Assembly (NCBI RefSeq): GCF_016900375.1 | Contig: NZ_JACJKB010000002.1 | Coordinates: 62,001 to 126,000, forward strand | Length of the DNA: 64,000 nucleotides | Source of the DNA: Collinsella tanakaei | GTDB lineage: Bacteria; Actinomycetota; Coriobacteriia; Coriobacteriales; Coriobacteriaceae | Direction: 5' to 3' | Part shown: positions 1-64,000 of the stretch, one piece after another | Position numbering within the stretch: the first letter of the stretch is position 1 | Layout of the letters: each line of letters starts with the position of its first letter | Position numbers and translations under genes: made by a program | The notes under the pieces: model-generated | What the model saw: only the letters and a program-made list of their open reading frames with translations | What the model was told of the DNA's origin: nothing | The model's database searches: none

Positions 1-409
1 GGCTGCGCACGGCGCGGTCGTAGGTGCGACCGTACTCCTCATCGAAGGGGGCGCCGATGCAGTTGGAGAGCACCTTGGTGGCGCCCATCTTCGAGGCTGC
101 CTCGATGCCGCGCTTGAAGTACTCCATGCTGCGATCGTGAGCGCCGCCCTCCGGCGCGCACATCGTGTACTGATAGACCGCACACTCGGGGGTGAAGCAG
201 CCGATGGTCATGCCGCGCGCCTCGACCTCGGCGCGGATCTTCGCCGGATCCTGGTAGCTGACGTCGTCGATGAGGTAGTGCGGGGCCTGGCCCAGCAGCT
301 CGATGGTCTTGTAGCCGGCTGCAGCCTGGGAGTCGAGCATGTAATCGAGCGGATAGTAGATGTAGTGGATGCCGATGGCGGCAAGTTGCTCTCGCCTGAT
401 GTGAGCCAT
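1..409 (-). CDS. sugar phosphate isomerase/epimerase (TIM barrel), C-terminus cut by window edge
   Basis: About 136 codons are visible, reading in from an ATG at 407-409 behind the ribosome site AGGAGA. The visible part matches the N-terminal half of the xylose-isomerase-like TIM-barrel family (AP endonuclease family 2): an early strand with IGIHYIYYPLDYML, then AAAGYKTIELLG (barrel strand carrying a metal-ligand type Glu), a second strand GMTIGCFTPE and a third GATKVLSNCIG. The family isomerises or epimerises sugars or inositols with a divalent metal. It starts 18 nt after the amidohydrolase stop, so the two are probably cotranscribed and may act on the same substrate. The substrate cannot be named. 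Confidence 0.75.
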   Translation of the reverse strand, partial: MAHIRREQLAAIGIHYIYYPLDYMLDSQAAAGYKTIELLGQAPHYLIDDVSYQDPAKIRAEVEARGMTIGCFTPECAVYQYTMCAPEGGAHDRSMEYFKRGIEAASKMGATKVLSNCIGAPFDEEYGRTYDRAVRS

Positions 410-427
410 GGATCGGTCTCCTTTCGA

Positions 428-1972
428 CTAGTCGAGCTGCTCGTACACGATGCGACCGTCGGAGATGGTGAGGGCCACCCCCATGTCGCGCGCATCCTTG
501 GGGTCGGTGGCGAAGATATCGCCCGCAAGCACCGCGATATCGGCGAGCTTGCCCGCCTCGAGCGTGCCGAGGTCGTCCTCGCGGCAGCAGTTGTAGGCGC
601 CGCCCGCCGTCCAGGCGGTGAGCATCTCGGCGCAGGTGAGCATGTTCTCGCGGTTGATGTACTCGCCGTCGTCGAAGTAACCGCCCACGCCGCTGTAGAC
701 CGATTCGCCCAGGCTCGGAAGCAGCAGCGGCAGGTCGGTACCGCAGCTCACGGTGATGCCGGCATCCTCCATGTGGCGGCGGTTCCAGTAGTAGCGCATG
801 CGCTCGAGGCCGAGCTGGCGGTCGACCATGTCGACGATGTCCTGCTTGGCGTCGAGCGACTGGATCTGCGGGTAGATCTCGCAGATGCCGCCGATGGCGC
901 CGAAGCGATCGAGGTCTGCGGGGTTCGAGAACTCGAGGTCGGTGATGGCATGGCGGTTGACCAGCTTGCCGTTCTCGTCCTTCTGCAGGGTGTCGTAGAG
1001 GGCGACCGTGTGGCGCACGGCGCCATCTCCCTGGCAGTGCAGCGAATAGCGGAAGCCCTCGGCGTCGACCGCGCGCGTCTCGGCCTCGATGAGGTCCCAT
1101 TCGACCGGAACGGCGCAAGTCGTGGTCGGGTCGGACTTGTAGGGCTCGATGAGCTCACCGAGCGTGCTGCTGATGCCGCGGTCCGTCATGCGGTTGTAGC
1201 CTGAGAAGCGCACGAAATCGCCCTGGAAGCGCTCGCGGGCGGCGCGGCCGTATTCGAGGTCCGCGCCACGGCCGACCGGCTGGCTCATCATGGAGACGCG
1301 CACGGTGAGCTCGCCTGCGTCCTCCATGGCGGCCATGGTGTCGGCGAAGCCGTAGTAGTCGTCGAAGCACATCTCCTTGATGGAGGTGACGCCGCGGCTG
1401 TTGAGCAGAGCCATGTAGTCGTGGTAGCGCTTGCGCGTATCGGGGTGGTTCAGGCAATACGGCATGAGCTTCCAGATCATCTCGGCGTAGCAGGCGTCCG
1501 GCGTGAAGCCGTAGGCCTCGTGGGCGGCCGCGTTCATGAGGCAGCTGCCGCCGTCAGCCGTGAAGGCGACGCAGGGGACTTGGGGCGCCACGGCGTCGAA
1601 GGCCTGCTGGGCCTCAGGGGTCGTCAGGTCGGCGGGAAGGTTGTGCCCGATGAGCGGGTCGCCGGCGGCAACCTCCTGCTGCGCGAGCAGATCGGCTGCG
1701 TCCTGAACGGTCGTGGCGGCCGACAGGTCCGCGCCGAAGGAGCGGATCATCCAGCCCGTAAAGAACGTGTGCACGTCGACGAGGCCGGGCATGACGGTGC
1801 GGGAGCCGAGGTCGATGACGCGCTCGGCGTTGGCGGTGTAGGCCGCCGCCTCCGATGCCGGTCCGACCGCGACGATCTGGTTGCCGCGAATGGCAACAAA
1901 GCCCTCATGCGGCTCGGACTCCGTCGAGGTGAAGACGCTCTTCGACAGCAATACCAGCGAACACGTTTCCAT
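428..1972 (-). CDS. YtcJ-like amidohydrolase family protein with an altered metal motif
   Basis: The protein is about 514 residues and has the fold order of Amidohydro_3 (YtcJ) proteins: an N-terminal beta sandwich ending in TVMPGLVDVH, a barrel, and a C-terminal strand with DGRIVYE. A typical member has HxH after the PGL/F-D motif. Here the motif reads H68-T-F70, so the second metal His is missing. Later elements are LHCQGD and CGTDLP, the latter with the expected Asp. A GTG two codons upstream is possible, but its ribosome site GGAG would overlap it, while the chosen ATG has a 5-nt spacer. The downstream neighbour is the TIM-barrel isomerase. The missing His suggests a mononuclear site or another substrate class. 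The substrate is unknown. Confidence 0.8.
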   Translation of the reverse strand: METCSLVLLSKSVFTSTESEPHEGFVAIRGNQIVAVGPASEAAAYTANAERVIDLGSRTVMPGLVDVHTFFTGWMIRSFGADLSAATTVQDAADLLAQQEVAAGDPLIGHNLPADLTTPEAQQAFDAVAPQVPCVAFTADGGSCLMNAAAHEAYGFTPDACYAEMIWKLMPYCLNHPDTRKRYHDYMALLNSRGVTSIKEMCFDDYYGFADTMAAMEDAGELTVRVSMMSQPVGRGADLEYGRAARERFQGDFVRFSGYNRMTDRGISSTLGELIEPYKSDPTTTCAVPVEWDLIEAETRAVDAEGFRYSLHCQGDGAVRHTVALYDTLQKDENGKLVNRHAITDLEFSNPADLDRFGAIGGICEIYPQIQSLDAKQDIVDMVDRQLGLERMRYYWNRRHMEDAGITVSCGTDLPLLLPSLGESVYSGVGGYFDDGEYINRENMLTCAEMLTAWTAGGAYNCCREDDLGTLEAGKLADIAVLAGDIFATDPKDARDMGVALTISDGRIVYEQLD

Positions 1973-2008
1973 ATGCACTCCGTTCTCTTTGCCGACAATC
2001 TGACCTAT

Positions 2009-2034
2009 GTCGTTATATAACGTTATATGACGAC
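2009..2034. promoter_or_regulatory. 26-bp near-perfect palindrome, candidate operator
   Basis: GTCGTTATATAAC is followed by GTTATATGACGAC. The two 13-nt halves are reverse complements except for one position. It lies about 37 nt upstream of the amidohydrolase start in an otherwise AT-richer patch, where a repressor or activator dimer would act on the amidohydrolase/isomerase pair. No regulator gene is adjacent. Confidence 0.55.
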
Positions 2035-2147
2035 TGGTGATATGGCAGGCTTATCCGGCGAGCGTACGGAAAACGTCGCTAGGCGGTTCGATGGGATGAG
2101 GATTGGGGGCATGCCCGCTGCGGTGAGGGGTTCCTATCTGCTGCTAC

Positions 2148-2182
2148 ACAAAGACCGGGCCGGCTCTCGCCGACTCGGTCTT
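2148..2182 (-). terminator. Rho-independent terminator of the C1 peptidase gene
   Basis: AAGACCGGGCCGGC pairs with GCCGACTCGGTCTT around a 4-nt loop with one internal mismatch. On the minus strand it follows the peptidase stop by about 17 nt and ends in GGTCTTTGTG. Confidence 0.55.
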
Positions 2183-2198
2183 GCCGATCGCTCAGGTC

Positions 2199-4511
2199 TT
2201 ACTGCAGCGTCCGATAGGCGCCCGTGGCTATTGCCGCCATCTCGGCGCGCGTGATGTTGCGCGTCGCGTCAAGCGTGCGCGAGCCGTCTTCGTGCTCCAC
2301 GCCGCCGATGACTCCGGCCTCGACTGCCCAAGCCATCGTCGAGCGGGCCCACGGGCCCACCTCGCCCGCATCGGGGAACGCATCGAGCGCCGCAAGGTCC
2401 GCCGCATCGACATCAGCGTCCACAGCGCGTGCCGCCATCGCGGCGAACTGCTCGCGCGTGAGCGCATCGCCCACGCCAAAGCGGTCCGCACCCTCGTAGC
2501 CGGTCATGATGCCCGCAGCGTATGCCCAGTTCACATAAGGTGCGTACCATGCATCCTGCATGACGTCGGAAAGCGGGGCGGCCTCAGCGGTCCTATTGCC
2601 CTCGCCCAGCCAGTTCCACATGACGGTCGCGCCCTGCTCGCGTGCAGCGAGGTCGTTAGGCCCGAACGCTTCGCTTCCGCCGTAGCCGCTCATAAGGCCG
2701 AGCGAGACGGCATCCAGAACGCTCTGGTAGTACCAGTCATCCTCCTGCACATCGGCAAAGTAGCTGCCCAGCGGATCGCCATACGCCCTGATGGGGAAGT
2801 TGTCGTAATCCAGGCCGTTCGTGTGCTCGTAGTTCTCGCGCCACCCCGCGATTTCCTCGCTCCAGTCGCGCCAGCTTCCGACCTGGAGGAGGTAGCTCTC
2901 CCCCGGGTTCACGATGCCCTTTTGGTAGCTCTGCCGGCCATCCGCGGGATGGTTCGCGTCCTGGTTGACGACCAGCTCGTACTCCCCGCTCGGGTTCTGA
3001 AGGGTCGCCGAAACGGCATAGCGCTTCCCGGCAGGAATCACGACCGGGCGCTCGAGCTCTTCGCGATGGTAGCCACCGAACTCATACGTGGTAACGGTCG
3101 TGGAGACGACCTCTTGCCCCTCGGGACCGTCGGCGTCGTCATCGAGCAAATACACCTCGTAGGTCACCGTGGTACCCGGCGTCCGCGTGATGACCGACAC
3201 CTCGTGCAGGATCATGTCCTCCGACGCGGTGAAGACATTCGCCACGCTCAGCTTTTCGGATGATGTCATAGGCGTGAGACCCGTCGTCATGGCAAAGGGC
3301 ATGTAGTCGTACATCGCGGATATCTCGCATGTATGCGCGTCGGAGGCGACATCGAAGTCATACGACACGGGGCTGCTCAGGCTCATGTCGTAGTACGAGA
3401 GGTAGAAATAGCCGGTTCCATCGATGCCCCAATCGCCGTGGTTGGGGAAATCCCGATCCGACGCACCGCGGGAGTCCTTGACGATCCAAGCGCCGTCCGC
3501 AGGCGGCTGATGGCCCTCGACGAAATTCTCGCGCGCGTAGGTGTCGTCCCAGCCGACGATCTCGACGGCATGGTTGGCGGTCTGGTGCGTGTAGGTGTAG
3601 TGGGCCCACGTCTCTTTGTCCAAGTACTGCTCGTCGCTAAACCCCTGCTCGCTGGCGTCCTGGCGCATGCCGATCTGGACGCCGCGCCCCGCGGCGAGCT
3701 CCAGCTTGATCGCCGCGGTGCCAGCGGAATCGTAGCCTTCATACACGGGGACCTGCACGCCATCCCCCATCGTGTAGGTTACCTTCGCCGGCGAGGGAAG
3801 GACATTGCCGTTCTCGAGCGTGTAGAGCGACGTGAACCGCAGCGACTCGTCCACCGACCAATCGTCGAACAGCGAGTACATCGGACCGGATTCCGACTCC
3901 TCGATCGTGGGCTCGCCCGTCTCGGGGTTCACGCCGTGGTAGGGAACCTCGGATTCGAGCACCGGACCTATGCCCGAGGAGAGCGTCGAGAACGCCATGT
4001 CGGAGAAGAGGCCCTCCCGCAGGCGGAAGCTGTCCGGCAGGCTGCCCAGGTCGGAGTACATGCCCTCGCCTGCCTGGCTCGGGCAGGCCGCGAAGTCGTC
4101 GGGCAGGGCCGTCTTGGTGAACCACGCGAGGTGGAGCTCGGACAGGTCAAGCGGATACTGCTCATACGTGGTTTCGAGTTCGGAGAGGATGGAGGTCTCC
4201 ACCGCGCCGATGGTGCCGAACGCCCAGCAGGTGCCCCAGGCGCCCTGGTTTTTCACCGGGGTGACGACACCGCGATCGCGCAGGTCAAACTGCGCACCCA
4301 GCGAATCGGCGGCCTGAAGCGCAATGTTCGCGTCGGCGTCCTCGTAGGCAAAGGCCTCTGTGGACGAGACGAGCGTGGGTGCGAGGAGCGATTCCGCCGC
4401 CTGCGCGCTCGCTGCGAAGGCAGCTCCAGGCGCAAGGACGAGCGCCAGAACGGCGGCGATGCCGCAGGCGAGGGGCATCCGGCGCGTTCTCGAAACGGGA
4501 TGAAGCCTCAT
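2199..4511 (-). CDS. secreted papain-family (C1) peptidase with lectin-like domain and SLH repeats
   Basis: The protein is 770 residues. A signal peptide is clear (basic N-terminus, hydrophobic run, cleavage near AFA-AS at about 33). The C1 peptidase domain follows, with Q89 and nucleophile C95 in the KNQGAWGTCWAF block and the catalytic His near H314 (ANHAVEIVGW). The third catalytic element, normally KNSWG, reads KDSRG, so the Asn is replaced by Asp346 and the Trp is lost. The middle part (about 395-580) looks like the lectin-like domain found beside bacterial C1 domains. The last 180 residues hold three S-layer-homology-like repeats (FADV...Y, LSDV...Y, FPDAGEV...W), predicting attachment to the cell wall. 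The ATG has AGAGAGGA upstream. It is probably a surface protease acting on host or dietary protein; the target is inferred, not seen. Confidence 0.85.
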   Translation of the reverse strand: MRLHPVSRTRRMPLACGIAAVLALVLAPGAAFAASAQAAESLLAPTLVSSTEAFAYEDADANIALQAADSLGAQFDLRDRGVVTPVKNQGAWGTCWAFGTIGAVETSILSELETTYEQYPLDLSELHLAWFTKTALPDDFAACPSQAGEGMYSDLGSLPDSFRLREGLFSDMAFSTLSSGIGPVLESEVPYHGVNPETGEPTIEESESGPMYSLFDDWSVDESLRFTSLYTLENGNVLPSPAKVTYTMGDGVQVPVYEGYDSAGTAAIKLELAAGRGVQIGMRQDASEQGFSDEQYLDKETWAHYTYTHQTANHAVEIVGWDDTYARENFVEGHQPPADGAWIVKDSRGASDRDFPNHGDWGIDGTGYFYLSYYDMSLSSPVSYDFDVASDAHTCEISAMYDYMPFAMTTGLTPMTSSEKLSVANVFTASEDMILHEVSVITRTPGTTVTYEVYLLDDDADGPEGQEVVSTTVTTYEFGGYHREELERPVVIPAGKRYAVSATLQNPSGEYELVVNQDANHPADGRQSYQKGIVNPGESYLLQVGSWRDWSEEIAGWRENYEHTNGLDYDNFPIRAYGDPLGSYFADVQEDDWYYQSVLDAVSLGLMSGYGGSEAFGPNDLAAREQGATVMWNWLGEGNRTAEAAPLSDVMQDAWYAPYVNWAYAAGIMTGYEGADRFGVGDALTREQFAAMAARAVDADVDAADLAALDAFPDAGEVGPWARSTMAWAVEAGVIGGVEHEDGSRTLDATRNITRAEMAAIATGAYRTLQ

Positions 4512-4661
4512 GGCGGATCCTCTCTCGTCGCTCTGTCGACCGGTGTGGGGGTGCGGCTTTATCTAGCGTAAAGCAAAACCCATGAGGTGATAGAGCTGAG
4601 AGCGAAAGCGGGTGCATTGGAACCGGTGACGGGTCTGGATTTGCCGTTGCCGGCTCAAGAT

Positions 4662-4700
4662 AAAAACGCCCGGTCCTGGTGGTCGGAACCAGAACCGGGC
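4662..4700 (-). terminator. terminator downstream of murE
   Basis: GCCCGGTCCTGGT pairs with AACCAGAACCGGGC around GGTCGG with one mismatch. On the minus strand it is followed by TTTTT (4662-4666). The paired family A repeats lie between murE and this hairpin. Confidence 0.8.
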
Positions 4701-4705
4701 TTGAA

Positions 4706-4820
4706 TGAAAGTTTGGGGACAGACCCCAAACTTTCACGCTTCGAGGTCAGAGAGCGCTATCCCCGTCCGCAGGCGGGGCAACGGACTAATGAAAGTTTGG
4801 GGTCTGTCCCCAAACTTTCA
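4706..4820. repeat. inverted pair of family A REP-like units
   Basis: Two 31-nt units, 4706-4736 and 4790-4820, each have arms TGAAAGTTTGGGG and CCCCAAACTTTCA. The 5-nt loop is ACAGA in the first and TCTGT in the second, so the units are in opposite orientation. The 53-nt core contains a small CCCCG...CGGGG hairpin. The second unit overlaps the 3' end of murE. Confidence 0.9.
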
Positions 4821-6318
4821 GGGCGCGCTCGAGCAGTACGCCGTCGGCCTCGCAGGGCTCTGGGCCGTCCGCGCGCAGCTGGCGGGTTTCGTGGCCCTTG
4901 CCCGACACGATCACCACCGCCGGACGCGTCGTCTCGCGCACGCAGGTGCGGATGGCCTCGGGGCGGTCCAGCACGATCTGCCAGTTGTGGTTGCCCTGCG
5001 CCTCGACGGCGTCCGCGATGGCGCGACAGATATCCGCAGGGTCCTCGGGGCCCGGGTCATCCTCAGTGATAACGATGCGGTCGGCGTACTTGCCGGCAGC
5101 CTCGCCCATGGTCTCGCGGCGGTCCACTCCCTTGCCACCCGTGGCGCCGAACACGACAGCCAGCTCACGGTCGGGATAGTTCTCGCGCAGGTCGCAGAGC
5201 ATGGTCTGCAGGCTCATGCCGTTGTGGGCGTAATCGACCACGCCCACGATCGCGCCGGATGCGCTCGGGTAGAGCTCCATGCGGCCGGGCACGCGCAGGC
5301 GCTCGAAGCCGTGCACGATGGCCTCCTCGTCGATGCCGAGCGCCTCCGCGCACGCGATGACGCCCAGGGCGTTGGACACGTTGAACTTGACGGGGGTGGC
5401 GATGAGGATGTCGCGCGTGAAGCGCGGCGTGCGCACGGTGGCCACCACGCCGCGATCGGTGTGCGCGAGCGCCGTGGCGCAGACGTCGGCGCGCTCATCG
5501 GCCACGGCGTAGGTGATGACGCGCTCGCAGGTCGACGCAGCATCGAGCACGCGATCGACGTGGTCCATCTCGAGGTTGACCACGGCGGTGCGGCACTGGG
5601 AGAACAGCTTGAGCTTGCTGGCGAAGTAATCCTCGAACGTGGGGTGCTCGATGGGCGAGATGTGATCCTCGCCGATGTTGATGAACGCGCCGACCGAGAA
5701 CCCGATACAGGCGGTGCGCTGGTACTTGAGCGCCTGGCTCGACGCCTCCATGACCACGTAGCGCTTGCCGGAGTCGGCCGCGTTGGCGAGCTGGCGCTGC
5801 AGCTGGAACGACTCGGGGGTCGTCAGCTTGGAGATGCCGCTGTCCACGCCATCGTCGAACTCGATGCTCGAGAACAGTCCCGCCGGCTGGCCACCCGCCG
5901 CACGCTCGCATTCATCCAGCACGCTTTTGAGGTAGTAGGCGCAGGTGGTCTTGCCCTTGGTGCCCGTGAACGCGCAGACCTGCAGCCTGCCCGACGGATG
6001 GTCGTAGGCAAGGTCGGCCAAAAGACCGAGGGTAAGACGGATGTCGCTCACGAGGATGCAGGGAACATCCACCTCGTAGTCGGTCTCCGACACGTAGGCC
6101 ACGGCACCAGCCTCGATGGCGCCCAGCAGGTAATCGCGCTTGAAGGCGGCGCCCTTGCACACGAAGAGCGTCTGCGGACAAGCGGCGCGCGAGTCGTCGG
6201 TGGCGAAGGCGATCGTAAGGTCGCCGATGCCGTCGGGGGCGCTCACGAGCACGTCGTGCGTGGCGAGCAGCTCGACTGCACGGGATAGCGGATAGGTCTG
6301 TTGCGTGGCGCCTGCCAT
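4786..6318 (-). CDS. murE: UDP-N-acetylmuramyl-tripeptide synthetase (MurE)
   Basis: The cytoplasmic Mur ligase adds the third amino acid to UDP-MurNAc-L-Ala-D-Glu in peptidoglycan synthesis. It has 510 residues with the ATP loop TGTKGKTT at 118-125, a central HISPIEHP..EDYFASK block, and the C-terminal YAHN and GATGGKG motifs. The substrate motif reads DDPGPEDP near 420. Enzymes that add meso-diaminopimelate normally read DNPR here, so Lys or Orn is more likely. The start ATG is preceded by GAGGAGA at 7 nt; longer upstream readings run through a repeat and are not credible. The last eleven codons and the TAG stop lie in a family A repeat, giving the tail KVWGQTPNFH, which is foreign to the family. 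It stands alone between the hydrogenase operon and the peptidase gene. Confidence 0.92.
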   Translation of the reverse strand: MAGATQQTYPLSRAVELLATHDVLVSAPDGIGDLTIAFATDDSRAACPQTLFVCKGAAFKRDYLLGAIEAGAVAYVSETDYEVDVPCILVSDIRLTLGLLADLAYDHPSGRLQVCAFTGTKGKTTCAYYLKSVLDECERAAGGQPAGLFSSIEFDDGVDSGISKLTTPESFQLQRQLANAADSGKRYVVMEASSQALKYQRTACIGFSVGAFINIGEDHISPIEHPTFEDYFASKLKLFSQCRTAVVNLEMDHVDRVLDAASTCERVITYAVADERADVCATALAHTDRGVVATVRTPRFTRDILIATPVKFNVSNALGVIACAEALGIDEEAIVHGFERLRVPGRMELYPSASGAIVGVVDYAHNGMSLQTMLCDLRENYPDRELAVVFGATGGKGVDRRETMGEAAGKYADRIVITEDDPGPEDPADICRAIADAVEAQGNHNWQIVLDRPEAIRTCVRETTRPAVVIVSGKGHETRQLRADGPEPCEADGVLLERALKVWGQTPNFH

Positions 6319-6366
6319 GATGTATCTCCTCGGGTTGCAACCGATGATGGTCCCCATCAGTGTACC

Positions 6367-6486
6367 TGCAAGTTTGGGGACAGGTCCCAAACTTGCACAC
6401 GGAACAATTAATACGTATATAAAAAGGCCCCGCGCACTGTGCGCAGGGCATTGGGTGAAAGTTTGGGACCTGTCCCCAAACTTGCA
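6367..6486. repeat. inverted pair of family A units bracketing a terminator
   Basis: The units at 6367-6397 (TGCAAGTTTGGGGACAGG...) and 6456-6486 (TGAAAGTTTGGGACCTGT...) are 31 nt each and in opposite orientation. Between them lies the terminator of the hydrogenase operon. The second unit ends 5 nt from the stop of the ferredoxin gene. Confidence 0.9.
6421..6449 (-). terminator. terminator of the hydrogenase operon
   Basis: GCCCCGCGCA pairs with TGCGCAGGGC around CTG. The minus-strand transcript continues into TTTTTATAT. It lies 42 nt after the last gene of the operon. Confidence 0.85.
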
Positions 6487-6490
6487 GGGA

Positions 6491-6991
6491 CTACTCTGCG
6501 GCCTTGGCGGCCTTCTTTGCGGCAGCGGCCTTGCGGGCCGCCTCGACGCGCGCCTGCTGCTCGGGCGTGAGCTCGCGCTTGGGCTTCGCGGCCGCACCGG
6601 CCGCACCAGCGGCACCGGCGACGGGCTTGGTGGGCTTCGCCGGCATGTCCTTGTGCATCGTCACCGTCGTGAGCCGCGTCGTCGGCTCGGTGTTGTACAC
6701 ATCCATGCTCAGGCACTTCTTGGGGCACTCGTGCACGCACGACGAGCACTGGATGCAGCGATACGGGTCGATAGTCCAGTTGCCGGCCTTGCGGTCGACC
6801 GTCAGGGCATCAGCCGGGCACACGCGGGCGCACATGCCGCACATGATGCAGTTCTCGACATCGTTCACCACGTGTCCGCGCATGTCGGGGAACAGCGTCG
6901 GGATGTCGCGCTTCTCATACGGGTAGCGCACGGTCGCAGGCTTCTTGAACAGCGAGCCCAGCGTCAGCTTTGCCAGTTTGAACGTTCCCAT
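6491..6991 (-). CDS. echF: Ech-type hydrogenase 4Fe-4S subunit with Ala/Lys-rich tail
   Basis: This polyferredoxin subunit carries electrons to the [NiFe] core on the cytoplasmic side. Two [4Fe-4S] motifs are intact: C48-x2-C51-x2-C54-x3-C58 followed by P, and C79-x2-C82-x2-C85-x3-C89 followed by P. Its position after the large subunit matches EchF/NuoI. The last 50 residues form an Ala, Lys and Pro-rich tail (PAKPTKPVAGAAGAAG, then alternating A and K) that the family does not usually have. It starts 7 nt after the large-subunit stop, as part of one operon. Confidence 0.88.
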   Translation of the reverse strand: MGTFKLAKLTLGSLFKKPATVRYPYEKRDIPTLFPDMRGHVVNDVENCIMCGMCARVCPADALTVDRKAGNWTIDPYRCIQCSSCVHECPKKCLSMDVYNTEPTTRLTTVTMHKDMPAKPTKPVAGAAGAAGAAAKPKRELTPEQQARVEAARKAAAAKKAAKAAE

Positions 6992-6998
6992 GCGTCGC

Positions 6999-8093
6999 CT
7001 ACCTTTCTGTGCAGCTGATGCACGGGTCGATCGTCAGGATGATCATGGGCACGTCGGCCAAATCGACGCCCTGCAGCGCGCGCACCATGCCCGCCAGGTT
7101 CTGCGAGGTCGGCGTGCGCAGGCGGAAGCGGTCCAGGTACTTGGTGCCGTTGCCGCTCACGTAGTAGAACGCCTCGCCGCGCGGCTGCTCGATGAGCACG
7201 TGGGCGCGGCTGTTCTCGGGCGGCAGGACCTTCGGGCCGGGCTTGCCGCCGATGCCGTCGTGCGGAATCTTGGCAACGAGCTCCTTGATGATGTCGATGG
7301 CCTGGTAGACCTCCTCGCAGCGCACCTTGCAGCGGGCGTAGCAGTCGCCCTCGGTGGCGATGATGGGCTGGAAGTGCTCGAGGTCGCCATAGGCGCCGAA
7401 GCCGGTCGTGCGCATGTCGTGCTCGATGCCGGAACCCTTGGCGAACGGGCCGACCATCGAGAGCTCAAGGGCGTCCTCGAACGAGATGTAGCCCACGCCG
7501 CACAGGCGGTTTTTCACCGAGTTGTCGTTCAGCATGGTGTCGACGATGACCTTGTAGTCGCGCTTCAGCTCGTCGAGCTGCTGGCACACGTCGCGCAGCA
7601 TGCTGTCATCGATGTCGTGGGCCATGCCGCCCACGATGCAGATGGACAGGATGATGCGGCCGCCACAGGTCTTCTGGAAGATGTCGAGGATGGTCTCGCG
7701 CAGGCGCCAGCAGTGGTTGAACAGGCTCTCGAAGCCGAAGCCGTCGGCGAGAAGGCCCAGCCACAGCAGGTGCGAATGGATGCGGGAGAGCTCCTCCAGG
7801 ATAGCGCGCAGGTAGTCGACGCGGCGCGGGACCTCGATGCCCAGCAGCTTCTCGGTGGCGGCGGCGTAGCCGTAGCCGTGGCCGAAGCTGCAGATGCCGC
7901 AGACGCGCTCCGCGACGTAAACGAACTGGTTGTAATCGCGCTTCTGGACGAGCTTCTCCAGGCCGCGATGCACGAAGCCGATCTGCGGGATGGCCTCGAT
8001 CACGTGCTCGTCCTCGACGACGAGGTCGAGATGAACCGGCTCGGGCAGCACGGGGTGCTGCGGGCCGAACGGGATAACGGTACGAGTCGCCAT
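6999..8093 (-). CDS. echE: [NiFe] hydrogenase large subunit, group 4 (EchE-like)
   Basis: The catalytic subunit of an energy-converting, membrane-bound hydrogenase couples ferredoxin oxidation to proton reduction and ion pumping. It has 364 residues, close to EchE and much shorter than HycE, which carries an N-terminal NuoC-like domain. All four Ni ligands are present: C65 and C68 in VCGICS, and C358 and C361 in the terminal DPCISC. Only three residues (TER) follow the last Cys, so no long maturation peptide needs to be cleaved, which is common in group 4. No maturation genes (hyp) are seen nearby. The gene overlaps none of its neighbours and is packed 2 nt after the previous one. Confidence 0.9.
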   Translation of the reverse strand: MATRTVIPFGPQHPVLPEPVHLDLVVEDEHVIEAIPQIGFVHRGLEKLVQKRDYNQFVYVAERVCGICSFGHGYGYAAATEKLLGIEVPRRVDYLRAILEELSRIHSHLLWLGLLADGFGFESLFNHCWRLRETILDIFQKTCGGRIILSICIVGGMAHDIDDSMLRDVCQQLDELKRDYKVIVDTMLNDNSVKNRLCGVGYISFEDALELSMVGPFAKGSGIEHDMRTTGFGAYGDLEHFQPIIATEGDCYARCKVRCEEVYQAIDIIKELVAKIPHDGIGGKPGPKVLPPENSRAHVLIEQPRGEAFYYVSGNGTKYLDRFRLRTPTSQNLAGMVRALQGVDLADVPMIILTIDPCISCTER

Positions 8094-8095
8094 GC

Positions 8096-8791
8096 CTACT
8101 CACCATCCTTTGCGGTCGCGGCCTTGCCAGCAGCAGCTGCGGCTGCGGCGTCCTTCTTGGCCTTGGCCTCCAGCGCGGCGCGCACTTTGGCGGCCTTCTC
8201 GGGGTCCATGGCGGCGAGCTTCGCCTCCATCTGGGCGGCGCGCTCCTCGGCCGTGGGCTTGGCCGGCTTGGGCGCCATCGCGTCCACCGCGGCAACGGCG
8301 GCGGCATCGGCGGAAGCGCGGTCCTCGGTGAGCGCGCGGTCGGCGCTCTTGGCCTCGGCGGCCTCGCGGGCGGCCTTGGCCTCCTTCGCGGCCTTGGCGG
8401 CGCGCAGCTTGGCGGCCTTCTCGCGCTCGGCCTTCATCTCCGGCGAGATGACCGTCATGGGCGCGGTCTCGGCCAGGTTGAAGAAATGCCCGCCGAAGTC
8501 GAGCTTCATGTTGACGAAGTTCACGTCGAACAGGTCGTGCGCCTCGTTCTCGTAGGAGAACGCCGCGAAGTACAGGCCCTGGATCGACGGCACCTCGGCG
8601 CCCTCGGGCACCTCCACGCACAGGTTGAGCGCGTTGTCGCAGGTCTCGTCGTAGAAGGTGTACAGCAGGCCGATGCCGCGCTCGGGGAACTCCGCGCACA
8701 GCTGGATGAAGCGCATGCCCTGGTGCTTGAGCGTCTGGACGCGCGTGAGCAGCTCGCCCAGCGGCACGTCGACGAATTCAGTGGTGTACAT
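8096..8791 (-). CDS. echD: Ech-type hydrogenase subunit D (NuoC-like) with long Ala/Lys tail
   Basis: The protein has 231 residues. The first 115 resemble the small NuoC-related subunit that sits between the small and large subunits (FIQLCAEFPERGIGLLYTF, then the AEVPS and FENEAHDLF blocks). The remaining half is a low-complexity Ala, Lys and Glu-rich segment from about 120, probably helical and unlike ordinary EchD of about 120-130 residues. The stop abuts the large-subunit start region. The position between echC and echE supports the call more than the sequence alone does. Confidence 0.78.
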   Translation of the reverse strand: MYTTEFVDVPLGELLTRVQTLKHQGMRFIQLCAEFPERGIGLLYTFYDETCDNALNLCVEVPEGAEVPSIQGLYFAAFSYENEAHDLFDVNFVNMKLDFGGHFFNLAETAPMTVISPEMKAEREKAAKLRAAKAAKEAKAAREAAEAKSADRALTEDRASADAAAVAAVDAMAPKPAKPTAEERAAQMEAKLAAMDPEKAAKVRAALEAKAKKDAAAAAAAGKAATAKDGE

Positions 8792-9304
8792 CTAGTCCTC
8801 CCTCGCCTTCATGGCCTTGAGGCGGGCGTTCACGGCCTCGTCGTCAAGCAGGTCCTCGGGCTCCTGGAGCACCTCGCCGGCGGCCAAGCGGCGCGCCTTC
8901 TCGTCGAGGATCTCGACACCCTTGAGCACGGCCTCGATGATGGTCTCGGGGCGCACGGCGCAGCCGGGGGCGTACACGTCGACCGGGATGGCCTTGTCCA
9001 CGCCGCCGATCACGTTGTAGCAGTCACGGAACACGCCGCCCGTGCAGGCGCAGATGCCGCAGGCCACGACGACCTTGGGCTCGAGCATCTGGCTGTAGAT
9101 GTGGCGGACGACGCGGATGTTCTGCGCGTTGATGGAACCCGTCACCAGGAAGATGTCGGCATGCTTGGGGTTGCCCGTGTTGATGATGCCGAAGCGCTCG
9201 ATGTCGTACAGCGGCATGAGGGAGTCGAGCACCTCGATGTCGCAGCCGTTGCAGCTCGATCCGTCGTAATGGATGAGCCACGGCGATTTAGAGTTATATC
9301 CCAT
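8792..9304 (-). CDS. echC: Ech-type hydrogenase small subunit (NuoB-like)
   Basis: This subunit carries the proximal [4Fe-4S] cluster that passes electrons to the Ni-Fe site. It has 170 residues. Cluster ligands are visible as SCNGCD (C18, C21), CGICACTGG (C85 or C87) and PGCAVRPE (C115), the NuoB-like pattern. The ATG has TAAGGAG upstream at a good distance. A C-terminal charged helix (about 140-170) ends the protein directly against echD. Confidence 0.9.
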   Translation of the reverse strand: MGYNSKSPWLIHYDGSSCNGCDIEVLDSLMPLYDIERFGIINTGNPKHADIFLVTGSINAQNIRVVRHIYSQMLEPKVVVACGICACTGGVFRDCYNVIGGVDKAIPVDVYAPGCAVRPETIIEAVLKGVEILDEKARRLAAGEVLQEPEDLLDDEAVNARLKAMKARED

Positions 9305-9316
9305 GACACTCGCTCC

Positions 9317-12190
9317 TTAGATAAACGGGGTGATGAGCACGTAGAACAGGTTGACGACGCCCATCACGAGCGCGACGAGCCACGCCAGCTTGAGGCAGGC
9401 CTGCCACTTCATGCGCGCGAAGTTGTTGTCGATGGCCACCTCGAGGAACCACGTGACGGCCACGACGGCCACGGCGATGGCGATGGAGATCGGCGAATCC
9501 CAGATGAAGAACATGCCTACCCACATGAGGAACAGCACGCTCTCGCACCAGTGCATGATCTCGATCTTGGCGAGCGTGCGGCCGGTCATCTCGGTCGTGA
9601 TGCCCTTGAGGAGTTCCTGGTGCGCGTGGTGGCTGTACGACAGGTCGAACGGCGACTTGCGCAGCTTGATGGTCAGGATGAACAGCAGGCCGAGGAAGAT
9701 CGGGCCGAGCGTGACGATGATCGGCTGCTCGACCTCGAACAGACGCGCCACGTCGAAGCTCTGCGTAGCCGTGAAGAAGCCGACCGTCATGATCATGAGC
9801 ATGGGCTCGTAGGACATGACCTGCAGGCACTCGCGGTCGGCGCCGGCGTCGGCGAACGGCGAGCGCGACGAGTAGGCCGCGATGATCACGAACAGCGTGG
9901 CCAGCGTGACCAGGAAGACGCACATCAGCAGGTTGGAGCCGGAGATGAACATGCCGCCGGCGAGGATGGCGAAGATCAGCGCGCAGGTGATATAGGCCTC
10001 GTCGATGGCGTTGACGCTCGTCTGCTGCTTGGAAAGCAGCTTGCGCACGTCGTAGTACGGCTGCAGGATCTTCGGACCCACGCGGCCCTGCATGTGCGCG
10101 CTCACCTTGCGGTCGAGGCCGTCGAGCAGGCAGCCGACGATGGGCGCGACGATGGCGAAGACCACGACACCCACGCCGATGCCGAGCAGGTTCGGGCCGA
10201 CGAGCAGGACCTCGCGCTCGACGAAGAACGCGCCGCCGGCGAGAAGCTCGGGGTTGAAGATGAAGCAGGCGGCGAAGGCCATGAGGATGACCGAGGTGCA
10301 CACGATCAGGCCGACGTTGGTGAGGGTGCCCTCGGGGAAGATGTCGTTAAGGTACCAGTTGCGCTTGGTAGAGCGCATGGTGCGGCCCATCGAGCCCTGG
10401 TAGGTACGCGAGTCGGCGTCGATGCAGACGCCGGACAGGTACACGTGCTGGCGCGCCTTGGAGGAGCGGCCCCAGGGGGTCAGCAGCACGATGGCGATGA
10501 ACACGACGATGGCGACCATGATGATCATGTTGTCGACGTCGATAAGGCGCGGGACCTTGTGGTAGGTGAACTCGAGGTAGGGCCCGATCACGAACTGGGA
10601 GATGACCGGGAGCAGCACGCAGCACATGACGAGCAGCGCGGAGATGAAGCCGATGGCCATCCACTCCGTCCTGTGCACGCCGCCCTCGACGTTCTCGGCC
10701 TTCTGCGACACGCCGGCGAGCTTGCCGAGCCACTTGGCCCAGAAGAAGAACGTGGCGGCCGAGCCGAAGGCCAGAAGGATCAGGAAGATGACGTTACCCG
10801 TCTCGGCGAACGACACGAGCGTCGCCCACTTGGAGATCAGCATGCCGAACGGGGCCACGAACATGCCCATGATGCCGAGCATCATGAAGCGGGTGAGGTG
10901 GGGCAGGCGGCTGAAGAGGCCGTCCATGTCCTCGATGTTGCGGCTGCCGATGCGGTGCTCGACGGTACCGACGCACAGGAACAGCACCGACTTGGACACC
11001 GTGTGGAAGATGATCAGGAAGACCGCAGCCCACACGGCCTCGGACGTACCGACGCCCGCGCAGGCGGAGATCAGGCCGAGGTTGGCGATCGTCGAGTACG
11101 CGAGCACGCGCTTGGCGTTGCTCTGACTGATGGCAAGGAAGCTGCAGAGCACGAAGGTGATGCCGCCGATGCCGACGACCATGGCGGAGGCGACCGGGTA
11201 CTCAAGATAGAGCGGGGCCATCTTCACGAGCAGGAAGACGCCGGCCTTGACCATCGTCGAGGAGTGCAGCAGAGCGGACGTGGGGGTCGGGGCGACCATG
11301 GCGCCGAGCAGCCACTTGTGGAACGGCATCTGCGCAGCCTTGGTGAGGCCGGCGATGGAAAGCAGCATGAGGGGCAGGGTCATGAAAGCAGCCTGCTCGC
11401 CGCCGGCGACGTCGACCATGCCGTTGATGGACAGCGGGATGCCCACGACGTGCATGAAGACGAGCGCGATATGGAACGCAAGGCCGCCGATCATGTTGAG
11501 GTTGATCTGCAGGATGGCGCTCTTCTTGGCCTCGGGCGTGCGGGTGTAGCCGATCATGAGGAACGAGCACACGGTGGTGATCTCCCAGCCGGCCACGAGC
11601 CAGTCCATGTTATCCGAGGTCACGATGATGAACATCGCGGAGAGGAACAGGAACATGAGGGCGATGAACTGATGGCGACGGTCGGGCGCCGTGGTGCCCT
11701 TCTTGGCCGCGGCCTCGTTCTCGTGGTGCTGGAAGTCCTTCATGTAGCCCAGCGCGTAGATGCAGATGGCGCTACCCACGAGACCGACGATGAGCACCAT
11801 GATGACCGACAGGTTGTCGATATACATGGGCTCGGCCATGGCGTCCTCGGGATGGATCGCGAACGAGCCGCACCAGATGGAGATGAGCAGCTGCACGAAC
11901 GACATCACGAGCATGATGGTGTTGCGATAGCTGATGGCCAGCACGAACACCAGGCCGCACAGGAACAGGTCGACCGCGACGGCAGCGTAGTTGCCCATGA
12001 GCGACATCTCGGGCGACATGCCGAATGTCGTCGGGTTGCCCATATAGGAAACGGCGCACAGAACGCTCGAGACCGCAATGACCACGGCAGAGCCGATTAC
12101 CAGAGGATCGCGCGCGCTGTCGTTGCGAAGCACCATCAACGCGATGGCAACGACCAGGGGAAACGCGATCAAAAAGCCCAGTAAAGCCAT
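9317..12190 (-). CDS. fused antiporter-like (EchA/NuoL) and NuoH-like (EchB) membrane subunit
   Basis: One reading frame of 957 residues carries two membrane subunits that are normally separate. Residues 1 to about 640 are a NuoL/M-type antiporter subunit with many membrane helices; the conserved block HKWLLGAMVAPTPTSALLHS holds the channel Lys and His. From about 665 to the end lies a NuoH-type subunit with LDRKVSAHMQGRVGP and the SPFDLSYSHHAHQELLKG loop that contacts the hydrogenase core. No stop or frame change occurs at the junction (residues about 600-665). The ATG at 12190 has AGGGGGG upstream; an ATG six codons earlier lies before that site and is unlikely. It is the first gene of the operon and provides the ion-pumping arm. 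Confidence 0.9.
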   Translation of the reverse strand: MALLGFLIAFPLVVAIALMVLRNDSARDPLVIGSAVVIAVSSVLCAVSYMGNPTTFGMSPEMSLMGNYAAVAVDLFLCGLVFVLAISYRNTIMLVMSFVQLLISIWCGSFAIHPEDAMAEPMYIDNLSVIMVLIVGLVGSAICIYALGYMKDFQHHENEAAAKKGTTAPDRRHQFIALMFLFLSAMFIIVTSDNMDWLVAGWEITTVCSFLMIGYTRTPEAKKSAILQINLNMIGGLAFHIALVFMHVVGIPLSINGMVDVAGGEQAAFMTLPLMLLSIAGLTKAAQMPFHKWLLGAMVAPTPTSALLHSSTMVKAGVFLLVKMAPLYLEYPVASAMVVGIGGITFVLCSFLAISQSNAKRVLAYSTIANLGLISACAGVGTSEAVWAAVFLIIFHTVSKSVLFLCVGTVEHRIGSRNIEDMDGLFSRLPHLTRFMMLGIMGMFVAPFGMLISKWATLVSFAETGNVIFLILLAFGSAATFFFWAKWLGKLAGVSQKAENVEGGVHRTEWMAIGFISALLVMCCVLLPVISQFVIGPYLEFTYHKVPRLIDVDNMIIMVAIVVFIAIVLLTPWGRSSKARQHVYLSGVCIDADSRTYQGSMGRTMRSTKRNWYLNDIFPEGTLTNVGLIVCTSVILMAFAACFIFNPELLAGGAFFVEREVLLVGPNLLGIGVGVVVFAIVAPIVGCLLDGLDRKVSAHMQGRVGPKILQPYYDVRKLLSKQQTSVNAIDEAYITCALIFAILAGGMFISGSNLLMCVFLVTLATLFVIIAAYSSRSPFADAGADRECLQVMSYEPMLMIMTVGFFTATQSFDVARLFEVEQPIIVTLGPIFLGLLFILTIKLRKSPFDLSYSHHAHQELLKGITTEMTGRTLAKIEIMHWCESVLFLMWVGMFFIWDSPISIAIAVAVVAVTWFLEVAIDNNFARMKWQACLKLAWLVALVMGVVNLFYVLITPFI

Positions 12191-12341
12191 AGGCCCCCCT
12201 CTTAACATGAAGCTTTTATAATCCCAACTAAACTAGCACGAAACGCACACCCCCGCCACATCTTGTCGGCGGGTAATCCAATCTGCTGCATAAATAGGCA
12301 ACCCCCTCAGCCGCCCGTGAATACTCAAGCCCACAAAAACA
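12191..12341. other. leader of the hydrogenase operon, no gene
   Basis: No open frame here has a credible start or family match. The minus strand reads TATAAA about 35-40 nt before the hydrogenase start, which could be a -10 box, but no good -35 is visible. A small CCCGCC...GGCGGG hairpin lies at about 12253-12273. Confidence 0.4.
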
Positions 12342-12406
12342 ATCGCCCCTGCTCGGGATCAGGCGAAAGCGCTTTGCGCTTTCGCCTGATCCCGAGCAGG
12401 GGCGAT
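12342..12406. repeat. perfect 31-bp palindromic hairpin with 3-nt loop
   Basis: The arm 12342-12372 is an exact reverse complement of 12376-12406, with loop TTT. The arm starts ATCGCCCCTGCTCGGG. It lies directly beyond the flavodiiron-gene terminator, between that gene and the hydrogenase operon. Confidence 0.92.
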
Positions 12407-12410
12407 ATAT

Positions 12411-12436
12411 AAAAAGCGCCGGGCCCCGCCCGGCGC
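12411..12436 (-). terminator. terminator of the flavodiiron gene
   Basis: GCGCCGGGC pairs with GCCCGGCGC around CCC. The minus-strand RNA then reads TTTTTATAT. Confidence 0.85.
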
Positions 12437-12477
12437 ACCATATTCCTCCCCGCCCCACGCAGGGAGGCGCGAAGCGA

Positions 12478-12560
12478 GGGCCCGCCCCGGGTTTCCCCTC
12501 GCGCGCAATCCCGCAGCCCTAGGGCGAGGACGCGCGCGTGGGGAAACCCGGGGCGGGCCC
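12478..12560. repeat. inverted repeat with perfect 21-bp arms at the flavodiiron 3' end
   Basis: 12478-12498 (GGGCCCGCCCCGGGTTTCCCC) is an exact reverse complement of 12540-12560, and a further CGCGCG pairing extends inward. It lies 20 nt after the flavodiiron stop, before the true terminator. Confidence 0.88.
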
Positions 12561-12579
12561 GTTCAGTACCGTTACCCGC

Positions 12580-13761
12580 TTACTCAGCAGCCTCGATCAT
12601 CTTGCACACAGTCTCCTGCAGCTCCGCCAGGTTCTCCGCAGACGGAATCCACTGCTGCGCCACCACGGGCACTGGCAGCTGGAACTTCGCGTTCTCAAGC
12701 TCGGCGTACACCTGCTTGGGACCGAGCGGTGCCCAGCCGTAGGAGCCGAAGGCCAGGCCGATGCGCATGGAGTTATTCGGCGACAGGCCGCGCATGTAGG
12801 TGAGGAAGCCCGCCACGGTCGGCATCATGTTGGAGTTGAGCGTCGGCGAACCCACGGCGACGTACTTGGCGTCGCACATCTCGAGGATGATGTCGGAGAT
12901 GTGGGTGTGCTTCACGTCGATGAGCTCGGCCGGGATGCCCTCCTTGATGAAGGCGTCGGTGATCTCGCGCGCCATAGCCTCGGTGGAGTGCCACATGGAG
13001 TCGAACACCACGACGGCCTTGTCCTGCATCTGGTAGGTGGTCCAAGCCTCGTACTTCTCCAGGATCGTGTCGATGTTTGAGCGCCAGATCACGCCGTGGC
13101 TCGGGCAGATCATGTTGAGGTCGAGGGTCTTCACCACGTCGAGCGCCTTGTGGGCCTGCATGCCATAGGGCCACACGATGTTGGCGTAGTACTTCTTGGC
13201 CTGCTTGTAGACCTCGCACAGGTCGTTCTCGTCGTCGAAGCGCTTGGTCGAGGCGAAGTGCTGACCGAAGGCGTCGTTGGAGAACAGGATCTTGTCGACG
13301 TCGGAGTAGGTGACCATGTTGTCGGGCCAGTGGACCATCGGCGTGGTCACGAAGGTGAGCGTGCGCTCGCCGATGTTCAGGGTCTCGCCGGACTTCACGG
13401 GCGTGGCCTCGATGCCGAAGTGGGCGCGGACCTCGTTGACGCCGGCGCCGGCCGACGCGTAGATCGTGGCGTTCGGGGCCACCTTGTGGATGGCCGGCAG
13501 CGAACCGGAGTGATCCATCTCGACATGGTTGGTGATCACGATGTCGATCTTGGAGGGATCGACGACCTGCGAGATGCGCTGCAGGAACTCATCGGTGAAC
13601 GTCGCCTTCGCGGTGTCGATGAGGGTGATCTTCTCGTCCATGATGAGGTAGGCGTTGTAGGTGATGCCCTTCTCGGTGGTATAGCCGTGGAACGAGCGCT
13701 CGTTCCAGTCGATGCCGCCGACCCACCAGACCTTGGGGGAAATCTCGATTGCGTTGAGCAT
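12580..13761 (-). CDS. flavodiiron protein (anaerobic O2/NO reductase)
   Basis: This soluble enzyme reduces O2 to water or NO to N2O and protects anaerobes. It has 393 residues in two domains. The N-terminal metallo-beta-lactamase domain has all di-iron ligands: H79-x-E81-x-D83-H84 (HVEMDH), H144 in MVHWPD, D163 in SNDAFGQH and H222 in CPSHG. The C-terminal flavodoxin domain begins near 250 with VVVFDSMWHSTEAMA, the FMN loop, and ends near GSYGWAPLG. There is no rubredoxin extension, so an external donor is expected. The ATG was chosen for AAAGGA at 6 nt; an upstream reading of 23 residues has no support. An inverted repeat upstream may be its operator. Confidence 0.93.
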   Translation of the reverse strand: MLNAIEISPKVWWVGGIDWNERSFHGYTTEKGITYNAYLIMDEKITLIDTAKATFTDEFLQRISQVVDPSKIDIVITNHVEMDHSGSLPAIHKVAPNATIYASAGAGVNEVRAHFGIEATPVKSGETLNIGERTLTFVTTPMVHWPDNMVTYSDVDKILFSNDAFGQHFASTKRFDDENDLCEVYKQAKKYYANIVWPYGMQAHKALDVVKTLDLNMICPSHGVIWRSNIDTILEKYEAWTTYQMQDKAVVVFDSMWHSTEAMAREITDAFIKEGIPAELIDVKHTHISDIILEMCDAKYVAVGSPTLNSNMMPTVAGFLTYMRGLSPNNSMRIGLAFGSYGWAPLGPKQVYAELENAKFQLPVPVVAQQWIPSAENLAELQETVCKMIEAAE

Positions 13762-13849
13762 GCGGAGTCCTTTCTGCCGCGTACCGCCGTCGCCCGTTTG
13801 GCGCGGCGCCTCAAAAATCGGCTCAATCATAGCACGTCAACAGGATTGA

Positions 13850-13864
13850 GTCTCAATATGAGAC
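13850..13864. promoter_or_regulatory. inverted repeat upstream of the flavodiiron gene
   Basis: GTCTCA-ATA-TGAGAC is a perfect 6-bp dyad with a 3-nt centre, 89 nt before the start codon and inside AT-richer DNA. An oxygen- or NO-responsive repressor could bind, but the motif matches none I can name. Confidence 0.4.
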
Positions 13865-13941
13865 ACTTTGAGTACCCTATTCACGGGTTGCGCACCGCTT
13901 TGGCTTTTCCGGCAACGCCGGGCAAGGGCCGCGCTCACGAA

Positions 13942-13979
13942 AGGGGCGCCGCGGCGGAAAACTCCGCTGCGGCGCCCCT
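13942..13979 (-). terminator. GC-rich terminator hairpin after the HTH gene
   Basis: AGGGGCGCCGCGGCGGA pairs with TCCGCTGCGGCGCCCCT around AAAC with one mismatch. The U-tract on the minus strand is only CCCTTTCG, so termination may be partial. Confidence 0.6.
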
Positions 13980-14004
13980 CGACGTGCCTATATAAGAGCG
14001 TGCG

Positions 14005-14397
14005 CTACGAACGCGGCGTCTTGGGCTTGCGGCCGCGCGGCTTGCTCACAAGCGCCTCGGGACCGCCCTCGCGATACTGGCGGCACCAGGTCTTGACCGA
14101 GGACTCGCTCGGGACGCCATGCTTGATCATGACCTCACGCACCGACATGCCGTTTTCCAGACGGTCGTGCACGACCGACAGCTTGAGCTCGTAGGGGTAG
14201 ACCCTATGGGACGCGCCGGCGTTCATGATGGCGGCCTGCCCACCCACTGCGTACGAGCGCGCCCACTGACGCGCCGTGGCCTCGGGAATGCCGAGCTCGA
14301 CTGCGAGGGCGCGATGACCCACACCCGTCGACAGGATCTTTGCCGCACGCTTGCGCATCTTGGCGTCGTATTTTGCACCATGTTTGAGATCGGTCAT
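14005..14397 (-). CDS. solo helix-turn-helix protein resembling IS150/IS3 OrfA
   Basis: The protein is 130 residues with two helix-turn-helix units: residues about 15-48 (AKILSTGVGHRALAVELGIPEATARQWARSY) and about 70-108 (YELKLSVVHDRLENGMS...HGVPSESSVKTWCRQY). It ends in a basic KPRGRKPKTPRS tail like an AT-hook. This is the layout of OrfA of IS3/IS150 transposases, which normally sits beside an OrfB integrase. None is present on either side and no terminal repeats flank the gene. Either it is a remnant of an insertion sequence or a domesticated DNA-binding protein. AAGG lies 6 nt before the ATG. Confidence 0.7.
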   Translation of the reverse strand: MTDLKHGAKYDAKMRKRAAKILSTGVGHRALAVELGIPEATARQWARSYAVGGQAAIMNAGASHRVYPYELKLSVVHDRLENGMSVREVMIKHGVPSESSVKTWCRQYREGGPEALVSKPRGRKPKTPRS

Positions 14398-14645
14398 TTT
14401 TAACCTTATCTACCTGCGAAAACAATACTTGTAAATTGCTTATGCCCAGACAATTTGGATAATAACACGAATATGGACTTATTCCCCTTACATTTACTGG
14501 ATACTAATCGCGACCTGGGGTTACTCAAGGTACCTGATGCCCGCGCGAGCGGCCGGTAAACTCGCCTTCACCGCTACCACACATATTCCAATATGATAGA
14601 TAGGTTGTTTTTCGACCCTCAAGCGGCGCCTGATGCAGGTACTGA
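14398..14645. other. AT-richer gene-free leader
   Basis: This stretch separates the HTH gene from the inverted repeat at 14646. It is clearly lower in GC than its surroundings and contains no credible reading frame. It presumably carries the promoter of the HTH gene. I see no RNA gene or long repeat in it. Confidence 0.4.
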
Positions 14646-14816
14646 AAAGTTATGAAGCCCGTTTTCAGCGTTTCTTTTGCGCTCCGCCGCGTAGAGTCGT
14701 GAATCTCCGACTATGCGCTCATCAAAACCCCAGCTCAGAAGCTTGGGCACAAACCGTCACGCACCGTATACTCGGCTGATGGTGAAAGAAACGCTGAAAA
14801 CGGGCTTCATAACTTT
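14646..14816. repeat. MITE-like element with perfect 32-bp terminal inverted repeats
   Basis: The arm 14646-14677 (AAAGTTATGAAGCCCG...) is an exact reverse complement of 14785-14816. The 107-bp core is non-coding. The arms share no sequence with repeat families A-D. It lies just beyond the terminator of the EF-G-like gene. Confidence 0.88.
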
Positions 14817-14837
14817 CCGGCTCGCTGATCGGACGGC

Positions 14838-14878
14838 AAAAAGCGCCCGGCCCCGCCGTGATGACGAGACCGGGCGCT
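14838..14878 (-). terminator. terminator of the EF-G-like gene
   Basis: AGCGCCCGG pairs with CCGGGCGCT across a 19-nt loop, and the minus-strand RNA continues TTTTTGCC. It lies 34 nt after the stop. Confidence 0.8.
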
Positions 14879-14912
14879 GCGAATCGACTGTCGTCGCTCC
14901 GTCGAATGGCTG

Positions 14913-16976
14913 TTACCTACCCTGAGCGCGGCTCTCCTCGTAGAACTCCACGAGATGCTTCTGCACGTCGTAGGGAACCTGCTCGTAGCCGGCGGGCTCC
15001 ATGGTGAAGTCGCCCGTGCCGCGAGTGAGGGAGCGCAGGCGGGTGGCGTAGTCCACGAGCTCGGCGTAGGGCACGGTGGCGGTGACCACGGTGTTGCCGC
15101 GATCATCGGTGTCCATGCCGGTCACGCGGCCGCGGCTGGCGGACACGTCCCCCATCACGGCGCCGGCGTAGCTCTCAGGGATGGTGACGGTGATGTTCTC
15201 CATGGGCTCGAGCACCACGGGATCGGCCTCGGAGCAAGCCTTCTTGAGCGCGATGCGCGCGGCGGCGCGGAAGGCCATCTCGTTGGAGTCGACCGGGTGA
15301 TAAGAACCGTCGTAGCAGGCGACGCGGATGCCCGTGAGCGGGTAGCCGGCGATGACGCCTTCCTTCATGGTCTCCTGGACGCCCTTGTCCACGGCGGGGA
15401 TGAGGGCACGCGGGATGCGGCCGCCTACGACCTCATCGACAAACTCGTAGTCGCCGTCGGTCAGCGGCTCGACGCGCAGGTAGCAATCGCCGAACTGGCC
15501 GGCGCCACCGGTCTGCTTCTTGTGGCGGCCCTGGGCGCTCGCCACGCGGCGGATCGTCTCGCGATACGGGATGCGGATGGGCACGATGTGCGCCTCGACC
15601 TTCGTGCGCTCCTCCAGGCGGTTGAGCAGCACGGACACCTGGGCCTCGCCCACGGCGGAGATGATGGTCTGGCCGGTCTCCTCGTCGCGCTCGATCTTCA
15701 TGGTCGGGTCGGCCTCGCACGCCTTGTCGATGAACGTGAAGAGCTTGTCCTCCTCGCTGCGGTTTACGGCCTCGATGGCGATGCGGTACTGGCTGTTGGG
15801 GAACTTGAACGCCGCGGCCTCGACCTTGCCGGAGACGGACAGGGTGTCGCCCGTGTCGGCGGAGATCTTGGTGGTGACGATGATGTCGCCGGCCTCGGCC
15901 ATACCGACGTCGGTCATGTCGCGGCCGCACATGACGTACAGGTGCGCGAGGCGCTCGCTCTTGCGGGTGCGGGCATTCACGAGCTCGATGCCGGGGGTGA
16001 GCGTGCCGGTCAGGACCTTGAGGAAGGAGATGCGGCCCTGCTGGGCGTCGTTCAGGGTCTTGAAGACGAAGGCGACGGGACGATCGTCCTCAGCGGAGAT
16101 CTTGAGCGTATCGCCGTCCATGAGGGGCATCTCGCCGTAGTCGGTGGGCTTGGGGAAGTAGGTGGCGATGTCGTCCATGACGGAGTGGATGCCGAGCTCC
16201 TTGGTGCAGGAGCCGACGAACACGGGGACGAACAGGCGCTCGGCGATGGCCTTGGACAGCAGGCCCTCGACCTCTTCCTGGGTGAGCGGCTCGCCCTCGA
16301 GGTACTTCATCATGAGCTCGTCGTCGGCCTCGGCCACAGCCTCGCAGAGCTGCTCGCGGGCGGCCTCGGCGGCTGCCTTGTACTCATCGGGGATGTCGTA
16401 CTCGGTCTGCGTGGTGCCCTCGCAGTGGCGCGCCTTCATGCGCACGACGTCAATGACGCCCTCGAAGGCCTCACCGGTGCCCCACGGCAGGGTCACGGCG
16501 CCCAGACGCATGCCGAAGCGCTCGCGCAGCTGCTCCATGCAGGTGTCGTAATCGGCGGTGTCCTTGTCGATGCGATTGATGAAGACGGCACGGGCAAGGC
16601 GCAGGTCCTCGGCCGCGTACCACAGCTTCACGGTCGTGGGCTGCGGGCCCTCAGAAGCGTCGACCACGAAGAGCGCCGTCTCGCTGACGGCCATGGCCGC
16701 GTACGCGTCGCCGATGAAGTCGGGGTAGCAGGGGGCGTCAAGCACGTTGATGCGGGTGCCCTTCCAGTCGATCGGCGCGACGGAGGTCGAGATGGAGACG
16801 CCGCGCTTGACCTCCTCGGAGTCGTAATCGAGCGTGGGCTTCGTCCCCGCGTGACCGCCCAAGCGGGTGGTCTTGCCTGAAAGATGCAGCATCGATTCTG
16901 CCAGGGAGGTCTTTCCTACTCCTCCCTGGCCAACCAAGACGACGTTCCTCACATTGCCGGTTTTCGGTGCACCCAT
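14913..16976 (-). CDS. EF-G-like GTPase paralogue (FusA2-type)
   Basis: The protein is 687 residues with the full five-domain EF-G layout but diverged GTPase motifs. The P-loop reads GQGGVGKT (16-23) rather than the GHIDAGKT type. The G3 box, normally DTPGHVDF, reads DAPCYPDF (80-87), so both the Gly and the catalytic His are replaced. G4 reads NRID instead of NKxD. Domain IV is recognisable from GRHKKQTGGAGQFGDC onward, and domain V ends near 660. This matches the second EF-G-like protein found in many actinobacteria, whose role is not established. It is not the housekeeping EF-G. AAAGGA lies 8 nt before the chosen ATG. An earlier frame extension has no support. Confidence 0.85.
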   Translation of the reverse strand: MGAPKTGNVRNVVLVGQGGVGKTSLAESMLHLSGKTTRLGGHAGTKPTLDYDSEEVKRGVSISTSVAPIDWKGTRINVLDAPCYPDFIGDAYAAMAVSETALFVVDASEGPQPTTVKLWYAAEDLRLARAVFINRIDKDTADYDTCMEQLRERFGMRLGAVTLPWGTGEAFEGVIDVVRMKARHCEGTTQTEYDIPDEYKAAAEAAREQLCEAVAEADDELMMKYLEGEPLTQEEVEGLLSKAIAERLFVPVFVGSCTKELGIHSVMDDIATYFPKPTDYGEMPLMDGDTLKISAEDDRPVAFVFKTLNDAQQGRISFLKVLTGTLTPGIELVNARTRKSERLAHLYVMCGRDMTDVGMAEAGDIIVTTKISADTGDTLSVSGKVEAAAFKFPNSQYRIAIEAVNRSEEDKLFTFIDKACEADPTMKIERDEETGQTIISAVGEAQVSVLLNRLEERTKVEAHIVPIRIPYRETIRRVASAQGRHKKQTGGAGQFGDCYLRVEPLTDGDYEFVDEVVGGRIPRALIPAVDKGVQETMKEGVIAGYPLTGIRVACYDGSYHPVDSNEMAFRAAARIALKKACSEADPVVLEPMENITVTIPESYAGAVMGDVSASRGRVTGMDTDDRGNTVVTATVPYAELVDYATRLRSLTRGTGDFTMEPAGYEQVPYDVQKHLVEFYEESRAQGR

Positions 16977-17226
16977 GATGACCATCCTTTCTGCGGCACG
17001 TGCCGCCGGGTTCATACGGAGGTGGAAGCGGGGCGTCGCGTGCTTCGCGCGGACCGTGCCGCCCCGAGTCGCAGGGGCTTGCGCGCGGGCGATGACCTCG
17101 CTCCCCTTCCGCATAACAGCCGTATGCATCGAGCCTACCCCGGCAGGCGGGTGGACATAACGGCCTTTCGACAGACGGTGCACTGCAGTGCGGCAAAGGG
17201 CGAAATCGGAACAGGGGTTTTAAGCG

Positions 17227-17263
17227 AAGCGACAAGAATGAACCTGGCACCATCCTGTCGCTT
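17227..17263. repeat. diverged family B REP-like unit
   Basis: The arms AAGCGACA and TGTCGCTT enclose a core containing GAACCTGGCACC. This resembles the GACAAG...CTTGTC units at 21286, 31727 and 56131. It lies just upstream of the cobalamin operon promoter. Confidence 0.55.
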
Positions 17264-17275
17264 TCCGTCGCATGC

Positions 17276-17281
17276 TACAAT
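17276..17281 (+). promoter_or_regulatory. candidate -10 box of the cobalamin transporter operon
   Basis: TACAAT is preceded by TGC and lies about 25 nt before the start of the riboswitch fold. A matching -35 element is weak. Confidence 0.4.
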
Positions 17282-17304
17282 CGGCGATGCATTGATATAT
17301 GGCC

Positions 17305-17470
17305 AGATGGATGGTGCGGAGACGCACGGCGGCGGCCGAGCCGACGCCAGGGGAACGGGGTGCGATACCCCGGCTGTACCAGCAACCGTGAGTCCAGGAC
17401 CGCGAGCACGCTCCCGCAGATCGGGCGGGCGCACGCGGCAACGGGGACGAGCCGGATCGCCTCTCCATCG
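17305..17470 (+). promoter_or_regulatory. cobalamin (B12) riboswitch
   Basis: The leader shows the conserved cobalamin core: a GGTGC stem at the start, AGGGGAACGGGGTGCGATAC near 17348, then GGCTGTACCAGCAACCGTGA (the B12 box region) and a distal GACGAGCCGGATCGCC element. It stands 30 nt before the DUF4430 lipoprotein gene. Ligand binding should lower expression of the downstream ECF transporter genes. Confidence 0.88.
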
Positions 17471-17499
17471 AACAAGGCCCTGGAGAGAAAGGCATACCC

Positions 17500-18012
17500 A
17501 TGCTCAACCGAATCGCCCAGCTTCTGCCCTCCCGCTCGTCGCGTCGCGCGCTTGCGACCGTCGGCCTGACGCTCGCCCTTATCGTGGGCGCGCTCGGCGG
17601 CTGCACGCAGACCGTCGAGACCACCGACACCGGCTCTGCGGCCGGCTCCGTCGCCGCTGCCGCCCCTGCCGGGTCCGCCACCACGGGTGCCGCGGCGTCC
17701 GATGACCAGCAGATCGCCGTCCAGGTGGTCGTCGACTCCAGCGCGGCCGATGGCAGCGTGAGCTACGACGGCACCGTGGAGCTTGCCGAGGGTGCCACCG
17801 TTCTGGACGCCATCGAGGCCACCGGCCTTGAGCTCGACGTGCAGGATTCCGAGTACGGCGCGTTCGTGAACGCCATCGGCGGCCTTGCCACCGGCGACGC
17901 CGGCGACGCGAGCGGCTGGGGCTACGACCTCAACGGCGAGATGGTCATGGAATCCGCCGACGTGGCGACCGTGGCCGACGGCGACGTCCTCACCTGGACC
18001 TACCTGGTCTAG
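17500..18012 (+). CDS. DUF4430-domain lipoprotein, likely cobalamin-binding
   Basis: The protein is 170 residues. A lipoprotein signal ends in LGGC with the lipid-accepting C35, followed by an Ala/Gly/Ser/Thr-rich linker to about 68. The remaining domain (VQVVVDSS...VSYDG...GATVLDAIEATG...GWGYDLNGE...DVLTWTYLV) is a DUF4430 fold, related to the beta domain of eukaryotic transcobalamin and intrinsic factor. Directly behind a cobalamin riboswitch and ahead of ECF transporter genes, it is best read as a surface protein that captures cobalamin for the transporter. GAGAGAAAGG precedes the ATG. Ligand binding is inferred. Confidence 0.85.
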   Translation: MLNRIAQLLPSRSSRRALATVGLTLALIVGALGGCTQTVETTDTGSAAGSVAAAAPAGSATTGAAASDDQQIAVQVVVDSSAADGSVSYDGTVELAEGATVLDAIEATGLELDVQDSEYGAFVNAIGGLATGDAGDASGWGYDLNGEMVMESADVATVADGDVLTWTYLV

Positions 18013-18090
18013 CGGATACACATCGCACGCAGGCGGGCCCGCACGCGGCGCCCGCCTTCTTTTTACCGCCGTCTCACATCGGATCGCAGT

Positions 18091-18960
18091 ATGAACCGCT
18101 CGCAGCACAACCCGTTTTCCGCCTACCACCCCGCCGTCGCCCTCACCTACCTGGCGTGCGCGGCCGGGTTCGCCATGGCTGCCATGCAACCGGTGTATGC
18201 GGGCTTTTCGCTTGCGGGAGCGCTCGTATGCGCCGCGTGCGTGCGGGGCGCGGAAAGCCTGCGCCGCATGGCGTGGCTGGCGGTTCTCGTTCTGGTGGTC
18301 ACCGTCGCGAACATGCTGTTCATCAGCGAAGGGGCCACGACGCTGTTCACGCTGGGATCCCGCGCCTTCACCCTGGAGGCCCTGCTGTACGGGCTGTGCT
18401 CCGGCATCATGTTCGCAGCCGTGTTCCTGTGGATGGCGAGCTACGCCGCCTGCATGGACAGCGCCGCCACCATGGAGCTGCTGGGACGCGCGATGCCCAC
18501 TGTTTCCCTGATGATCTCGCAGGTCATGCGGCTGGTTCCGCAGTTTGCACGGCGCGGCCGCACGGTGGCCGCAGCGCTTGCCGCCACGCCCGCCGCGGCT
18601 CCGCGGGGAGCGCGCGAGCACACCGCGGGCAGCCTGCGCACGGTTTCGGTCCTTATGGGTTGGGGCCTCGAGGACAGCCTTGTCCGAGCGGACTCCATGC
18701 GCGCCCGTGGGTACGCCTGTGGCGCAACCCGAACGACCTACCGGCGCTGCCGTATGCGGCGCGCCGATGCGATCGCGCTCGCGATCGTCATCGTGCTCGC
18801 GGCGGTGAACATCCCGCTTGCCGCTCTCGCCTGCTCGCAGTACAGCTTCTACCCCGCCCTCCCGCGCCTCGTGGCATGGTGGGGATACCTGCCATACGCT
18901 GCGCTTATGCTGCTACCGGCAGCGCTTGCCCTTCGGGAGTGGTGGCTATGGCGCGCCTAG
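18091..18960 (+). CDS. ECF transporter transmembrane (T) component
   Basis: The integral membrane coupling subunit has 289 residues with about six hydrophobic segments (VALTYLACAAGFAMA, LVCAACV, LAVLVLVVTVANMLF, MFAAVFLWMASYA, AIALAIVIVLAAVNI and the C-terminal LMLLPAALALREW). The cytoplasmic coupling motif appears near residue 201 as DSLVRADSMRARGY, close to the A-R-G signature of T components (CbiQ/EcfT). Its stop overlaps the start of the next gene by 13 nt, showing translational coupling with the ATPase/S protein. Confidence 0.87.
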   Translation: MNRSQHNPFSAYHPAVALTYLACAAGFAMAAMQPVYAGFSLAGALVCAACVRGAESLRRMAWLAVLVLVVTVANMLFISEGATTLFTLGSRAFTLEALLYGLCSGIMFAAVFLWMASYAACMDSAATMELLGRAMPTVSLMISQVMRLVPQFARRGRTVAAALAATPAAAPRGAREHTAGSLRTVSVLMGWGLEDSLVRADSMRARGYACGATRTTYRRCRMRRADAIALAIVIVLAAVNIPLAALACSQYSFYPALPRLVAWWGYLPYAALMLLPAALALREWWLWRA

Positions 18961-21287
18961 GGGTCTTCGAACAGCAGCAGGCCACCAGGTGCGGCGCGTC
19001 GCCCATCGTGAGCATCCGCGACTTCTCCTTCGCATACCCCGGTAGCGAGGGCGATCCTGTGCTCGACGAGATTTCGCTCGACGTGGCACCGGGTGCGTTC
19101 TGCGTCGTCACCGGACCGACCGGCTGCGGCAAGACCACGCTGCTGCGCTGCCTCAAGCCCGAGCTTGCGCCCGCAGGCATCCGCCGTGGCAGCATCGAGG
19201 TGCTGGGCTGCGAGCCCACGGTGGGCGGCGGTCAGGCCGGCACCATGGACCCGCGCCGCTCCGCCACCGACATCGGCATCGTCATGCAGGATCCTGCTGC
19301 TCAGATCGTGTGCGACACGGTCTGGCACGAACTCGCCTTCGGACTCGAGAGCATCGGCATGCCGCAGCCCGAGATGCGCCGCCGCATCGCGGAGGTCGCT
19401 CATTTCTTTGGCATCGAGCCCATCCTGCATGCCTCAACCGACGCCCTTTCCGGCGGCCAGCAGCAGCTCGTGAACCTCGCCGCTGTGCTTGCGCTGCGCC
19501 CGCGCCTCATCGTGCTCGACGAGCCGACCGCGCAGCTCGACCCCAACGCACGCCGCCAGTTCCTTTTCCTGCTGGGACGCGTGAACCGCGAGCTCGGCAT
19601 CACGGTCATCATGTCAACCCATCTTCCCGAGGCGACCGAACCCTATGCCACGCAGGCGCTTGAGCTTGGAGATCCCGTTCCCGCCGCGGAGCGCACGAAG
19701 CTTGCCGCACAGCTTGCGCCGCGTTGGAACGCCTGGGAGCAGCGTCATGGGAGCGCTCGGGCCGATGCGGATTTGCTCGCCGTTGCCGCCCGCGACCTGC
19801 ACCTTCGATACGATCGGGGCGCACCGGAGGTGCTGCGTGGCGTGGACATCGCCATCGAGCGTGGCTGCGTTCATGCGATCGTGGGCGGCAACGGATGTGG
19901 CAAGTCGACGCTGCTCAAGGCGCTCGCCGGCATTTTGCGTCCTCAGCGTGGGCGCGTGGATAACGCCTGCGCTGCGCGCCAGGCTTACCTGCCGCAGGAC
20001 CCCAAGACCCTGCTGGTGTGCGACACCGTTGCCGAGGAGCTGTCCGAATGGCAGGCGCGCGTCGGGTACCGCTCAGACGACGTGCGCCGCTTGACCGCGC
20101 GGCTTGGCCTTTCCGGTCTCGACGAGCAGCACCCCCTTGACCTCTCCGGCGGGCAGCAGCAGAAGCTTGCGTTGGCAAAGCTGCTGTTCTGCGACCCCGA
20201 GCTGCTCTTTTTGGACGAGCCGACCAAGGGTTTGGACCCTGCCGGCACTGCCGAGGTCATCCACATCCTGCGCAGCCTTGCGGATGAAGGACGTGCCGTG
20301 GTTCTCGTGACACACGACCTCGACGTCGCGTTTGCCGTGGCCGATGAGGTATCGCTGCTCTTCGACGGGGAGGTCGCCTGCACGGAGCCGGTGCGCACCT
20401 TCTTCGAGCGCAGCCTGCTCTACCGGCCGCACGACCGTGCGCGCCTGTATGGGGAGCTGCTCGAGCGGGGCGACGGGGAGAAGGCCTCGGGTACGCTGGA
20501 TGGGGACGATTCGCGCCCGTCGCACGGCGCCGAGACGCCGACGGTTCAGCCTGCACCAGACCGTTCCGACACGGTTTGTCCCAAGCCGCAGCGCCGCGGA
20601 TCCCTCCTCGTGGAGGCGCTGGCGCTGACAGCCGTCCCCATCGCGCTCGTCGCCGCGGGGCTCACCGGGTTCTCCCAAACAGCCCTGCTCTCGTTTGCCG
20701 TGGTCATCGCGGCGCTTGCGGTCTTTTTCACCTCGTATGAAAAGGGCGGGGCTCGGCTGCGCGAGGTCATGCCCACCGTGGTGCTTGCGGCGCTTGCTGC
20801 CGCCGGCCGCATCCTGTTCGCCGCCGTCCCAAGCGTCAAACCGGTAAGCGCCATCGCCATCATCGCAGGCGTTGCCCTGGGGCGGCGCAGCGGTTTCATG
20901 GTCGGCGCGCTGGCGGCTCTGGTCTCGAACTTCTTCTTTGGGCAGGGCCCCTGGACGCCCTGGCAGATGTACGCCTGGGGCCTCGTGGGCTACGGCGCCG
21001 GCGCGCTTGCGCAAACGGGGCTGTTTGGAAGCGAGGGCAGCGGCCTTCGCAGCCGCCTGGGAGGCATCGCGCTTCTGGTTTATGGCTTCATCTCGTCGGT
21101 CGCCTACGGATGGATCTTGAACGCCTGGTCCGTACTGGGCTTCCTTCACACGGGTCTGGGCTTCAACCTGCTTGCGGTCTACGCCGCGTCGCTTCCCTTC
21201 GACATCGCCCACGGTGTGGCGACCGTCGTGTTCCTCGCCGCCCTGTACGTCCCCTGGCGCCGCAAACTCAAGCGCATCCTCGGCTGA
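18948..21287 (+). CDS. ECF transporter triple fusion: ATPase A, ATPase A' and cobalamin-type S component
   Basis: One protein of 779 residues joins three ECF parts. The first ATPase has Walker A GPTGCGKTT (56-64) and signature LSGGQQQLV, followed by DEPTAQLD. The second has Walker A GGNGCGKST (about 313), signature LSGGQQQKL and DEPTKGLD. After a linker at about 500-548 comes a membrane domain (about 550-779) with six hydrophobic segments; the S-component region reads GRILFAAVPSVKPVSAI and GWILNAWSVLGF, the type seen in cobalamin S proteins. ATPase-ATPase fusions are common; attachment of the S component to them is not. The ATG overlaps the T gene. Substrate is inferred from the riboswitch and DUF4430 neighbour. 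The first-frame readings further upstream are shadows. Confidence 0.88.
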   Translation: MARLGVFEQQQATRCGASPIVSIRDFSFAYPGSEGDPVLDEISLDVAPGAFCVVTGPTGCGKTTLLRCLKPELAPAGIRRGSIEVLGCEPTVGGGQAGTMDPRRSATDIGIVMQDPAAQIVCDTVWHELAFGLESIGMPQPEMRRRIAEVAHFFGIEPILHASTDALSGGQQQLVNLAAVLALRPRLIVLDEPTAQLDPNARRQFLFLLGRVNRELGITVIMSTHLPEATEPYATQALELGDPVPAAERTKLAAQLAPRWNAWEQRHGSARADADLLAVAARDLHLRYDRGAPEVLRGVDIAIERGCVHAIVGGNGCGKSTLLKALAGILRPQRGRVDNACAARQAYLPQDPKTLLVCDTVAEELSEWQARVGYRSDDVRRLTARLGLSGLDEQHPLDLSGGQQQKLALAKLLFCDPELLFLDEPTKGLDPAGTAEVIHILRSLADEGRAVVLVTHDLDVAFAVADEVSLLFDGEVACTEPVRTFFERSLLYRPHDRARLYGELLERGDGEKASGTLDGDDSRPSHGAETPTVQPAPDRSDTVCPKPQRRGSLLVEALALTAVPIALVAAGLTGFSQTALLSFAVVIAALAVFFTSYEKGGARLREVMPTVVLAALAAAGRILFAAVPSVKPVSAIAIIAGVALGRRSGFMVGALAALVSNFFFGQGPWTPWQMYAWGLVGYGAGALAQTGLFGSEGSGLRSRLGGIALLVYGFISSVAYGWILNAWSVLGFLHTGLGFNLLAVYAASLPFDIAHGVATVVFLAALYVPWRRKLKRILG

Positions 21288-21423
21288 CAAGAAGGGACCA
21301 GGTGCAAACTTGTCGCCCATGGCACCTTCTGGCTACGTCCCCAAAGACGCCAAAGGTGCGAATCCCGGTCGGTTGACGGAATCCACCCCTGGGCGACAAG
21401 TTTGCACCTGGCCCCTTCTTGTC
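21286..21423. repeat. family B inverted pair acting as a two-way terminator
   Basis: 21286-21319 and 21390-21423 are near-exact reverse complements of 34 nt (GACAAGAAGGGACCAGGTGC...; two differences), enclosing a 70-nt loop. The element fills the gap between the convergent ECF and MarR genes. Each half has its own GACAAG...CTTGTC ends. The left end overlaps the TGA stop of the ECF fusion gene. Confidence 0.88.
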
Positions 21424-21428
21424 GGTTG

Positions 21429-21890
21429 TCAGACGGTGACCTCGGGCATGAGCTCCTCGCTCATCACCGAGAGCATCTCCTCGAACTTCGCGAGGTCGTC
21501 CTCGGAGAAGCGCTCCTTGATGCGCGCCATGACATCGTGGATGTAATGCGAGCTGATGCTGTAGTAGTCGAGGTACTTCTGGGTCGGACGCAGGTGGTAC
21601 TCGCGGCCGTCGCTTTCCGATTGGACCTTCTCCACATAGCCCTTGCGGATCAGGCTGCCGATCTTGTACGCCGCGTTCGAGGACGAGATGCGCATGAAGT
21701 CGGCAAACTCGTGCACGGTGGGCGATCCCAGCGCGTGGATCGCCTCCATCGCGAACGCCTCCACCGTGGTGAGGCTCGCCTCGCGGTTCTGGAACCGGGC
21801 GAAGGTCTCCTGGTAGAAGTGGAGTTTGAACTTGTCGTACACGCTCTCGAACATTTCTTCCAACTTTTGATGGTCCTCGGCGGCACTCAT
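21429..21890 (-). CDS. MarR-family regulator, FabT-like, at the end of the fatty acid operon
   Basis: The protein is 153 residues, a winged-helix MarR protein: dimer helices at both ends and the reader unit around residues 50-95 (HALGSPTVHEFADFMRISSSNAAYKIGSLIRKGYVEK), with the wing SESDGREYHL. Its location as last gene of the fab operon, 14 nt after fabZ, matches FabT, which represses fatty acid synthesis in streptococci with acyl-ACP as corepressor. There it is near the start of the cluster, here at the end. A dyad near the acpP promoter is a possible target. FabT identity is inferred from context. Confidence 0.8.
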   Translation of the reverse strand: MSAAEDHQKLEEMFESVYDKFKLHFYQETFARFQNREASLTTVEAFAMEAIHALGSPTVHEFADFMRISSSNAAYKIGSLIRKGYVEKVQSESDGREYHLRPTQKYLDYYSISSHYIHDVMARIKERFSEDDLAKFEEMLSVMSEELMPEVTV

Positions 21891-21903
21891 CTGAGCGCCT
21901 CCG

Positions 21904-22344
21904 CTACTGGTTGTCGGCGGAGCCCAGCGCGAGCGTCAGCGTCGCGGAGCAGGCCACCTTGCCGTCGACGCGCGCCTCCGCGTCGACGAAGGCGAAGGAG
22001 CCGCGGACGCGGGTGATATGGCTCTCGAGCTCAAGCACGTCGCCGGGGCGCACCTGGGAGCGGAACTTGGCGTCCTTGATGGCGGCGAAGAAGCCGAGCT
22101 TGCCGCGATTCTCGGGCAGCGACAGCATGGCGACGGCCGCCACCTGGGCCAGCGCCTCGACGATGAGTACGCCGGGTAGCACGTGGTACTGCGGGAAATG
22201 GCCGCAGAACACCGGGCTCATATTGCTCACGCACAGGCGGCCGCGGGCCCAGGAGCCCTCCTCGCCGTCCTCGATGCGGTCGATGAGCGCGAACGGATAG
22301 CGGTGCGGAAGGATCTCCGCGATCTGATTCGAATCGAGCTGCAT
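21904..22344 (-). CDS. fabZ: 3-hydroxyacyl-ACP dehydratase FabZ
   Basis: The enzyme removes water from 3-hydroxyacyl-ACP in the elongation cycle. It has 146 residues, with LPHRYPF (H14) near the start, the catalytic pair H49 (GHFP) and E63 (LIVEAL), and hot-dog fold length. The ATG was chosen because AGGTG lies 6 nt upstream; the GTG three codons earlier overlaps that site. It begins just after the fabF stop. Unsaturated fatty acid synthesis (FabA, FabM) is not represented nearby. Confidence 0.93.
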   Translation of the reverse strand: MQLDSNQIAEILPHRYPFALIDRIEDGEEGSWARGRLCVSNMSPVFCGHFPQYHVLPGVLIVEALAQVAAVAMLSLPENRGKLGFFAAIKDAKFRSQVRPGDVLELESHITRVRGSFAFVDAEARVDGKVACSATLTLALGSADNQ

Positions 22345-22353
22345 GGAAATCAC

Positions 22354-23598
22354 CTAGCCATTCCACTTCTTGAGCAGGACGCACGCGTTGTGGCCGCCGA
22401 AGCCGAGCGAATTGGACAGCGCGTACTCGATGTCGGCGGCACGGCCCTCGTTGGGCACGCAGTCGAGGTCGCACGCCGGGTCGGGCTCGACGTAGCCGAT
22501 GGTCGGCGGCAGGAACTGGTCGCGCAGGGCAAGGGCGGTGAAGATGGCCTCGACCGCACCGGCAGCGCCCAGCATATGGCCGGTCATGGACTTGGTAGAG
22601 GAGACGGCCATGTCGTAGGCGTGATCGCCGAAGACGGTCTTGATGGCAGCCGTCTCGCCCTTGTCGTTGAGCGGCGTGGAGGTGCCGTGCGCGTTGATGT
22701 AGCCCACGGCCTCGGGCGCGACACCGCCGGCGTCGGACAGGGCCTGGGCCATGGCGCGGGCGCCGCCCTCGCCGTCGGGCGCGGGAGCGGTGATGTGGTA
22801 CGCGTCGCAGGTCACGCCGTAGCCGACGACCTCGGCGATGATGTTGGCGCCGCGGGCCTGGGCATGCTCAAGCTCCTCGAGCACGAGCATGCCGGCGCCC
22901 TCGCCCATCACGAAGCCGCTGCGGCGAGCGTCGAAGGGCATGGAGGCGCAGGTGGGGTCGTCACCCGTGTGCAGGGCGCGCATGGTGGTGAAGCCGCCGA
23001 TGGACAGCGGGGTGATGGCCGCCTCGGTGCCGCCGGTGAGCATGACGTCGGCATAGCCGTCACGGATGTGGCGGAAGGCATCGCCCACGGCGTTGGAGCC
23101 GCCGGCGCAGGCGGTCACCGGGCAGGTGCACATGCCCTTGAAGCCGAACTCGATGGCGACCTCGCCGGCAGCCATGTTGGAGATGCCCATGGGGATGTAG
23201 AAGGGCGAGCAGCGATCGAAGCCGCGCTTCAGGCAGCTGGTCTGCTGGTTCTCGGTCTCGCGGACGCCGCCGATGCCGGAGGACACGATGACACCGGCGC
23301 GGGTGAGGTCCTCGGCCTCGAGGTCAAGACCGCTCTGGGCGATGGCCTCGCGGGCCGCGACGAGCGCGAACTGGGTGAAGCGGGACTTGTGCTTGGCCTC
23401 GGGCGCGCTGAAGTGGTCCTTGGGCTCGAAGTCCTTGACCTCGGCCGCGATCTTGACCTTCTGCGCGCTCGCATCGAACTGCGTGATGGGGGCGATGCCG
23501 AGCTTGCCGGCGCGGGCGGCATCCCAGCTCTCGGTCGCGGTGTTGCCGATGGGCGTCAGCGCGCCCAAGCCGGTGATCACAACCCTGCGTTTGCTCAT
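22354..23598 (-). CDS. fabF: beta-ketoacyl-ACP synthase II FabF
   Basis: The condensing enzyme of chain elongation has 414 residues. The catalytic triad is visible: C164 in TACAGG, His in NAHGTSTPLND (near 305) and His in MTGHMLGAAGAVEA (near 340), followed by the FGGHNA end block. The ATG has AAAGGA at 8 nt; an ATG three codons earlier directly abuts that site and is less likely. A 243-nt gap full of hairpins separates it from fabG, the largest break inside the operon. Confidence 0.94.
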   Translation of the reverse strand: MSKRRVVITGLGALTPIGNTATESWDAARAGKLGIAPITQFDASAQKVKIAAEVKDFEPKDHFSAPEAKHKSRFTQFALVAAREAIAQSGLDLEAEDLTRAGVIVSSGIGGVRETENQQTSCLKRGFDRCSPFYIPMGISNMAAGEVAIEFGFKGMCTCPVTACAGGSNAVGDAFRHIRDGYADVMLTGGTEAAITPLSIGGFTTMRALHTGDDPTCASMPFDARRSGFVMGEGAGMLVLEELEHAQARGANIIAEVVGYGVTCDAYHITAPAPDGEGGARAMAQALSDAGGVAPEAVGYINAHGTSTPLNDKGETAAIKTVFGDHAYDMAVSSTKSMTGHMLGAAGAVEAIFTALALRDQFLPPTIGYVEPDPACDLDCVPNEGRAADIEYALSNSLGFGGHNACVLLKKWNG

Positions 23599-23691
23599 AT
23601 ATCTCATCCTTTCGCCAATATAGGGCGGGTTACGTTTTGGTTCGGCGTGAAATAACCTCTAGGGTTTTTTCACCCTTGTAGGTGGAGTACT

Positions 23692-23810
23692 CAGTCAGCG
23701 AGCGGGCAGCTGGCGAGGCGAGGTGGCCTGAACGAGGAGGGCATAGGCCTTAGGGCCATGCCCAACGAGTGAGGGCCAGATCGCCCGCCAGATGACCGCG
23801 CAGCGTCAGG
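23692..23810. repeat. decayed long hairpin between fabG and fabF
   Basis: Two 58-nt arms (23692-23749, 23753-23810) around TTA are imperfect reverse complements, with roughly three of four positions pairing. Matching blocks include CAGTCAGCG and GGGCATAGGCC. It has the layout of the perfect palindromes elsewhere but with accumulated changes. Confidence 0.7.
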
Positions 23811-23851
23811 CTATGTAAGGGAAAAGGCAAAGCCTTTTCCCTTACATAGCC
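23809..23851. repeat. perfect 20-bp hairpin containing the fabG stop codon
   Basis: 23809-23828 (GGCTATGTAAGGGAAAAGGC) and 23832-23851 are exact reverse complements with loop AAA. The right arm contains the last codons and TAA stop of fabG, so the 3' end of the gene is mirrored. Confidence 0.92.
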
Positions 23852-24582
23852 ATACCGCCGTCGACGGCAAGCACCTGGCCGGTGATGTAGGCAGCCTCGT
23901 CGGACACCAGGAAGGCCACGGCGTGCGCCACGTCCTCGGGCTTGCCGGCGCGGGCGGCCGGGATCGCGGAGCACATGGCCTGCTGGGCAGCCTCGGGCAT
24001 GGCGGCGGTCATATCGGTCTCGATGTAGCCGGGCGCCACGGCGTTCACGCGGATGCCGACGCTCGCGACCTCGCGGGCAACGGACTTCGTCATGCCGATG
24101 AGGCCCGCCTTGCTGGCCGCGTAGTTGGCCTGGCCGGCGTTGCCCATGATGCCCACAACGCTCGCCATGTTGACGATGGCGCCGCCCTTGGCGCGCATCA
24201 TGGGGCGCAGCACGGCCTTGGTCATAAGGAAGGCGCCCTTGAGGTTCGTGGCGATGACGGCGTCGAAGTCCTCCTCGCTCATGCGGGCGGCCAGCTTGTC
24301 GCGGGTGATGCCGGCGTTGTTGACGAGGATGTCCACACCGCCGAGCTCCTTGGCGGCCTCGACGAGCTCCTTGGCGGAGTCGGCGGAGGTCACATCGCCC
24401 TGGACGGCGCGGGCGGTCGCGCCCGTCTCCTCCACGAGCTTGACGGTCTCCTCGGCAGCGGTGGCGTTGCCAGCGTAGGAAAACACGATGTTGGCGCCGC
24501 GGCGGGCGAGCTCAAGGCAGATGGCGCGGCCGATGCCGCGGCTGCCACCGGTAACGATGGCGGTCTTGCCGGTCAGATCCAT
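23842..24582 (-). CDS. fabG: 3-oxoacyl-ACP reductase FabG
   Basis: NADPH-dependent short-chain reductase of the elongation cycle, 246 residues. Cofactor loop TGGSRGIG is at 11-18, NNAG at 88-91, and the active site S141, Y154-x3-K158 (YAASK) is intact. It ends with the family tail LAVDGGMAM. GGAGGG precedes the ATG, 3 nt after the fabD stop region. The stop codon lies in a hairpin arm. Confidence 0.94.
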   Translation of the reverse strand: MDLTGKTAIVTGGSRGIGRAICLELARRGANIVFSYAGNATAAEETVKLVEETGATARAVQGDVTSADSAKELVEAAKELGGVDILVNNAGITRDKLAARMSEEDFDAVIATNLKGAFLMTKAVLRPMMRAKGGAIVNMASVVGIMGNAGQANYAASKAGLIGMTKSVAREVASVGIRVNAVAPGYIETDMTAAMPEAAQQAMCSAIPAARAGKPEDVAHAVAFLVSDEAAYITGQVLAVDGGMAM

Positions 24583-24585
24583 GGG

Positions 24586-25530
24586 TTATCCCTCCTGGGT
24601 TTCGGTCAGCTTCTGCAGGTCCTCGACGGTCTCGACGGGCGTGCAGGCGATCTCCTTGACGGTCTTGCGCACCAGGCCGGACAGAACCTTGCCCGGGCCG
24701 ATCTCGACGATGCGGTCGACGCCCAGCTCGGCCAGGCGGCAGATGGTGTCCTCCATGCGAACGGAGGACTGCACCTGGCGCTCGAGCAGGCTCACGATGT
24801 CGTCGCCCTCGCCCATCTCGCGGCCGAGCGTGTTGAAGAGCACGGGCACGCGCATCTCGCCCAGCTCAAGGCCGGAAAGGCGGTCGCGCAGGGCGTCGCC
24901 GGCGGGCTTGAGCAGCGAGGTATGGAACGGGCCGCTCACCTTCAGCGGGATGCAGCGGCGGGCGCCGGCCTCCTTGGCGGCGGCAGCGGCGGCCTCGACG
25001 GGCGCGCGGTCGCCGGCGATGACGATCTGACCGGGGCAGTTGTAGTTGGAGACCTCGACGGTCGTGCCCTCGGCGGCGTCGGCAGCAGCAGCGGCCACAA
25101 CGGACTCCACGGTCTCGCGGTCAAGGCCCAGGATGGAAATCATCGCGGTATCGCGGCCGGCGGCAGCGCTTGCCATGGCGGCGCCGCGGAAGGCGGCGAG
25201 CTTCACGGCCTCGACGGGCTCGAACACGCCGGCGGCAGCCAGCGCGGAGTACTCGCCGAGCGACAGGCCCGCGACGTAATCGGGAGCGATGCCGCACTCG
25301 GCAAGCACGGCCGTCATGCCGCAGGCGAAAGCCACCATGCAGGGCTGGGTGTACTCGGTGAGGTTCAGCTGGTCGTCGGGACCCTCGAACATAAGGGTCT
25401 TGAGATCGAAGTCCACCGCGGCGTCAGCAGCGTCGATGACCTGCGCGAACGTCGGATGGGCCTCGTACATGTCGCGGCCCATGCCCGCATGCTGCGAGCC
25501 CTGGCCGGCGTAGAGGAACGCGGTTGCCAT
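24586..25530 (-). CDS. fabD: malonyl-CoA:ACP transacylase FabD
   Basis: The enzyme transfers malonyl from CoA to ACP. It has 314 residues, with the opening FLYAGQGSQHAGMG, nucleophile S90 in GLSLGEYSAL, and the catalytic His in GPFHTSLL near 200. It is spaced 4 nt from fabG and 4 nt from fabK, so it is transcribed with them. Confidence 0.94.
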   Translation of the reverse strand: MATAFLYAGQGSQHAGMGRDMYEAHPTFAQVIDAADAAVDFDLKTLMFEGPDDQLNLTEYTQPCMVAFACGMTAVLAECGIAPDYVAGLSLGEYSALAAAGVFEPVEAVKLAAFRGAAMASAAAGRDTAMISILGLDRETVESVVAAAAADAAEGTTVEVSNYNCPGQIVIAGDRAPVEAAAAAAKEAGARRCIPLKVSGPFHTSLLKPAGDALRDRLSGLELGEMRVPVLFNTLGREMGEGDDIVSLLERQVQSSVRMEDTICRLAELGVDRIVEIGPGKVLSGLVRKTVKEIACTPVETVEDLQKLTETQEG

Positions 25531-25534
25531 GGAT

Positions 25535-26464
25535 TTACGCCTCCAGTCCGTCGATCACGGTCTTGCAGCCGGCCATCATGTCCTCGAAGATGGCGCGCAG
25601 CGGACGGATCTCGTGCACCATGCCGGCCACCTGGCCGCACATGAAGCTGCCGGTGTCGACGTCGCCGTCGAGCACGGCACGGCGCAGGCTGCCGAGCGTC
25701 AGGGCCTCAAGCTCGTCGCGCTTGGTGTTCTGCTGCTCGAGTTCGAGATACTTCTTGGTCATCTTGTTCTTGAGGCAGCGGACCGGGGCGCCGGCGGGAC
25801 GGCCGGTCACGACGGTGTCGTTCACGCCGGCCTTGACGACCTTGTCCTTGTAGTTGGCGTGGATGGGGCACTCCTCGCTCGCGAGCAGGCAGGTGCCCAC
25901 CTGGACGCCGCAGGCGCCGAGCGCGAAGGCGGCGGCCATGCCACGGCCGTCGGCGATGCCGCCGGCGGCGACCACGGGCAGGTCGACGGTGTCGACCACG
26001 GCGGGCACGAGCGCCATCGTGGTGGCCTCGCCCACGTGGCCGCCGGACTCGGTGCCCTCGGCGATGATGCCGTCGATGTCGAGGCGCGCGAGGCGTTTGG
26101 CGAGAATCGGCGCGGCGACAACCGGGAAGATGCGGATGCCGGCCTCCTTGAAGGCCTCGACGTACTTGGCGGGGTTGCCGGCGCCGGTGGTGACGACCTG
26201 TACGCCCTCCTCCACGACGACCTTGGCGCAGTCGTCGATATGCGGGTTCATGAGCATGAGGTTGACGCCGAAGGGCTTGTCGGTCAGCTCTTTGGCGCGG
26301 CGAATCTGGGCGCGCAGGCTCTCGCCGTCAAGACCGCCGCCGGCCACGAGACCGAGCGCGCCGGCGTTGGAGCAGGCCGCGGCGAACTCGCCGGTGGCGA
26401 TATTGGCCATGCCGCCCTGGATGATGGGGAACTCGGTTCCCAGAATCTCGTTCAGCTTCTTCAT
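25535..26464 (-). CDS. fabK: enoyl-ACP reductase II FabK (FMN)
   Basis: This flavoprotein carries out the last reduction in each elongation cycle and is unrelated to FabI. It has 309 residues, a TIM barrel opening PIIQGGMA, with FMN-binding segments AEGTESGGHVGE and AAGGIADGRGMAAA and the catalytic-region HANYKDK block. No fabI is present in the operon. The start is uncertain: the ATG at 26464 fits the family N-terminus but has AAAGGA 12 nt away; an ATG at 26476 directly abuts that site. Confidence 0.9.
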   Translation of the reverse strand: MKKLNEILGTEFPIIQGGMANIATGEFAAACSNAGALGLVAGGGLDGESLRAQIRRAKELTDKPFGVNLMLMNPHIDDCAKVVVEEGVQVVTTGAGNPAKYVEAFKEAGIRIFPVVAAPILAKRLARLDIDGIIAEGTESGGHVGEATTMALVPAVVDTVDLPVVAAGGIADGRGMAAAFALGACGVQVGTCLLASEECPIHANYKDKVVKAGVNDTVVTGRPAGAPVRCLKNKMTKKYLELEQQNTKRDELEALTLGSLRRAVLDGDVDTGSFMCGQVAGMVHEIRPLRAIFEDMMAGCKTVIDGLEA

Positions 26465-26486
26465 ATCTTCAAGCATTCCTTTCTTA

Positions 26487-26554
26487 TGACAGTGGGAACC
26501 GTCCTAGCTGTCATGGTTGGCATTTCATGACAGCGGGAACCGTCCTAACTGTCA
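26487..26554. repeat. tandem pair of family D units between fabH and fabK
   Basis: Two 27-nt units at 26487-26513 and 26528-26554 share TGACAG...GGGAACCGTCCTA...CTGTCA, each closed by a TGACAG/CTGTCA dyad. Unlike other families they are in direct orientation with a 41-nt period. Confidence 0.88.
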
Positions 26555-26557
26555 GGT

Positions 26558-27514
26558 TTAGGCGAATTCGGCGAGGGCGCCGGCCCAGGTGAGGCCTGCG
26601 CCGAAGCCTGCCATGAGCACGCGGCTGCCGGAGCCGAGCTTGCCCGCGTGGACCAGCTCGTCAAGCAGGATGGGCACGCTGCCGGCCGACGTGTTGCCGG
26701 TGTGGTCGATGTTGCCCTCGCACTTGGCCGGGTCGAGACCGAGCTTTTTCACGGAGTAGTCGACGATGCGCTTGTTGGCCTGGTGGTACACGAAGCGGTC
26801 GACCTCATCGGCGGAGATGCCCGCACGCTCGAGCACCTCGGTGGTGCAGCGGGGCATGACCTCGGTGGCGAAGCGGAACACCGCGCGGCCGTCCATATGC
26901 AGGTACGACGGGTCGTCGCAGCCCACACCGGGGGCGTACAGCGAGGTGTCGTCGCCACGCGAGCCCCAGACAGCGTGCAGCTCAGGGTAGCCCTCGGCGC
27001 GCTCGAGCACCGCCGCGCCCGCGCCGTCGCCAAAGAGCACGCAGGTCGTGCGGTCGGTGAAATCCATGACGCGCGAGAGCGTATCGGCGCCCACGACGAG
27101 CGCGTAGGGGCGCGCAGCGCCGGGCAGCAGGCACTCGGCCACATGCAGGCCGTACACGAAGCCGGCGCACGCGGCGTTCAGGTCGAAGCAGAGCGTATCC
27201 TCCGGCATGCCCAGATCTGCCTGCAGCAGGCAGGCGGCCGACGGGGTGCACGTATCGGCCGTGAACGTGGCCACGAGGCACACACCGACCTGCGCGGGCT
27301 CAATGCCCGCCGCCTCGAGCGCACGCGCAGCGGCGTCGCGCACCAGGGTGCGGTGGCTCTCGCCCACTTCCGCATCGCAGTAGCGCCGCGAACGGATGCC
27401 GGTGCGCGTGGAGATCCACTCGTCGGAGGTCTCCACGATCTTGGCCATATCGTCGTTGGTCATCACGCGGCTGGGTACGGCCGACCCGGTGCCGAGGATC
27501 TTGACGCCCATCAT
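26558..27514 (-). CDS. fabH: beta-ketoacyl-ACP synthase III FabH
   Basis: The initiating condensation enzyme joins acetyl- or branched acyl-CoA with malonyl-ACP. It has 318 residues with the complete catalytic triad C116 (NAACAGF), H244 (YHQANKRI) and N274 (GNTSAG). The ATG overlaps the accA stop as ATGA, showing translational coupling; a second ATG follows at once. Confidence 0.93.
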   Translation of the reverse strand: MMGVKILGTGSAVPSRVMTNDDMAKIVETSDEWISTRTGIRSRRYCDAEVGESHRTLVRDAAARALEAAGIEPAQVGVCLVATFTADTCTPSAACLLQADLGMPEDTLCFDLNAACAGFVYGLHVAECLLPGAARPYALVVGADTLSRVMDFTDRTTCVLFGDGAGAAVLERAEGYPELHAVWGSRGDDTSLYAPGVGCDDPSYLHMDGRAVFRFATEVMPRCTTEVLERAGISADEVDRFVYHQANKRIVDYSVKKLGLDPAKCEGNIDHTGNTSAGSVPILLDELVHAGKLGSGSRVLMAGFGAGLTWAGALAEFA

Positions 27515-28353
27515 ATGCGGCCTCGCTTCACGGCGGTGGAACCCATGGCGCGGAACTTGCGGTAGCGGTCGTTCACGAGCGCGTTCGGGCTCATCTTGGA
27601 AAGTGCTTCCAGCTCGCGGGTGAGCTGGGTGTCGAGCACCTGGAAGAGCGCGGCGGAGTTCTCGTGCGCGCCGCCGGCGGGCTCGGGGATGATGCCGTCG
27701 ATGACGCCGAGCTCCAGCAGGTCGTCGGCGGTGAGCTTCATGACCTCGCAGGCCTCATCGGCACGGCTCGAGTCCTTCCACAGGATGGACGCGAAGCCCT
27801 CGGGCGAAAGCACGGAGTACACGGCGTTCTCGAGCATGATCACGCGGTTGCCCACGGCGAGCGCCAGCGCGCCGCCGGAGCCGCCCTCGCCGCAGATCAC
27901 GGAGATGACGGGCACGGTGAGCGAGCTCATGAGCTCGATGGAGCGGGCGATGGCCTCGCCCTGGCCGTGCTCCTCGGCCTCCATACCGGGGTAGGCGCCG
28001 GAGGTGTCGACAAAGGTGAAGATGGGGCGGCCGAACTTCTCGGCGGCGCGCATGATGCGCTGCGCCTTGCGGTAGCCCTCGGGCGAGGCCATGCCGAAGT
28101 TGCAGGCCACGCGCTCCTCGATGTCGGCGCCCTTGCGGTTGCCGATCACGGTGACCGGGCGGCCGTGGAACAGGGCGATGCCGCCCATGATGCTGGGGTC
28201 GTCGGTGCTGTTGAGGTCGCCGCGCTGCTCGAAGAAATCGGTGAACAGGGCGTCGACGATCTGCGCCACGCCGGGGCGACCGGGGTGACGGGCGATGGCC
28301 ACGCGCTGCGCGGCGGTCAGGACGTCAACGGTGACGGACAGGTTATCCGACAT
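27511..28353 (-). CDS. accA: acetyl-CoA carboxylase carboxyltransferase subunit alpha
   Basis: The subunit pairs with AccD to move CO2 from biotin to acetyl-CoA, making malonyl-CoA. It has 280 residues from the ATG with GGGGGG upstream. Family blocks RHPGRPG, GDLNSTDDPSIMGGIA, TFVDTSGAYPGMEAEE and GEGGSGGALAL are intact. The start overlaps the end of accD by 11 nt. Confidence 0.92.
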   Translation of the reverse strand: MSDNLSVTVDVLTAAQRVAIARHPGRPGVAQIVDALFTDFFEQRGDLNSTDDPSIMGGIALFHGRPVTVIGNRKGADIEERVACNFGMASPEGYRKAQRIMRAAEKFGRPIFTFVDTSGAYPGMEAEEHGQGEAIARSIELMSSLTVPVISVICGEGGSGGALALAVGNRVIMLENAVYSVLSPEGFASILWKDSSRADEACEVMKLTADDLLELGVIDGIIPEPAGGAHENSAALFQVLDTQLTRELEALSKMSPNALVNDRYRKFRAMGSTAVKRGRI

Positions 28354-29209
28354 GCTCGCTGCCCCCCTTTCCATGAAGCACAAGCAGGCGAATCAGGGTC
28401 GAGCGCATGCGGGCGCGCGGCACCACGGCGTCGATGAAGCCGTGCTCGAGCTGGAACTCGGCGCTCTGGAAGCCCTCGGGGAGCTTCTGGCCGATGGTCT
28501 GCTCGATCACGCGCGGGCCGGCGAAGCCCACGAGCGCGCCGGGCTCGGCCAGATGGATGTCGCCCAGGCTGGCGAAGCTCGCGGTTACGCCACCCGTCGT
28601 GGGGTTGGTGAACACCGAGATGTACAGGCCGCCCTTATCGGAGAAGCGCTGGATAGCCGCGGAGGTCTTGGCCATCTGCATGAGCGAGATGATGCCCTCC
28701 TGCATGCGGGCGCCGCCGCTCGCGGAGAACACGATGAGCGGCAGGTGCTGCTTGGTGGCGCGCTCGATGAGGCGGGTGAGCTTCTCGCCCACCACGGCGC
28801 CCATGCTCGCCATGAGGAAGCGCGTGTCGAGCGCGGCGATGGCCACGCGCACGCCGCCAATCTTGGCGATGGCGGTCACGATGGCATCGCCCTGATGCGT
28901 CTTGGCGCGCAGCTTCGCGAGCTTCTCGGGGTAGTCGGGGAAATCGAGCGGGTCGGTGGAGACCAGCGCGGCGTCGAGCTCGCGGAACTGGCCGTCGTCG
29001 ACGAGCATCTTGATGCGGTCGCGCGCCGGAACGGCGAAATGATGGCCGCAGTAGGGGCACACGAACTGGTTGTCCGCCAGGTCGCCGTCGTTCAGGGCGC
29101 GGCCGCAGCTGGGGCACGTCCGCTCCTCGACAGCAGGCGCCGTGCCCTGCTGGCGCATCTTCTTGAGCGCGAGCAGGCGGTTGCGGCGCTCGGCAAGGAT
29201 TCCCGCCAT
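28343..29209 (-). CDS. accD: acetyl-CoA carboxylase carboxyltransferase subunit beta
   Basis: Partner of AccA, 288 residues. The N-terminal zinc ribbon is complete: C32, C35 (CPSC) and C51, C54 (CPYC). The carboxyltransferase core has ASGGARMQEG and NPTTGGVTASFA. The gene lies between accC and accA with a 3-nt gap and an 11-nt overlap respectively. Confidence 0.94.
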   Translation of the reverse strand: MAGILAERRNRLLALKKMRQQGTAPAVEERTCPSCGRALNDGDLADNQFVCPYCGHHFAVPARDRIKMLVDDGQFRELDAALVSTDPLDFPDYPEKLAKLRAKTHQGDAIVTAIAKIGGVRVAIAALDTRFLMASMGAVVGEKLTRLIERATKQHLPLIVFSASGGARMQEGIISLMQMAKTSAAIQRFSDKGGLYISVFTNPTTGGVTASFASLGDIHLAEPGALVGFAGPRVIEQTIGQKLPEGFQSAEFQLEHGFIDAVVPRARMRSTLIRLLVLHGKGGSEHVG

Positions 29210-29212
29210 GCG

Positions 29213-30613
29213 TTACGCCTCCTTCGCGGTGTCGGAAGCGGCATCGTCGGCGACGTTCGTCCACGCCAGCAGCGTGTCGAGGTTCTCGTCGATAAACGAG
29301 GTGTTGTACGTCGCGCGGATGAAGCCGGGGTGGTACATGATCTGATGGAGGACGTCGATGTTGGTCTTGGGGCCGTCGATGACGAACTCCTCGAGGCAGC
29401 GGCGCATGCGGCGCAGCGCCTCGAGGCGCGTGGGCGCCCACACGATGAGCTTCGCGGCGAGCGAGTCGTAGTAGGGCGGCAGCTCGCAGCCCGCGTACAG
29501 GCCGGTGTCGACGCGCACGCCGTAGCCGCCGGGGATGTGGACGAAGTCGACCATGCCGGGCGACGGCATGAAGCCGTGCGCCGGGTCCTCCGCGTTGACG
29601 CGGCACTCGATGGCGTGGCCGCGCAGCTGGATGTCGTCCTGCGTGAACGAAAGCGAGAGACCGGAAGCCACGCGCAGCTGCTCGCGCACGAGATCGACGC
29701 CCGTCACGCACTCGGTGATGGGATGCTCGACCTGGATACGGGTGTTCATCTCAATGAAGTAGAACTCACCGGAGGGATCGAGCACGAACTCGATGGTGCC
29801 GGCGTTCACGTAGCCAGCCGCGCGGGCGGCGGCCACGGCGGCCTCTCCCATGCGCTGGCGCAGCTCCGGGGTGAGCACGCGCGAGGGGGTCTCCTCGATC
29901 ATCTTCTGGCCGCGGCGCTGGATGGAGCAGTCGCGCTCGCCCAGCTGGACCACGTTGCCCTGCGCATCGGCCATGATCTGGAACTCGATGTGATGCGGGT
30001 TGAGCACGAGCTTCTCGAGGTACATCTCGTCGTCGTTGAAGCAGGCGCGTGCCTCGGCGCGGGCCTCCTCAAAGAGGTCCTCGAACTGGTTCGGGTCGAA
30101 GACCTTGCGCATGCCGCGGCCGCCACCGCCGGCAGCAGCCTTGATGAGCACGGGATAGCCGATCTCGTCGGCGACGCGCTTGGCCTCGGCTACATCCTTC
30201 ACGGAGCCGTCGGAGCCGGGCACCACGGGCACGCCGGCACCCTTCATGAGCTCGCGCGCGGCGGCCTTGTTGCCCATCGTGCGGATAACGTCGCCCGAGG
30301 GGCCGATCCAGGTGATGCCGTTCTTCTCGCACTCATCGGCGAACTCGGCGTTCTCGGACAAAAAGCCGTAGCCGGGGTGGATCGCGTCGCAGTGCGCGGC
30401 CTTGGCCACGGTGAGCAGCGCCTTGGTGTCGAGATAGCTCTGCGCGGAGGGCGCGGGGCCGATGCAGTAGGCGTGCTCGGCGAGCTGCACGTGCAGCGCC
30501 TCGCGGTCGGCCTCGGAGTACACGACCACCGGCTCGATGTCGAGCTCGCGGCACGCGCGGAAGACGCGCACGGCGATCTCGCCGCGGTTGGCGATAAGGA
30601 TTCGCTTGAACAT
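29213..30613 (-). CDS. accC: acetyl-CoA carboxylase biotin carboxylase subunit
   Basis: ATP-grasp enzyme that carboxylates the biotin on AccB. It has 466 residues, opening FKRILIANRGEIAVR, with the glycine-rich ATP lid AAAGGGGRGMRKV near 160, the metal and catalytic block FIEMNTRIQVEHP and the biotin carboxylase C-terminal domain. It follows accB by 12 nt. Confidence 0.95.
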   Translation of the reverse strand: MFKRILIANRGEIAVRVFRACRELDIEPVVVYSEADREALHVQLAEHAYCIGPAPSAQSYLDTKALLTVAKAAHCDAIHPGYGFLSENAEFADECEKNGITWIGPSGDVIRTMGNKAAARELMKGAGVPVVPGSDGSVKDVAEAKRVADEIGYPVLIKAAAGGGGRGMRKVFDPNQFEDLFEEARAEARACFNDDEMYLEKLVLNPHHIEFQIMADAQGNVVQLGERDCSIQRRGQKMIEETPSRVLTPELRQRMGEAAVAAARAAGYVNAGTIEFVLDPSGEFYFIEMNTRIQVEHPITECVTGVDLVREQLRVASGLSLSFTQDDIQLRGHAIECRVNAEDPAHGFMPSPGMVDFVHIPGGYGVRVDTGLYAGCELPPYYDSLAAKLIVWAPTRLEALRRMRRCLEEFVIDGPKTNIDVLHQIMYHPGFIRATYNTSFIDENLDTLLAWTNVADDAASDTAKEA

Positions 30614-30625
30614 GGGGCGCCGCCT

Positions 30626-31117
30626 TTAAGCCTCGTGGTAGCGGATCAGCGGGGCGCCGAAGGACACGAGCTCGCCGTCGGTGGCCATGATCTCGTCGAT
30701 CACGCAGTCGCACGGGGCGGTGACCTCGCTCATCATCTTCATAGCCTCGAGCAGGCAGACGGTATCGCCCTTCTTCACGTGGTCGCCGGGCTGGACATAG
30801 GGGTCCTTATCGGGCGAGGGGGCGACGTAGAACGTGCCCACGAGCGGAGCGGTGATGCAGGGGCCGTCAGCCGCGGGAGCCTCATCGGCAGCAGGCGCGG
30901 CAGCCGGGGCAGCGGCGGCAGCTGCGGGGGCAGCCGGGGCAGCGGCGGGCGCCGGAGCCGCGGCGGCGGGGGCGGTCATCGGCATGGGCGGCACGGGGCC
31001 GCAGCCGGGCTTCTCGAGCTCGATGGTTGTATCGCCGCTCGTGATCTTCATGCGGCCGATGCCGCTCGTATCAAAACGACCCATGAGGTCGATGATGTCC
31101 TGAGTCTTCATAGCCAT
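30626..31117 (-). CDS. accB: biotin carboxyl carrier protein
   Basis: The protein is 163 residues: an N-terminal helical part, a 45-residue Ala/Pro linker, and the C-terminal biotinyl domain with the modified Lys in LLEAMKMM (about K127). The linker is long and almost pure Ala/Pro. Three ATGs are possible; the second was chosen because AAGGAGG lies 9 nt before it, against 3 nt for the first. Confidence 0.92.
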   Translation of the reverse strand: MAMKTQDIIDLMGRFDTSGIGRMKITSGDTTIELEKPGCGPVPPMPMTAPAAAAPAPAAAPAAPAAAAAAPAAAPAADEAPAADGPCITAPLVGTFYVAPSPDKDPYVQPGDHVKKGDTVCLLEAMKMMSEVTAPCDCVIDEIMATDGELVSFGAPLIRYHEA

Positions 31118-31166
31118 GTGCATGAACCTCCTTGTCTACCAGGGAAACACTGGTCGTTTGCCTCTC

Positions 31167-31204
31167 ATGTCCACTTTCAAGACGGAGATGTTTTAGGACA
31201 TTCG
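31167..31204. repeat. decayed single half of a family C unit
   Basis: ATGTCCACTTTCAAGACGGA and the following 18 nt match the outer arm of the family C palindromes with a few changes. No opposite arm is present. It lies between acpP and accB. Confidence 0.75.
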
Positions 31205-31266
31205 GGAGAGCTGCCCGCGAGAGCCAATCGATCGGTGCTTCCCTCGATGCGTGCTGCATAAAGAGA

Positions 31267-31297
31267 AGCCGGGCAGGACGCGCGGCCCTGCCCGGCT
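31267..31297 (-). terminator. hairpin after acpP, partial terminator
   Basis: AGCCGGGCAGG pairs exactly with CCTGCCCGGCT. The minus-strand RNA then reads TTCTCTTTATG, a weak U-tract. It could reduce read-through from acpP into accB and account for the higher ACP demand. Confidence 0.6.
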
Positions 31298-31312
31298 ACT
31301 GGCTCGGATGTG

Positions 31313-31543
31313 TTACTGAGCCTTGTTCTCCAGGTAGTCGGCCAGATCGCCAACGGTCTTGAACTGGTCGAGCTCAGCGTCATCGATCTCGCAGTCGAAG
31401 GCCTCCTCGAGGGCCATGACGAGCTCCATGGCGGCCAGGGAGTCGGCGCCCAGATCCTCCTCGAGCTTGGCCTCGCGGGTGACCTTCTCAAGGTCGCAAC
31501 CGACGGTCTCGGAGATGACCTCGCGCATCTTCTCGAAATCCAT
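31313..31543 (-). CDS. acpP: acyl carrier protein
   Basis: The protein is 76 residues, acidic, four-helix. The phosphopantetheine Ser is S35 in GADSLAAMELV. It is the first gene of the fatty acid operon and carries all intermediates. AAAGGAG lies upstream of the ATG. Confidence 0.95.
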   Translation of the reverse strand: MDFEKMREVISETVGCDLEKVTREAKLEEDLGADSLAAMELVMALEEAFDCEIDDAELDQFKTVGDLADYLENKAQ

Positions 31544-31628
31544 GACAACTCCTTTCCGAGTGCGTCATTCGTTCGCACTCGAATCCGAAGCGCGCGCTTT
31601 TCGCGCGCCCCTTGCGTGCAAAACTAGC

Positions 31629-31642
31629 TAAAGCATTTTAGT
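31629..31642. promoter_or_regulatory. candidate operator/promoter of the fatty acid operon
   Basis: CTAAA-GCAT-TTTAG is a dyad in an AT-rich patch 86 nt before acpP. On the minus strand the overlapping TAAAAT could be a -10 box with TCAACA 16 nt upstream as -35. The operon encodes a FabT-like MarR protein that could bind here. Confidence 0.4.
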
Positions 31643-31726
31643 TAAAAGTTTTGAGATGTTGACGACGCAACATCCCTCCGCAGGAACTGCACAATAGCGC
31701 AAAATGGCAGGTCCATTGACAAGGGC

Positions 31727-31827
31727 GACAAGAAGGGGCCGGGTACAAACTTGTCGCCTAGGGACGGATCCCGTCGACCGAACGAAATCCGCCTAGGCGA
31801 CAAGTTTGTACCCGGCCCCTTCTTGTC
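31727..31827. repeat. family B palindrome with perfect 36-bp arms
   Basis: 31727-31762 (GACAAGAAGGGGCCGGGTAC...) is an exact reverse complement of 31792-31827, around a 29-nt loop. It lies 9 nt after the MacB-like stop and before the acpP promoter, and probably also acts as terminator. Confidence 0.92.
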
Positions 31828-31836
31828 GGCAGTCGG

Positions 31837-34509
31837 CTACTCCGTGCGCAGGGCGATGACGGGGTCCTTCTTGGCGGCCATGCGGCTGGGGGCCACGCCC
31901 GCCACGAGCGAGAGCACGACCGAAATCACCACGAGCGCGATACCCGCGCCCACCGGCACGGCAGCCAGGTTGGCCACGTCCGCAACCTGCTCGATGATCA
32001 TGTTCACCGGAATGTCCAGCAGCACCGTCACCAGAATGCCCAGCACGCCGGACACCAGGCCTATGATGAAGGTCTCGGCGGTGAAGATGCGGCTCACGTC
32101 GCGCTTGCTCGCGCCGATGGAGCGAAGGATGCCGATCTCCTTCGTGCGCTCGAGCACCGAGATGTAGGTGATGATGCCGATCATGATCGAGCTCACCACG
32201 AGCGAGATGGCCACGAAGGCGATCAGGATGTAGGTGATGGCGTTCACGATGTCCGTCACGCTCGACATGAGGGTGCCCACGATGTCGGTGTACTGGATCT
32301 CGGTCCCCTCGCCCGAGGCTGCGATATCGTCGTTGTACGACTCGATCAGGTTGTCGATATACTCCTTGGCCTCGAAGTCGTTCGGGTAGATGTTGATGGT
32401 GAACGGATCGTCCATGCTCGCGACACCCAGCTTCTCGAGGTTACCCTCGTAGGTCGCGTTGTCGGTCTGCTGCGCCATCTGGCGCGAGAACGCGCTGGCG
32501 ATCTCGTCGTCGGAAAGGCCCTCGGCGCGCAGCTCGTCGATGTAGTCCTGCAGCTGCGACGCCTGGTCGGCGGGCATCTGGGCGATCAGGGCGTCGATGC
32601 CCTCCATGGTGAGCTCGTCGCTCGACGAATCGGAGAACGGCATGTCCGTGAAGATGTCGGTGCCCGGGTTGTCCTTCTGGGCGGCCACAGCTGCGCTGTC
32701 GTTGACGATCCCCACCAGGTGCTCCATGAGCTCGGGCGTATACAGGACGGCGCCCCAGTTGCTGCCGACGTCGCTATCCTCGCTCGGGCGCACGATGCCC
32801 ACGACGCGGACTTCCTCCGCACCGTCCACGACATCGCGCAGGTAGTTCTCGTCGTCGGCCATGTCCTTCCACGTGCCGTCGTCCTGCTCGGCGTACTTGG
32901 AGCTCTCGGGCACCAGCTTGAACGTGAGGTCCATGAGCTCGTCGTAGGTGTAGCTCGTCTGCTCGACCTCGTCGACCTCCTTGCCGGCGATGACGTCGGC
33001 CATCATGCCGCGCAGGTCGGCCTGATCGAGCAGCCCCAGCGCGTAGAGCGTGTAGTCGGAGATGCGATCGTTGCGGTCCACGTAGATCACGACCTCGTCC
33101 CAGCTCTCGGGCATGCGGCCGGCGACCACGTCGTAGTCGCGCTCCCACAGGTCGCGGTTGGGAAGCAGCTCCGTCCACACGTCGTAGCTCGACCCGCTCG
33201 TTCCGGACATGGTGCTCATCATCTCGGTCTGCGTCGAGCCCATGGAGATACCGAGCGCATCCATGACGGTCGCGGGGTTCACCTGCACCGCGCCCTTCGA
33301 GGTGTCGGCCTTGTAGACATTCAGCGGCGTATCGTAGGTGTACTCGATGGACGTCACGTAGTCGTTGATGTCGCCGGGGTTCGAATCGAGCCACTCCTTG
33401 ATGGCGCGCATGTCGTTCTCGTTGGCGCCGTCGGCGACACCCGTCACCATATCGGTCACAAGATCTTTCGACACGACATCGCCCGACGTGTTCTCCTCGG
33501 CGGCCTCCCCCGCCGTGCCCATCATCGAGGTCATCATGCTCGCGATGTCGATCGAGGTCTCCTGGATGGTCAGCGGGTAGTCGCCCATCGTGGATTCCTC
33601 GGTTTCGGCGATGTAGTTCTGCGCGCCGTCGGAAAGCGACAGGATGAGCGCGATGCCGATGATGCCGATCGAGCCGGCGAATGCCGTAAGGAAGGTGCGG
33701 CCCTTCTTGGTCATGAGGTTCGTGAACGACAGCGAGATGGCCGACAGATAGCTCATACCGCGCTTGCCCTTGCGCGCGTCGGCGACCGCATGGCTTTGGA
33801 TCTGCTCCTCGGTGAGGAACTCAGTCGCGGGGTCGACCGGGTTGGTGTCGCTCGTGAGCAGGCCGTCTTTGATGCGGACGATGCGGTCGGAATACTCCTC
33901 GGCAAGCTGCGGGTTGTGCGTGACCATGATGACAAGGCGGTCGCGCGAGAGCTTCTTCAAGATCTCCATGACCTCGACCGAGGTGTCGGTGTCGAGCGCG
34001 CCCGTGGGCTCGTCGGCCAAGATGATCTCGGGATCGTTGACGATGGCACGGGCGATGGCCACGCGCTGCATCTGGCCGCCAGACAGCTGGTTGGGCTTCT
34101 TGTTCATCTGCTCGGCGAGCCCCACCTGCGCGAGCGCCTCCTCGGCGCGGCGTCGACGCTCGGCCTTGGGCGCACCGGAGAGCAGCAGGGCCATCTCGAC
34201 GTTGGCGATGACGCTCTGGTGCGGAATGAGGTTGTAACTCTGGAAGACGAAACCGACCGAATGGTTGCGATAGGTGTCCCAGTCGCGGTCGAGGTAGCTT
34301 TTGGTGGAGCGTCCGTTGATGACCAGGTCGCCCCGGGTGTACTGATCCAGGCCGCCGATGATGTTGAGCAGCGTCGTCTTGCCGCAACCTGACTGGCCGA
34401 GGATGCTCACGAACTCCTGGTCGCGAAAGGTAACGGAGATTCCCTTGAGCGCGTGAACGACGGTGTCGCCCGACGGGTAGTCCTTGGTGATGTTCTTCAG
34501 CTCGAGCAT
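31837..34509 (-). CDS. MacB-like ABC transporter, ATPase and permease in one protein
   Basis: The protein has 890 residues. The ATPase domain (1 to about 225) has Walker [10 protein letters not shown] at 38-46, LSGGQMQR and DEPTGALD. A membrane helix near 270-290 ([18 protein letters not shown]) is followed by a large extracellular region (about 295-745, rich in Asp, Met and Ser) and three C-terminal helices of the FtsX type, the MacB layout. Such proteins drive mechanotransmission or export of peptides rather than import. The substrate is unknown. It stands alone, divergent from the methyltransferase gene. Confidence 0.88.
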
Positions 34510-34659
34510 GAATGCTTCCCCACAGCGTGTCTTTCGCGGTTCAATCTCACCTATCCTACCCCGTCCTCACCGGGCTAGTAGCAATTCCATGTATGTGCGC
34601 CCCATTATTAAGGTTGCACACGGCGTGCCCGGATGGCAGACTGCAGGTTGAACACGCCC

Positions 34660-34750
34660 GGATGTCCACTTTCAGGACGGAGATGTTTCCGGACATTCGG
34701 CGGCGCGAGCCGAATGTCCGGAAACATCTCCGTCCTGAAAGTGGACATCC
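34660..34750. repeat. family C palindrome with perfect 42-bp arms
   Basis: 34660-34701 and 34709-34750 are exact reverse complements with a 7-nt loop. The arm begins GGATGTCCACTTTCAGGACG. Unlike the other copies it sits between divergent genes, its right arm ending 18 nt before the methyltransferase start codon. Confidence 0.95.
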
Positions 34751-34768
34751 TCAACGATTGGAAGCTCT

Positions 34769-36043
34769 ATGGCTAAGCCGCGCGCCGCTGCAAAAAAGAA
34801 ACGCCCCGTCGCCGACGGACCCTGCCCCGTCGCCGACGGACCCTGCCCCGTCATGCGAGAGTGCGGCGGCTGCACGTGGCTCGGCATGCCCTACCGCAAG
34901 CAGCTCGCGCGCAAGCAGCAGGCCATGGACGAGCTGTTCGCCCCGCTCATCGAGCGCTATCGCTGGGATGTCTCCCTCGATCCCGTGCAGGGCATGGGAG
35001 GATACGCCGGCGAGGGCTCGCTGCCTGCGCCGCGCGCGTTTCGCTACAAGGCCGTCACGCCGTTCGCCCCCGGCCCGCACGGGGCGGTGCGCTGCGGCTT
35101 CTTCGCCCGGGGAACGCACCGCATCGTGCCTGTCCCCGACTGCATCGTCGAGGCTCCGGGCGCGCGAGCCATCCTAAACGGCATCGCCCAGGCCGCCCGA
35201 GCCTGCCGCATCCCCGCCTACGACGAGGACGCGCGCCGCGGCCTCCTGCGCTACGCCGTGCTGCGCATGGGTTGGAAAACCGACGAGGCGATGCTCACAA
35301 TCGTGACGAGCCAGCGCGACCTGCCGCGCTACCACGCGTTTCTCGAGGCGCTGCAGGGTATCGACCCCCGAATCACCACGATCGCCCAGAACGTCAACCC
35401 GCGCGTGACCAACGCCATCCTGGGTTCCGAGACGCATGTTCTCGCGGGCGAGGGACGCCTGCGCGACGGCCTTCTCGGCTGCTCGTTCGACATCTCCCCC
35501 ACCGCCTTCTACCAAACGAATCCCGCCCAGACCGAGGTCCTCTACCAGCTCGCTATCGACGGCATGGCGCTGCACGACGGGGATGTCCTCATGGACGCCT
35601 ACTGCGGCAGCGGCACCATCGGCCTCTGCGCGGTACGGGCGGCGCTCGACGCCGGGACCACGGTAAGGCTGCTCGGCGTGGAGAAGAACGCGGCGGGCAT
35701 CGCGGATGCGAAGCGTAACGCCGCTTTGAACGATCTGGATGACGTGGCGAGTTTCGTGGCCGATGACGCGACCGCCTACATGCGGCGCGCGGCCGAGCGG
35801 GGCGAGAAGGTCGATGTCCTGTGCTTCGACCCGCCACGCGCAGGCTCCACGCCGGCGTGCCTCGATGCCGCATGCACCCTCGCGCCGCGGAGCATCGTCT
35901 ACGTGAGCTGCAACCCGGTGACGCAGGTACGCGACATCGACCAACTGGCACGCGGCGGCTACCGCATGGTCCGCCTGACGCCGGTCGACATGTTCCCGCA
36001 CACCGATCACGTGGAGACCGTCGCGGTGCTGGAGCGCACGTAA
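34769..36043 (+). CDS. RumA/TrmA-family RNA (uracil-5-)-methyltransferase
   Basis: S-adenosylmethionine enzyme that methylates uracil C5 in rRNA or tRNA. It has 424 residues. The iron-sulfur ligands C26-x5-C32-x2-C35 are present near the N-terminus with a fourth Cys near 120. The methyltransferase core has YCGSGTIGL, FDPPRAGS and the catalytic Cys in SCNPVT near 380. No TRAM domain precedes the cluster. A 21-nt tandem duplication (34804-34845) repeats PVADGPC just before the cluster. 23S rRNA is the likely target but not certain. Confidence 0.9.
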   Translation: MAKPRAAAKKKRPVADGPCPVADGPCPVMRECGGCTWLGMPYRKQLARKQQAMDELFAPLIERYRWDVSLDPVQGMGGYAGEGSLPAPRAFRYKAVTPFAPGPHGAVRCGFFARGTHRIVPVPDCIVEAPGARAILNGIAQAARACRIPAYDEDARRGLLRYAVLRMGWKTDEAMLTIVTSQRDLPRYHAFLEALQGIDPRITTIAQNVNPRVTNAILGSETHVLAGEGRLRDGLLGCSFDISPTAFYQTNPAQTEVLYQLAIDGMALHDGDVLMDAYCGSGTIGLCAVRAALDAGTTVRLLGVEKNAAGIADAKRNAALNDLDDVASFVADDATAYMRRAAERGEKVDVLCFDPPRAGSTPACLDAACTLAPRSIVYVSCNPVTQVRDIDQLARGGYRMVRLTPVDMFPHTDHVETVAVLERT

Positions 36044-36052
36044 CGCCCTCGC

Positions 36053-36085
36053 GCGGGCGGGCAGAAGCGCTCTGCGCCCTCCCGC
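36053..36085. terminator. shared terminator between methyltransferase and FmdE genes
   Basis: GCGGGCGGGCAGA and TCTGCGCCCTCCCGC pair imperfectly. The hairpin fills the short gap between two convergent genes, with no strong U-tract on either side. Confidence 0.5.
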
Positions 36086-36664
36086 TTAGAGCTTCACCTC
36101 GGGACCGAGCGTATAGTACACGTGCTCGCCGGCACAGCGGCGGCAATACGTATGGCCATCGCGCTCGACGCCGCGCCCATCGTGGACGCGCTCGCCGCAC
36201 ACCTCGCAGATCTGCGTCTTGCGCGGGCGCCCCGGCAGGTCGAACTCCTTGAAATCGGGAAGATCGACCTCATGCACGCAGAACAGCTCGGCATCGGATA
36301 GGCCGTTGAAGAACGCGAGCATCTCCTGCTTGTCGTGCGGTGCCTTGGGGACGTCGTTGCGCTGCGTGATGCGGATAGCGCGATCGGCCGCGATGTCGTA
36401 GAAGCTCGCCGCCATGATGCCGTAGTCGTACCACTTGAGTCGGCGTCGCCCCAGATGGCAGTTCGCAACCGATATCACGGCATCCGCCAGACAGCGGTCG
36501 CATTCGACGAAGGCGATAAGGTCGCGGTAGGTGTCCGCATCCTCGATGCCGAAATACGCCATGGCCAAACGGGCCATGCGCGTGCCGATAACCTGCCCGG
36601 CACACATATGGCCATGAAACGCCACGGCCCGCTGCAGGTCTTCCTCAAACGTGCGCTTGAGCAT
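36086..36664 (-). CDS. FmdE-family protein with C-terminal zinc ribbon
   Basis: The protein is 192 residues. The FmdE domain opens AVAFHGHMCAGQVIGTRMA with H17, H19 and C21 as likely metal ligands, and further on shows DAVISVANCHLGRR. The C-terminus carries a CxxC...CxxC zinc ribbon (CEVCG, CRRCA). FmdE proteins are linked to formylmethanofuran or formate dehydrogenase and molybdenum handling, but no such partner is here. AAGGAGAAGG precedes the ATG. Exact function is unknown. Confidence 0.82.
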   Translation of the reverse strand: MLKRTFEEDLQRAVAFHGHMCAGQVIGTRMARLAMAYFGIEDADTYRDLIAFVECDRCLADAVISVANCHLGRRRLKWYDYGIMAASFYDIAADRAIRITQRNDVPKAPHDKQEMLAFFNGLSDAELFCVHEVDLPDFKEFDLPGRPRKTQICEVCGERVHDGRGVERDGHTYCRRCAGEHVYYTLGPEVKL

Positions 36665-36688
36665 GTATCCTTCTCCTTGTCACGGTCG

Positions 36689-36821
36689 GATGTCCACTTT
36701 CAGGACGGAGATGTTTCCGGACATTCGCCGGGCGCGGGACCGCCGGCCTCTGCGGGGAGGTGGCCGGCGGTCCCGCGCCCGGCGAATGTCCGGAAACATC
36801 TCCGTCCTGAAAGTGGACATC
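36689..36821. repeat. family C palindrome with perfect 60-bp arms
   Basis: 36689-36748 and 36762-36821 are exact reverse complements with a 13-nt loop. The outer 37 nt are those of the 34660 copy; the inner 22 nt (CCGGGCGCGGGACCGCCGGC...) are specific. It fills the gap between the PHP stop and FmdE start. Confidence 0.95.
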
Positions 36822-36824
36822 GTG

Positions 36825-37664
36825 CTAGTCGGTGTACTCCGAAAGGCTGGCGAGTTCGGTCAGGTTGCACACGTCTGCGTCGGCAAGCGCGCCCAAAAAC
36901 GTCGCGCGGTCGCGGTTCATGATGAGCTCCTGCGGAAACCCGATGCTCTCGAGCATATCCTGAGCGTGCGGAAAGCGCCCGATCACCGGCGCGACATGCG
37001 CATCGGTCGACACCACGATACCCACGCCCATCTCCGCGCAGCGCTGCGCGATGCGCGAGCACACGGTATGGAACCACCCGCGCGAATCGACCTCGAGGCT
37101 ATGCTCGTTGATCTCGATGAGCTTATGCTTCTCCTTGGCGACCGTCAGCACCTCGTCGTAATCGAACGGCACGCCGGAGCGGCCCGTGTGCCCCAAGATG
37201 AACACCTTGGGGTTCTCGAGTGCCCGCACATACATGCTCGTCGTGCGCGCAAGCGGTGCACCCTTGGTGAAGGCGCCATTATGCACGCTCGCGATGAGGT
37301 AGTCGAGCTGCCCGGTCACGCGGTCGAACAGGCTCCCCGCCTCGCGATACGGATTGCCCACGATGGTCTCGGACACGTCGATATCCTGGCCGAACAGCCC
37401 GCCATCGAGCGAGACGATATCGACCTCGGCGCCATGCAGGAGCGTCACGCCGTCCCACAAGCGCGGCCAGATGTCCTGATTCTGGAAGTACTGGAAGTTG
37501 CGGATATGCTGCTCGGGGAACAACATCTCGCTGAAGTGGTCGGTCGAGCCCAGAAGCTCGATGCCGCGCTCCCGGCAGACCGCCACGTTCTCGGAGATCG
37601 TCGAGTACGCATGCCGCGAGAACAACGTATGCGTGTGAACGTCGCAGGCGATCTGATAGGCCAT
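36825..37664 (-). CDS. PHP-domain phosphoesterase (YcdX-like)
   Basis: The protein is 279 residues with the PHP metal motifs: H10-x-H12 (DVHTHT), STDHFSE, GAEVDI, ASVHNG, LGHTGR and STDAHVA near the end. YcdX-type enzymes hydrolyse phosphomonoesters with a trinuclear zinc site in the cytoplasm. The neighbours (FmdE, aminotransferase) give no clear pathway. The substrate is unknown. Confidence 0.87.
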   Translation of the reverse strand: MAYQIACDVHTHTLFSRHAYSTISENVAVCRERGIELLGSTDHFSEMLFPEQHIRNFQYFQNQDIWPRLWDGVTLLHGAEVDIVSLDGGLFGQDIDVSETIVGNPYREAGSLFDRVTGQLDYLIASVHNGAFTKGAPLARTTSMYVRALENPKVFILGHTGRSGVPFDYDEVLTVAKEKHKLIEINEHSLEVDSRGWFHTVCSRIAQRCAEMGVGIVVSTDAHVAPVIGRFPHAQDMLESIGFPQELIMNRDRATFLGALADADVCNLTELASLSEYTD

Positions 37665-37733
37665 GACTCAACCCCCTTGCCGTGTTGGGTGCCCGAACGT
37701 GCGACGCTGCGGAGCGCCGCACGTTTGCAATCC

Positions 37734-38915
37734 TTATACCCGGTACTCCTCCGCAAGCTGCTTCCAGGCGGGAAGCGAATTCACGATGACATCGTAGTCG
37801 ATGCAGTAACCCAAGCGGAACCATCCCGTCACGCCGAAGCTGTTGGAGGGAACCGGCAGCAGCTCGTAGGCCTTCGCGCGCTCGCAGAACGCCTCGGCGT
37901 CATCCTCCAGTGCCTTGACCCACAGGTAGAACGCGCCATCGGGTTCCACATAGGTATAGCCGTACTCGGAAAGCGCCTGCGTGAGCACCGTGCGGTTGCG
38001 CGCATAGGCCTCGACGTCGGAGGGCTCGTCAACGCAATCGGCGACAACACGCTGGAACAGGGCGGGCGCGCACACGAAGCCGAGCGTGCGGGCGGCGCCG
38101 GCGATGGCGGGCATCACGCGATCGGCAAGCGAGCAGGTGTTGGGGACGAGCACCCAGCCCACGCGCTCGCCGGGCAGCGAGAGCGACTTGGAGTACGAAT
38201 AGCACACGATCGTGTGCTCGTAGATGGACGGGACCCACGGGACCTCGGCACCGTAGACGATCTCGCGGTACGGCTCATCGGAGATGAGGAAGATGGGCTG
38301 CTCGCGCCCCTCGTTCGCCTGGCGCAGGACCGCAGCGAGGGCCTCGAGGGTCTCGGCGGCATAGACCGCGCCGGTGGGATTATTGGGCGAGTCGATGATC
38401 ACCGCCGCCGTGCGCGGCGTGATCGCCGCCGCGACGGCCGCAGGGTCAACCTGGAAGGTCTCCTGATCGGCGAGCACCTCGACGCATGCCGCACCGGCCT
38501 TTTCGATCCACACGGCATATTCGGGGAAGTACGGCGCGATAACGATAACCTCCTCGCCCGGGGTCGTGATGGCGTGGATGGACATCGACACCGATGCGGC
38601 GGCACCTACGGTCATGAAGACATCTCCCTTGGTGTAGGACGTGCCGAATCGGCGGTTGAGCGACGCCGCGACCGCAGCGCGCGCCTCGGGGAGGCCGGGT
38701 GCCGGGGTGTAGCCGTGCAGTTGCTCGGCCGGAAGCTCCAGCGAGCGCTCGATGGACGCGCGCACCGCATCGGGCGCGGGAACGCTGGGGTTGCCCAGGG
38801 AGTAATCGAACACCTTGTCCGCACCGATCTGCGCCTTGCGCTCGAGACCGTACGAGAAGATCTCGCGAATCTTCGAGCTCTCGGCGCCGCGCGCGTACAT
38901 CACGTCGTTGATCAT
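37734..38915 (-). CDS. class I pyridoxal-phosphate aminotransferase
   Basis: The protein is 393 residues of the aspartate aminotransferase fold. The cofactor Lys is in SYSKSLSLPGERVGW near 236, with SPNNPTG before it and the substrate Arg in GWFRLGYC near the C-terminus. Residues GAFYLWVK fit the AspC/AlaC-like group. It acts on an amino acid that cannot be named from sequence. A small hairpin (AACGTGCG...CGCACGTT, about 37696-37724) follows its stop. Confidence 0.9.
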   Translation of the reverse strand: MINDVMYARGAESSKIREIFSYGLERKAQIGADKVFDYSLGNPSVPAPDAVRASIERSLELPAEQLHGYTPAPGLPEARAAVAASLNRRFGTSYTKGDVFMTVGAAASVSMSIHAITTPGEEVIVIAPYFPEYAVWIEKAGAACVEVLADQETFQVDPAAVAAAITPRTAAVIIDSPNNPTGAVYAAETLEALAAVLRQANEGREQPIFLISDEPYREIVYGAEVPWVPSIYEHTIVCYSYSKSLSLPGERVGWVLVPNTCSLADRVMPAIAGAARTLGFVCAPALFQRVVADCVDEPSDVEAYARNRTVLTQALSEYGYTYVEPDGAFYLWVKALEDDAEAFCERAKAYELLPVPSNSFGVTGWFRLGYCIDYDVIVNSLPAWKQLAEEYRV

Positions 38916-38985
38916 GGGAGCCTCGCTTTCGTGTCGTTTGTGCCATTGTACGCGCGAGATGAAGCGAAGCCCCCAAAGTTAACGA

Positions 38986-39091
38986 TTCAAGTTTGGGGAC
39001 AGGTCCCAAACTTGCATGAAAAAGCCTCCCGGTGGCGCTGACTGCCGGGAGGCTCGCTGATGAAAGTTTGGGACCTGTCCCCTATTTTTCA
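38986..39091. repeat. inverted pair of family A units bracketing the ftsH terminator
   Basis: The units at 38986-39016 and 39061-39091 are 31 nt each, in opposite orientation (loops ACAGGT and ACCTGT). The second has lost part of its right arm (CCCCTATTTTTCA) where it overlaps the ftsH end. The core is the ftsH terminator. Confidence 0.88.
39019..39053 (-). terminator. terminator of ftsH
   Basis: GCCTCCCGG pairs exactly with CCGGGAGGC across 12 nt, and the minus-strand RNA runs into TTTTTCATG. Confidence 0.82.
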
Positions 39092-41226
39092 TGTTCGGCG
39101 TCGAGGGCCTCCTGCGCATATGCGGTGGCCTCGGCAGCAATCTCCTCGTCGGAGGGCTTGGGCGCCGCAGGGACGGGAGAGGCGGGCGCCTCCTCGCTGT
39201 GCTCAGCGAGATACTCGTCCCACGTGTTGTCGAGCAGCGCCGTCACGGCATCGCCCTCGACGGTCTCGCGCTCGAGCAGGACCGTCTTCATGAGCTCGAG
39301 CTGTTCGCGGCGCTCGTTCAAAATCCGGTAGGCGCGCTCGTGCGCCTCGCGCATGATGCGCTGGACCTCGGCATCGATGCGGCGCGCCGTCTCCTCGGAG
39401 TAATCCTGATGGTCGGCGTAATCGCGACCGAGGAACACCTGGTGCTGTGCCTCGCCGAACACCTGCGTGCCCAGCTCCTGACTCATGCCCAGACGCGTGA
39501 CCATCTCGCGGGCCATCTTCGTGGCGCGCTCGAGGTCGTTGGAGGCGCCGCTCGTGATGTCGTCGCACATGATCTCCTCGGCCACGCGGCCGCCCAAAAA
39601 CACGGCGAGCTCGTCGAGCATCTCGTTTTTGGTCTTGAGGTAATGGTCCTCGGTGGGCAGCTGCATGGTGTAGCCCAGCGCCTGACCGCGCGGGATGATC
39701 GTGATCTTATGCACCGGGTCGGAGTGCTCCAGCACGTGACCCACCAGCGCATGGCCGCTCTCGTGGTACGCGATGGTCGTGCGCTCCGTCGCGCTCATGA
39801 CGCGCGCCTTGCGCTCGGGACCGGCGATAACGCGCTCCATGGACTCCTCCACCTCGTTCATGGAGATGGTGGTGCGATGGCGACGCGCAGCAAGCAGCGC
39901 GGACTCGTTGAGCAGGTTGGCGAGGTCGGCACCCGTGAAACCGACGGTGAGCTTGGCAAGCTTGTCGAAGCTCACGTCGTCTGCCAGCGGCTTGTTGGCG
40001 GCATGCACGCGCAGGATCTGCTCGCGTCCCTTCACATCGGGACGGTCGACCGTGATCTGACGGTCAAAACGGCCGGGGCGCAGCAGCGCGGGATCCAGGA
40101 TGTCCGGACGGTTGGTCGCGGCAATCAGAATGACGCTCTCGGACTCCTCGAAGCCGTCCATCTCGACCAGCAGCTGGTTCAGCGTCTGCTCGCGCTCGTC
40201 GTGGCCGCCGCCCAGGCCGGCACCGCGCTGGCGGCCGACCGCGTCGATCTCGTCGATGAAGATGATGGACGGCGACTGCGACTTCGCCTCCTTGAACAGG
40301 TCACGCACACGCGAGGCGCCCACGCCCACGAACATCTCGACGAAGTCGGAACCCGAGATGGAAAAGAACGGCACGCCCGCTTCGCCGGCCACCGCCTTGG
40401 CGAGCAGCGTCTTACCGGTGCCCGGAGGGCCGACCAGCAGAACGCCGCGCGGAATCTTGGCGCCAAGCTTGCGGAAGCGCTCGGGATCGGCCAGGAAGTC
40501 GCGGACCTCCTTGAGCTCCTCGACGGCCTCGTCGATACCGGCGACGTCGGCGAACTTCACCTTGGGGCGCGTGGCCTCGTTGGTCTTCGCGTTCGTCTTG
40601 CCGAACTGCATCGCCTTGCTGTTGGCACCGGTCATCTGGCGCATGAAGTAGATCATGAGGGCGATGAGCGCCACGGTGGGCAGCACGCTCATGAGCACGT
40701 TCGCGAGCAGGTTGGGGTCGGAGGTGTCGACGCTGTACAGCGTCTCGGGATGCTTGGCCATGAGCTCGGCCAGCGAGTCGGACCCCACATAGGTGGACAC
40801 GAACGGCACGGCATCGGCCTTATCTCCGACATCGTCCTTGTTCTGCCAGTAGGTGCCCTCAACGGAGCCGTCGGCCACCGTGTAGACGGCGCTCTCGACA
40901 CGCCCCTCCTCCACCGCGGTCACAAACGAGCTCGTCGGGATCTCGGTCACGCTGGCGGAGCTGCCGAACAGCCCGCCACCCATATTGAAGAACAGGTACG
41001 CGATAAGCACGCACCCGATGAGAAAGTACAGCCAGCCCACGCGCGAGGGAGGACGGTTGCCACCGCCCATTCCCGGGCCGCCGGGCATGCGGCGGCGATC
41101 GTCGAGCTTGTCGAACAGGCTCTCGCCCTCAGGCTCCTTGCGCTGCTTGGCAGGGCCGTTCGGATCGTCGCCCGCTGCGCGGAGCACCGTAATCGGACCC
41201 TCCGCGCGGTCGTTCCAACATGACAT
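39082..41226 (-). CDS. ftsH: ATP-dependent zinc metalloprotease FtsH
   Basis: Membrane-anchored AAA protease that degrades misfolded membrane proteins. It has 714 residues with an N-terminal helix ([16 protein letters not shown]), a periplasm-side domain, a second helix ([11 protein letters not shown]), the AAA module with GPPGTGKT near 266 and the zinc motif HESGH near 488. The extra N-terminal 60 residues are polar. The ATG follows the hpt stop by 2 nt with GGAGG 12 nt before it. The final codons lie in a family A repeat, giving EHEK and a TAG stop. Confidence 0.93.
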
Positions 41227-41227
41227 A

Positions 41228-41776
41228 CTACGAATAGACCTCCGGTTTAAGAACACCCACGTAGGGGAGGTTGCGGTAGCGCTCGGCATAGTCGAGACCA
41301 TAGCCGACCACGAAATCGTCGGGGCAGTGCGTACCCACGTACTTCGGGTTCACAGCGGCCTGCTTGCCCTGCACGTCCTTCCACAGGAAGGTGGCCACCT
41401 CGAGCGACGCCGGATGGCGGCTCGAGAGGTTCTTCATGAGGTAGTTGAGCGTCAGGCCGGAATCCAGAACGTCCTCGACGATGAGCACGTTGCGGCCCTT
41501 GATGTCGATGTCGAGGTCCTTGACGATGCGGACGATACCCGACGACTTGGCGGCGGCACCGTAGCTCGAAACAGCCATGAAGTCGATGGCGATCGGGAGC
41601 TCGATGGAGCGCATGAGGTCGCCCATGAACACGACCGCGCCGCGGAGCACGGCGATCAGCACCAGGTCCTTGCCCTGATAGTCGCGGGTGATCTCGGCAC
41701 CCATCCGCTTGACGATAGAGGCGATGTTGTCGCGATCGAACAGGATGCGATCGATATCGGGATGCAGGGCTTCCAT
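41228..41776 (-). CDS. hpt: hypoxanthine phosphoribosyltransferase
   Basis: Purine salvage enzyme that joins hypoxanthine or guanine to PRPP. It has 182 residues with the PRPP loop VLIVEDVLDSGLTLNYL near 93-109 and the purine-site segment KYVGTHCPDDFVVGYGLDY. The start ATG has GAAAGG upstream. The order tilS-hpt-ftsH is the one seen across many Gram-positive genomes. Confidence 0.93.
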   Translation of the reverse strand: MEALHPDIDRILFDRDNIASIVKRMGAEITRDYQGKDLVLIAVLRGAVVFMGDLMRSIELPIAIDFMAVSSYGAAAKSSGIVRIVKDLDIDIKGRNVLIVEDVLDSGLTLNYLMKNLSSRHPASLEVATFLWKDVQGKQAAVNPKYVGTHCPDDFVVGYGLDYAERYRNLPYVGVLKPEVYS

Positions 41777-41816
41777 GGCTGACCTTTCTGCTCGCGGGGA
41801 CCGGCTGCGGCACACC

Positions 41817-43397
41817 CTACCCACTGACGCGCATATCGGCGGGGCCGCACGCGCGAATAACCAATTTTACCAGCAGCTTGCTGGCCGCTGTGCACTTGAA
41901 GCGTTCGTCGAGGCGAATACCGCCAACCCACACAACGGTTCCGCCGGGCAGCGTGCGCACCACGGGCACGCTCGCGCGCTCCGCCACCGGCACATGGGCG
42001 GACCCCAAGACATCGGAAACCTTCCGGGATCGGCCGTTCATGCCCAACGGGCACATGATATCACCCGGAACCGGCGCATCCACCCAGAGGTGGGCGGTGT
42101 ACACCTCAGCCGGAATCGAGCCGGCCGCATCGGCCAGCCGGTCGAGATCGCGCTCGGCAAACCCGAGGGCAGCTGCATCGACGAAGGCCACAAGCTCGGG
42201 ATGGTCCGGGCTGTCGGCGGCACGCGCCGTGCGGGCGAACTCGACCGGGTCGGTGCCGTGCGGAACGCGCACGATCTGCGACTCGAGCACCATCTGGTTT
42301 GCCAGGTGCATCCGCCCCGGCACGGGAAGCCAGCCTGCGGCGAGCTGCTCACGCGCCTGAGGTGAGCGAAACGAAAGCGTGCCGAACTCCATGCGCGCGT
42401 CCACGCCGCCCGGTAGCGAAAGCGACCCCTCGCCCCGCGCGGCGCATGCGAGCACAGCCTCGACATGGCGCATCTCCAGGCGCTCATCGGGGGCCACCCT
42501 GCGATACGCCAGCCGCACCATGCGCCGTGCGATGGCGACCTCGGCGGAGCACAGGCGCGGCGCATCGAGCGCCACGAGCCCGTCTGCCTCCCGGCGCATG
42601 CAGGCCCGCAGCGCCGTGGCGGCGAGCTGCGACATGAAGGCGTCTTCCTCGCCCAGGATGTCGCATGTCGCGCCGATAGCGCGCTCGAGGTTGGCATTGC
42701 GCTCATGAGCAAGCGGAACGACACGATGACGCACGAAGTTGCGCAGGTAGGAGGTGTCGGCGTTCGTTTCGTCCTCACGCCAGGGAATGCCCGCCACCTG
42801 CAGGTAGCGGCAGAGCTCCTCGTGCGTGAGATCGATCAGCGGACGCACGATGATGTTGCGGCGGCGCGGGATGCTCGAGAGCCCCGCCGGTCCCGAACCC
42901 TTGATGGCGTTCATGAAGAAGGTCTCGGTGCGGTCGCTCGCCGTATGGGCCGTCACGATGCGGGCGGCCGCACGGGGCGCGCCGGACTGCTCACAGAGTT
43001 CACGTACGTAGCGGCGGGCGGCGGCATAGCGGACCTCGCGCGCAGCGGCCTCGAGGTTCTGGCCGTCGAGCTCGGAAAACGACGCGTGCTCGACGCAGAG
43101 CGGAATGCCGTAGCGGCCGCAGAGGTCGCGCACGAACTGCTCGTCGCCGTCGGATGCGTCACCGCGCAGATGATGGTTGACGTGCAGCACGTGCAGCCGC
43201 TCACGCGCGATGCGGGCAGGGCCGCGGCCATCGCGCAGATCGAGCTTCGAGGTGCACGCCATGACGAGCAGCGCCGTCGAGTCCGCGCCACCTGATACCA
43301 TGAGCACGACCGGGGACGACGGTTCAGATGCGTTATCGGCACCCACGGCACGAACCGGGGCGGTATGTCGCGCGAAGTGCTGGGCGACGGTGGGCAT
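41817..43397 (-). CDS. tilS: tRNA(Ile)-lysidine synthase
   Basis: The enzyme converts C34 of the minor tRNA-Ile to lysidine so it reads AUA. It has 526 residues with the ATP pyrophosphatase loop SGGADS at 35-40, HVNHHLRGDASDGDE, ARxxRY-type segment AAREVRYAAARRY, TAHTASDRTETFFMN and GLSSIPRRRNIIVRPL. AGGAGG precedes the ATG. It is the first gene of the tilS-hpt-ftsH operon. Confidence 0.93.
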   Translation of the reverse strand: MPTVAQHFARHTAPVRAVGADNASEPSSPVVLMVSGGADSTALLVMACTSKLDLRDGRGPARIARERLHVLHVNHHLRGDASDGDEQFVRDLCGRYGIPLCVEHASFSELDGQNLEAAAREVRYAAARRYVRELCEQSGAPRAAARIVTAHTASDRTETFFMNAIKGSGPAGLSSIPRRRNIIVRPLIDLTHEELCRYLQVAGIPWREDETNADTSYLRNFVRHRVVPLAHERNANLERAIGATCDILGEEDAFMSQLAATALRACMRREADGLVALDAPRLCSAEVAIARRMVRLAYRRVAPDERLEMRHVEAVLACAARGEGSLSLPGGVDARMEFGTLSFRSPQAREQLAAGWLPVPGRMHLANQMVLESQIVRVPHGTDPVEFARTARAADSPDHPELVAFVDAAALGFAERDLDRLADAAGSIPAEVYTAHLWVDAPVPGDIMCPLGMNGRSRKVSDVLGSAHVPVAERASVPVVRTLPGGTVVWVGGIRLDERFKCTAASKLLVKLVIRACGPADMRVSG

Positions 43398-43511
43398 GTG
43401 ACCTCCTTATATCGGCACTATTGTATCCGTTGGCACAGGCCAGCATGAAGGCATAACGGCCAGGGCGGGGTTCCGGCAGGCCGTTGGAATTGAAAGACGA
43501 GGGAGATTCCC

Positions 43512-44387
43512 GTGAGCGACATGCATTCGCAAGCGCTTCACCTGCATGTTCTGGGAAGCGGCTCCAAGGGCAATTGCGCTCTGGTGGAGGGGCCAGAGGG
43601 CCTCATCATGATCGACAACGGCTTCTCGCGCCGTGAGGTGCTCTCGCGCATGCACGACCTGGGGCTCGACGAGCACGACGTTCGGGCGCTACTGCTCACG
43701 CACGAGCACACCGACCATGTGAGCGGCATCAGCGTGTGGTGCCGCGCCTTCGATGTGAAACTCTACGCGAGCGTGGGTACGCCCGAGATGCGCAAATACC
43801 TTGCCGAGCTGCCGTTTTGCGAGTTCATCCCCGGAACGTCGTTCACCGTGGCCGGCGTCACGGTGGGAACGTTCGGTACGTCGCACGACGTCACCAATCC
43901 CGTTGGCTTCCGCTTCAGCTGGAACGACGACGCCATCGGCTACGCCACCGACACCGGCGTGCTGTCCGACCGAGCGCTCGCAGCGCTGACCGACGTGCGC
44001 ATCCTCGCGCTGGAGAGCAACCACGACGTCCCTATGCTGCGTACCGGCCCCTACCCGCGCTACCTTCAGGATCGCATCATCTCCGAGCGCGGCCATCTGT
44101 CGAACGACCAAGCGGCGCGCGCCGTTGAGCAAATCGTTTCCGAGCGCACCGAGCAGGTCGTGGCGATGCATATCTCGCAGGAGAACAACCGACCGAGCCT
44201 GGCCGTACGGGCACTTGCCGAGGCACTCGGCGCGCAGCTCGACAACGAGTTGGGATCGTCGGCCACCCTCCATCGCGATGGCGATGCCTGCGACCTGCAC
44301 ATTCGCGCCGCCGAGACGGACGGGACAGCAAAAGGGCCCGAAGCGGGAGGCTTCGGGCCCTTGCCGAGTCTATGCGTTGCTTGCTAG
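43512..44387 (+). CDS. metallo-beta-lactamase fold hydrolase, WalJ/YycJ type
   Basis: The protein is 291 residues. The opening LGSGSKGNC and metal motif H64-E-H66-T-D68-H69, followed later by GTSHD, TDTG and LESNHD, are those of the YycJ/WalJ group, linked to replication-coupled double-strand break processing. The start is GTG with GAGGGAGA upstream. The last 20 codons run through a terminator hairpin, and the stop overlaps the stop of the convergent Hsp20 gene by 4 nt. Confidence 0.87.
   Translation: MSDMHSQALHLHVLGSGSKGNCALVEGPEGLIMIDNGFSRREVLSRMHDLGLDEHDVRALLLTHEHTDHVSGISVWCRAFDVKLYASVGTPEMRKYLAELPFCEFIPGTSFTVAGVTVGTFGTSHDVTNPVGFRFSWNDDAIGYATDTGVLSDRALAALTDVRILALESNHDVPMLRTGPYPRYLQDRIISERGHLSNDQAARAVEQIVSERTEQVVAMHISQENNRPSLAVRALAEALGAQLDNELGSSATLHRDGDACDLHIRAAETDGTAKGPEAGGFGPLPSLCVAC
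44332..44362. terminator. two-way terminator inside the WalJ-like coding end
   Basis: AAGGGCCCGAAGC is an exact reverse complement of GCTTCGGGCCCTT around GGGAG. It serves the convergent hydrolase and Hsp20 genes but lies upstream of the hydrolase stop. Confidence 0.7.
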
Positions 44388-44812
44388 TCGATAGCGATCT
44401 TGGTGACGTTGTTCTTCTCGACGATCTTGGGCACGGTGACGGTCAGGACGCCGTCAGCGTAGCGGGCGGAAAGACCCTCGGACGCGGCATCCTTCAGATA
44501 AACGCCGCGGGTCGCGCTGTAGGAGGTGAACTCCTTCTGCAGGTAGTTCTTACCCTTATCTTCCTCCTTCTCCTCGACCGTAACGGCGATGGACAGACGG
44601 CCCTCGTTGAGCTCAACGTCGATGTCGTCCTTGCTCACGCCGGTGAGATACGCCTTGACCTCGTAGCCGTCGCCCTTGTCCTCGACATCGATGGGGAATG
44701 CCTTGGTCGCCAGCGGGGCGTTGGCGAAATCCATCATGTCGTCAAAGGCGTCGAGCAGCGACGTTGCGGGACGAAGACCGAAAACCGAACGATAAGGAAC
44801 CATGCTTGCCAT
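44384..44812 (-). CDS. Hsp20/alpha-crystallin small heat shock protein
   Basis: The protein is 142 residues with the alpha-crystallin beta sandwich: FPIDVEDKGDGYEVKAYLTGVSKDDIDVELNEG..., ending DGVLTVTVPK. The chaperone holds unfolding proteins in the cytoplasm. AAGGAG lies 8 nt before the ATG; the GTG three codons earlier is less likely. No CIRCE or HAIR heat-shock operator is seen upstream. Confidence 0.92.
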   Translation of the reverse strand: MASMVPYRSVFGLRPATSLLDAFDDMMDFANAPLATKAFPIDVEDKGDGYEVKAYLTGVSKDDIDVELNEGRLSIAVTVEEKEEDKGKNYLQKEFTSYSATRGVYLKDAASEGLSARYADGVLTVTVPKIVEKNNVTKIAID

Positions 44813-45041
44813 ATCTCTCACTCCTTCAAGTGATGTGCCGCGCTCCTCTTGGGACGCGATGACTTCGTTGTTCGCTCCTAGTTATTCCCGGTGCGCGCTG
44901 TCGTATTCAGGCTTTTTCAGATTTCCTAAGCGTCACAATATCATCAAATCTAAGTGCGTTTGACTAAGATATTTGGTGGTTCAACCTACGTTTTCATCGT
45001 GGTCATTTTCTTAAATAAACATTGACCCCCTAGATTAAACG

Positions 45042-45047
45042 TACAAT
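45042..45047 (+). promoter_or_regulatory. candidate -10 box of the tail-anchored protein gene
   Basis: TACAAT follows an AT-rich stretch; the TTGACC 14 nt upstream is too close for a normal -35. The 270-nt divergent region from 44813 has no gene. Confidence 0.35.
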
Positions 45048-45082
45048 GTGGACAGATTTGATCATCCGTTCTAAGGCGTCGC

Positions 45083-45550
45083 ATGAACGAGCAGATCGGG
45101 GAGCATCCCTCCCCCACCGCATATCCCCACCAGCGTATCCAGGCTCCATCGCCCGCTGCGGACAGTCCTTCGCGCGCGCCTTACCCCACCCATGCCGAAC
45201 ATCTCACGCAAGAGCCCATCGACGATGTGCCCACCGAATACGTCACCCGCGAGCGCTACGTGACCCTCGAGCAGCTCAACAAGCCGCGCCATGTGCACAT
45301 GGGCGTGGCGGAGGGCGATCCCGAATACCTTCCGCATCCTGCACGCGATGGCAAGGGGCAGCGCCCGCAGGCAACCGGTCAAAACGAACGTCAGAAGCTT
45401 CACTACGACCGATATCTCGAGCTACCCAAGCAGGGCAAATCGATTTTCACGCGACGTGAGCAGGCGCGAGCGCGCACGCGGCGTATCATTGCAGCCGTAG
45501 CGATCCTGATTGTGGTTGCCGTGGTGGTGTGGGTGCTGTTCCTGCGCTAA
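45083..45550 (+). CDS. tail-anchored membrane protein of unknown function
   Basis: The protein is 155 residues and matches no family I can name. The first 130 residues are polar, Pro/His/Arg-rich and probably disordered, without a signal peptide. The last 24 residues are one hydrophobic segment (IIAAVAILIVVAVVVWVLF) behind a cluster of Arg (RREQARARTRR), so the protein should sit in the membrane by its C-terminus with the bulk in the cytoplasm. It starts a pair with the cysteine desulfurase, 45 nt upstream of it. Confidence 0.75.
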   Translation: MNEQIGEHPSPTAYPHQRIQAPSPAADSPSRAPYPTHAEHLTQEPIDDVPTEYVTRERYVTLEQLNKPRHVHMGVAEGDPEYLPHPARDGKGQRPQATGQNERQKLHYDRYLELPKQGKSIFTRREQARARTRRIIAAVAILIVVAVVVWVLFLR

Positions 45551-45595
45551 CCCGTATGCGGCGGCGCGACGATCATCCAAAGAGGTGCCCGAACC

Positions 45596-46831
45596 ATGAC
45601 CGACGAGGCCGAAGCCTATATCTATGCCGACAACGCCGCGACCACTCCCCTGTCGCCCGCAGCGCTTCAGGCGATGATGCCCTATCTGACCACGGAGTTC
45701 GGTAATCCCGGCGGCATCCACCGTATAGCTCGGGCGGCTGCAGAGGCGCTTGACGGTGCCCGCGACCGGATGGCGCAGCATCTCGGCGCGACGTCGCACG
45801 AAATCTACCTCACGAGCGGCGGTAGCGAATCGGACAACTGGATACTCTGGGGCGCCGTGCGCCGCTACCAAGATCGCTACGGTGCGAACGCTCCGGTCTG
45901 CGTCATCACGACCTCCATCGAGCACCATGCCATACTGCACACCTGCCGTGCGCTTGAGCGCGCAGGCGTGACGTCCGTGTTCCTGCCCGTTGACGAGCTC
46001 GGCCACGTTCATGTCGACGACCTTTCCCGCGCGCTTGATGATGCCCGCCAGAGGTCACTCGACGCGGGGGTCGACGCTTCTGGCTGCGCGCTCGTATCCG
46101 CCATGCTTGCCAACAACGAGGTGGGAACGATTGAGGACATTCCCGCCCTCGCCCGCTGCGCTCACGACCATAACGTGCCCATGCACACCGATGCGGTTCA
46201 GGCGGTTGGACATATTCCGGTCGATGTTCGCGCCCTCGGCGTCGACGCCCTGTCTCTATCAGCCCATAAGTTCCATGGACCGCGGGGTATCGGTGCCCTC
46301 TACCTGCGTGAAGATTTCTCCATTCCACCTCTTATCGATGGAGGTGCGCAGGAACGCGGCGAACGTGCGGGAACGGAAAACGTCGCAGGTGCCGTAGGTA
46401 TGGAAGCCGCCCTTGCCGAAGCGCTCGACGGGCTGGATGTACGGCGTGCTCGGGTAGCCCGGCTTCGCGACAGGCTGGTACGCCACGTGCTCGATACCTG
46501 CCCCGACGTTCGCTATACCGGAGACCCGAATTCAGATCGCCGCCTGCCGTCGATCGCTTCATTTTTGTGCCATGACGTAGACGGTGAGCTGCTTGTCGTG
46601 TTGCTCGACCGCGCGGGTGTCGCCGCTGCAACAGGTTCGGCTTGCTCTACGGGATCGACCGACCCATCGCATGTTGTTCAGGCGCTGGGGTTCGAAGATT
46701 CCGCCTGGTCACACGGGTCGCTTCGCCTCTCGCTTGCCGACGATGTGACAGATGCCGACATCGAGCTTTTATGCGATCGCGTGCCGCGCTGCATCAAGCG
46801 TGCCCGCCTTCTTTCAGGTATGCGTAACTAA
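45596..46831 (+). CDS. cysteine desulfurase (NifS/IscS family)
   Basis: Pyridoxal-phosphate enzyme that takes sulfur from cysteine for Fe-S clusters or thiolation. It has 411 residues opening YADNAATTPLSP. The cofactor Lys is in SAHKFHGPRG near 224, and the persulfide Cys is in GSACSTGS near 349. No IscU, thiolase or mnmA lies beside it, so its acceptor cannot be told. The terminator-rich gap after it is shared with the pgm gene. Confidence 0.9.
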   Translation: MTDEAEAYIYADNAATTPLSPAALQAMMPYLTTEFGNPGGIHRIARAAAEALDGARDRMAQHLGATSHEIYLTSGGSESDNWILWGAVRRYQDRYGANAPVCVITTSIEHHAILHTCRALERAGVTSVFLPVDELGHVHVDDLSRALDDARQRSLDAGVDASGCALVSAMLANNEVGTIEDIPALARCAHDHNVPMHTDAVQAVGHIPVDVRALGVDALSLSAHKFHGPRGIGALYLREDFSIPPLIDGGAQERGERAGTENVAGAVGMEAALAEALDGLDVRRARVARLRDRLVRHVLDTCPDVRYTGDPNSDRRLPSIASFLCHDVDGELLVVLLDRAGVAAATGSACSTGSTDPSHVVQALGFEDSAWSHGSLRLSLADDVTDADIELLCDRVPRCIKRARLLSGMRN

Positions 46832-46868
46832 ACCCCTTATGCACCATAACCGCGTCGTGACTCAGTCA

Positions 46869-46899
46869 TGAAAGTTTGGGGACAGGTCCCAAACTTTCA
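46869..46899. repeat. single family A unit
   Basis: Arms TGAAAGTTTGGG and CCCAAACTTTCA surround GACAGGT. It is the only unpaired family A copy in the window and lies beside the pgm terminator. Confidence 0.9.
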
Positions 46900-46906
46900 C
46901 GCACGC

Positions 46907-46934
46907 AAAAAGGGCGCCCGCACCGCGGACGCCC
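46907..46934 (-). terminator. terminator of the phosphohexomutase gene
   Basis: GGGCGCCCGC pairs with GCGGACGCCC around ACC with one mismatch, and the minus-strand RNA ends TTTTTGCG. Confidence 0.8.
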
Positions 46935-46964
46935 CAGCAAATTCGCTTCGCTTGTTGGCGATGA

Positions 46965-48659
46965 CTAGCTCAGCAGCTCACGACCAGCAGCCTCGATGGC
47001 ATCGATCTGTGCATCGGCAGCGGCGGCATCGACACCCTTGGCGAAGATGTAGAGCTTGATCTTGGGCTCGGTACCGGACGGACGGACGATGGCCTTGTCG
47101 CCACCCTCGAGGTCGAACTCGATGACGTTCGCCTTGGGCAGGCCGTTCACGCCGGTCTCGTAATCCACAACGCCCTCGACCTTGGCGCCGGCGATCTCGG
47201 TCGGCGCGGTCTCGCGCAGGCCGGCCATGATGCCAGCCATCTTGGCGGCACCGTCGGCACCCGGGTAGCTCAGCGAGATGGTCTTGTTGTGATAGTAGCC
47301 ATACTTCTCGTACAGGGCGCGCATGGCCTGGACCAGATTGATGCCCTGCAGCTTGTAGTACTGGGCCATCTGGCAGATAAGCATGGAGGCGTTGACGGCG
47401 TCCTTATCGCGCACGTGGTCGCCGGACAGATAGCCGTAGCTCTCCTCGAAACCGAAGATGAAGCGATCGACCTCGCCGGCGTCGGACAGGCCGGTGATGA
47501 TGTCGCCGATGTACTTGAAGCCGGTCAGGCAACGGCGCAGCTCGAAGCCGTACTCCTCGGCAAGGGCATCGACCATGGCGGAAGACACGATGGTGGTCAC
47601 GGCAACCTTGTTCTTGAGGTCCTCGCCGCGGGCGGCGCGCATCTTGCAGATGTAGTCGAGCAGCAGGACGCCCATCTCGTTGCCCGTGAGCAGCGTGTAA
47701 TCGTCACCGTCGGCGCAGGCGACACCCACGCGGTCGGCATCGGGGTCGGTCGCGAGCAGCAGGTCGGGCTTGACCTCCTGGCACAGATCGATGCCCTTCT
47801 GCATAGCCTCGCGAATCTCGGGGTTGGGATACGGGCAGGTCGGGAAGTTGCCGTCCGGATCCTTCTGCTCGGGAACGATCGTGATGTCGGTGATGCCGAC
47901 CTTGTTGAGCACCGTGGTAACCGGGATGAGGCCGGTGCCGTTGAGCGGGGTGTAGACGAGCTTCAGAGGCGCTGCCTCAACCTGCTCGGGAGTCAGGGCA
48001 CTCACTGACTTATCCACGACGGCATCGTAGTATGCGTCGAGGCACTCGTCGTCGATCCACTTGACCAGACCCTGAGCCACAGCCTCGTCGAAGTCCATCG
48101 TCTTGACGTCAGTGAAGGGATTCGTGGCCTCCATAGCGGCGGAAATTGCAGCGGCGGCCTCGCTCGTGATCTGGCAGCCGTCGGGACCATAGGCCTTGTA
48201 GCCGTTATAGGGGGCAGGATTGTGGCTCGCGGTCATGCAGATGCCGCCGGAGCACTTGAGGTAGCGCGTCGCCCACGACAGGGTCGGAACCGGGGAGATC
48301 TTGGGGTACACGTAAGCGGTCACGCCGTTAGCCGCGAGGATAGCGGCCGTGGTCTTCACGAACAGCTCGCCCTTGTTGCGGCTGTCACGTGCGATGGCGA
48401 CCGTGGGGTTCTCGAACGTGGCGTTGAGGTAGTTCGCGAAGCCCTGGGTGGCACGACCGACCGTATAGATGTTCATACGGTTGGTACCGGCGCCGATAGT
48501 GCCGCGCAGGCCAGCGGTGCCGAACGCGAGGTCCTGGAAGAACGCGTCGGTGATAGCGTTCTCGTCGCCGGATTCCTTCATCTGCGTCAGCTCAGCGAGC
48601 AGCTCCTCGTCCTTGACGTTAGCGATCCATGTTTCAAGGAGCTCATGTACGTCAGCCAT
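46965..48659 (-). CDS. phosphoglucomutase/phosphomannomutase
   Basis: The protein is 564 residues of the alpha-D-phosphohexomutase superfamily, PGM2-like. The phospho-Ser is in TASHNP near 145, the metal loop is DPDADRVGVA, and the sugar loop is GFEESYGYL. The C-terminal phosphate-binding RPSGTEPKIKLY is intact. It interconverts hexose 1- and 6-phosphates in central and cell-wall sugar metabolism. The gene is monocistronic. Confidence 0.92.
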   Translation of the reverse strand: MADVHELLETWIANVKDEELLAELTQMKESGDENAITDAFFQDLAFGTAGLRGTIGAGTNRMNIYTVGRATQGFANYLNATFENPTVAIARDSRNKGELFVKTTAAILAANGVTAYVYPKISPVPTLSWATRYLKCSGGICMTASHNPAPYNGYKAYGPDGCQITSEAAAAISAAMEATNPFTDVKTMDFDEAVAQGLVKWIDDECLDAYYDAVVDKSVSALTPEQVEAAPLKLVYTPLNGTGLIPVTTVLNKVGITDITIVPEQKDPDGNFPTCPYPNPEIREAMQKGIDLCQEVKPDLLLATDPDADRVGVACADGDDYTLLTGNEMGVLLLDYICKMRAARGEDLKNKVAVTTIVSSAMVDALAEEYGFELRRCLTGFKYIGDIITGLSDAGEVDRFIFGFEESYGYLSGDHVRDKDAVNASMLICQMAQYYKLQGINLVQAMRALYEKYGYYHNKTISLSYPGADGAAKMAGIMAGLRETAPTEIAGAKVEGVVDYETGVNGLPKANVIEFDLEGGDKAIVRPSGTEPKIKLYIFAKGVDAAAADAQIDAIEAAGRELLS

Positions 48660-50305
48660 TGCTTTGAACCTTTCCCTTGCCGTTACGAAACGTTAGTTCA
48701 CCCCGCTTTCGCGCGGGGCGGGACTGCGAATGCACGCATCACCTCGGATAATACGCCATCTAGGTAAAGTTTATGGCGGCATACCGCCCGACGGACAAAA
48801 TGGCCGGTAGGCGTTTCCCGTGTCTCCGTTTTGTCTGCACCATCCTCCGCCTCTCCCCCATCGTCGATCGCCCTGGTTTCGCTCGCCGTGATCTGGCTTT
48901 GATTTCCAAGCTGTCCAGTCTTGGGCGCTACCGATACTTCTGTTTGCCCTTCACCTGCCTGCGAATTGCCTGATTGCATCCATTTGATTCGGTCATCTGG
49001 CGTAATCGTAAGATTCCAATGATTAAGTCGAGCAATCACTTCACAACCGATTCATTGCAATGAATCACACTGAACTATCGATGGTTCGGTTGGTTTTTTG
49101 AGTTCCGCACTACTCAATCTCGATTTCCGATAGCCCGGTGGGGGATTCACCTTTGCGTCGGTTGGACTCAGTCCCCCTTCGCTCGACATCACTTGCCGTA
49201 CCGCACCATTTCGACTGGGCCGCATAATCGATCAAAAATCAGTGCTGCACGAGAGCGCAACGCACCATGACAGTTGGGATGATTGATTGCTTGAAATCTA
49301 CCTTGTCTGTCTCTGTGACTGAATCCAATTGATTTCATAGTGGTCGTCGCGAGAAGAACGTGATTGCAAGGGCCCATCATGGCCTACTGAACATCTGCGT
49401 CACAATCGAACCAGACGTTTGGTTTTCTGATTACCCAGATTCAACTTCGGAGATCTGTGCCTGTAGATCCAGTGTCCCGTTACTAAGCAGTGACGTTTGA
49501 CCCGCACCCTACATGACTCCTTCCCGTCAGTCGGCTCAGCTCATTAACCTTTACTCGGCCGTGCCACATGGTCTCGTTTTCCCAAAAGGTCCGACTCGTT
49601 CGAATCCCTTCTGCGACGAATTCGGTAGAGACACTGTGACACAGCGCGCCCAGCAGTCATCGATCCCATCAGAACCGACCGAACCACATATCGGTCCATT
49701 TCAAGTTCTGGGTCAATAGGACTCAATCATTGATCCCGACGCTGAACCCACTCCTCTACAGGAAGCCTCACCGCCCACCCTCATCCATCGTTCACCCCCT
49801 GAATCGATTCCTGGAGCACCGCTATTTCGATGGCCCTCCCTTGCGTCCAAAGCGAATCGCGATTCTGAATCAATCAATGGAACCCAACTCAGCGATTGCA
49901 CCTGACTCAATATGGAAGATGGGCAGACCGAATCAGATCAGAAGTATCGGCAGCACGACAATATCCAATCAGGTCGTGCATCGAATTCATGAACGAATCC
50001 CATCAAGCTAACACCACCGATTCATGGTGAAGAGGGGCATGCAAACCAGGTGCGTTTTCATCGATTCGCACCACATATAGATCGCTTCGAACTCCACCTC
50101 ACGTTGACCGCATCGAGAATTCATATACGACTCATTCATCAATCGCACCAGCTAGCAGTTAGCTTAAACGATGCGAGGATTCAATCCATTCGACCCATTC
50201 TTTCTATTGCACTGAGCCATGACGTAGTTATCAGGATATAATCGCAGGAAGAATAGGATTGCGTGATGCAGTCATGACCGTGTCGAGAAGTAGGGTAGGG
50301 GAACC
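48660..50305. other. gene-free, lower-GC tract dense in GATTC/GAATC words, candidate centromere
   Basis: No supported gene was found in 1.6 kb. From about 48970 to 50260 the words GATTC or GAATC occur about 19 times (examples at 48986, 49049, 49062, 49801, 49806, 49854, 49861, 49867, 50019, 50063, 50178), and GATTG or CAATC about a dozen more. Several form dyads: 49049-49066 is an 18-bp perfect palindrome. The composition is clearly lower in GC than both sides. The tract abuts the start of the HTH/coiled-coil gene, for which it also holds the promoter. The first 300 bases hold only the pgm leader and a CCCCGC...GCGGGG hairpin near 48702. Confidence 0.55.
49049..49066. repeat. 18-bp perfect palindrome with GATTC ends
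   Basis: GATTCATTG is followed directly by CAATGAATC. It is the best-formed dyad of the GATTC-rich tract; shorter ones lie at 49801-49810 (GAATCGATTC) and 49854-49865 (GAATCGCGATTC). Confidence 0.85.
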
Positions 50306-50794
50306 GTGCCAACCATCAAAGAGATCGCTGATGCCACTGGACGTGGTAAGTCGACCGTAAGCCGTGCCGTAAAGGAACTGGGGCTTAGGGAGTCTGGACA
50401 TGCCAAGGCTGATGGAGCGCGCGGCGCGCTGATTATCGATGCTGAGGGTGCATCGATGCTGGCGGATTACCTTACGAAGAATGTCGAAGCAAAACCGCAG
50501 GTAGACGATGACGAGCAGGGCTCCCAGCCCCATATCGATATCGAGGCGCTGGTCAGCGTCTACAAGGAGCGCATCTACGACCTGAAGCAACAGATCGAGG
50601 GTCTGAACACCCAGCTTGCCGCAAAGGACGAGCAGATCAAAGAGCTCTCCATGGCCTTGGACAATGCGCAGAACGCAGCGAAGGACGCGCAGGAGGAAAC
50701 CAGGCGTTCTCACGATAGGGTGGTCCTGATGGCGAGCGCTGGAGTTTGGGAGCGCCTCACTGGATTCAAGGGACTTCTTGAGTCAGGCGAGTAA
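50306..50794 (+). CDS. HTH plus coiled-coil DNA-binding protein, Par-like
   Basis: The protein is 162 residues. Residues 3-25 (TIKEIADATGRGKSTVSRAV) form a LacI-type helix-turn-helix with the basic helix RGKST. A polar linker (about 30-70, DDDEQG) leads to a long heptad-rich coiled coil (about 72-140, YKERIYDLKQQIEGLNTQLA...) and a short C-terminal end. It has no ligand domain, which separates it from LacI regulators. The same order, N-terminal HTH and coiled coil with a repeat-rich region in front of the gene, is seen in the single-protein Par of staphylococcal plasmid pSK1. The start is GTG behind GTAGGGG. A role in partition or nucleoid organisation is inference. Confidence 0.75.
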   Translation: MPTIKEIADATGRGKSTVSRAVKELGLRESGHAKADGARGALIIDAEGASMLADYLTKNVEAKPQVDDDEQGSQPHIDIEALVSVYKERIYDLKQQIEGLNTQLAAKDEQIKELSMALDNAQNAAKDAQEETRRSHDRVVLMASAGVWERLTGFKGLLESGE

Positions 50795-50858
50795 AAAGTG
50801 AGGCTCTTAAACGCCGTTTACGACGTTTTGACGACCGATCCTTAGTAAGTAGACTAAT

Positions 50859-50896
50859 AGGCGCTCATATGGCTAAATTCAGCCATATGAGCGCCT
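50859..50896 (+). terminator. terminator of the HTH/coiled-coil gene
   Basis: AGGCGCTCATATGGCT is an exact reverse complement of AGCCATATGAGCGCCT around AAATTC, followed by TATTTG. Confidence 0.8.
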
Positions 50897-51051
50897 TATT
50901 TGCGATTTGGCTATATTTCTACGTATTTGCCGCTTTTTAAATCCGCTTGGGCAAGGCACGGTAGGGGAGTAGACCGGAAAGGGCGCCCGCGTTCGCACGC
51001 TCCGCACCCCGAGCGGGGTTCGATCCCGCGCACGGTCCCCGTATATGGAAA

Positions 51052-51071
51052 GACCCCGCCGCAGCGAGGTC
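51052..51071 (-). terminator. hairpin after tRNA-Ala
   Basis: GACCCCGC pairs with GCGAGGTC with one mismatch, 11 nt after the tRNA 3' end on the minus strand, followed by TTTCC. Confidence 0.5.
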
Positions 51072-51081
51072 ATCGAAATCA

Positions 51082-51157
51082 TGGTGGAGGTTAGGGGGAT
51101 CGAACCCCTGACCTCAGGCTTGCAAAGCCCGCGCTCTCCCAGCTGAGCTAAACCCCC
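51082..51157 (-). tRNA. tRNA-Ala (TGC)
   Basis: The minus strand reads a full cloverleaf: acceptor GGGGGTT/AACCTCC, D arm GCTCAGCTGGGAGAGC, anticodon loop with TGC, T arm GGGGTTCGATCCCC, and an encoded CCA (51082-51084). It lies downstream of tRNA-Ile as in other actinobacterial origin regions. Confidence 0.96.
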
Positions 51158-51163
51158 GGTAGC

Positions 51164-51208
51164 AATAAACACCCCACCGGCGACTCGGCTCTCGGTGGGG
51201 TGTTTATT
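51164..51208. repeat. perfect 16-bp inverted repeat between the two tRNAs
   Basis: AATAAACACCCCACCG (51164-51179) and its exact reverse complement (51193-51208) enclose 13 nt. It starts 6 nt before the 5' end of tRNA-Ala and 14 nt after the CCA of tRNA-Ile. It may end transcription or guide processing. Confidence 0.88.
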
Positions 51209-51221
51209 TCAAAAGAAAAAG

Positions 51222-51298
51222 TGGTGGACCTGACAAGATTCGAACTTGTGACCTCCCGGTTATCAGCCGGACGCTCTAACCAACTGAGCTACAGGTCC
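51222..51298 (-). tRNA. tRNA-Ile (GAT)
   Basis: Acceptor GGACCTG/CAGGTCC, D arm GCTCAGTTGGTTAGAGC, anticodon loop CTGATAA with GAT, T arm ACAAGTTCGAATCTTGT and encoded CCA. No rRNA genes flank it, although this tRNA pair is often an rRNA spacer in other bacteria. Confidence 0.96.
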
Positions 51299-51478
51299 AT
51301 CGCGCGAGGAATATATTAGCGCGGTCACCGAAGTGGAGTCAACAACTTTTTTCAGAAATTTGAAGGCATTGAAAAACCAGCTGTATTTACGCATCAGGGC
51401 ATCATTTTGGGTACTATATCAATCCAGTTCTTACCAAGAACCAACGACTATCCAGTAGACGCCATTGGAGGTGCCATA

Positions 51479-51979
51479 ATGATTCGCGTTGACATCGAGA
51501 CCATTATTATGGCCGCCGGTCCCGTTCCGTCCGTTATCGTGCTGCGCGAGCGCGGCGCCGAGGACGCCTCGGACGCTCCGCTTCGCGCCCTTTCCATCCA
51601 GACGGGTTCCTACGAGGCGGCTGCCGTCAGCCGTGGTATCGAGGGCTCGGAGGGCGCTCGCCCCATTACCCACGACTTGATGCTGGAAAGCATCAAGCAG
51701 CTCGGCGGCAAGCTCGAGCGCGTGGAGATCGACCGTGTTGACGCCCCTGTGTTTTACGCATCGGTTGTTCTCGAAAACGGCGGTGGGGAAGAGCGTCACA
51801 TCGACGCACGCCCCAGCGACGCCCTCGCGCTCGCCGTGCGCACGAACGCCCCCATCTTCGTCGAGGACGACGTCATGAACCGCGCCGGCAGCATCTCATA
51901 TCGCACCGAGGACGACAAAGAAAAGGAGCTCGAGCGCTTCGACGAGTTCGCACGTTCCGTGTCGCCCGACGACTTCTAA
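51479..51979 (+). CDS. DUF151/bifunctional nuclease family protein
   Basis: The protein is 166 residues. The core motif LESIKQLGGKLERVEIDRVDAPVFYASVVL...IDARPSDALALAVRTNAPIFV is that of the bifunctional nuclease family. The C-terminal part (DDKEKELERFDEFARSVSPDDF) is acidic. The start ATG at 51479 has GGAGGTG at 5 nt; an upstream in-frame start lacks a ribosome site. Nuclease activity is known for a few family members only. Confidence 0.88.
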   Translation: MIRVDIETIIMAAGPVPSVIVLRERGAEDASDAPLRALSIQTGSYEAAAVSRGIEGSEGARPITHDLMLESIKQLGGKLERVEIDRVDAPVFYASVVLENGGGEERHIDARPSDALALAVRTNAPIFVEDDVMNRAGSISYRTEDDKEKELERFDEFARSVSPDDF

Positions 51980-52001
51980 CGAGCCACCATTGAACCACTT
52001 G

Positions 52002-52050
52002 AAGCAGTGGCCCGCTTCGGGTTTTCAGTCACCGAAGCGGGCCACTGCTT
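52002..52050 (+). terminator. perfect 19-bp terminator hairpin after the nuclease gene
   Basis: AAGCAGTGGCCCGCTTCGG is an exact reverse complement of 52032-52050, with an 11-nt loop, followed by TGTG. It may also serve the convergent XRE gene. Confidence 0.75.
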
Positions 52051-52081
52051 TGTGTACACGCTACAGGGAGTCGCGAAGCGC

Positions 52082-52711
52082 TCATCCCCACAGCATATCG
52101 ATTGCCCCAGAAACCAATACTCCGAACGCCGCGCCTATAATCAGCGCGACCACCGTCCAGCCAATCGTGCGGAGCGTCTTTACGCGTCGTGGGAGGGCCC
52201 GCTCCATACGACCTTTCTCGGTATCGCGATCAACAGGCTTGCCATTCCAATAGGCGAGAACCTCACGATAGGTGATCAGATCATGCTCCTTTTTGATGCG
52301 CTCGGCCCATAGCGCCGCAAACATCGCAATACCCCACAAAACGAGAGCGAGCACGATTGTCGGCACGGCCTGCTCGATCGGCCAATCCCACACAGCGACT
52401 TGAAAACTGAACCAACCGCAGGCAATCACCGTCAACACGATGAACACCGTCATCACATAACTCAACCGCTTCATGGTGCGAACATCTGAATCAACCGTCT
52501 TCGTCATGGCTTCCACGTCTCCTTTGATGAGGCTGTCAACGGTCACATCGAAGATCTCAGAAAGAAGCAGCAGGCTCTGGACGTCGGGGTAGGTCTTGCC
52601 GTTTTCCCACGAGCTGATTGTCTGGCGCGACACATACACGCGTGCTGCCAGATCGTCCTGGGACATATGGGCTTCAGCTCGAAGATCCTTAAGACGCTGT
52701 CCGACCTCCAT
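52082..52711 (-). CDS. XRE-family regulator with C-terminal membrane helices
   Basis: The protein is 209 residues. Residues 4-60 are a Cro/C1 helix-turn-helix (LKDLRAEAHMSQDDLAARVYVSRQTISSWENG). The remainder has three hydrophobic segments: about 84-105, 118-137 and 185-205. Such HTH-membrane proteins occur widely in Firmicutes and Actinobacteria, often sensing envelope state. No target gene is adjacent. The acidic N-terminus MEVGQR fits the family start. Confidence 0.85.
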   Translation of the reverse strand: MEVGQRLKDLRAEAHMSQDDLAARVYVSRQTISSWENGKTYPDVQSLLLLSEIFDVTVDSLIKGDVEAMTKTVDSDVRTMKRLSYVMTVFIVLTVIACGWFSFQVAVWDWPIEQAVPTIVLALVLWGIAMFAALWAERIKKEHDLITYREVLAYWNGKPVDRDTEKGRMERALPRRVKTLRTIGWTVVALIIGAAFGVLVSGAIDMLWG

Positions 52712-53255
52712 GAGCCACTTCCTTACCGCAAGCCTTCGATGGAACCCTTACAGCCCCACCATTCCATGACGCGGCGCATCGTACCATCAAATGAGGCCGA
52801 CATGAGCCAGCAAGCGAGCGCAAGCATGCGTCAAATGTTCTTGACGCTATGCTTTACCTGCAATGATGCAGATATCTTCCGGGGTATGGATCAATACCGC
52901 CAACAGGGAAGCGCCAACATATTGAAACGCGGTAGCGACATGCTATGCGGCACTCGAAACGAATCCTCACACTCTCACTGGATGAAATCGCCACTTATGT
53001 ACCCGATGGAAATCAAGTGCCCGTCCCTTGGATACCGAAGCGGTCAGAACGCTTCATCAACCGTCGTATATGCTTACGAAATCAACCACGACCGCTTGCA
53101 ACCGTTCATATCAGGGATACGCCCGCACGCAGACCTCCTTCTCGCGACCCTAGACCGGGTGCATAACTCGCAATTTCATCCAAGGAGCTCTTCCACCGGC
53201 CCAGCAAGACCGATTCTTACCGCACCGTCGACGCAGTCCGACTCAATCGCGGCGC
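52712..53255. other. 544-bp gene-free stretch between the XRE gene and gyrA
   Basis: The plus strand stays open across this stretch, but the translation has no family match, no ribosome site at its ATGs and odd codon use. GC is lower than in the flanking genes. I see no RNA fold, repeat unit or GATTC enrichment. It may be a decayed gene. Confidence 0.4.
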
Positions 53256-53287
53256 AAAAAAGGGGCCAGGATTGCATCCTGGCCCCT
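53256..53287 (-). terminator. terminator of gyrA
   Basis: AGGGGCCAGGAT pairs exactly with ATCCTGGCCCCT around TGC; the minus-strand RNA ends in TTTTTTGCG. Confidence 0.9.
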
Positions 53288-53308
53288 TATCGCCATATCG
53301 CGTAAGCG

Positions 53309-56089
53309 CTACTCGTCCATCAGGTCCTCGAGCGCCTCGTCACCGCTTCCGATATCGACGTGATCCTCCTCGTTGGGAACATCCATCGCGCCAGCTGCAG
53401 CAAGATCGAGCGACTCCTGGCCCTCGGCCACCGCGGGGGCCTTCGGCTTCTTCTTGGCGCTCGTCATGCGCGCCACGGCGGTCACGCAGTCGCCGTCGGC
53501 AACCGACATCATCTTGACGCCCTGCGTGGCGCGGCCGGTCTTGGAGATCTCGTCGGTCTTCACGCGGATAACCGTCGCGCCCTCCGTGATGATGAACAGC
53601 TCGTGCTGCGGGCCGACCGTCTTCATAGCCGCCAGATTACCCTTCTTCTCGGTCATCTGGATGGTGTAGACGCCCTGACCGCCACGGTTCTGCTCGGGAT
53701 AGTCGGCAACCGGAGTGCGCTTGCCGTAGCCGCGCTCGGTGATCACGAACAGGTCGCCGCGGCCGTTGGAGATCTCCATGCCGAGCACCTTGGTGTCGCC
53801 CTTCATGGTGATGCCGCGCACGCCGCTCGTGTCGCGGCCGGTCGCGCGCACCTGTTCCTCGTTGAACATGATGGCCTTGCCGGCGGTCGTCGCCAGAATG
53901 ACCTTATCGCCCTCGCGCACGCGGCGAACGTCGAGCAGATTGTCGCCGCTCTTGAGGTTGATGGCGATAATGCCGTCGCGGCGGCTGCGGTCATACGCGC
54001 TCATTACGGTCTTCTTGACCATGCCGCTCGCGGTGGCGAACATCAGGTACTCGTTGTCGGGGAACTCGCGGCACGAGATGACGCTCGCGATCTTCTCGCC
54101 ATCCTCGAAGGGCAGCAGGTTCACGATCGCGGTGCCGCGGGCCTGGCGCGTGCCGACGGGCAGCTCATGCACCTTCAGGCGGTAGACCTTGCCGCGGTTG
54201 GAGAAGAACAGCACGTACTCGTGGGTACTCGCGATGAACATCTCCTCGATGACGTCGTCTTCCTTGAGGTTCGCGCCGGTCACGCCCTTGCCGCCGCGCT
54301 TCTGCGCGCGGTAGGCGGCCACCGGGATGCGCTTCACGTAGCCGGTGTGGGTGATCGTGACGACCATGTCCTCGTCGGCGATGAGATCCTCGACATCCAG
54401 ATCCTTCTCGGCGGCGCAGATCTCGGTGCGGCGCTTGTCGCCGTACTTGCGCGAGATCTCGCGCATCTCCTCCTTGATGACGCCCAGGATCTTCTCCTCG
54501 TGCGCCAGCAGGTCCTCGTAGTAGGCGATGGCGCGGCGCAGGCCGTCCAGCTCCTCCTGAATCTTGTCGCGCTCGAGGCCGGTCAGGCGGCGCAGCTTCA
54601 TCTCGAGGATGGCCGTGGTCTGCTCCGGCGTGAAGCCGAAGCGCTCGATCAGGCGCTGGCTCGCCTCGGAATCGGTGCGCGATCTGCGGATGATGGAGAT
54701 GACCTCGTCGATGTGGTCGAGCGCCATGAGGTAGCCCTCGAGGATGTGCGCGCGGGCCTGGGCCTTCTTGAGGTCGAAGCGCGTACGGCGGGTCACGACG
54801 TCGGCCTGGTGGTCGATGTAGGCGCGCAGCATATCGCGCAGAGACAGGCACTTGGGCACGCCGCCGACAAGCGCAAGGTTGTTCACGCCGAAGGTGTTCT
54901 GCAGCGAGGTGTACTTGTACAGGTTGTTGAGCACGACCTGCGGGATGACGCCCTTCTTGAGCTCGATGACCAGGCGGATACCCTTCTGGGTCGACTCGTC
55001 GCGCATGTCGGAGATGCCCTCGATGCGCTTCTCGTTCACGAGCTGGGCGATCTTCTCCTGCAGGTTGCCCTTGTTCACCTGATAGGGGATCTCGGTGAAC
55101 ACGAGGCGGTTGCGGCCGGTCTTCGTGGACTCGACGTGCGCCTTGGCGCGCACGGTGATGGAGCCGCGGCCGGTCTCGTATGCCTGGCGGATGCCGTCGG
55201 AACCCATGATGCGAGCGCCGGTGGGGAAGTCCGGACCGGGCATGACGGTCATGAGCTCATCGGTGGTGGCATCCGGGTTGTCGATCAGCATGCACGTGGC
55301 CTCGATGGCCTCCGTGAGGTTATGCGGCGGGATGTTCGTCGCCATGCCGACCGCGATGCCCGAGGAGCCGTTCACCAGCAGGTTGGGGAAGCGCGCGGGC
55401 AACACCTGGGGCTCGGCGAGCGACTCGTCGTAGTTGGGCTGCCAGTCGACGGTGTCCTTCTGCAGGTCGCGCAGGAGCTCCATAGCGGGCTTGGCAAGGC
55501 GGCTCTCGGTGTAACGCATGGCCGCCGCAGAGTCGCCATCGATGTTGCCGAAGTTGCCATGACCGTCGATGAGCGGGGTTCGCATGGAGAACCACTGCGC
55601 CAGGCGGACCATGGTGTCGTACACCGCGGAGTCACCGTGGGGGTGGTACTTACCGATAACCTCGCCGACCGTCCAGGCCGACTTCTTGTGCGGGCGGTTG
55701 GGATAGATGCCCGACTCGTTCATGGCGTAGAGGATGCGGCGGTGCACAGGCTTCAAACCGTCGCGGACATCCGGCAGGGCGCGGGCGGTGATGACCGACA
55801 TCGAGTACTCGATGAACGACTGCTTCATCTCGCGGCCGAACTCGGAGACCTGCAGCTGTCCGCCGTTGATATCCTCGCCGGCAGCCTCACCGCGGTCGAC
55901 GGTGCCGAAGCTCTCCTCGAGCTCGCCGTCATCCTCCTCTTCGTCGTCCTCGACCGCGTCGGGATCGTAGCCCACGGTCTCACCATCCTCGTTTTGCGTC
56001 TCGGCGCGCGCGAGGAGGCGCTTCAGGTCCTCGGGCAGGCCCTCGGTACCCTCATCTCCCGTCGGCGTGTTGTTCATATCGTCTGCCAC
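53309..56089 (-). CDS. gyrA: DNA gyrase subunit A
   Basis: The cutting and rejoining subunit of gyrase has 926 residues. The quinolone-site region [10 protein letters not shown] and the catalytic Tyr in RYTESRL near 192 are intact, and the C-terminal pinwheel with the GyrA box QNRGGQG follows. An extra N-terminal stretch of about 80 residues, strongly acidic ([16 protein letters not shown]), precedes the usual opening [18 protein letters not shown]. The GTG start has AGGAGG at 6 nt, so the extension is translated unless the ATG four codons later is used. Confidence 0.95.
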
Positions 56090-56130
56090 GTACTACCTCC
56101 TGTGGTTCGGTCGTGGTTCAGTGCATTCAA

Positions 56131-56169
56131 GACAAGATGCGACAAGTTTGTACCTGGCCCCATCTTGTC
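56131..56169. repeat. family B unit between gyrB and gyrA
   Basis: GACAAGATG pairs with CATCTTGTC around a core with GACAAGTTTGTACCTGGCCC, the family B inner sequence. Only one full unit is present. It lies 41 nt upstream of the gyrA start. Confidence 0.75.
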
Positions 56170-56176
56170 AGCTACG

Positions 56177-56302
56177 AAAAACCTAGCAGGTCCTTCGGGT
56201 TTCCCAAGTGCCCGAGATTGCCCTGAAAGCCGAGGGCGCACGCCTAGCGTGCGGCGCCCGAAGGCTTGAAGGGCAAGGTCGGGTGCTTGGGGAAGCCGAA
56301 GC
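56177..56302 (-). terminator. long imperfect hairpin terminator after gyrB
   Basis: From the gyrB stop the minus strand folds with itself for about 50 pairs with several mismatches (CTTCGG, TTCCC, TTGCCCT, GGGCGC blocks), around a small loop near 56244, then reaches TTTTTCG. It looks like an aged version of the perfect palindromes. Confidence 0.65.
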
Positions 56303-58326
56303 TATGCGTCGAGGAACCTTGCGTCGTGCGCGTGCTTCTCGATGTACTCGCGGCGGAACTCCACCTGGTTGCCCATGAGCTCGCGCACGGCGCGGTCGGC
56401 GACGGCAGCGTCCTCGATGGTCACGCGCTGCAGGATGCGCGTCTTGGGATCCATCGTGGTCGACGCAAGCTGCTTGGGGTCCATCTCGCCCAGACCCTTG
56501 TAGCGCTGGACGGTGTAGCCGCGGCGCTTCTTGGTCATCTTGCCACCAGCGGCCTCATCCTCACCCTCGTCGGGATTCAGGCCCAGGCTCTTGATGGTGT
56601 CGCGCAGGATCTCCTCCTCGGGCTGGCGGCCGTTGGGATAAACGTAGTGGATCTTGTTGCGCACCTTGATGCCGAAGATGGGCGGGCAGGCGACGTACAC
56701 GTAGCCGGCATCGATCAGCGGACGCATGTACTTGTAGAAGAACGTCAGCAGCAGGATGCGGATGTGGGCGCCGTCGACGTCTGCATCGGTCATGATGATG
56801 ATCTTGTGGTAGCGGGCCTTCGTGATGTCGAAGTCGCCGCCCTCGCCGTTGCCGGTCGTCACGCCGCAGCCGATCGCCGTGATGAGCGACTGGATGGTGT
56901 CGCTCGAGAAGGCGCGGTGGTCGCCCACGCGCTCGACGTTCAGGATCTTGCCACGCAGGGGCAGGATGGCCTGGATATCGCGGCGACGGCCGTCCTTAGC
57001 CGAACCGCCTGCGGAGTCGCCCTCGACGATGAACAGCTCGGTCATCTCGGCGTCGCGCACCGAGCAGTCGGCGAGCTTGCCGGGAAGCGAGGCGGTCTCG
57101 AGCAGGCTCTTGCGGCGCGTTGCCTCACGCGCCTTGCGCGCGGCGTTGCGGGCCTTAGAGGCCTGCTGGGCCTTCTTGATGATCTCGCGCGCCTGCTTGG
57201 GATGCTCCTCGAGGTAGTCGGCAAGGCCCTCGGACACCACCTTGCGCACCAGCGTGCGCATGAAGGAGCTGCCCAGCTTCGCCTTGGTCTGACCCTCGAA
57301 CTGCGGGTCGGCGAGCTTGACGGAGATGACCGCAGCAAGACCCTCGCGCACGTCGTCGCCCGTGAGGTTGGCGTCCTTCTCCTTGAGGATGTTCTGCTTG
57401 CGAGCGTAATCGTTGATCACGCTGGTCAGCGCGGTGCGGAAGCCCTCGAGGTGCATGCCGCCCTCGGGCGTGTAGATGTCGTTGGCGAAGCTCATGACCG
57501 TCTCGGAATACGAGGTGTTCCACTGCATCGCGATCTCGACCTCACCGGTGCGGTCGGCCGGCAGGCCCGGCTCGGAGGCTCCGGACAGGTAGATGGGCTT
57601 CTTCAGGCCATCGGGGATGTCCTTGCCCTCGTTCAGGAACTTGACGAAGTCGATGATGCCGCCGGCGTAGCAGTACTCATCGACGCGCGGGGCGAGCTCG
57701 CGCTCGTCCTTGAGCACGATCTTCAGGTTCTTGTTGAGAAACGCCGTCTCCTGCAGGCGGTTGCGCAGGATATCGTAGTCGTAGACGGTGGTCTCGAAGA
57801 TCTCGTCGTCGGGCCAGAAGGTCGTGGTGGTGCCCGTCGTCTTGGACGTGCCGACCTCGATCATCTTCTGGGTGGTCTTGCCGCGGCTGAACTGCATCTC
57901 GTAGATCTTGCCGTCGCGGCGGACCTGGACGACCATCTTCTTGGAAAGCGCGTTCACGACCGAGACGCCGACGCCGTGCAGGCCGCCGGACACCTTGTAG
58001 GCGGAGTTGTCGAACTTGCCGCCGGCGTGCAGGATGGTCATGACGACCTCGAGCGTCGGGATCTTCTTGACCGGGTGCTTGTCCACGGGGATGCCGCGGC
58101 CGTTATCCACGACGGTGATCGAGTTGTCGGGGTGCACCGTCACCTCGATCTTGGTGCAGAAGCCGGCCATGGCCTCGTCGACGGAGTTGTCGACGATCTC
58201 CCACACGAGGTGATGCAGACCGCTCGAGCTCGTCGAACCGATATACATGCCCGGGCGCTTGCGGACAGCCTCAAGACCCTCGAGGATCTTGATTTCGCTA
58301 CCGCCGTATTCGTTCTTTTTCGCCAC
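56302..58326 (-). CDS. gyrB: DNA gyrase subunit B
   Basis: ATPase subunit of gyrase, 674 residues. The ATP site blocks EIVDNSVDEAMAG, GRGIPVD and GGLHGVGVSVVNALS are present, as are the Toprim motif VEGDSAGGSAK and the end block YKGLGEMDPKQL. GTG at 58326 has AAAGGAG at 6 nt; the ATG two codons earlier directly abuts that site. Confidence 0.95.
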   Translation of the reverse strand: MAKKNEYGGSEIKILEGLEAVRKRPGMYIGSTSSSGLHHLVWEIVDNSVDEAMAGFCTKIEVTVHPDNSITVVDNGRGIPVDKHPVKKIPTLEVVMTILHAGGKFDNSAYKVSGGLHGVGVSVVNALSKKMVVQVRRDGKIYEMQFSRGKTTQKMIEVGTSKTTGTTTTFWPDDEIFETTVYDYDILRNRLQETAFLNKNLKIVLKDERELAPRVDEYCYAGGIIDFVKFLNEGKDIPDGLKKPIYLSGASEPGLPADRTGEVEIAMQWNTSYSETVMSFANDIYTPEGGMHLEGFRTALTSVINDYARKQNILKEKDANLTGDDVREGLAAVISVKLADPQFEGQTKAKLGSSFMRTLVRKVVSEGLADYLEEHPKQAREIIKKAQQASKARNAARKAREATRRKSLLETASLPGKLADCSVRDAEMTELFIVEGDSAGGSAKDGRRRDIQAILPLRGKILNVERVGDHRAFSSDTIQSLITAIGCGVTTGNGEGGDFDITKARYHKIIIMTDADVDGAHIRILLLTFFYKYMRPLIDAGYVYVACPPIFGIKVRNKIHYVYPNGRQPEEEILRDTIKSLGLNPDEGEDEAAGGKMTKKRRGYTVQRYKGLGEMDPKQLASTTMDPKTRILQRVTIEDAAVADRAVRELMGNQVEFRREYIEKHAHDARFLDA

Positions 58327-58434
58327 GCACATCTCCTTTGAGTTCAGAAGTGCTATTAACCTTCAATATTCTAATTGATTACCAAGGGTACGTAGCTATG
58401 GTTCGGATGGCCCTACAAGACCACCAGACGGCGT

Positions 58435-58992
58435 TCACGCCTTGTTGAGACCGTCGGTTGGTATTTTGTGCTCAAAACTGGCTTTCATGGCGTTTTTGAG
58501 GGCCTGCCGCAGCCGGGGGTCATCGATTGGGGAGACATCCTCGTCGAGCGCGCGCTCCGCCGCAGGAGACAGCGGCGTGGCGGAAGGCTTCTGCTCGGTA
58601 CGGGGCTTCTTCGACGATTCTGGCTGGACGAAACGGCGCTCGAAGCCCTCGCGCGAGCGCTTGATCTTGATGTCGGCGATATCCACGCCGCGGCGGAACA
58701 TCCGGGCACGGATGATCTCGCGCATCATGGAAAGTTCGCTCACCCAGGTGGCGCCGTCTGCGTACACGATCAATTCGTTCGATTCAGGGACGTAGTGCAA
58801 GCCGGTCACGTGCGCTGCCTCGCGCGTGCCGGAGCATACCTCGTTCCAAGCGCGGTAGACATCGCGGCTCGCCTCGGCGGCGCGCATCTGCTCACGGCGG
58901 ACCTTGGAGGCGCCGTCCATGATGCGGCGGCGCTCGGCGGGCAGGAAGTCGGCCAGCGAATGGGTCTCGCCGGAGCGGTCGCTACGCTTCAC
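58435..58992 (-). CDS. DUF721 protein, DciA-like helicase loader
   Basis: The protein is 185 residues. The middle (about 35-110, YRAWNEVCSGTREAAHVTGLHYVPESNELIVYADGATWVSEL) is the DUF721 fold, which in many bacteria without DnaC loads the DnaB helicase as DciA. The C-terminal third is charged and probably disordered. The GTG start overlaps the end of recF by 11 nt with AAGGTGG before it. The position between recF and gyrB is the standard actinobacterial one. Confidence 0.87.
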   Translation of the reverse strand: MKRSDRSGETHSLADFLPAERRRIMDGASKVRREQMRAAEASRDVYRAWNEVCSGTREAAHVTGLHYVPESNELIVYADGATWVSELSMMREIIRARMFRRGVDIADIKIKRSREGFERRFVQPESSKKPRTEQKPSATPLSPAAERALDEDVSPIDDPRLRQALKNAMKASFEHKIPTDGLNKA

Positions 58993-60079
58993 CGATATGC
59001 ACCACCTTCGCGCCATCGAGCACTGACGACGAGAAGTAACCCAGGTTCGTCGTGGTGATGACCGTCTGGATCTCGCCGGCGATGAACCGGACGATCGACT
59101 CGCGCCGTGTCTCGTCAAGCTCGCTCATGACGTCGTCGAGCAGCAGGATGGGGTAGCGGCCCAGAATGTCGTTGGTGACCTCGACCCCGGCGATCTTCCA
59201 CGCGAGCACGAGGCTGCGCTGCTGCCCCTGGCTCGCGAACGAGCGGGCCTCACGGCCGTCGATCATGAAGACGACCTCGTCGCGGTGGGGGCCGACCAGC
59301 GTGAGCCCGCGGCGAGCCTCCTCGTCGGCTGTCTCGCGAAGCGCGTCAGCGAACCGCACCATGACCGCATCACGGTCTTTCGCCTCGTCGCGGGCGATAT
59401 CGCCGATCGATGCGCGGTAGCGCACGTCGATGCTTTCACGTGGAGCGATGGCGCGGTACACCTCGATGAGCCGCTCGCGGATGCGCTCCAGCAGCGCGAC
59501 GCGGTGCACCAGGACCGACGAGCCGGCCGAGATGAGGGCATCGTCCCACGCAGCGAGGAGATCACGCGAGGCGAAGCGGTCCTTGAGCAGGTTGTTGCGC
59601 TGCTCGAGCGTGCGCTCATAGCTCGAGACAAGCTGTGCGTAGCTCTCGTTCAGCTGCACGCCGAAATCATCGAGCGCGGCACGGCGGACCGATGCGGATC
59701 GTTTCACCATGTCGAGATGGTCGGGGCAGAACAGCACGCTCGGCAGGATGCCGCGCACGCCGGCGGTGGTCACGCGCTTGCCGTTCTTGGTGAAGTTGCG
59801 GCGGCCGCGCTCGGCGGTGATCCCCAGGTCGACCAAGCGACCGTCGCCCTCGAGCCGCAGGCTCGCCTGTGCGCGGGAGGCGCCGTCGCGCACGAGGTCG
59901 GCAGGGGAGGGACGGCGAAACGACTGCCCCGCGGTGAGCAGCTGGATCGCCTCGACGAGGTTGGTCTTTCCCGCCGCGTTGGGACCGACGAGGACGGTGA
60001 CGTCCTCGGCAAGTGCCAGCTCGAACGAGTCATAGCTGCGAAAATCATGCACATCGAGCGTGCGTGCATAGATGCCCAA
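58982..60079 (-). CDS. recF: DNA replication and repair protein RecF
   Basis: SMC-like ATPase that helps load RecA at gaps. It has 365 residues with Walker A GPNAAGKTN at 32-40, signature-region SQGQQRSLVLAWK and Walker B PILLLDDVMSELD. The start is uncertain: TTG at 60079 has GGAGG at 8 nt, while an ATG two codons upstream sits 2 nt after the same site. The frame further upstream runs into the palindrome and is not coding. Confidence 0.9.
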   Translation of the reverse strand: MGIYARTLDVHDFRSYDSFELALAEDVTVLVGPNAAGKTNLVEAIQLLTAGQSFRRPSPADLVRDGASRAQASLRLEGDGRLVDLGITAERGRRNFTKNGKRVTTAGVRGILPSVLFCPDHLDMVKRSASVRRAALDDFGVQLNESYAQLVSSYERTLEQRNNLLKDRFASRDLLAAWDDALISAGSSVLVHRVALLERIRERLIEVYRAIAPRESIDVRYRASIGDIARDEAKDRDAVMVRFADALRETADEEARRGLTLVGPHRDEVVFMIDGREARSFASQGQQRSLVLAWKIAGVEVTNDILGRYPILLLDDVMSELDETRRESIVRFIAGEIQTVITTTNLGYFSSSVLDGAKVVHIGEA

Positions 60080-60106
60080 CAGCATCACCTCCCCAACGCT
60101 CTCACA

Positions 60107-60307
60107 GGTGTCCACTTTCGGGACGGAGATGCTTCCGGACGCCCGGCGCGGGCTGGCCTCTGTGGGGCCGTAGCCGGGAGGCGCCAAGCCGGGAATCCCG
60201 GATGGCGGCCTCGCCGCGGTAGCGGCTTGGCGCCTCCCGGCTACGGCCCCACAGAGGCCAGCCCGCGCCGGGCGTCCGGAAGCATCTCCGTCCCGAAAGT
60301 GGACACC
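60107..60307. repeat. family C palindrome with perfect 85-bp arms between dnaN and recF
   Basis: 60107-60191 and 60223-60307 are exact reverse complements over 85 bp with a 31-nt loop. The outer part (GGTGTCCACTTTCGGGACGG...) is a family C unit with a few changes; the inner 48 nt include GGCGCGGGCTGGCCTCTGTG, related to the core of the 36689 copy. Confidence 0.96.
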
Positions 60308-60322
60308 GCCACCGATAGACTG

Positions 60323-61426
60323 CTAGATACGGACCGGCATGACCAGGTACAGATAGTTGATCTTGTCGTAGCTCTTGAAGATACCCGCCTGGCTGTAGCT
60401 CTGCAGCTCGAGCGTGAGCTCCTTCTCGCGCGAAAGCACGTTCAGGCAGCCGAAGATGTAGTGGTAGTTGAAGGCGATGACGCCCGAGGCGCCCTCGACC
60501 TCGACATCGATGGTCTCCTGCGCCTGGTCTTGATCGTTGGAGATGGCGGAGAGGCCCATCGTGCCGGTCTCGGCCGAGATCTCGAACTTCACGGCGGAGT
60601 TGGCCTGGGCGACCACCGCGACGCGCTTGAGCGCGGCCGAGAACGACTCGACGTCGATCTTGACGGTCGTGGCGCAGGTCGCGGGCAGCAGCGCCTTGTA
60701 GTTGGGGTAGTTGCCCTCGATACGACGGGACACATAGGTCGTGTTGCCCGCAGCGAAGACGACCTGCGTGTCGGTGGAGCCGATCATGATGGTGCCCTGG
60801 CCGCCCATGATGTTCAGGGCGTCGTTGAACGCCTCAGCGGGCACGTTCAGCTCGAAACTACCCTCGAGCGAGGAGGTCTCGACCTGCGTGTCACACACCG
60901 CAAGACGATACGAGTCGGTGGCGACCAGACGCACCGTGTTGTTCTCGACCGTCATGTACACGCCGTTCAGCACCGGGCGGTTCTTGTCCGTCGAGGTCAC
61001 GCGCCATACGCGGCCGACCATCTCGGACAGGATATCGCACGGCAGCTCGACCGAGCGCTCGAGAGCGATGGTCGGGAACTCGGGAAAGTCGGTCGGATCG
61101 AGCGTGTTCAGCTTGAACGAGCTCTTCTCGCAGGTGATGCTCACCTGGCGTTCGGCGATCTCGAACGACACGGGCGCATCCGGCAGCGTCTTGGTGATGT
61201 TGGAGAGCATCTTGCAGGGGATGACCGTCTCGCCCTCCTCTTCCACACGCGCGGCGATGCGATGGCGGATAGAGATGGTGTAGTTGGAGGTGTGGAACTC
61301 AAGCACGCCGTCGGCGGCTTTGATGAGCACGCCCGAGAGGATGGGGAGCGTGCTTGCGCTCGCAACACCCTTCATGACGATGCTGAGCGCCTCGGCGAGT
61401 GCCGGCTGGCTGACGGTGAATCTCAT
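60323..61426 (-). CDS. dnaN: DNA polymerase III sliding clamp
   Basis: The protein is 367 residues with the three repeated clamp domains, opening MRFTVSQPALAEALSIVMKG and ending SYDKINYLYLVMPVRI with the canonical VMPVR motif. The dimer ring holds DNA polymerase on DNA. It begins 18 nt into the AT-rich side of the dnaA-dnaN gap. Confidence 0.95.
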   Translation of the reverse strand: MRFTVSQPALAEALSIVMKGVASASTLPILSGVLIKAADGVLEFHTSNYTISIRHRIAARVEEEGETVIPCKMLSNITKTLPDAPVSFEIAERQVSITCEKSSFKLNTLDPTDFPEFPTIALERSVELPCDILSEMVGRVWRVTSTDKNRPVLNGVYMTVENNTVRLVATDSYRLAVCDTQVETSSLEGSFELNVPAEAFNDALNIMGGQGTIMIGSTDTQVVFAAGNTTYVSRRIEGNYPNYKALLPATCATTVKIDVESFSAALKRVAVVAQANSAVKFEISAETGTMGLSAISNDQDQAQETIDVEVEGASGVIAFNYHYIFGCLNVLSREKELTLELQSYSQAGIFKSYDKINYLYLVMPVRI

Positions 61427-61438
61427 GTGCCATCGGTC

Positions 61439-61666
61439 CTTCCTTTTATATCTCTATCTATATATCTATATCTAACAATAGTAATAAGTAGGTGGACGGT
61501 GTGGACTACTGGTAAAACGCCTGCTCAGGATAGGCGAAGTTCTCATTTCACCCCTGTGGATAACCAGAGTTGTTTTCCACAGGCCCAGCCGAGCGCTCTC
61601 GTTGTCCCCGGTCCCCATGCATCTTCCCACAGGTTTTCCCTCAGTATTCCCATGGTTTTCAACATG
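61439..61666. other. candidate chromosomal replication origin (oriC)
   Basis: The dnaA-dnaN gap has an exact DnaA box on the minus strand (TTATCCACA, read as TGTGGATAA at 61555-61563), near-matches TTTTCCACA (61573) and CTTCCCACA (61623), and a weaker pair GTGGACGGTGTGGACTA near 61492. On the other side lies an AT-rich stretch (61445-61490) with TATCTATATATC repeats and the trinucleotide run TAG-TAA-TAA-GTAG, as expected for an unwinding element. Confidence 0.75.
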
Positions 61667-63334
61667 TTATGACTTGATGAGGATAACGTTTTTGAGTTGC
61701 TGAAGCTCCTCGTTGAAACGGGCGTCCTCCTTCATCTTGCTCTCCACGACCTCGAGGCTGTGGATGACGGTCGTATGGTCGCGTCCGAAGGCGGCTCCGA
61801 CCGCCTTGAGGGACATCTCGCACATCGTGTTCGTGAGGTAGACGGCCACATGGCGGGGGAACGCGATGTTCTTCGAGCGCTTGCGGCCGATCATGTCCTC
61901 GTGGCTTACATGATAGAACTCCTCGACGACACTCTGGACGGTGTCGACGCGCACGACCTTATGGGCGGTGTCGAAGTACTCGTCGGCGATGGCGTCGATG
62001 TCGCTTGCCGTGAGCTCGCCACCCGCCTGCTCCTTCTCGTAGGACAGGCCGGCGCAGCGCTCGCAGAAGCTCTCGAGCTCGCGAATGTTGTTGCCCGAGA
62101 TCTCGGCCATATGGCGCAGGTGGTCATCGGTCAGATGACCCTCCTCCATGCCGATGCCGTCGAGCAGCGATGCCCCCGCACCATCGACGGGGCGCGCCGC
62201 GACGGCGCGGATGGTGTGCTCGTAGTAGTTCTTGAGGATGGCGTACTTCATCTCAAAGCCCGGTTCAGACACGAGGCACAGCATGCCGGAGTTGAACCGG
62301 CTCGTCAGGCGTTCATCCATACCGAGTTTCTTGGGGGCGCGGTCGCTGGCGATGACGATCTTCTTGTTCTCGCGGATGAACTCGTCGACGAGCTGGAAGA
62401 AGAACTCGATGGACGCCTGGCGGCCGATGATGTTCTGGATATCGTCGATGATCAGCACGTCGGCGGCGCGGTACTCGCGCATGATCGGTTCGCCCGGCCC
62501 GCGCTGCGCACCGAGGTCGCGCATGTAATCGTCGATATACGCCTGGCTGTTGGCGTACTTCACGCGGATGTAGGGCTTCTCGGCGGCAAGGTAGTTCTTG
62601 ATGGCGAACAGCAGGTGCGTCTTGCCGAGGCCGGAGTTGCCGTAGATGAAGAGGCTCGTGCACTGGCCGGGCTCCTCGGCGAAGGCGGCGAAGCGCACGG
62701 CCGACTGGTAGGCATGCTTGTTCTCGTCGCCGAAGACGAAGTTCTCGAACGTGTACTTGGCGTTGATGCCGACGGCCGGGTAGCTCTCCTCATGGGGCTG
62801 CGGTTCCGGCTCGTGCACCGACACGGGCTCAGGCTCGGCCGCCCCGCTCGACTTGAGGTTGGCGATCAGGCGCTTGAACTGGTCGTTCGATATGGTGTTG
62901 TTGACGTTCACGCGGTGCCCGTCGCCTGCGTCGGCGGCGAGCATCGGGCCCGTGTGACGTGGCATGTTTGCACCCGAGGCGGTCGCCTTGGCCGGTTCGG
63001 CGGCTGGTTCTGCGGTCCCGCGGGCAACGGGTGCCGCTGCGCCAGCGTTCGCCACCGGCTCGGTGCGCGACGCCGGGGCGCCCGCGACCTGCGGCACGGT
63101 GATGTTCAAGGCGATCGGGGCGAACGCGATCTCCTCCAGATAGCGTTCGATGATCGGCCGCTGCTTCACCAGATACGAGTAGGCGAACCTGCTCGGCGCC
63201 TCGATGGTGAGGGCGTCTTCGGTGAGGTCGGTCGCCCGCGCGCTGGCGAGCATGTTGATCAGCCGCGCATCCATGCCGTCCCGTTGGCAGAACGCGATGG
63301 CGTCGTCGAGGAGCAGTCGTGCCTCGCTCTCCAT
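61667..63334 (-). CDS. dnaA: chromosomal replication initiator DnaA
   Basis: AAA initiator protein of 555 residues. Domain I (1-90) binds helicase partners; a long Ala/Pro/Glu linker spans about 95-185; the AAA module has Walker A GNSGLGKTHLL near 231 and Walker B VLIIDDIQ; domain IV ends with the DnaA-box reader GRDHTTVIHS near 515. The upstream gene ends only 19 nt before its start. Confidence 0.96.
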   Translation of the reverse strand: MESEARLLLDDAIAFCQRDGMDARLINMLASARATDLTEDALTIEAPSRFAYSYLVKQRPIIERYLEEIAFAPIALNITVPQVAGAPASRTEPVANAGAAAPVARGTAEPAAEPAKATASGANMPRHTGPMLAADAGDGHRVNVNNTISNDQFKRLIANLKSSGAAEPEPVSVHEPEPQPHEESYPAVGINAKYTFENFVFGDENKHAYQSAVRFAAFAEEPGQCTSLFIYGNSGLGKTHLLFAIKNYLAAEKPYIRVKYANSQAYIDDYMRDLGAQRGPGEPIMREYRAADVLIIDDIQNIIGRQASIEFFFQLVDEFIRENKKIVIASDRAPKKLGMDERLTSRFNSGMLCLVSEPGFEMKYAILKNYYEHTIRAVAARPVDGAGASLLDGIGMEEGHLTDDHLRHMAEISGNNIRELESFCERCAGLSYEKEQAGGELTASDIDAIADEYFDTAHKVVRVDTVQSVVEEFYHVSHEDMIGRKRSKNIAFPRHVAVYLTNTMCEMSLKAVGAAFGRDHTTVIHSLEVVESKMKEDARFNEELQQLKNVILIKS

Positions 63335-63353
63335 GGTTCACCGGCCTTTCTGT

Positions 63354-63992
63354 TTATATCTGACGGCTTTGGATCCACGCCTGCCCGGCGTCGGTCAAAA
63401 AGCGCTTCTGTCCACGTTTGATAACGAGCCCGACCTGAGCGAGCGCCTCGAGCTCACGCGACCAGGTGGGCGCCGACGATCCGAAGGCACCGGCGAGGTC
63501 GGTGGGGCCGCCGCTTCCGCGCTCTGCCAGGAAGGCGAGTGCCTGCGCCCCGCGCTCGGACACGTAGGGCTCGGCTGCTGCATTCGGAGCGCCCGGCGCG
63601 CCTGCGTAGGGCTGCTGCCATGCCTGCTGTTGAGCGGCGGGATTTTGCCCCCAGGGATTCTGCTGGTACGGCGTCCATCCGCCCTGGCCGGGCCACGGCT
63701 GGGGCGGCTGCGGATAGGGCCATCCCTGCTGATAGGCCGGGTACATCGCCGACTGCATGCCGGGCGCCATCTGGTTCGCCGGCGCTTGCATTCCTGCCTG
63801 GGGATATCCCATGGCCTGGGGTGCGGCAGCTTGACCTGCGGGGATGCCGCCGGGCCCCATCGGCTGTCCAGGCATCGCGCCCGCAGGCGGCATCGGGGAA
63901 GGCATTCCCGCGGCACCGCGCACGGCGCCGCCGCGCGCGCCCGCCCGCTCGATCTCGGCCACGCGCGCAGGGTCGATCGATACGGTGACCAC
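63354..63992 (-). CDS. Gln/Pro-rich protein with C-terminal winged helix, upstream of dnaA; N-terminus may be cut
   Basis: The visible protein is 212 residues and the frame stays open to the window edge, so the GTG at 63992 may be internal. Residues about 30-145 are low-complexity Gly, Pro, Gln, Met and Ala (PQAMGYPQAG, PYPQPPQPWPGQ). The last 65 residues ([45 protein letters not shown]...) fold as a winged helix. I do not recognise the family. It is directly upstream of dnaA on the same strand, where rpmH is more usual in reverse orientation. Confidence 0.7.
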   Translation of the reverse strand: MVTVSIDPARVAEIERAGARGGAVRGAAGMPSPMPPAGAMPGQPMGPGGIPAGQAAAPQAMGYPQAGMQAPANQMAPGMQSAMYPAYQQGWPYPQPPQPWPGQGGWTPYQQNPWGQNPAAQQQAWQQPYAGAPGAPNAAAEPYVSERGAQALAFLAERGSGGPTDLAGAFGSSAPTWSRELEALAQVGLVIKRGQKRFLTDAGQAWIQSRQI

Positions 63993-64000
63993 GGTGCCCT

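Follow-up and report, generated by a model that had tools for sequence, protein, structure and literature searches.

The gene at positions 50306..50794 and the gene-free tract directly before it in the window (the whole 64,000-nucleotide stretch of Collinsella tanakaei DNA that was analyzed) probably constitute a chromosomal, origin-proximal single-protein centromere or anchoring system of the Par/RocS/RacA kind that works alongside ParABS, but it should be noted that there are no binding or segregation data. No description of a comparable system in Collinsella, or elsewhere in the Coriobacteriia, was found in a search of the open-licence literature. An earlier reading of this DNA, made from the sequence alone, had suggested a single-protein partition locus; the present analysis supports that suggestion, but binding of the tract by the protein, and segregation or anchoring by it, remain unproven.

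Genomic setting and composition of the tract

The gene has a GTG start, lies on the forward strand, and encodes a 162-residue protein of the Par/RocS/RacA type. It is separated by an intergenic region (48660..50305, no strand assigned) from the conserved flanking gene pgm (phosphoglucomutase/phosphomannomutase; 46965..48659, reverse strand), and its other flank is formed by tRNA-Ala and tRNA-Ile (51085..51298, reverse strand), which are conserved in all seven orthologous loci. Read from the right, the order is dnaA (61667..63334, reverse strand), the marker of the origin region, followed by dnaN, recF, gyrB, gyrA, a bifunctional nuclease gene, tRNA-Ile, tRNA-Ala, the gene, the tract, and pgm. 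In seven Collinsella genomes, the gene sits between pgm and tRNA-Ala/Ile at 11–13 kb from dnaA, consistent with the ~13 kb previously claimed. The locus is chromosomal and not plasmid-borne, being syntenic beside gyrAB-recF-dnaN-dnaA in seven of seven species, and no NTPase partner is present at it, the neighbors being pgm, tRNA-Ala/Ile, the bifunctional nuclease gene, and gyrA. DnaA-box-like sites peak at 61000–62000 of the window, around the dnaA-dnaN junction, which is the likely position of oriC.

A complete ParABS system, consisting of ParA, ParB, and five parS-like sites that precede and surround parAB, is located at C2:129963-132523, just outside the window; it is a separate locus on the other side of dnaA, ~18–20 kb from the gene. 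Because ParA, ParB, and the five parS-like sites lie beyond dnaA, the array is an addition to ParABS, and the system proposed here is not the sole segregation device. The low-GC parS region has no GATTC array comparable to that of the tract. The tract was also considered as a ParB-related site, a possibility that was rejected because the parS cluster is elsewhere and, under codon shuffles, the coding DNA of parAB shows mild enrichment at most.

The intergenic region is a GATTC-rich, centromere-like array of a degenerate palindrome, with a GC content of 51% against a comparison value of ~63%. It contains 18 GATTC/GAATC words, all within 48986–50178, and 14 GATTG/CAATC words. The sequence-only reading had given about 19 of the former, which nearly holds, and many of the latter, and had put the number of GATTC words expected by chance at two or three; this is right for the genome average (1.27 per kb, predicting ~2 for the tract) but low for the AT-richer tract, whose own dinucleotides predict 6.7, although 18 or more were reached in none of 1000 shuffles. 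The absence of a genome-wide excess of GATTC in this tract would have refuted the claim. An excess was found: in the background of 842 kb, or roughly one third of the genome, the densest 1 kb is in the tract, with 14 words, compared with 8 in the runner-up, and among GC-matched 1.4-kb windows outside the tract in the same 842 kb the highest count is 6.

Searches of the tract detected no Rfam families (the two tRNAs are the sole matches at the locus), no true repeats (the tandem and long-repeat search gave only degenerate, chance-like short pairs), no regularity in the distances between GATTC words and no helical phasing of them, no parS sites, and no DnaA-box-like sites; the last result led to the rejection of a role as a DnaA-titration site. 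The array is bordered by two alignable blocks. One, of ~150 bp (48660..48815, reverse strand), lies 5' of pgm, can be aligned between species, and represents the pgm promoter or leader, outside the array. The other, of 46–48 bp just upstream of the gene (50229..50275, forward strand), can be aligned with the closest species, contains TATAAT, and is probably the promoter of the gene, although it was not picked up by a generic promoter scan.

The palindromic motif and its association with the gene

A bias is seen in the flanking bases of GATTC as well, and it lengthens the word to a pseudo-palindrome; the full motif is the degenerate 11-bp palindrome AYCGAWTCGRT, present at ~40–50 sites in each long tract. 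Each site is weak, with about 5 bits of information. The 26 strongest sites in the window tract (at least 7 bits), scored with a model derived exclusively from the six other species, span 48973..50194 in both orientations, with irregular spacing and without helical phasing; examples are TTTGATTCGGT at 48983, ACCGATTCATT at 49046, TCTGAATCAAT at 49864, ACCGAATCAGA at 49927, and ATCGATTCGCA at 50060.

The tract is kept by its motif and not by alignable sequence. Between the seven species, the tracts can be aligned only at their two promoter ends (~150 bp beside pgm and, for the closest pair, ~48 bp before the gene), and the middle is unalignable even where the flanking proteins are 91–98% identical. 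GATTC nevertheless ranks 1, 1, 1, 2, and 3 in over-representation among the 512 five-letter words in the five long tracts, the window tract being the one with rank 3. Leave-one-out models, trained on six species and tested on the seventh, identified 50, 53, 42, 8, 47, 13, and 48 sites in the seven tracts, compared with shuffle expectations, in the same order, of 16.1, 15.0, 15.0, 1.5, 14.8, 2.6, and 16.4; in each of the seven, the observed count was reached in at most 1 of 500 shuffles. A model built without the window sequence peaks at the window tract in its own genome, with 22–25 sites per kb at 7 bits versus 7–8 elsewhere. The gap between pgm and the gene is short, at 374 and 384 bp, in two of the orthologous loci; the 384-bp gap (L013 in genome G043) is motif-poor, and a further enriched stretch lies in the gap beyond pgm, ~2–3 kb upstream of the gene, giving the impression that the array has moved. 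Each of the seven Collinsella orthologues thus has a conserved array next to it, which is weak in the one with further sites beyond pgm. A lack of conserved motif density beside orthologues was the other outcome that would have refuted the earlier suggestion, which therefore stands unrefuted on this count also.

The array co-occurs with the gene, and Collinsella that lack the gene lack the array. The gene is present in 7 of 45 genomes of the genus, its own included, with orthologues that are 76–92% identical and in an identical position each time; a search for related loci in named genomes recovered these six relatives and no others, under the names Collinsella tanakaei, C. ihumii, and Candidatus C. 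stercoripullorum. In the 1.5 kb before pgm, the motif score has a z of 5.1–10.8 in the five long-tract genomes and of 2.7 and 1.7 in the two short-tract ones, compared with −1.2 to 2.4 in 17 gene-less genomes, and the motif is not raised before the nuclease gene in gene-less genomes. One gene-less species (G024) has a GATTC-rich stretch upstream of pgm (L151, 8800–11600) that adjoins an integrase-like gene. It was rejected as a gene-less carrier of the array: despite 9 GATTC per kb upstream of pgm, the motif-model z is 0.9, and the neighbor is integrase-like. It is possible that this origin-proximal site also takes insertions.

Beyond Collinsella, the order contains distant homologues of the protein (28–34% over the alignment) in further genera and families. 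In the ten genomes in which such a homologue shares a contig with dnaA, the two are 23–36 kb apart, two of the ten distances being based on the assumption that the contig is circular and begins at dnaA. Their neighbors differ, with tRNA-Lys and tRNA-Gly in three cases and no pgm. Counts of GATTC words upstream of the distant homologues showed nothing, because the motif differs there. In a second genus, represented by 11 species, unsupervised palindrome discovery upstream of the gene yielded TGGTCGACCA, with 145 sites compared with 64.6 expected and a leave-one-out z of 10.1; the same procedure applied to shuffled data gave a z of 0.2. When 20-kb regions were scanned with models trained on other species (7-bit threshold), the densest 400 bp lay directly upstream of the gene in six of the six regions tested. 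It should be noted that some of the gaps in this genus are short and partly related, which leaves the eleven species short of full independence. That one and the same protein family lies beside a different palindromic array in another bacterial family is the strongest argument for regarding protein and array as a pair.

More distant relatives (32–33% identity) were encountered on two small contigs, L017 (G007:C27, 5.9 kb) and L018 (G041:C42, 14 kb), which carry MobA/MobL or primase-helicase genes and are likely to be plasmids or mobile elements; the C terminus of the L018 relative, RGLFGRLLG, is a clear MinD-like end. A further observation concerns C2:143.9-156.3 kb (L073-L074) of the same genome as the window, ~18–31 kb beyond dnaA, where the density of strong motif sites is elevated by a factor of about three to four. 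This region holds a repeated stretch like ACTGAATCGGTTCGATGCGGT, and these may be secondary sites or a coding repeat.

The protein and its relatives

The protein is homologous to pSK1 Par. In an AlphaFold2 model, it consists of a winged HTH (residues 1–58, with helices 4–11, 15–25, and 27–30, a hairpin at 33–44, and a helix at 46–58), a disordered linker, a coiled coil at 79–143 with pLDDT mostly above 90, and a short helix at 145–152 predicted with low confidence; the overall confidence is moderate, with a pLDDT of 75.8 and a pTM of 0.33. The best Foldseek match in the PDB is the complex of the pSK1 Par DNA-binding domain with its centromere (8csh; TM 0.84 on the target, rmsd 2.0, prob 1.00, E 0.02), followed by the RacA-DNA complex (TM 0.66–0.70). 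A single-sequence search of the PDB with the window protein returned only coiled coils, and an alignment profile was therefore needed. The profile of 25 Coriobacteriia homologues, compared with all PDB sequences, places pSK1 Par (8csh) at the top with an E of 1.7e-5 and a collinear match of residues 1–130 on 1–130, but part of this score comes from the coiled coil, with composition bias.

The DUF536 model, which is common to Par and RocS, matches residues 101–133 with 16.7–18.8 bits, below the cut-off of 20.7, although this is still the best DUF536 match in the genome. Within the DUF536-like stretch, Gln103, Gln110, and Gln122 are invariant in the seven species but are not kept in all distant homologues. 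At the C-terminal end, VLMASAGVWERLTGFKGLL is nearly invariant in the seven species and has a hydrophobic moment of 0.48, the helix at 145–152 being of low confidence; the amphipathic C terminus VWERLTGFKGLL, at the end of the 162-residue protein, is listed as invariant. No ligand domain and no ParB domains were detected in the protein. These results bear unequally on what had been claimed for the protein: its length of 162 residues, a long coiled coil, and the absence of a ligand domain hold, as does its likeness to pSK1 Par, which is placed first by both profile and structure searches, but the assignment of the HTH to the LacI type fails, since the model and the fold matches indicate a winged HTH of the Par/RacA type. 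The LacI HTH match covers 21 residues and is sub-threshold (17.0 bits compared with 27; E 0.005), and membership of the LacI family was rejected on this ground and for want of a ligand domain.

Several previously characterized systems resemble the Collinsella locus. With pSK1 Par (PDB 8csh), it shares the winged HTH fold, the coiled coil, the 130-residue collinear match, a single gene without a dedicated NTPase, and a repeat array directly upstream. The pSK1 Par centromere is a short set of clear repeats, whereas the Collinsella array extends over ~1.3 kb with 40–50 weak palindromes, and the Collinsella system is chromosomal, beside oriC and a full ParABS. In RocS, an HTH, a coiled coil, DUF536 with three essential glutamines, and a MinD-like amphipathic helix follow in that order (PMC11500499; PMC13042908). 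RocS of Streptococcus pneumoniae resembles the Collinsella protein in being chromosomal and in having a winged HTH and a coiled coil, with a possible likeness also in the below-threshold DUF536-like stretch, its three glutamines, and the C-terminal amphipathic helix predicted with low confidence, but S. pneumoniae has no ParA, whereas Collinsella has both ParA and ParB. Binding by RocS was assayed on ordinary pneumococcal fragments, and no cognate centromere is described in the relevant passages (PMC11500499). RacA of Bacillus subtilis, the second-best fold match, likewise combines a winged HTH with a coiled coil and recognizes sequence-specific ram sites that are dense near the origin (PMC6593407), but the ram sites are scattered over the chromosome, in contrast to the one compact array beside the Collinsella gene, and RacA acts in sporulation and binds DivIVA. 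The two chromosomal proteins, RocS and RacA, are functionally as close as pSK1 Par. Chromosomal ParABS is similar in pairing an origin-proximal centromere with a DNA-binding protein; it differs in that the Collinsella gene product has no ParB fold and no linked ParA-like ATPase, and in that the motif is unrelated.

Proposed role and rival explanations

In the proposed mechanism, the winged HTH of a coiled-coil dimer would bind the many weak AYCGAWTCGRT palindromes in the upstream tract, both the binding and the dimerization being inferred, and the bound protein would build a dense nucleoprotein patch 11–15 kb from dnaA. The coiled coil and amphipathic C terminus would then hold this patch at the membrane or pass it to a partner, as has been proposed for RocS and pSK1 Par; membrane binding is again an inference. 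Anchoring of the patch may help to place or separate new origins alongside ParABS, an inferred segregation role, and the promoter-near sites would probably autoregulate the gene too. Several points count against this reading: binding and segregation data are lacking, the DUF536 match stays under its cut-off, the motif is weak, irregular, and unphased, unlike the discrete repeats of plasmid centromeres, two orthologues have short gaps, one of them with a poor upstream array, most Collinsella live without the gene, which only 7 of 45 carry, and a complete ParABS is present in the same genome.

The most serious rival is that the protein binds the array but serves in nucleoid organization or in control of replication initiation, acting as a nucleoid-associated protein of local reach, with an origin-proximal patch that compacts or insulates the DNA around the origin. 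This role, which the sequence-only reading had offered as an alternative, is still possible but unlikely. In its favor are the proximity of the gene to dnaA, the ability of RacA, a close structural match, to condense DNA (PMC6593407), the degenerate, unphased sites, which suit a spreading or bridging protein, and the mild elevation of motif sites elsewhere near the origin (C2:144-156 kb). However, the array is compact and tracks the gene instead of being spread over the chromosome, the tract has no DnaA-box-like sites, and the closest relative with a solved structure is a partition protein from a plasmid, bound to its centromere. Plain autoregulation, in which the array would be an oversized operator through which the protein represses pgm and its own gene, could be invoked because the array lies between two divergent promoters, and Par proteins are thought to autoregulate. 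It appears very unlikely: ~50 sites over 1.3 kb far exceed what an operator needs, the second genus and the gene-less Collinsella both show the array tracking the gene and not pgm, and the protein has no ligand domain but has a long coiled coil and an invariant C terminus.

There is even less support for the view that another factor, such as a GANTC methyltransferase or an unrelated DNA-binding protein, targets the array, with the gene as a bystander. GATTC and GAATC are GANTC words, and GANTC is enriched (130 compared with 51), but the GATTC excess (100 compared with 32.5) is far above that of GACTC (30 compared with 18.8), and the flanking bases extend the palindrome; GANTC methylation was rejected, as the middle base is not free. 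Moreover, in the second genus, whose version of the protein differs, the corresponding position holds another palindrome. Finally, the array might be an artefact of chance or of the composition of AT-rich, gene-free DNA, as the tract has a GC of 51% and the motif partly reflects low GC, which is why the expectation is 6.7 and not 2. This is all but excluded by the shuffles, the GC-matched windows, the cross-species leave-one-out models, the shuffled-data control, and the gene-less genomes, as well as by the low-GC parS region without a comparable array; these tests already refute it, unless the tracts share hidden ancestry.

A single-protein centromere or anchoring system thus remains the preferred interpretation. 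A bolder form of it, which we consider as likely to be wrong as right, is that the Coriobacteriia carry a second, ParA-independent chromosomal centromere system, in which a Par/RocS-type protein has an origin-proximal palindromic array of its own, that motif and protein have been altered jointly from one genus to the next, and that new origins are tethered to the membrane beside ParABS. Single-protein partition is known for plasmids, in the form of Par, and the example of RocS makes clear that a chromosome, too, can be segregated by a relative of Par; by what means a lone protein achieves segregation in the absence of an ATPase, and which DNA it selects, is an open question in the field. A chromosomal member with a defined, compact, and evolving array provides a direct handle on this question, because the site can be moved, deleted, or transferred to a plasmid. 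If the interpretation is correct, one chromosome would contain two origin-proximal centromere-like systems, and the Coriobacteriia would offer a naturally occurring case in which a DNA-binding protein has changed in step with a dense array.
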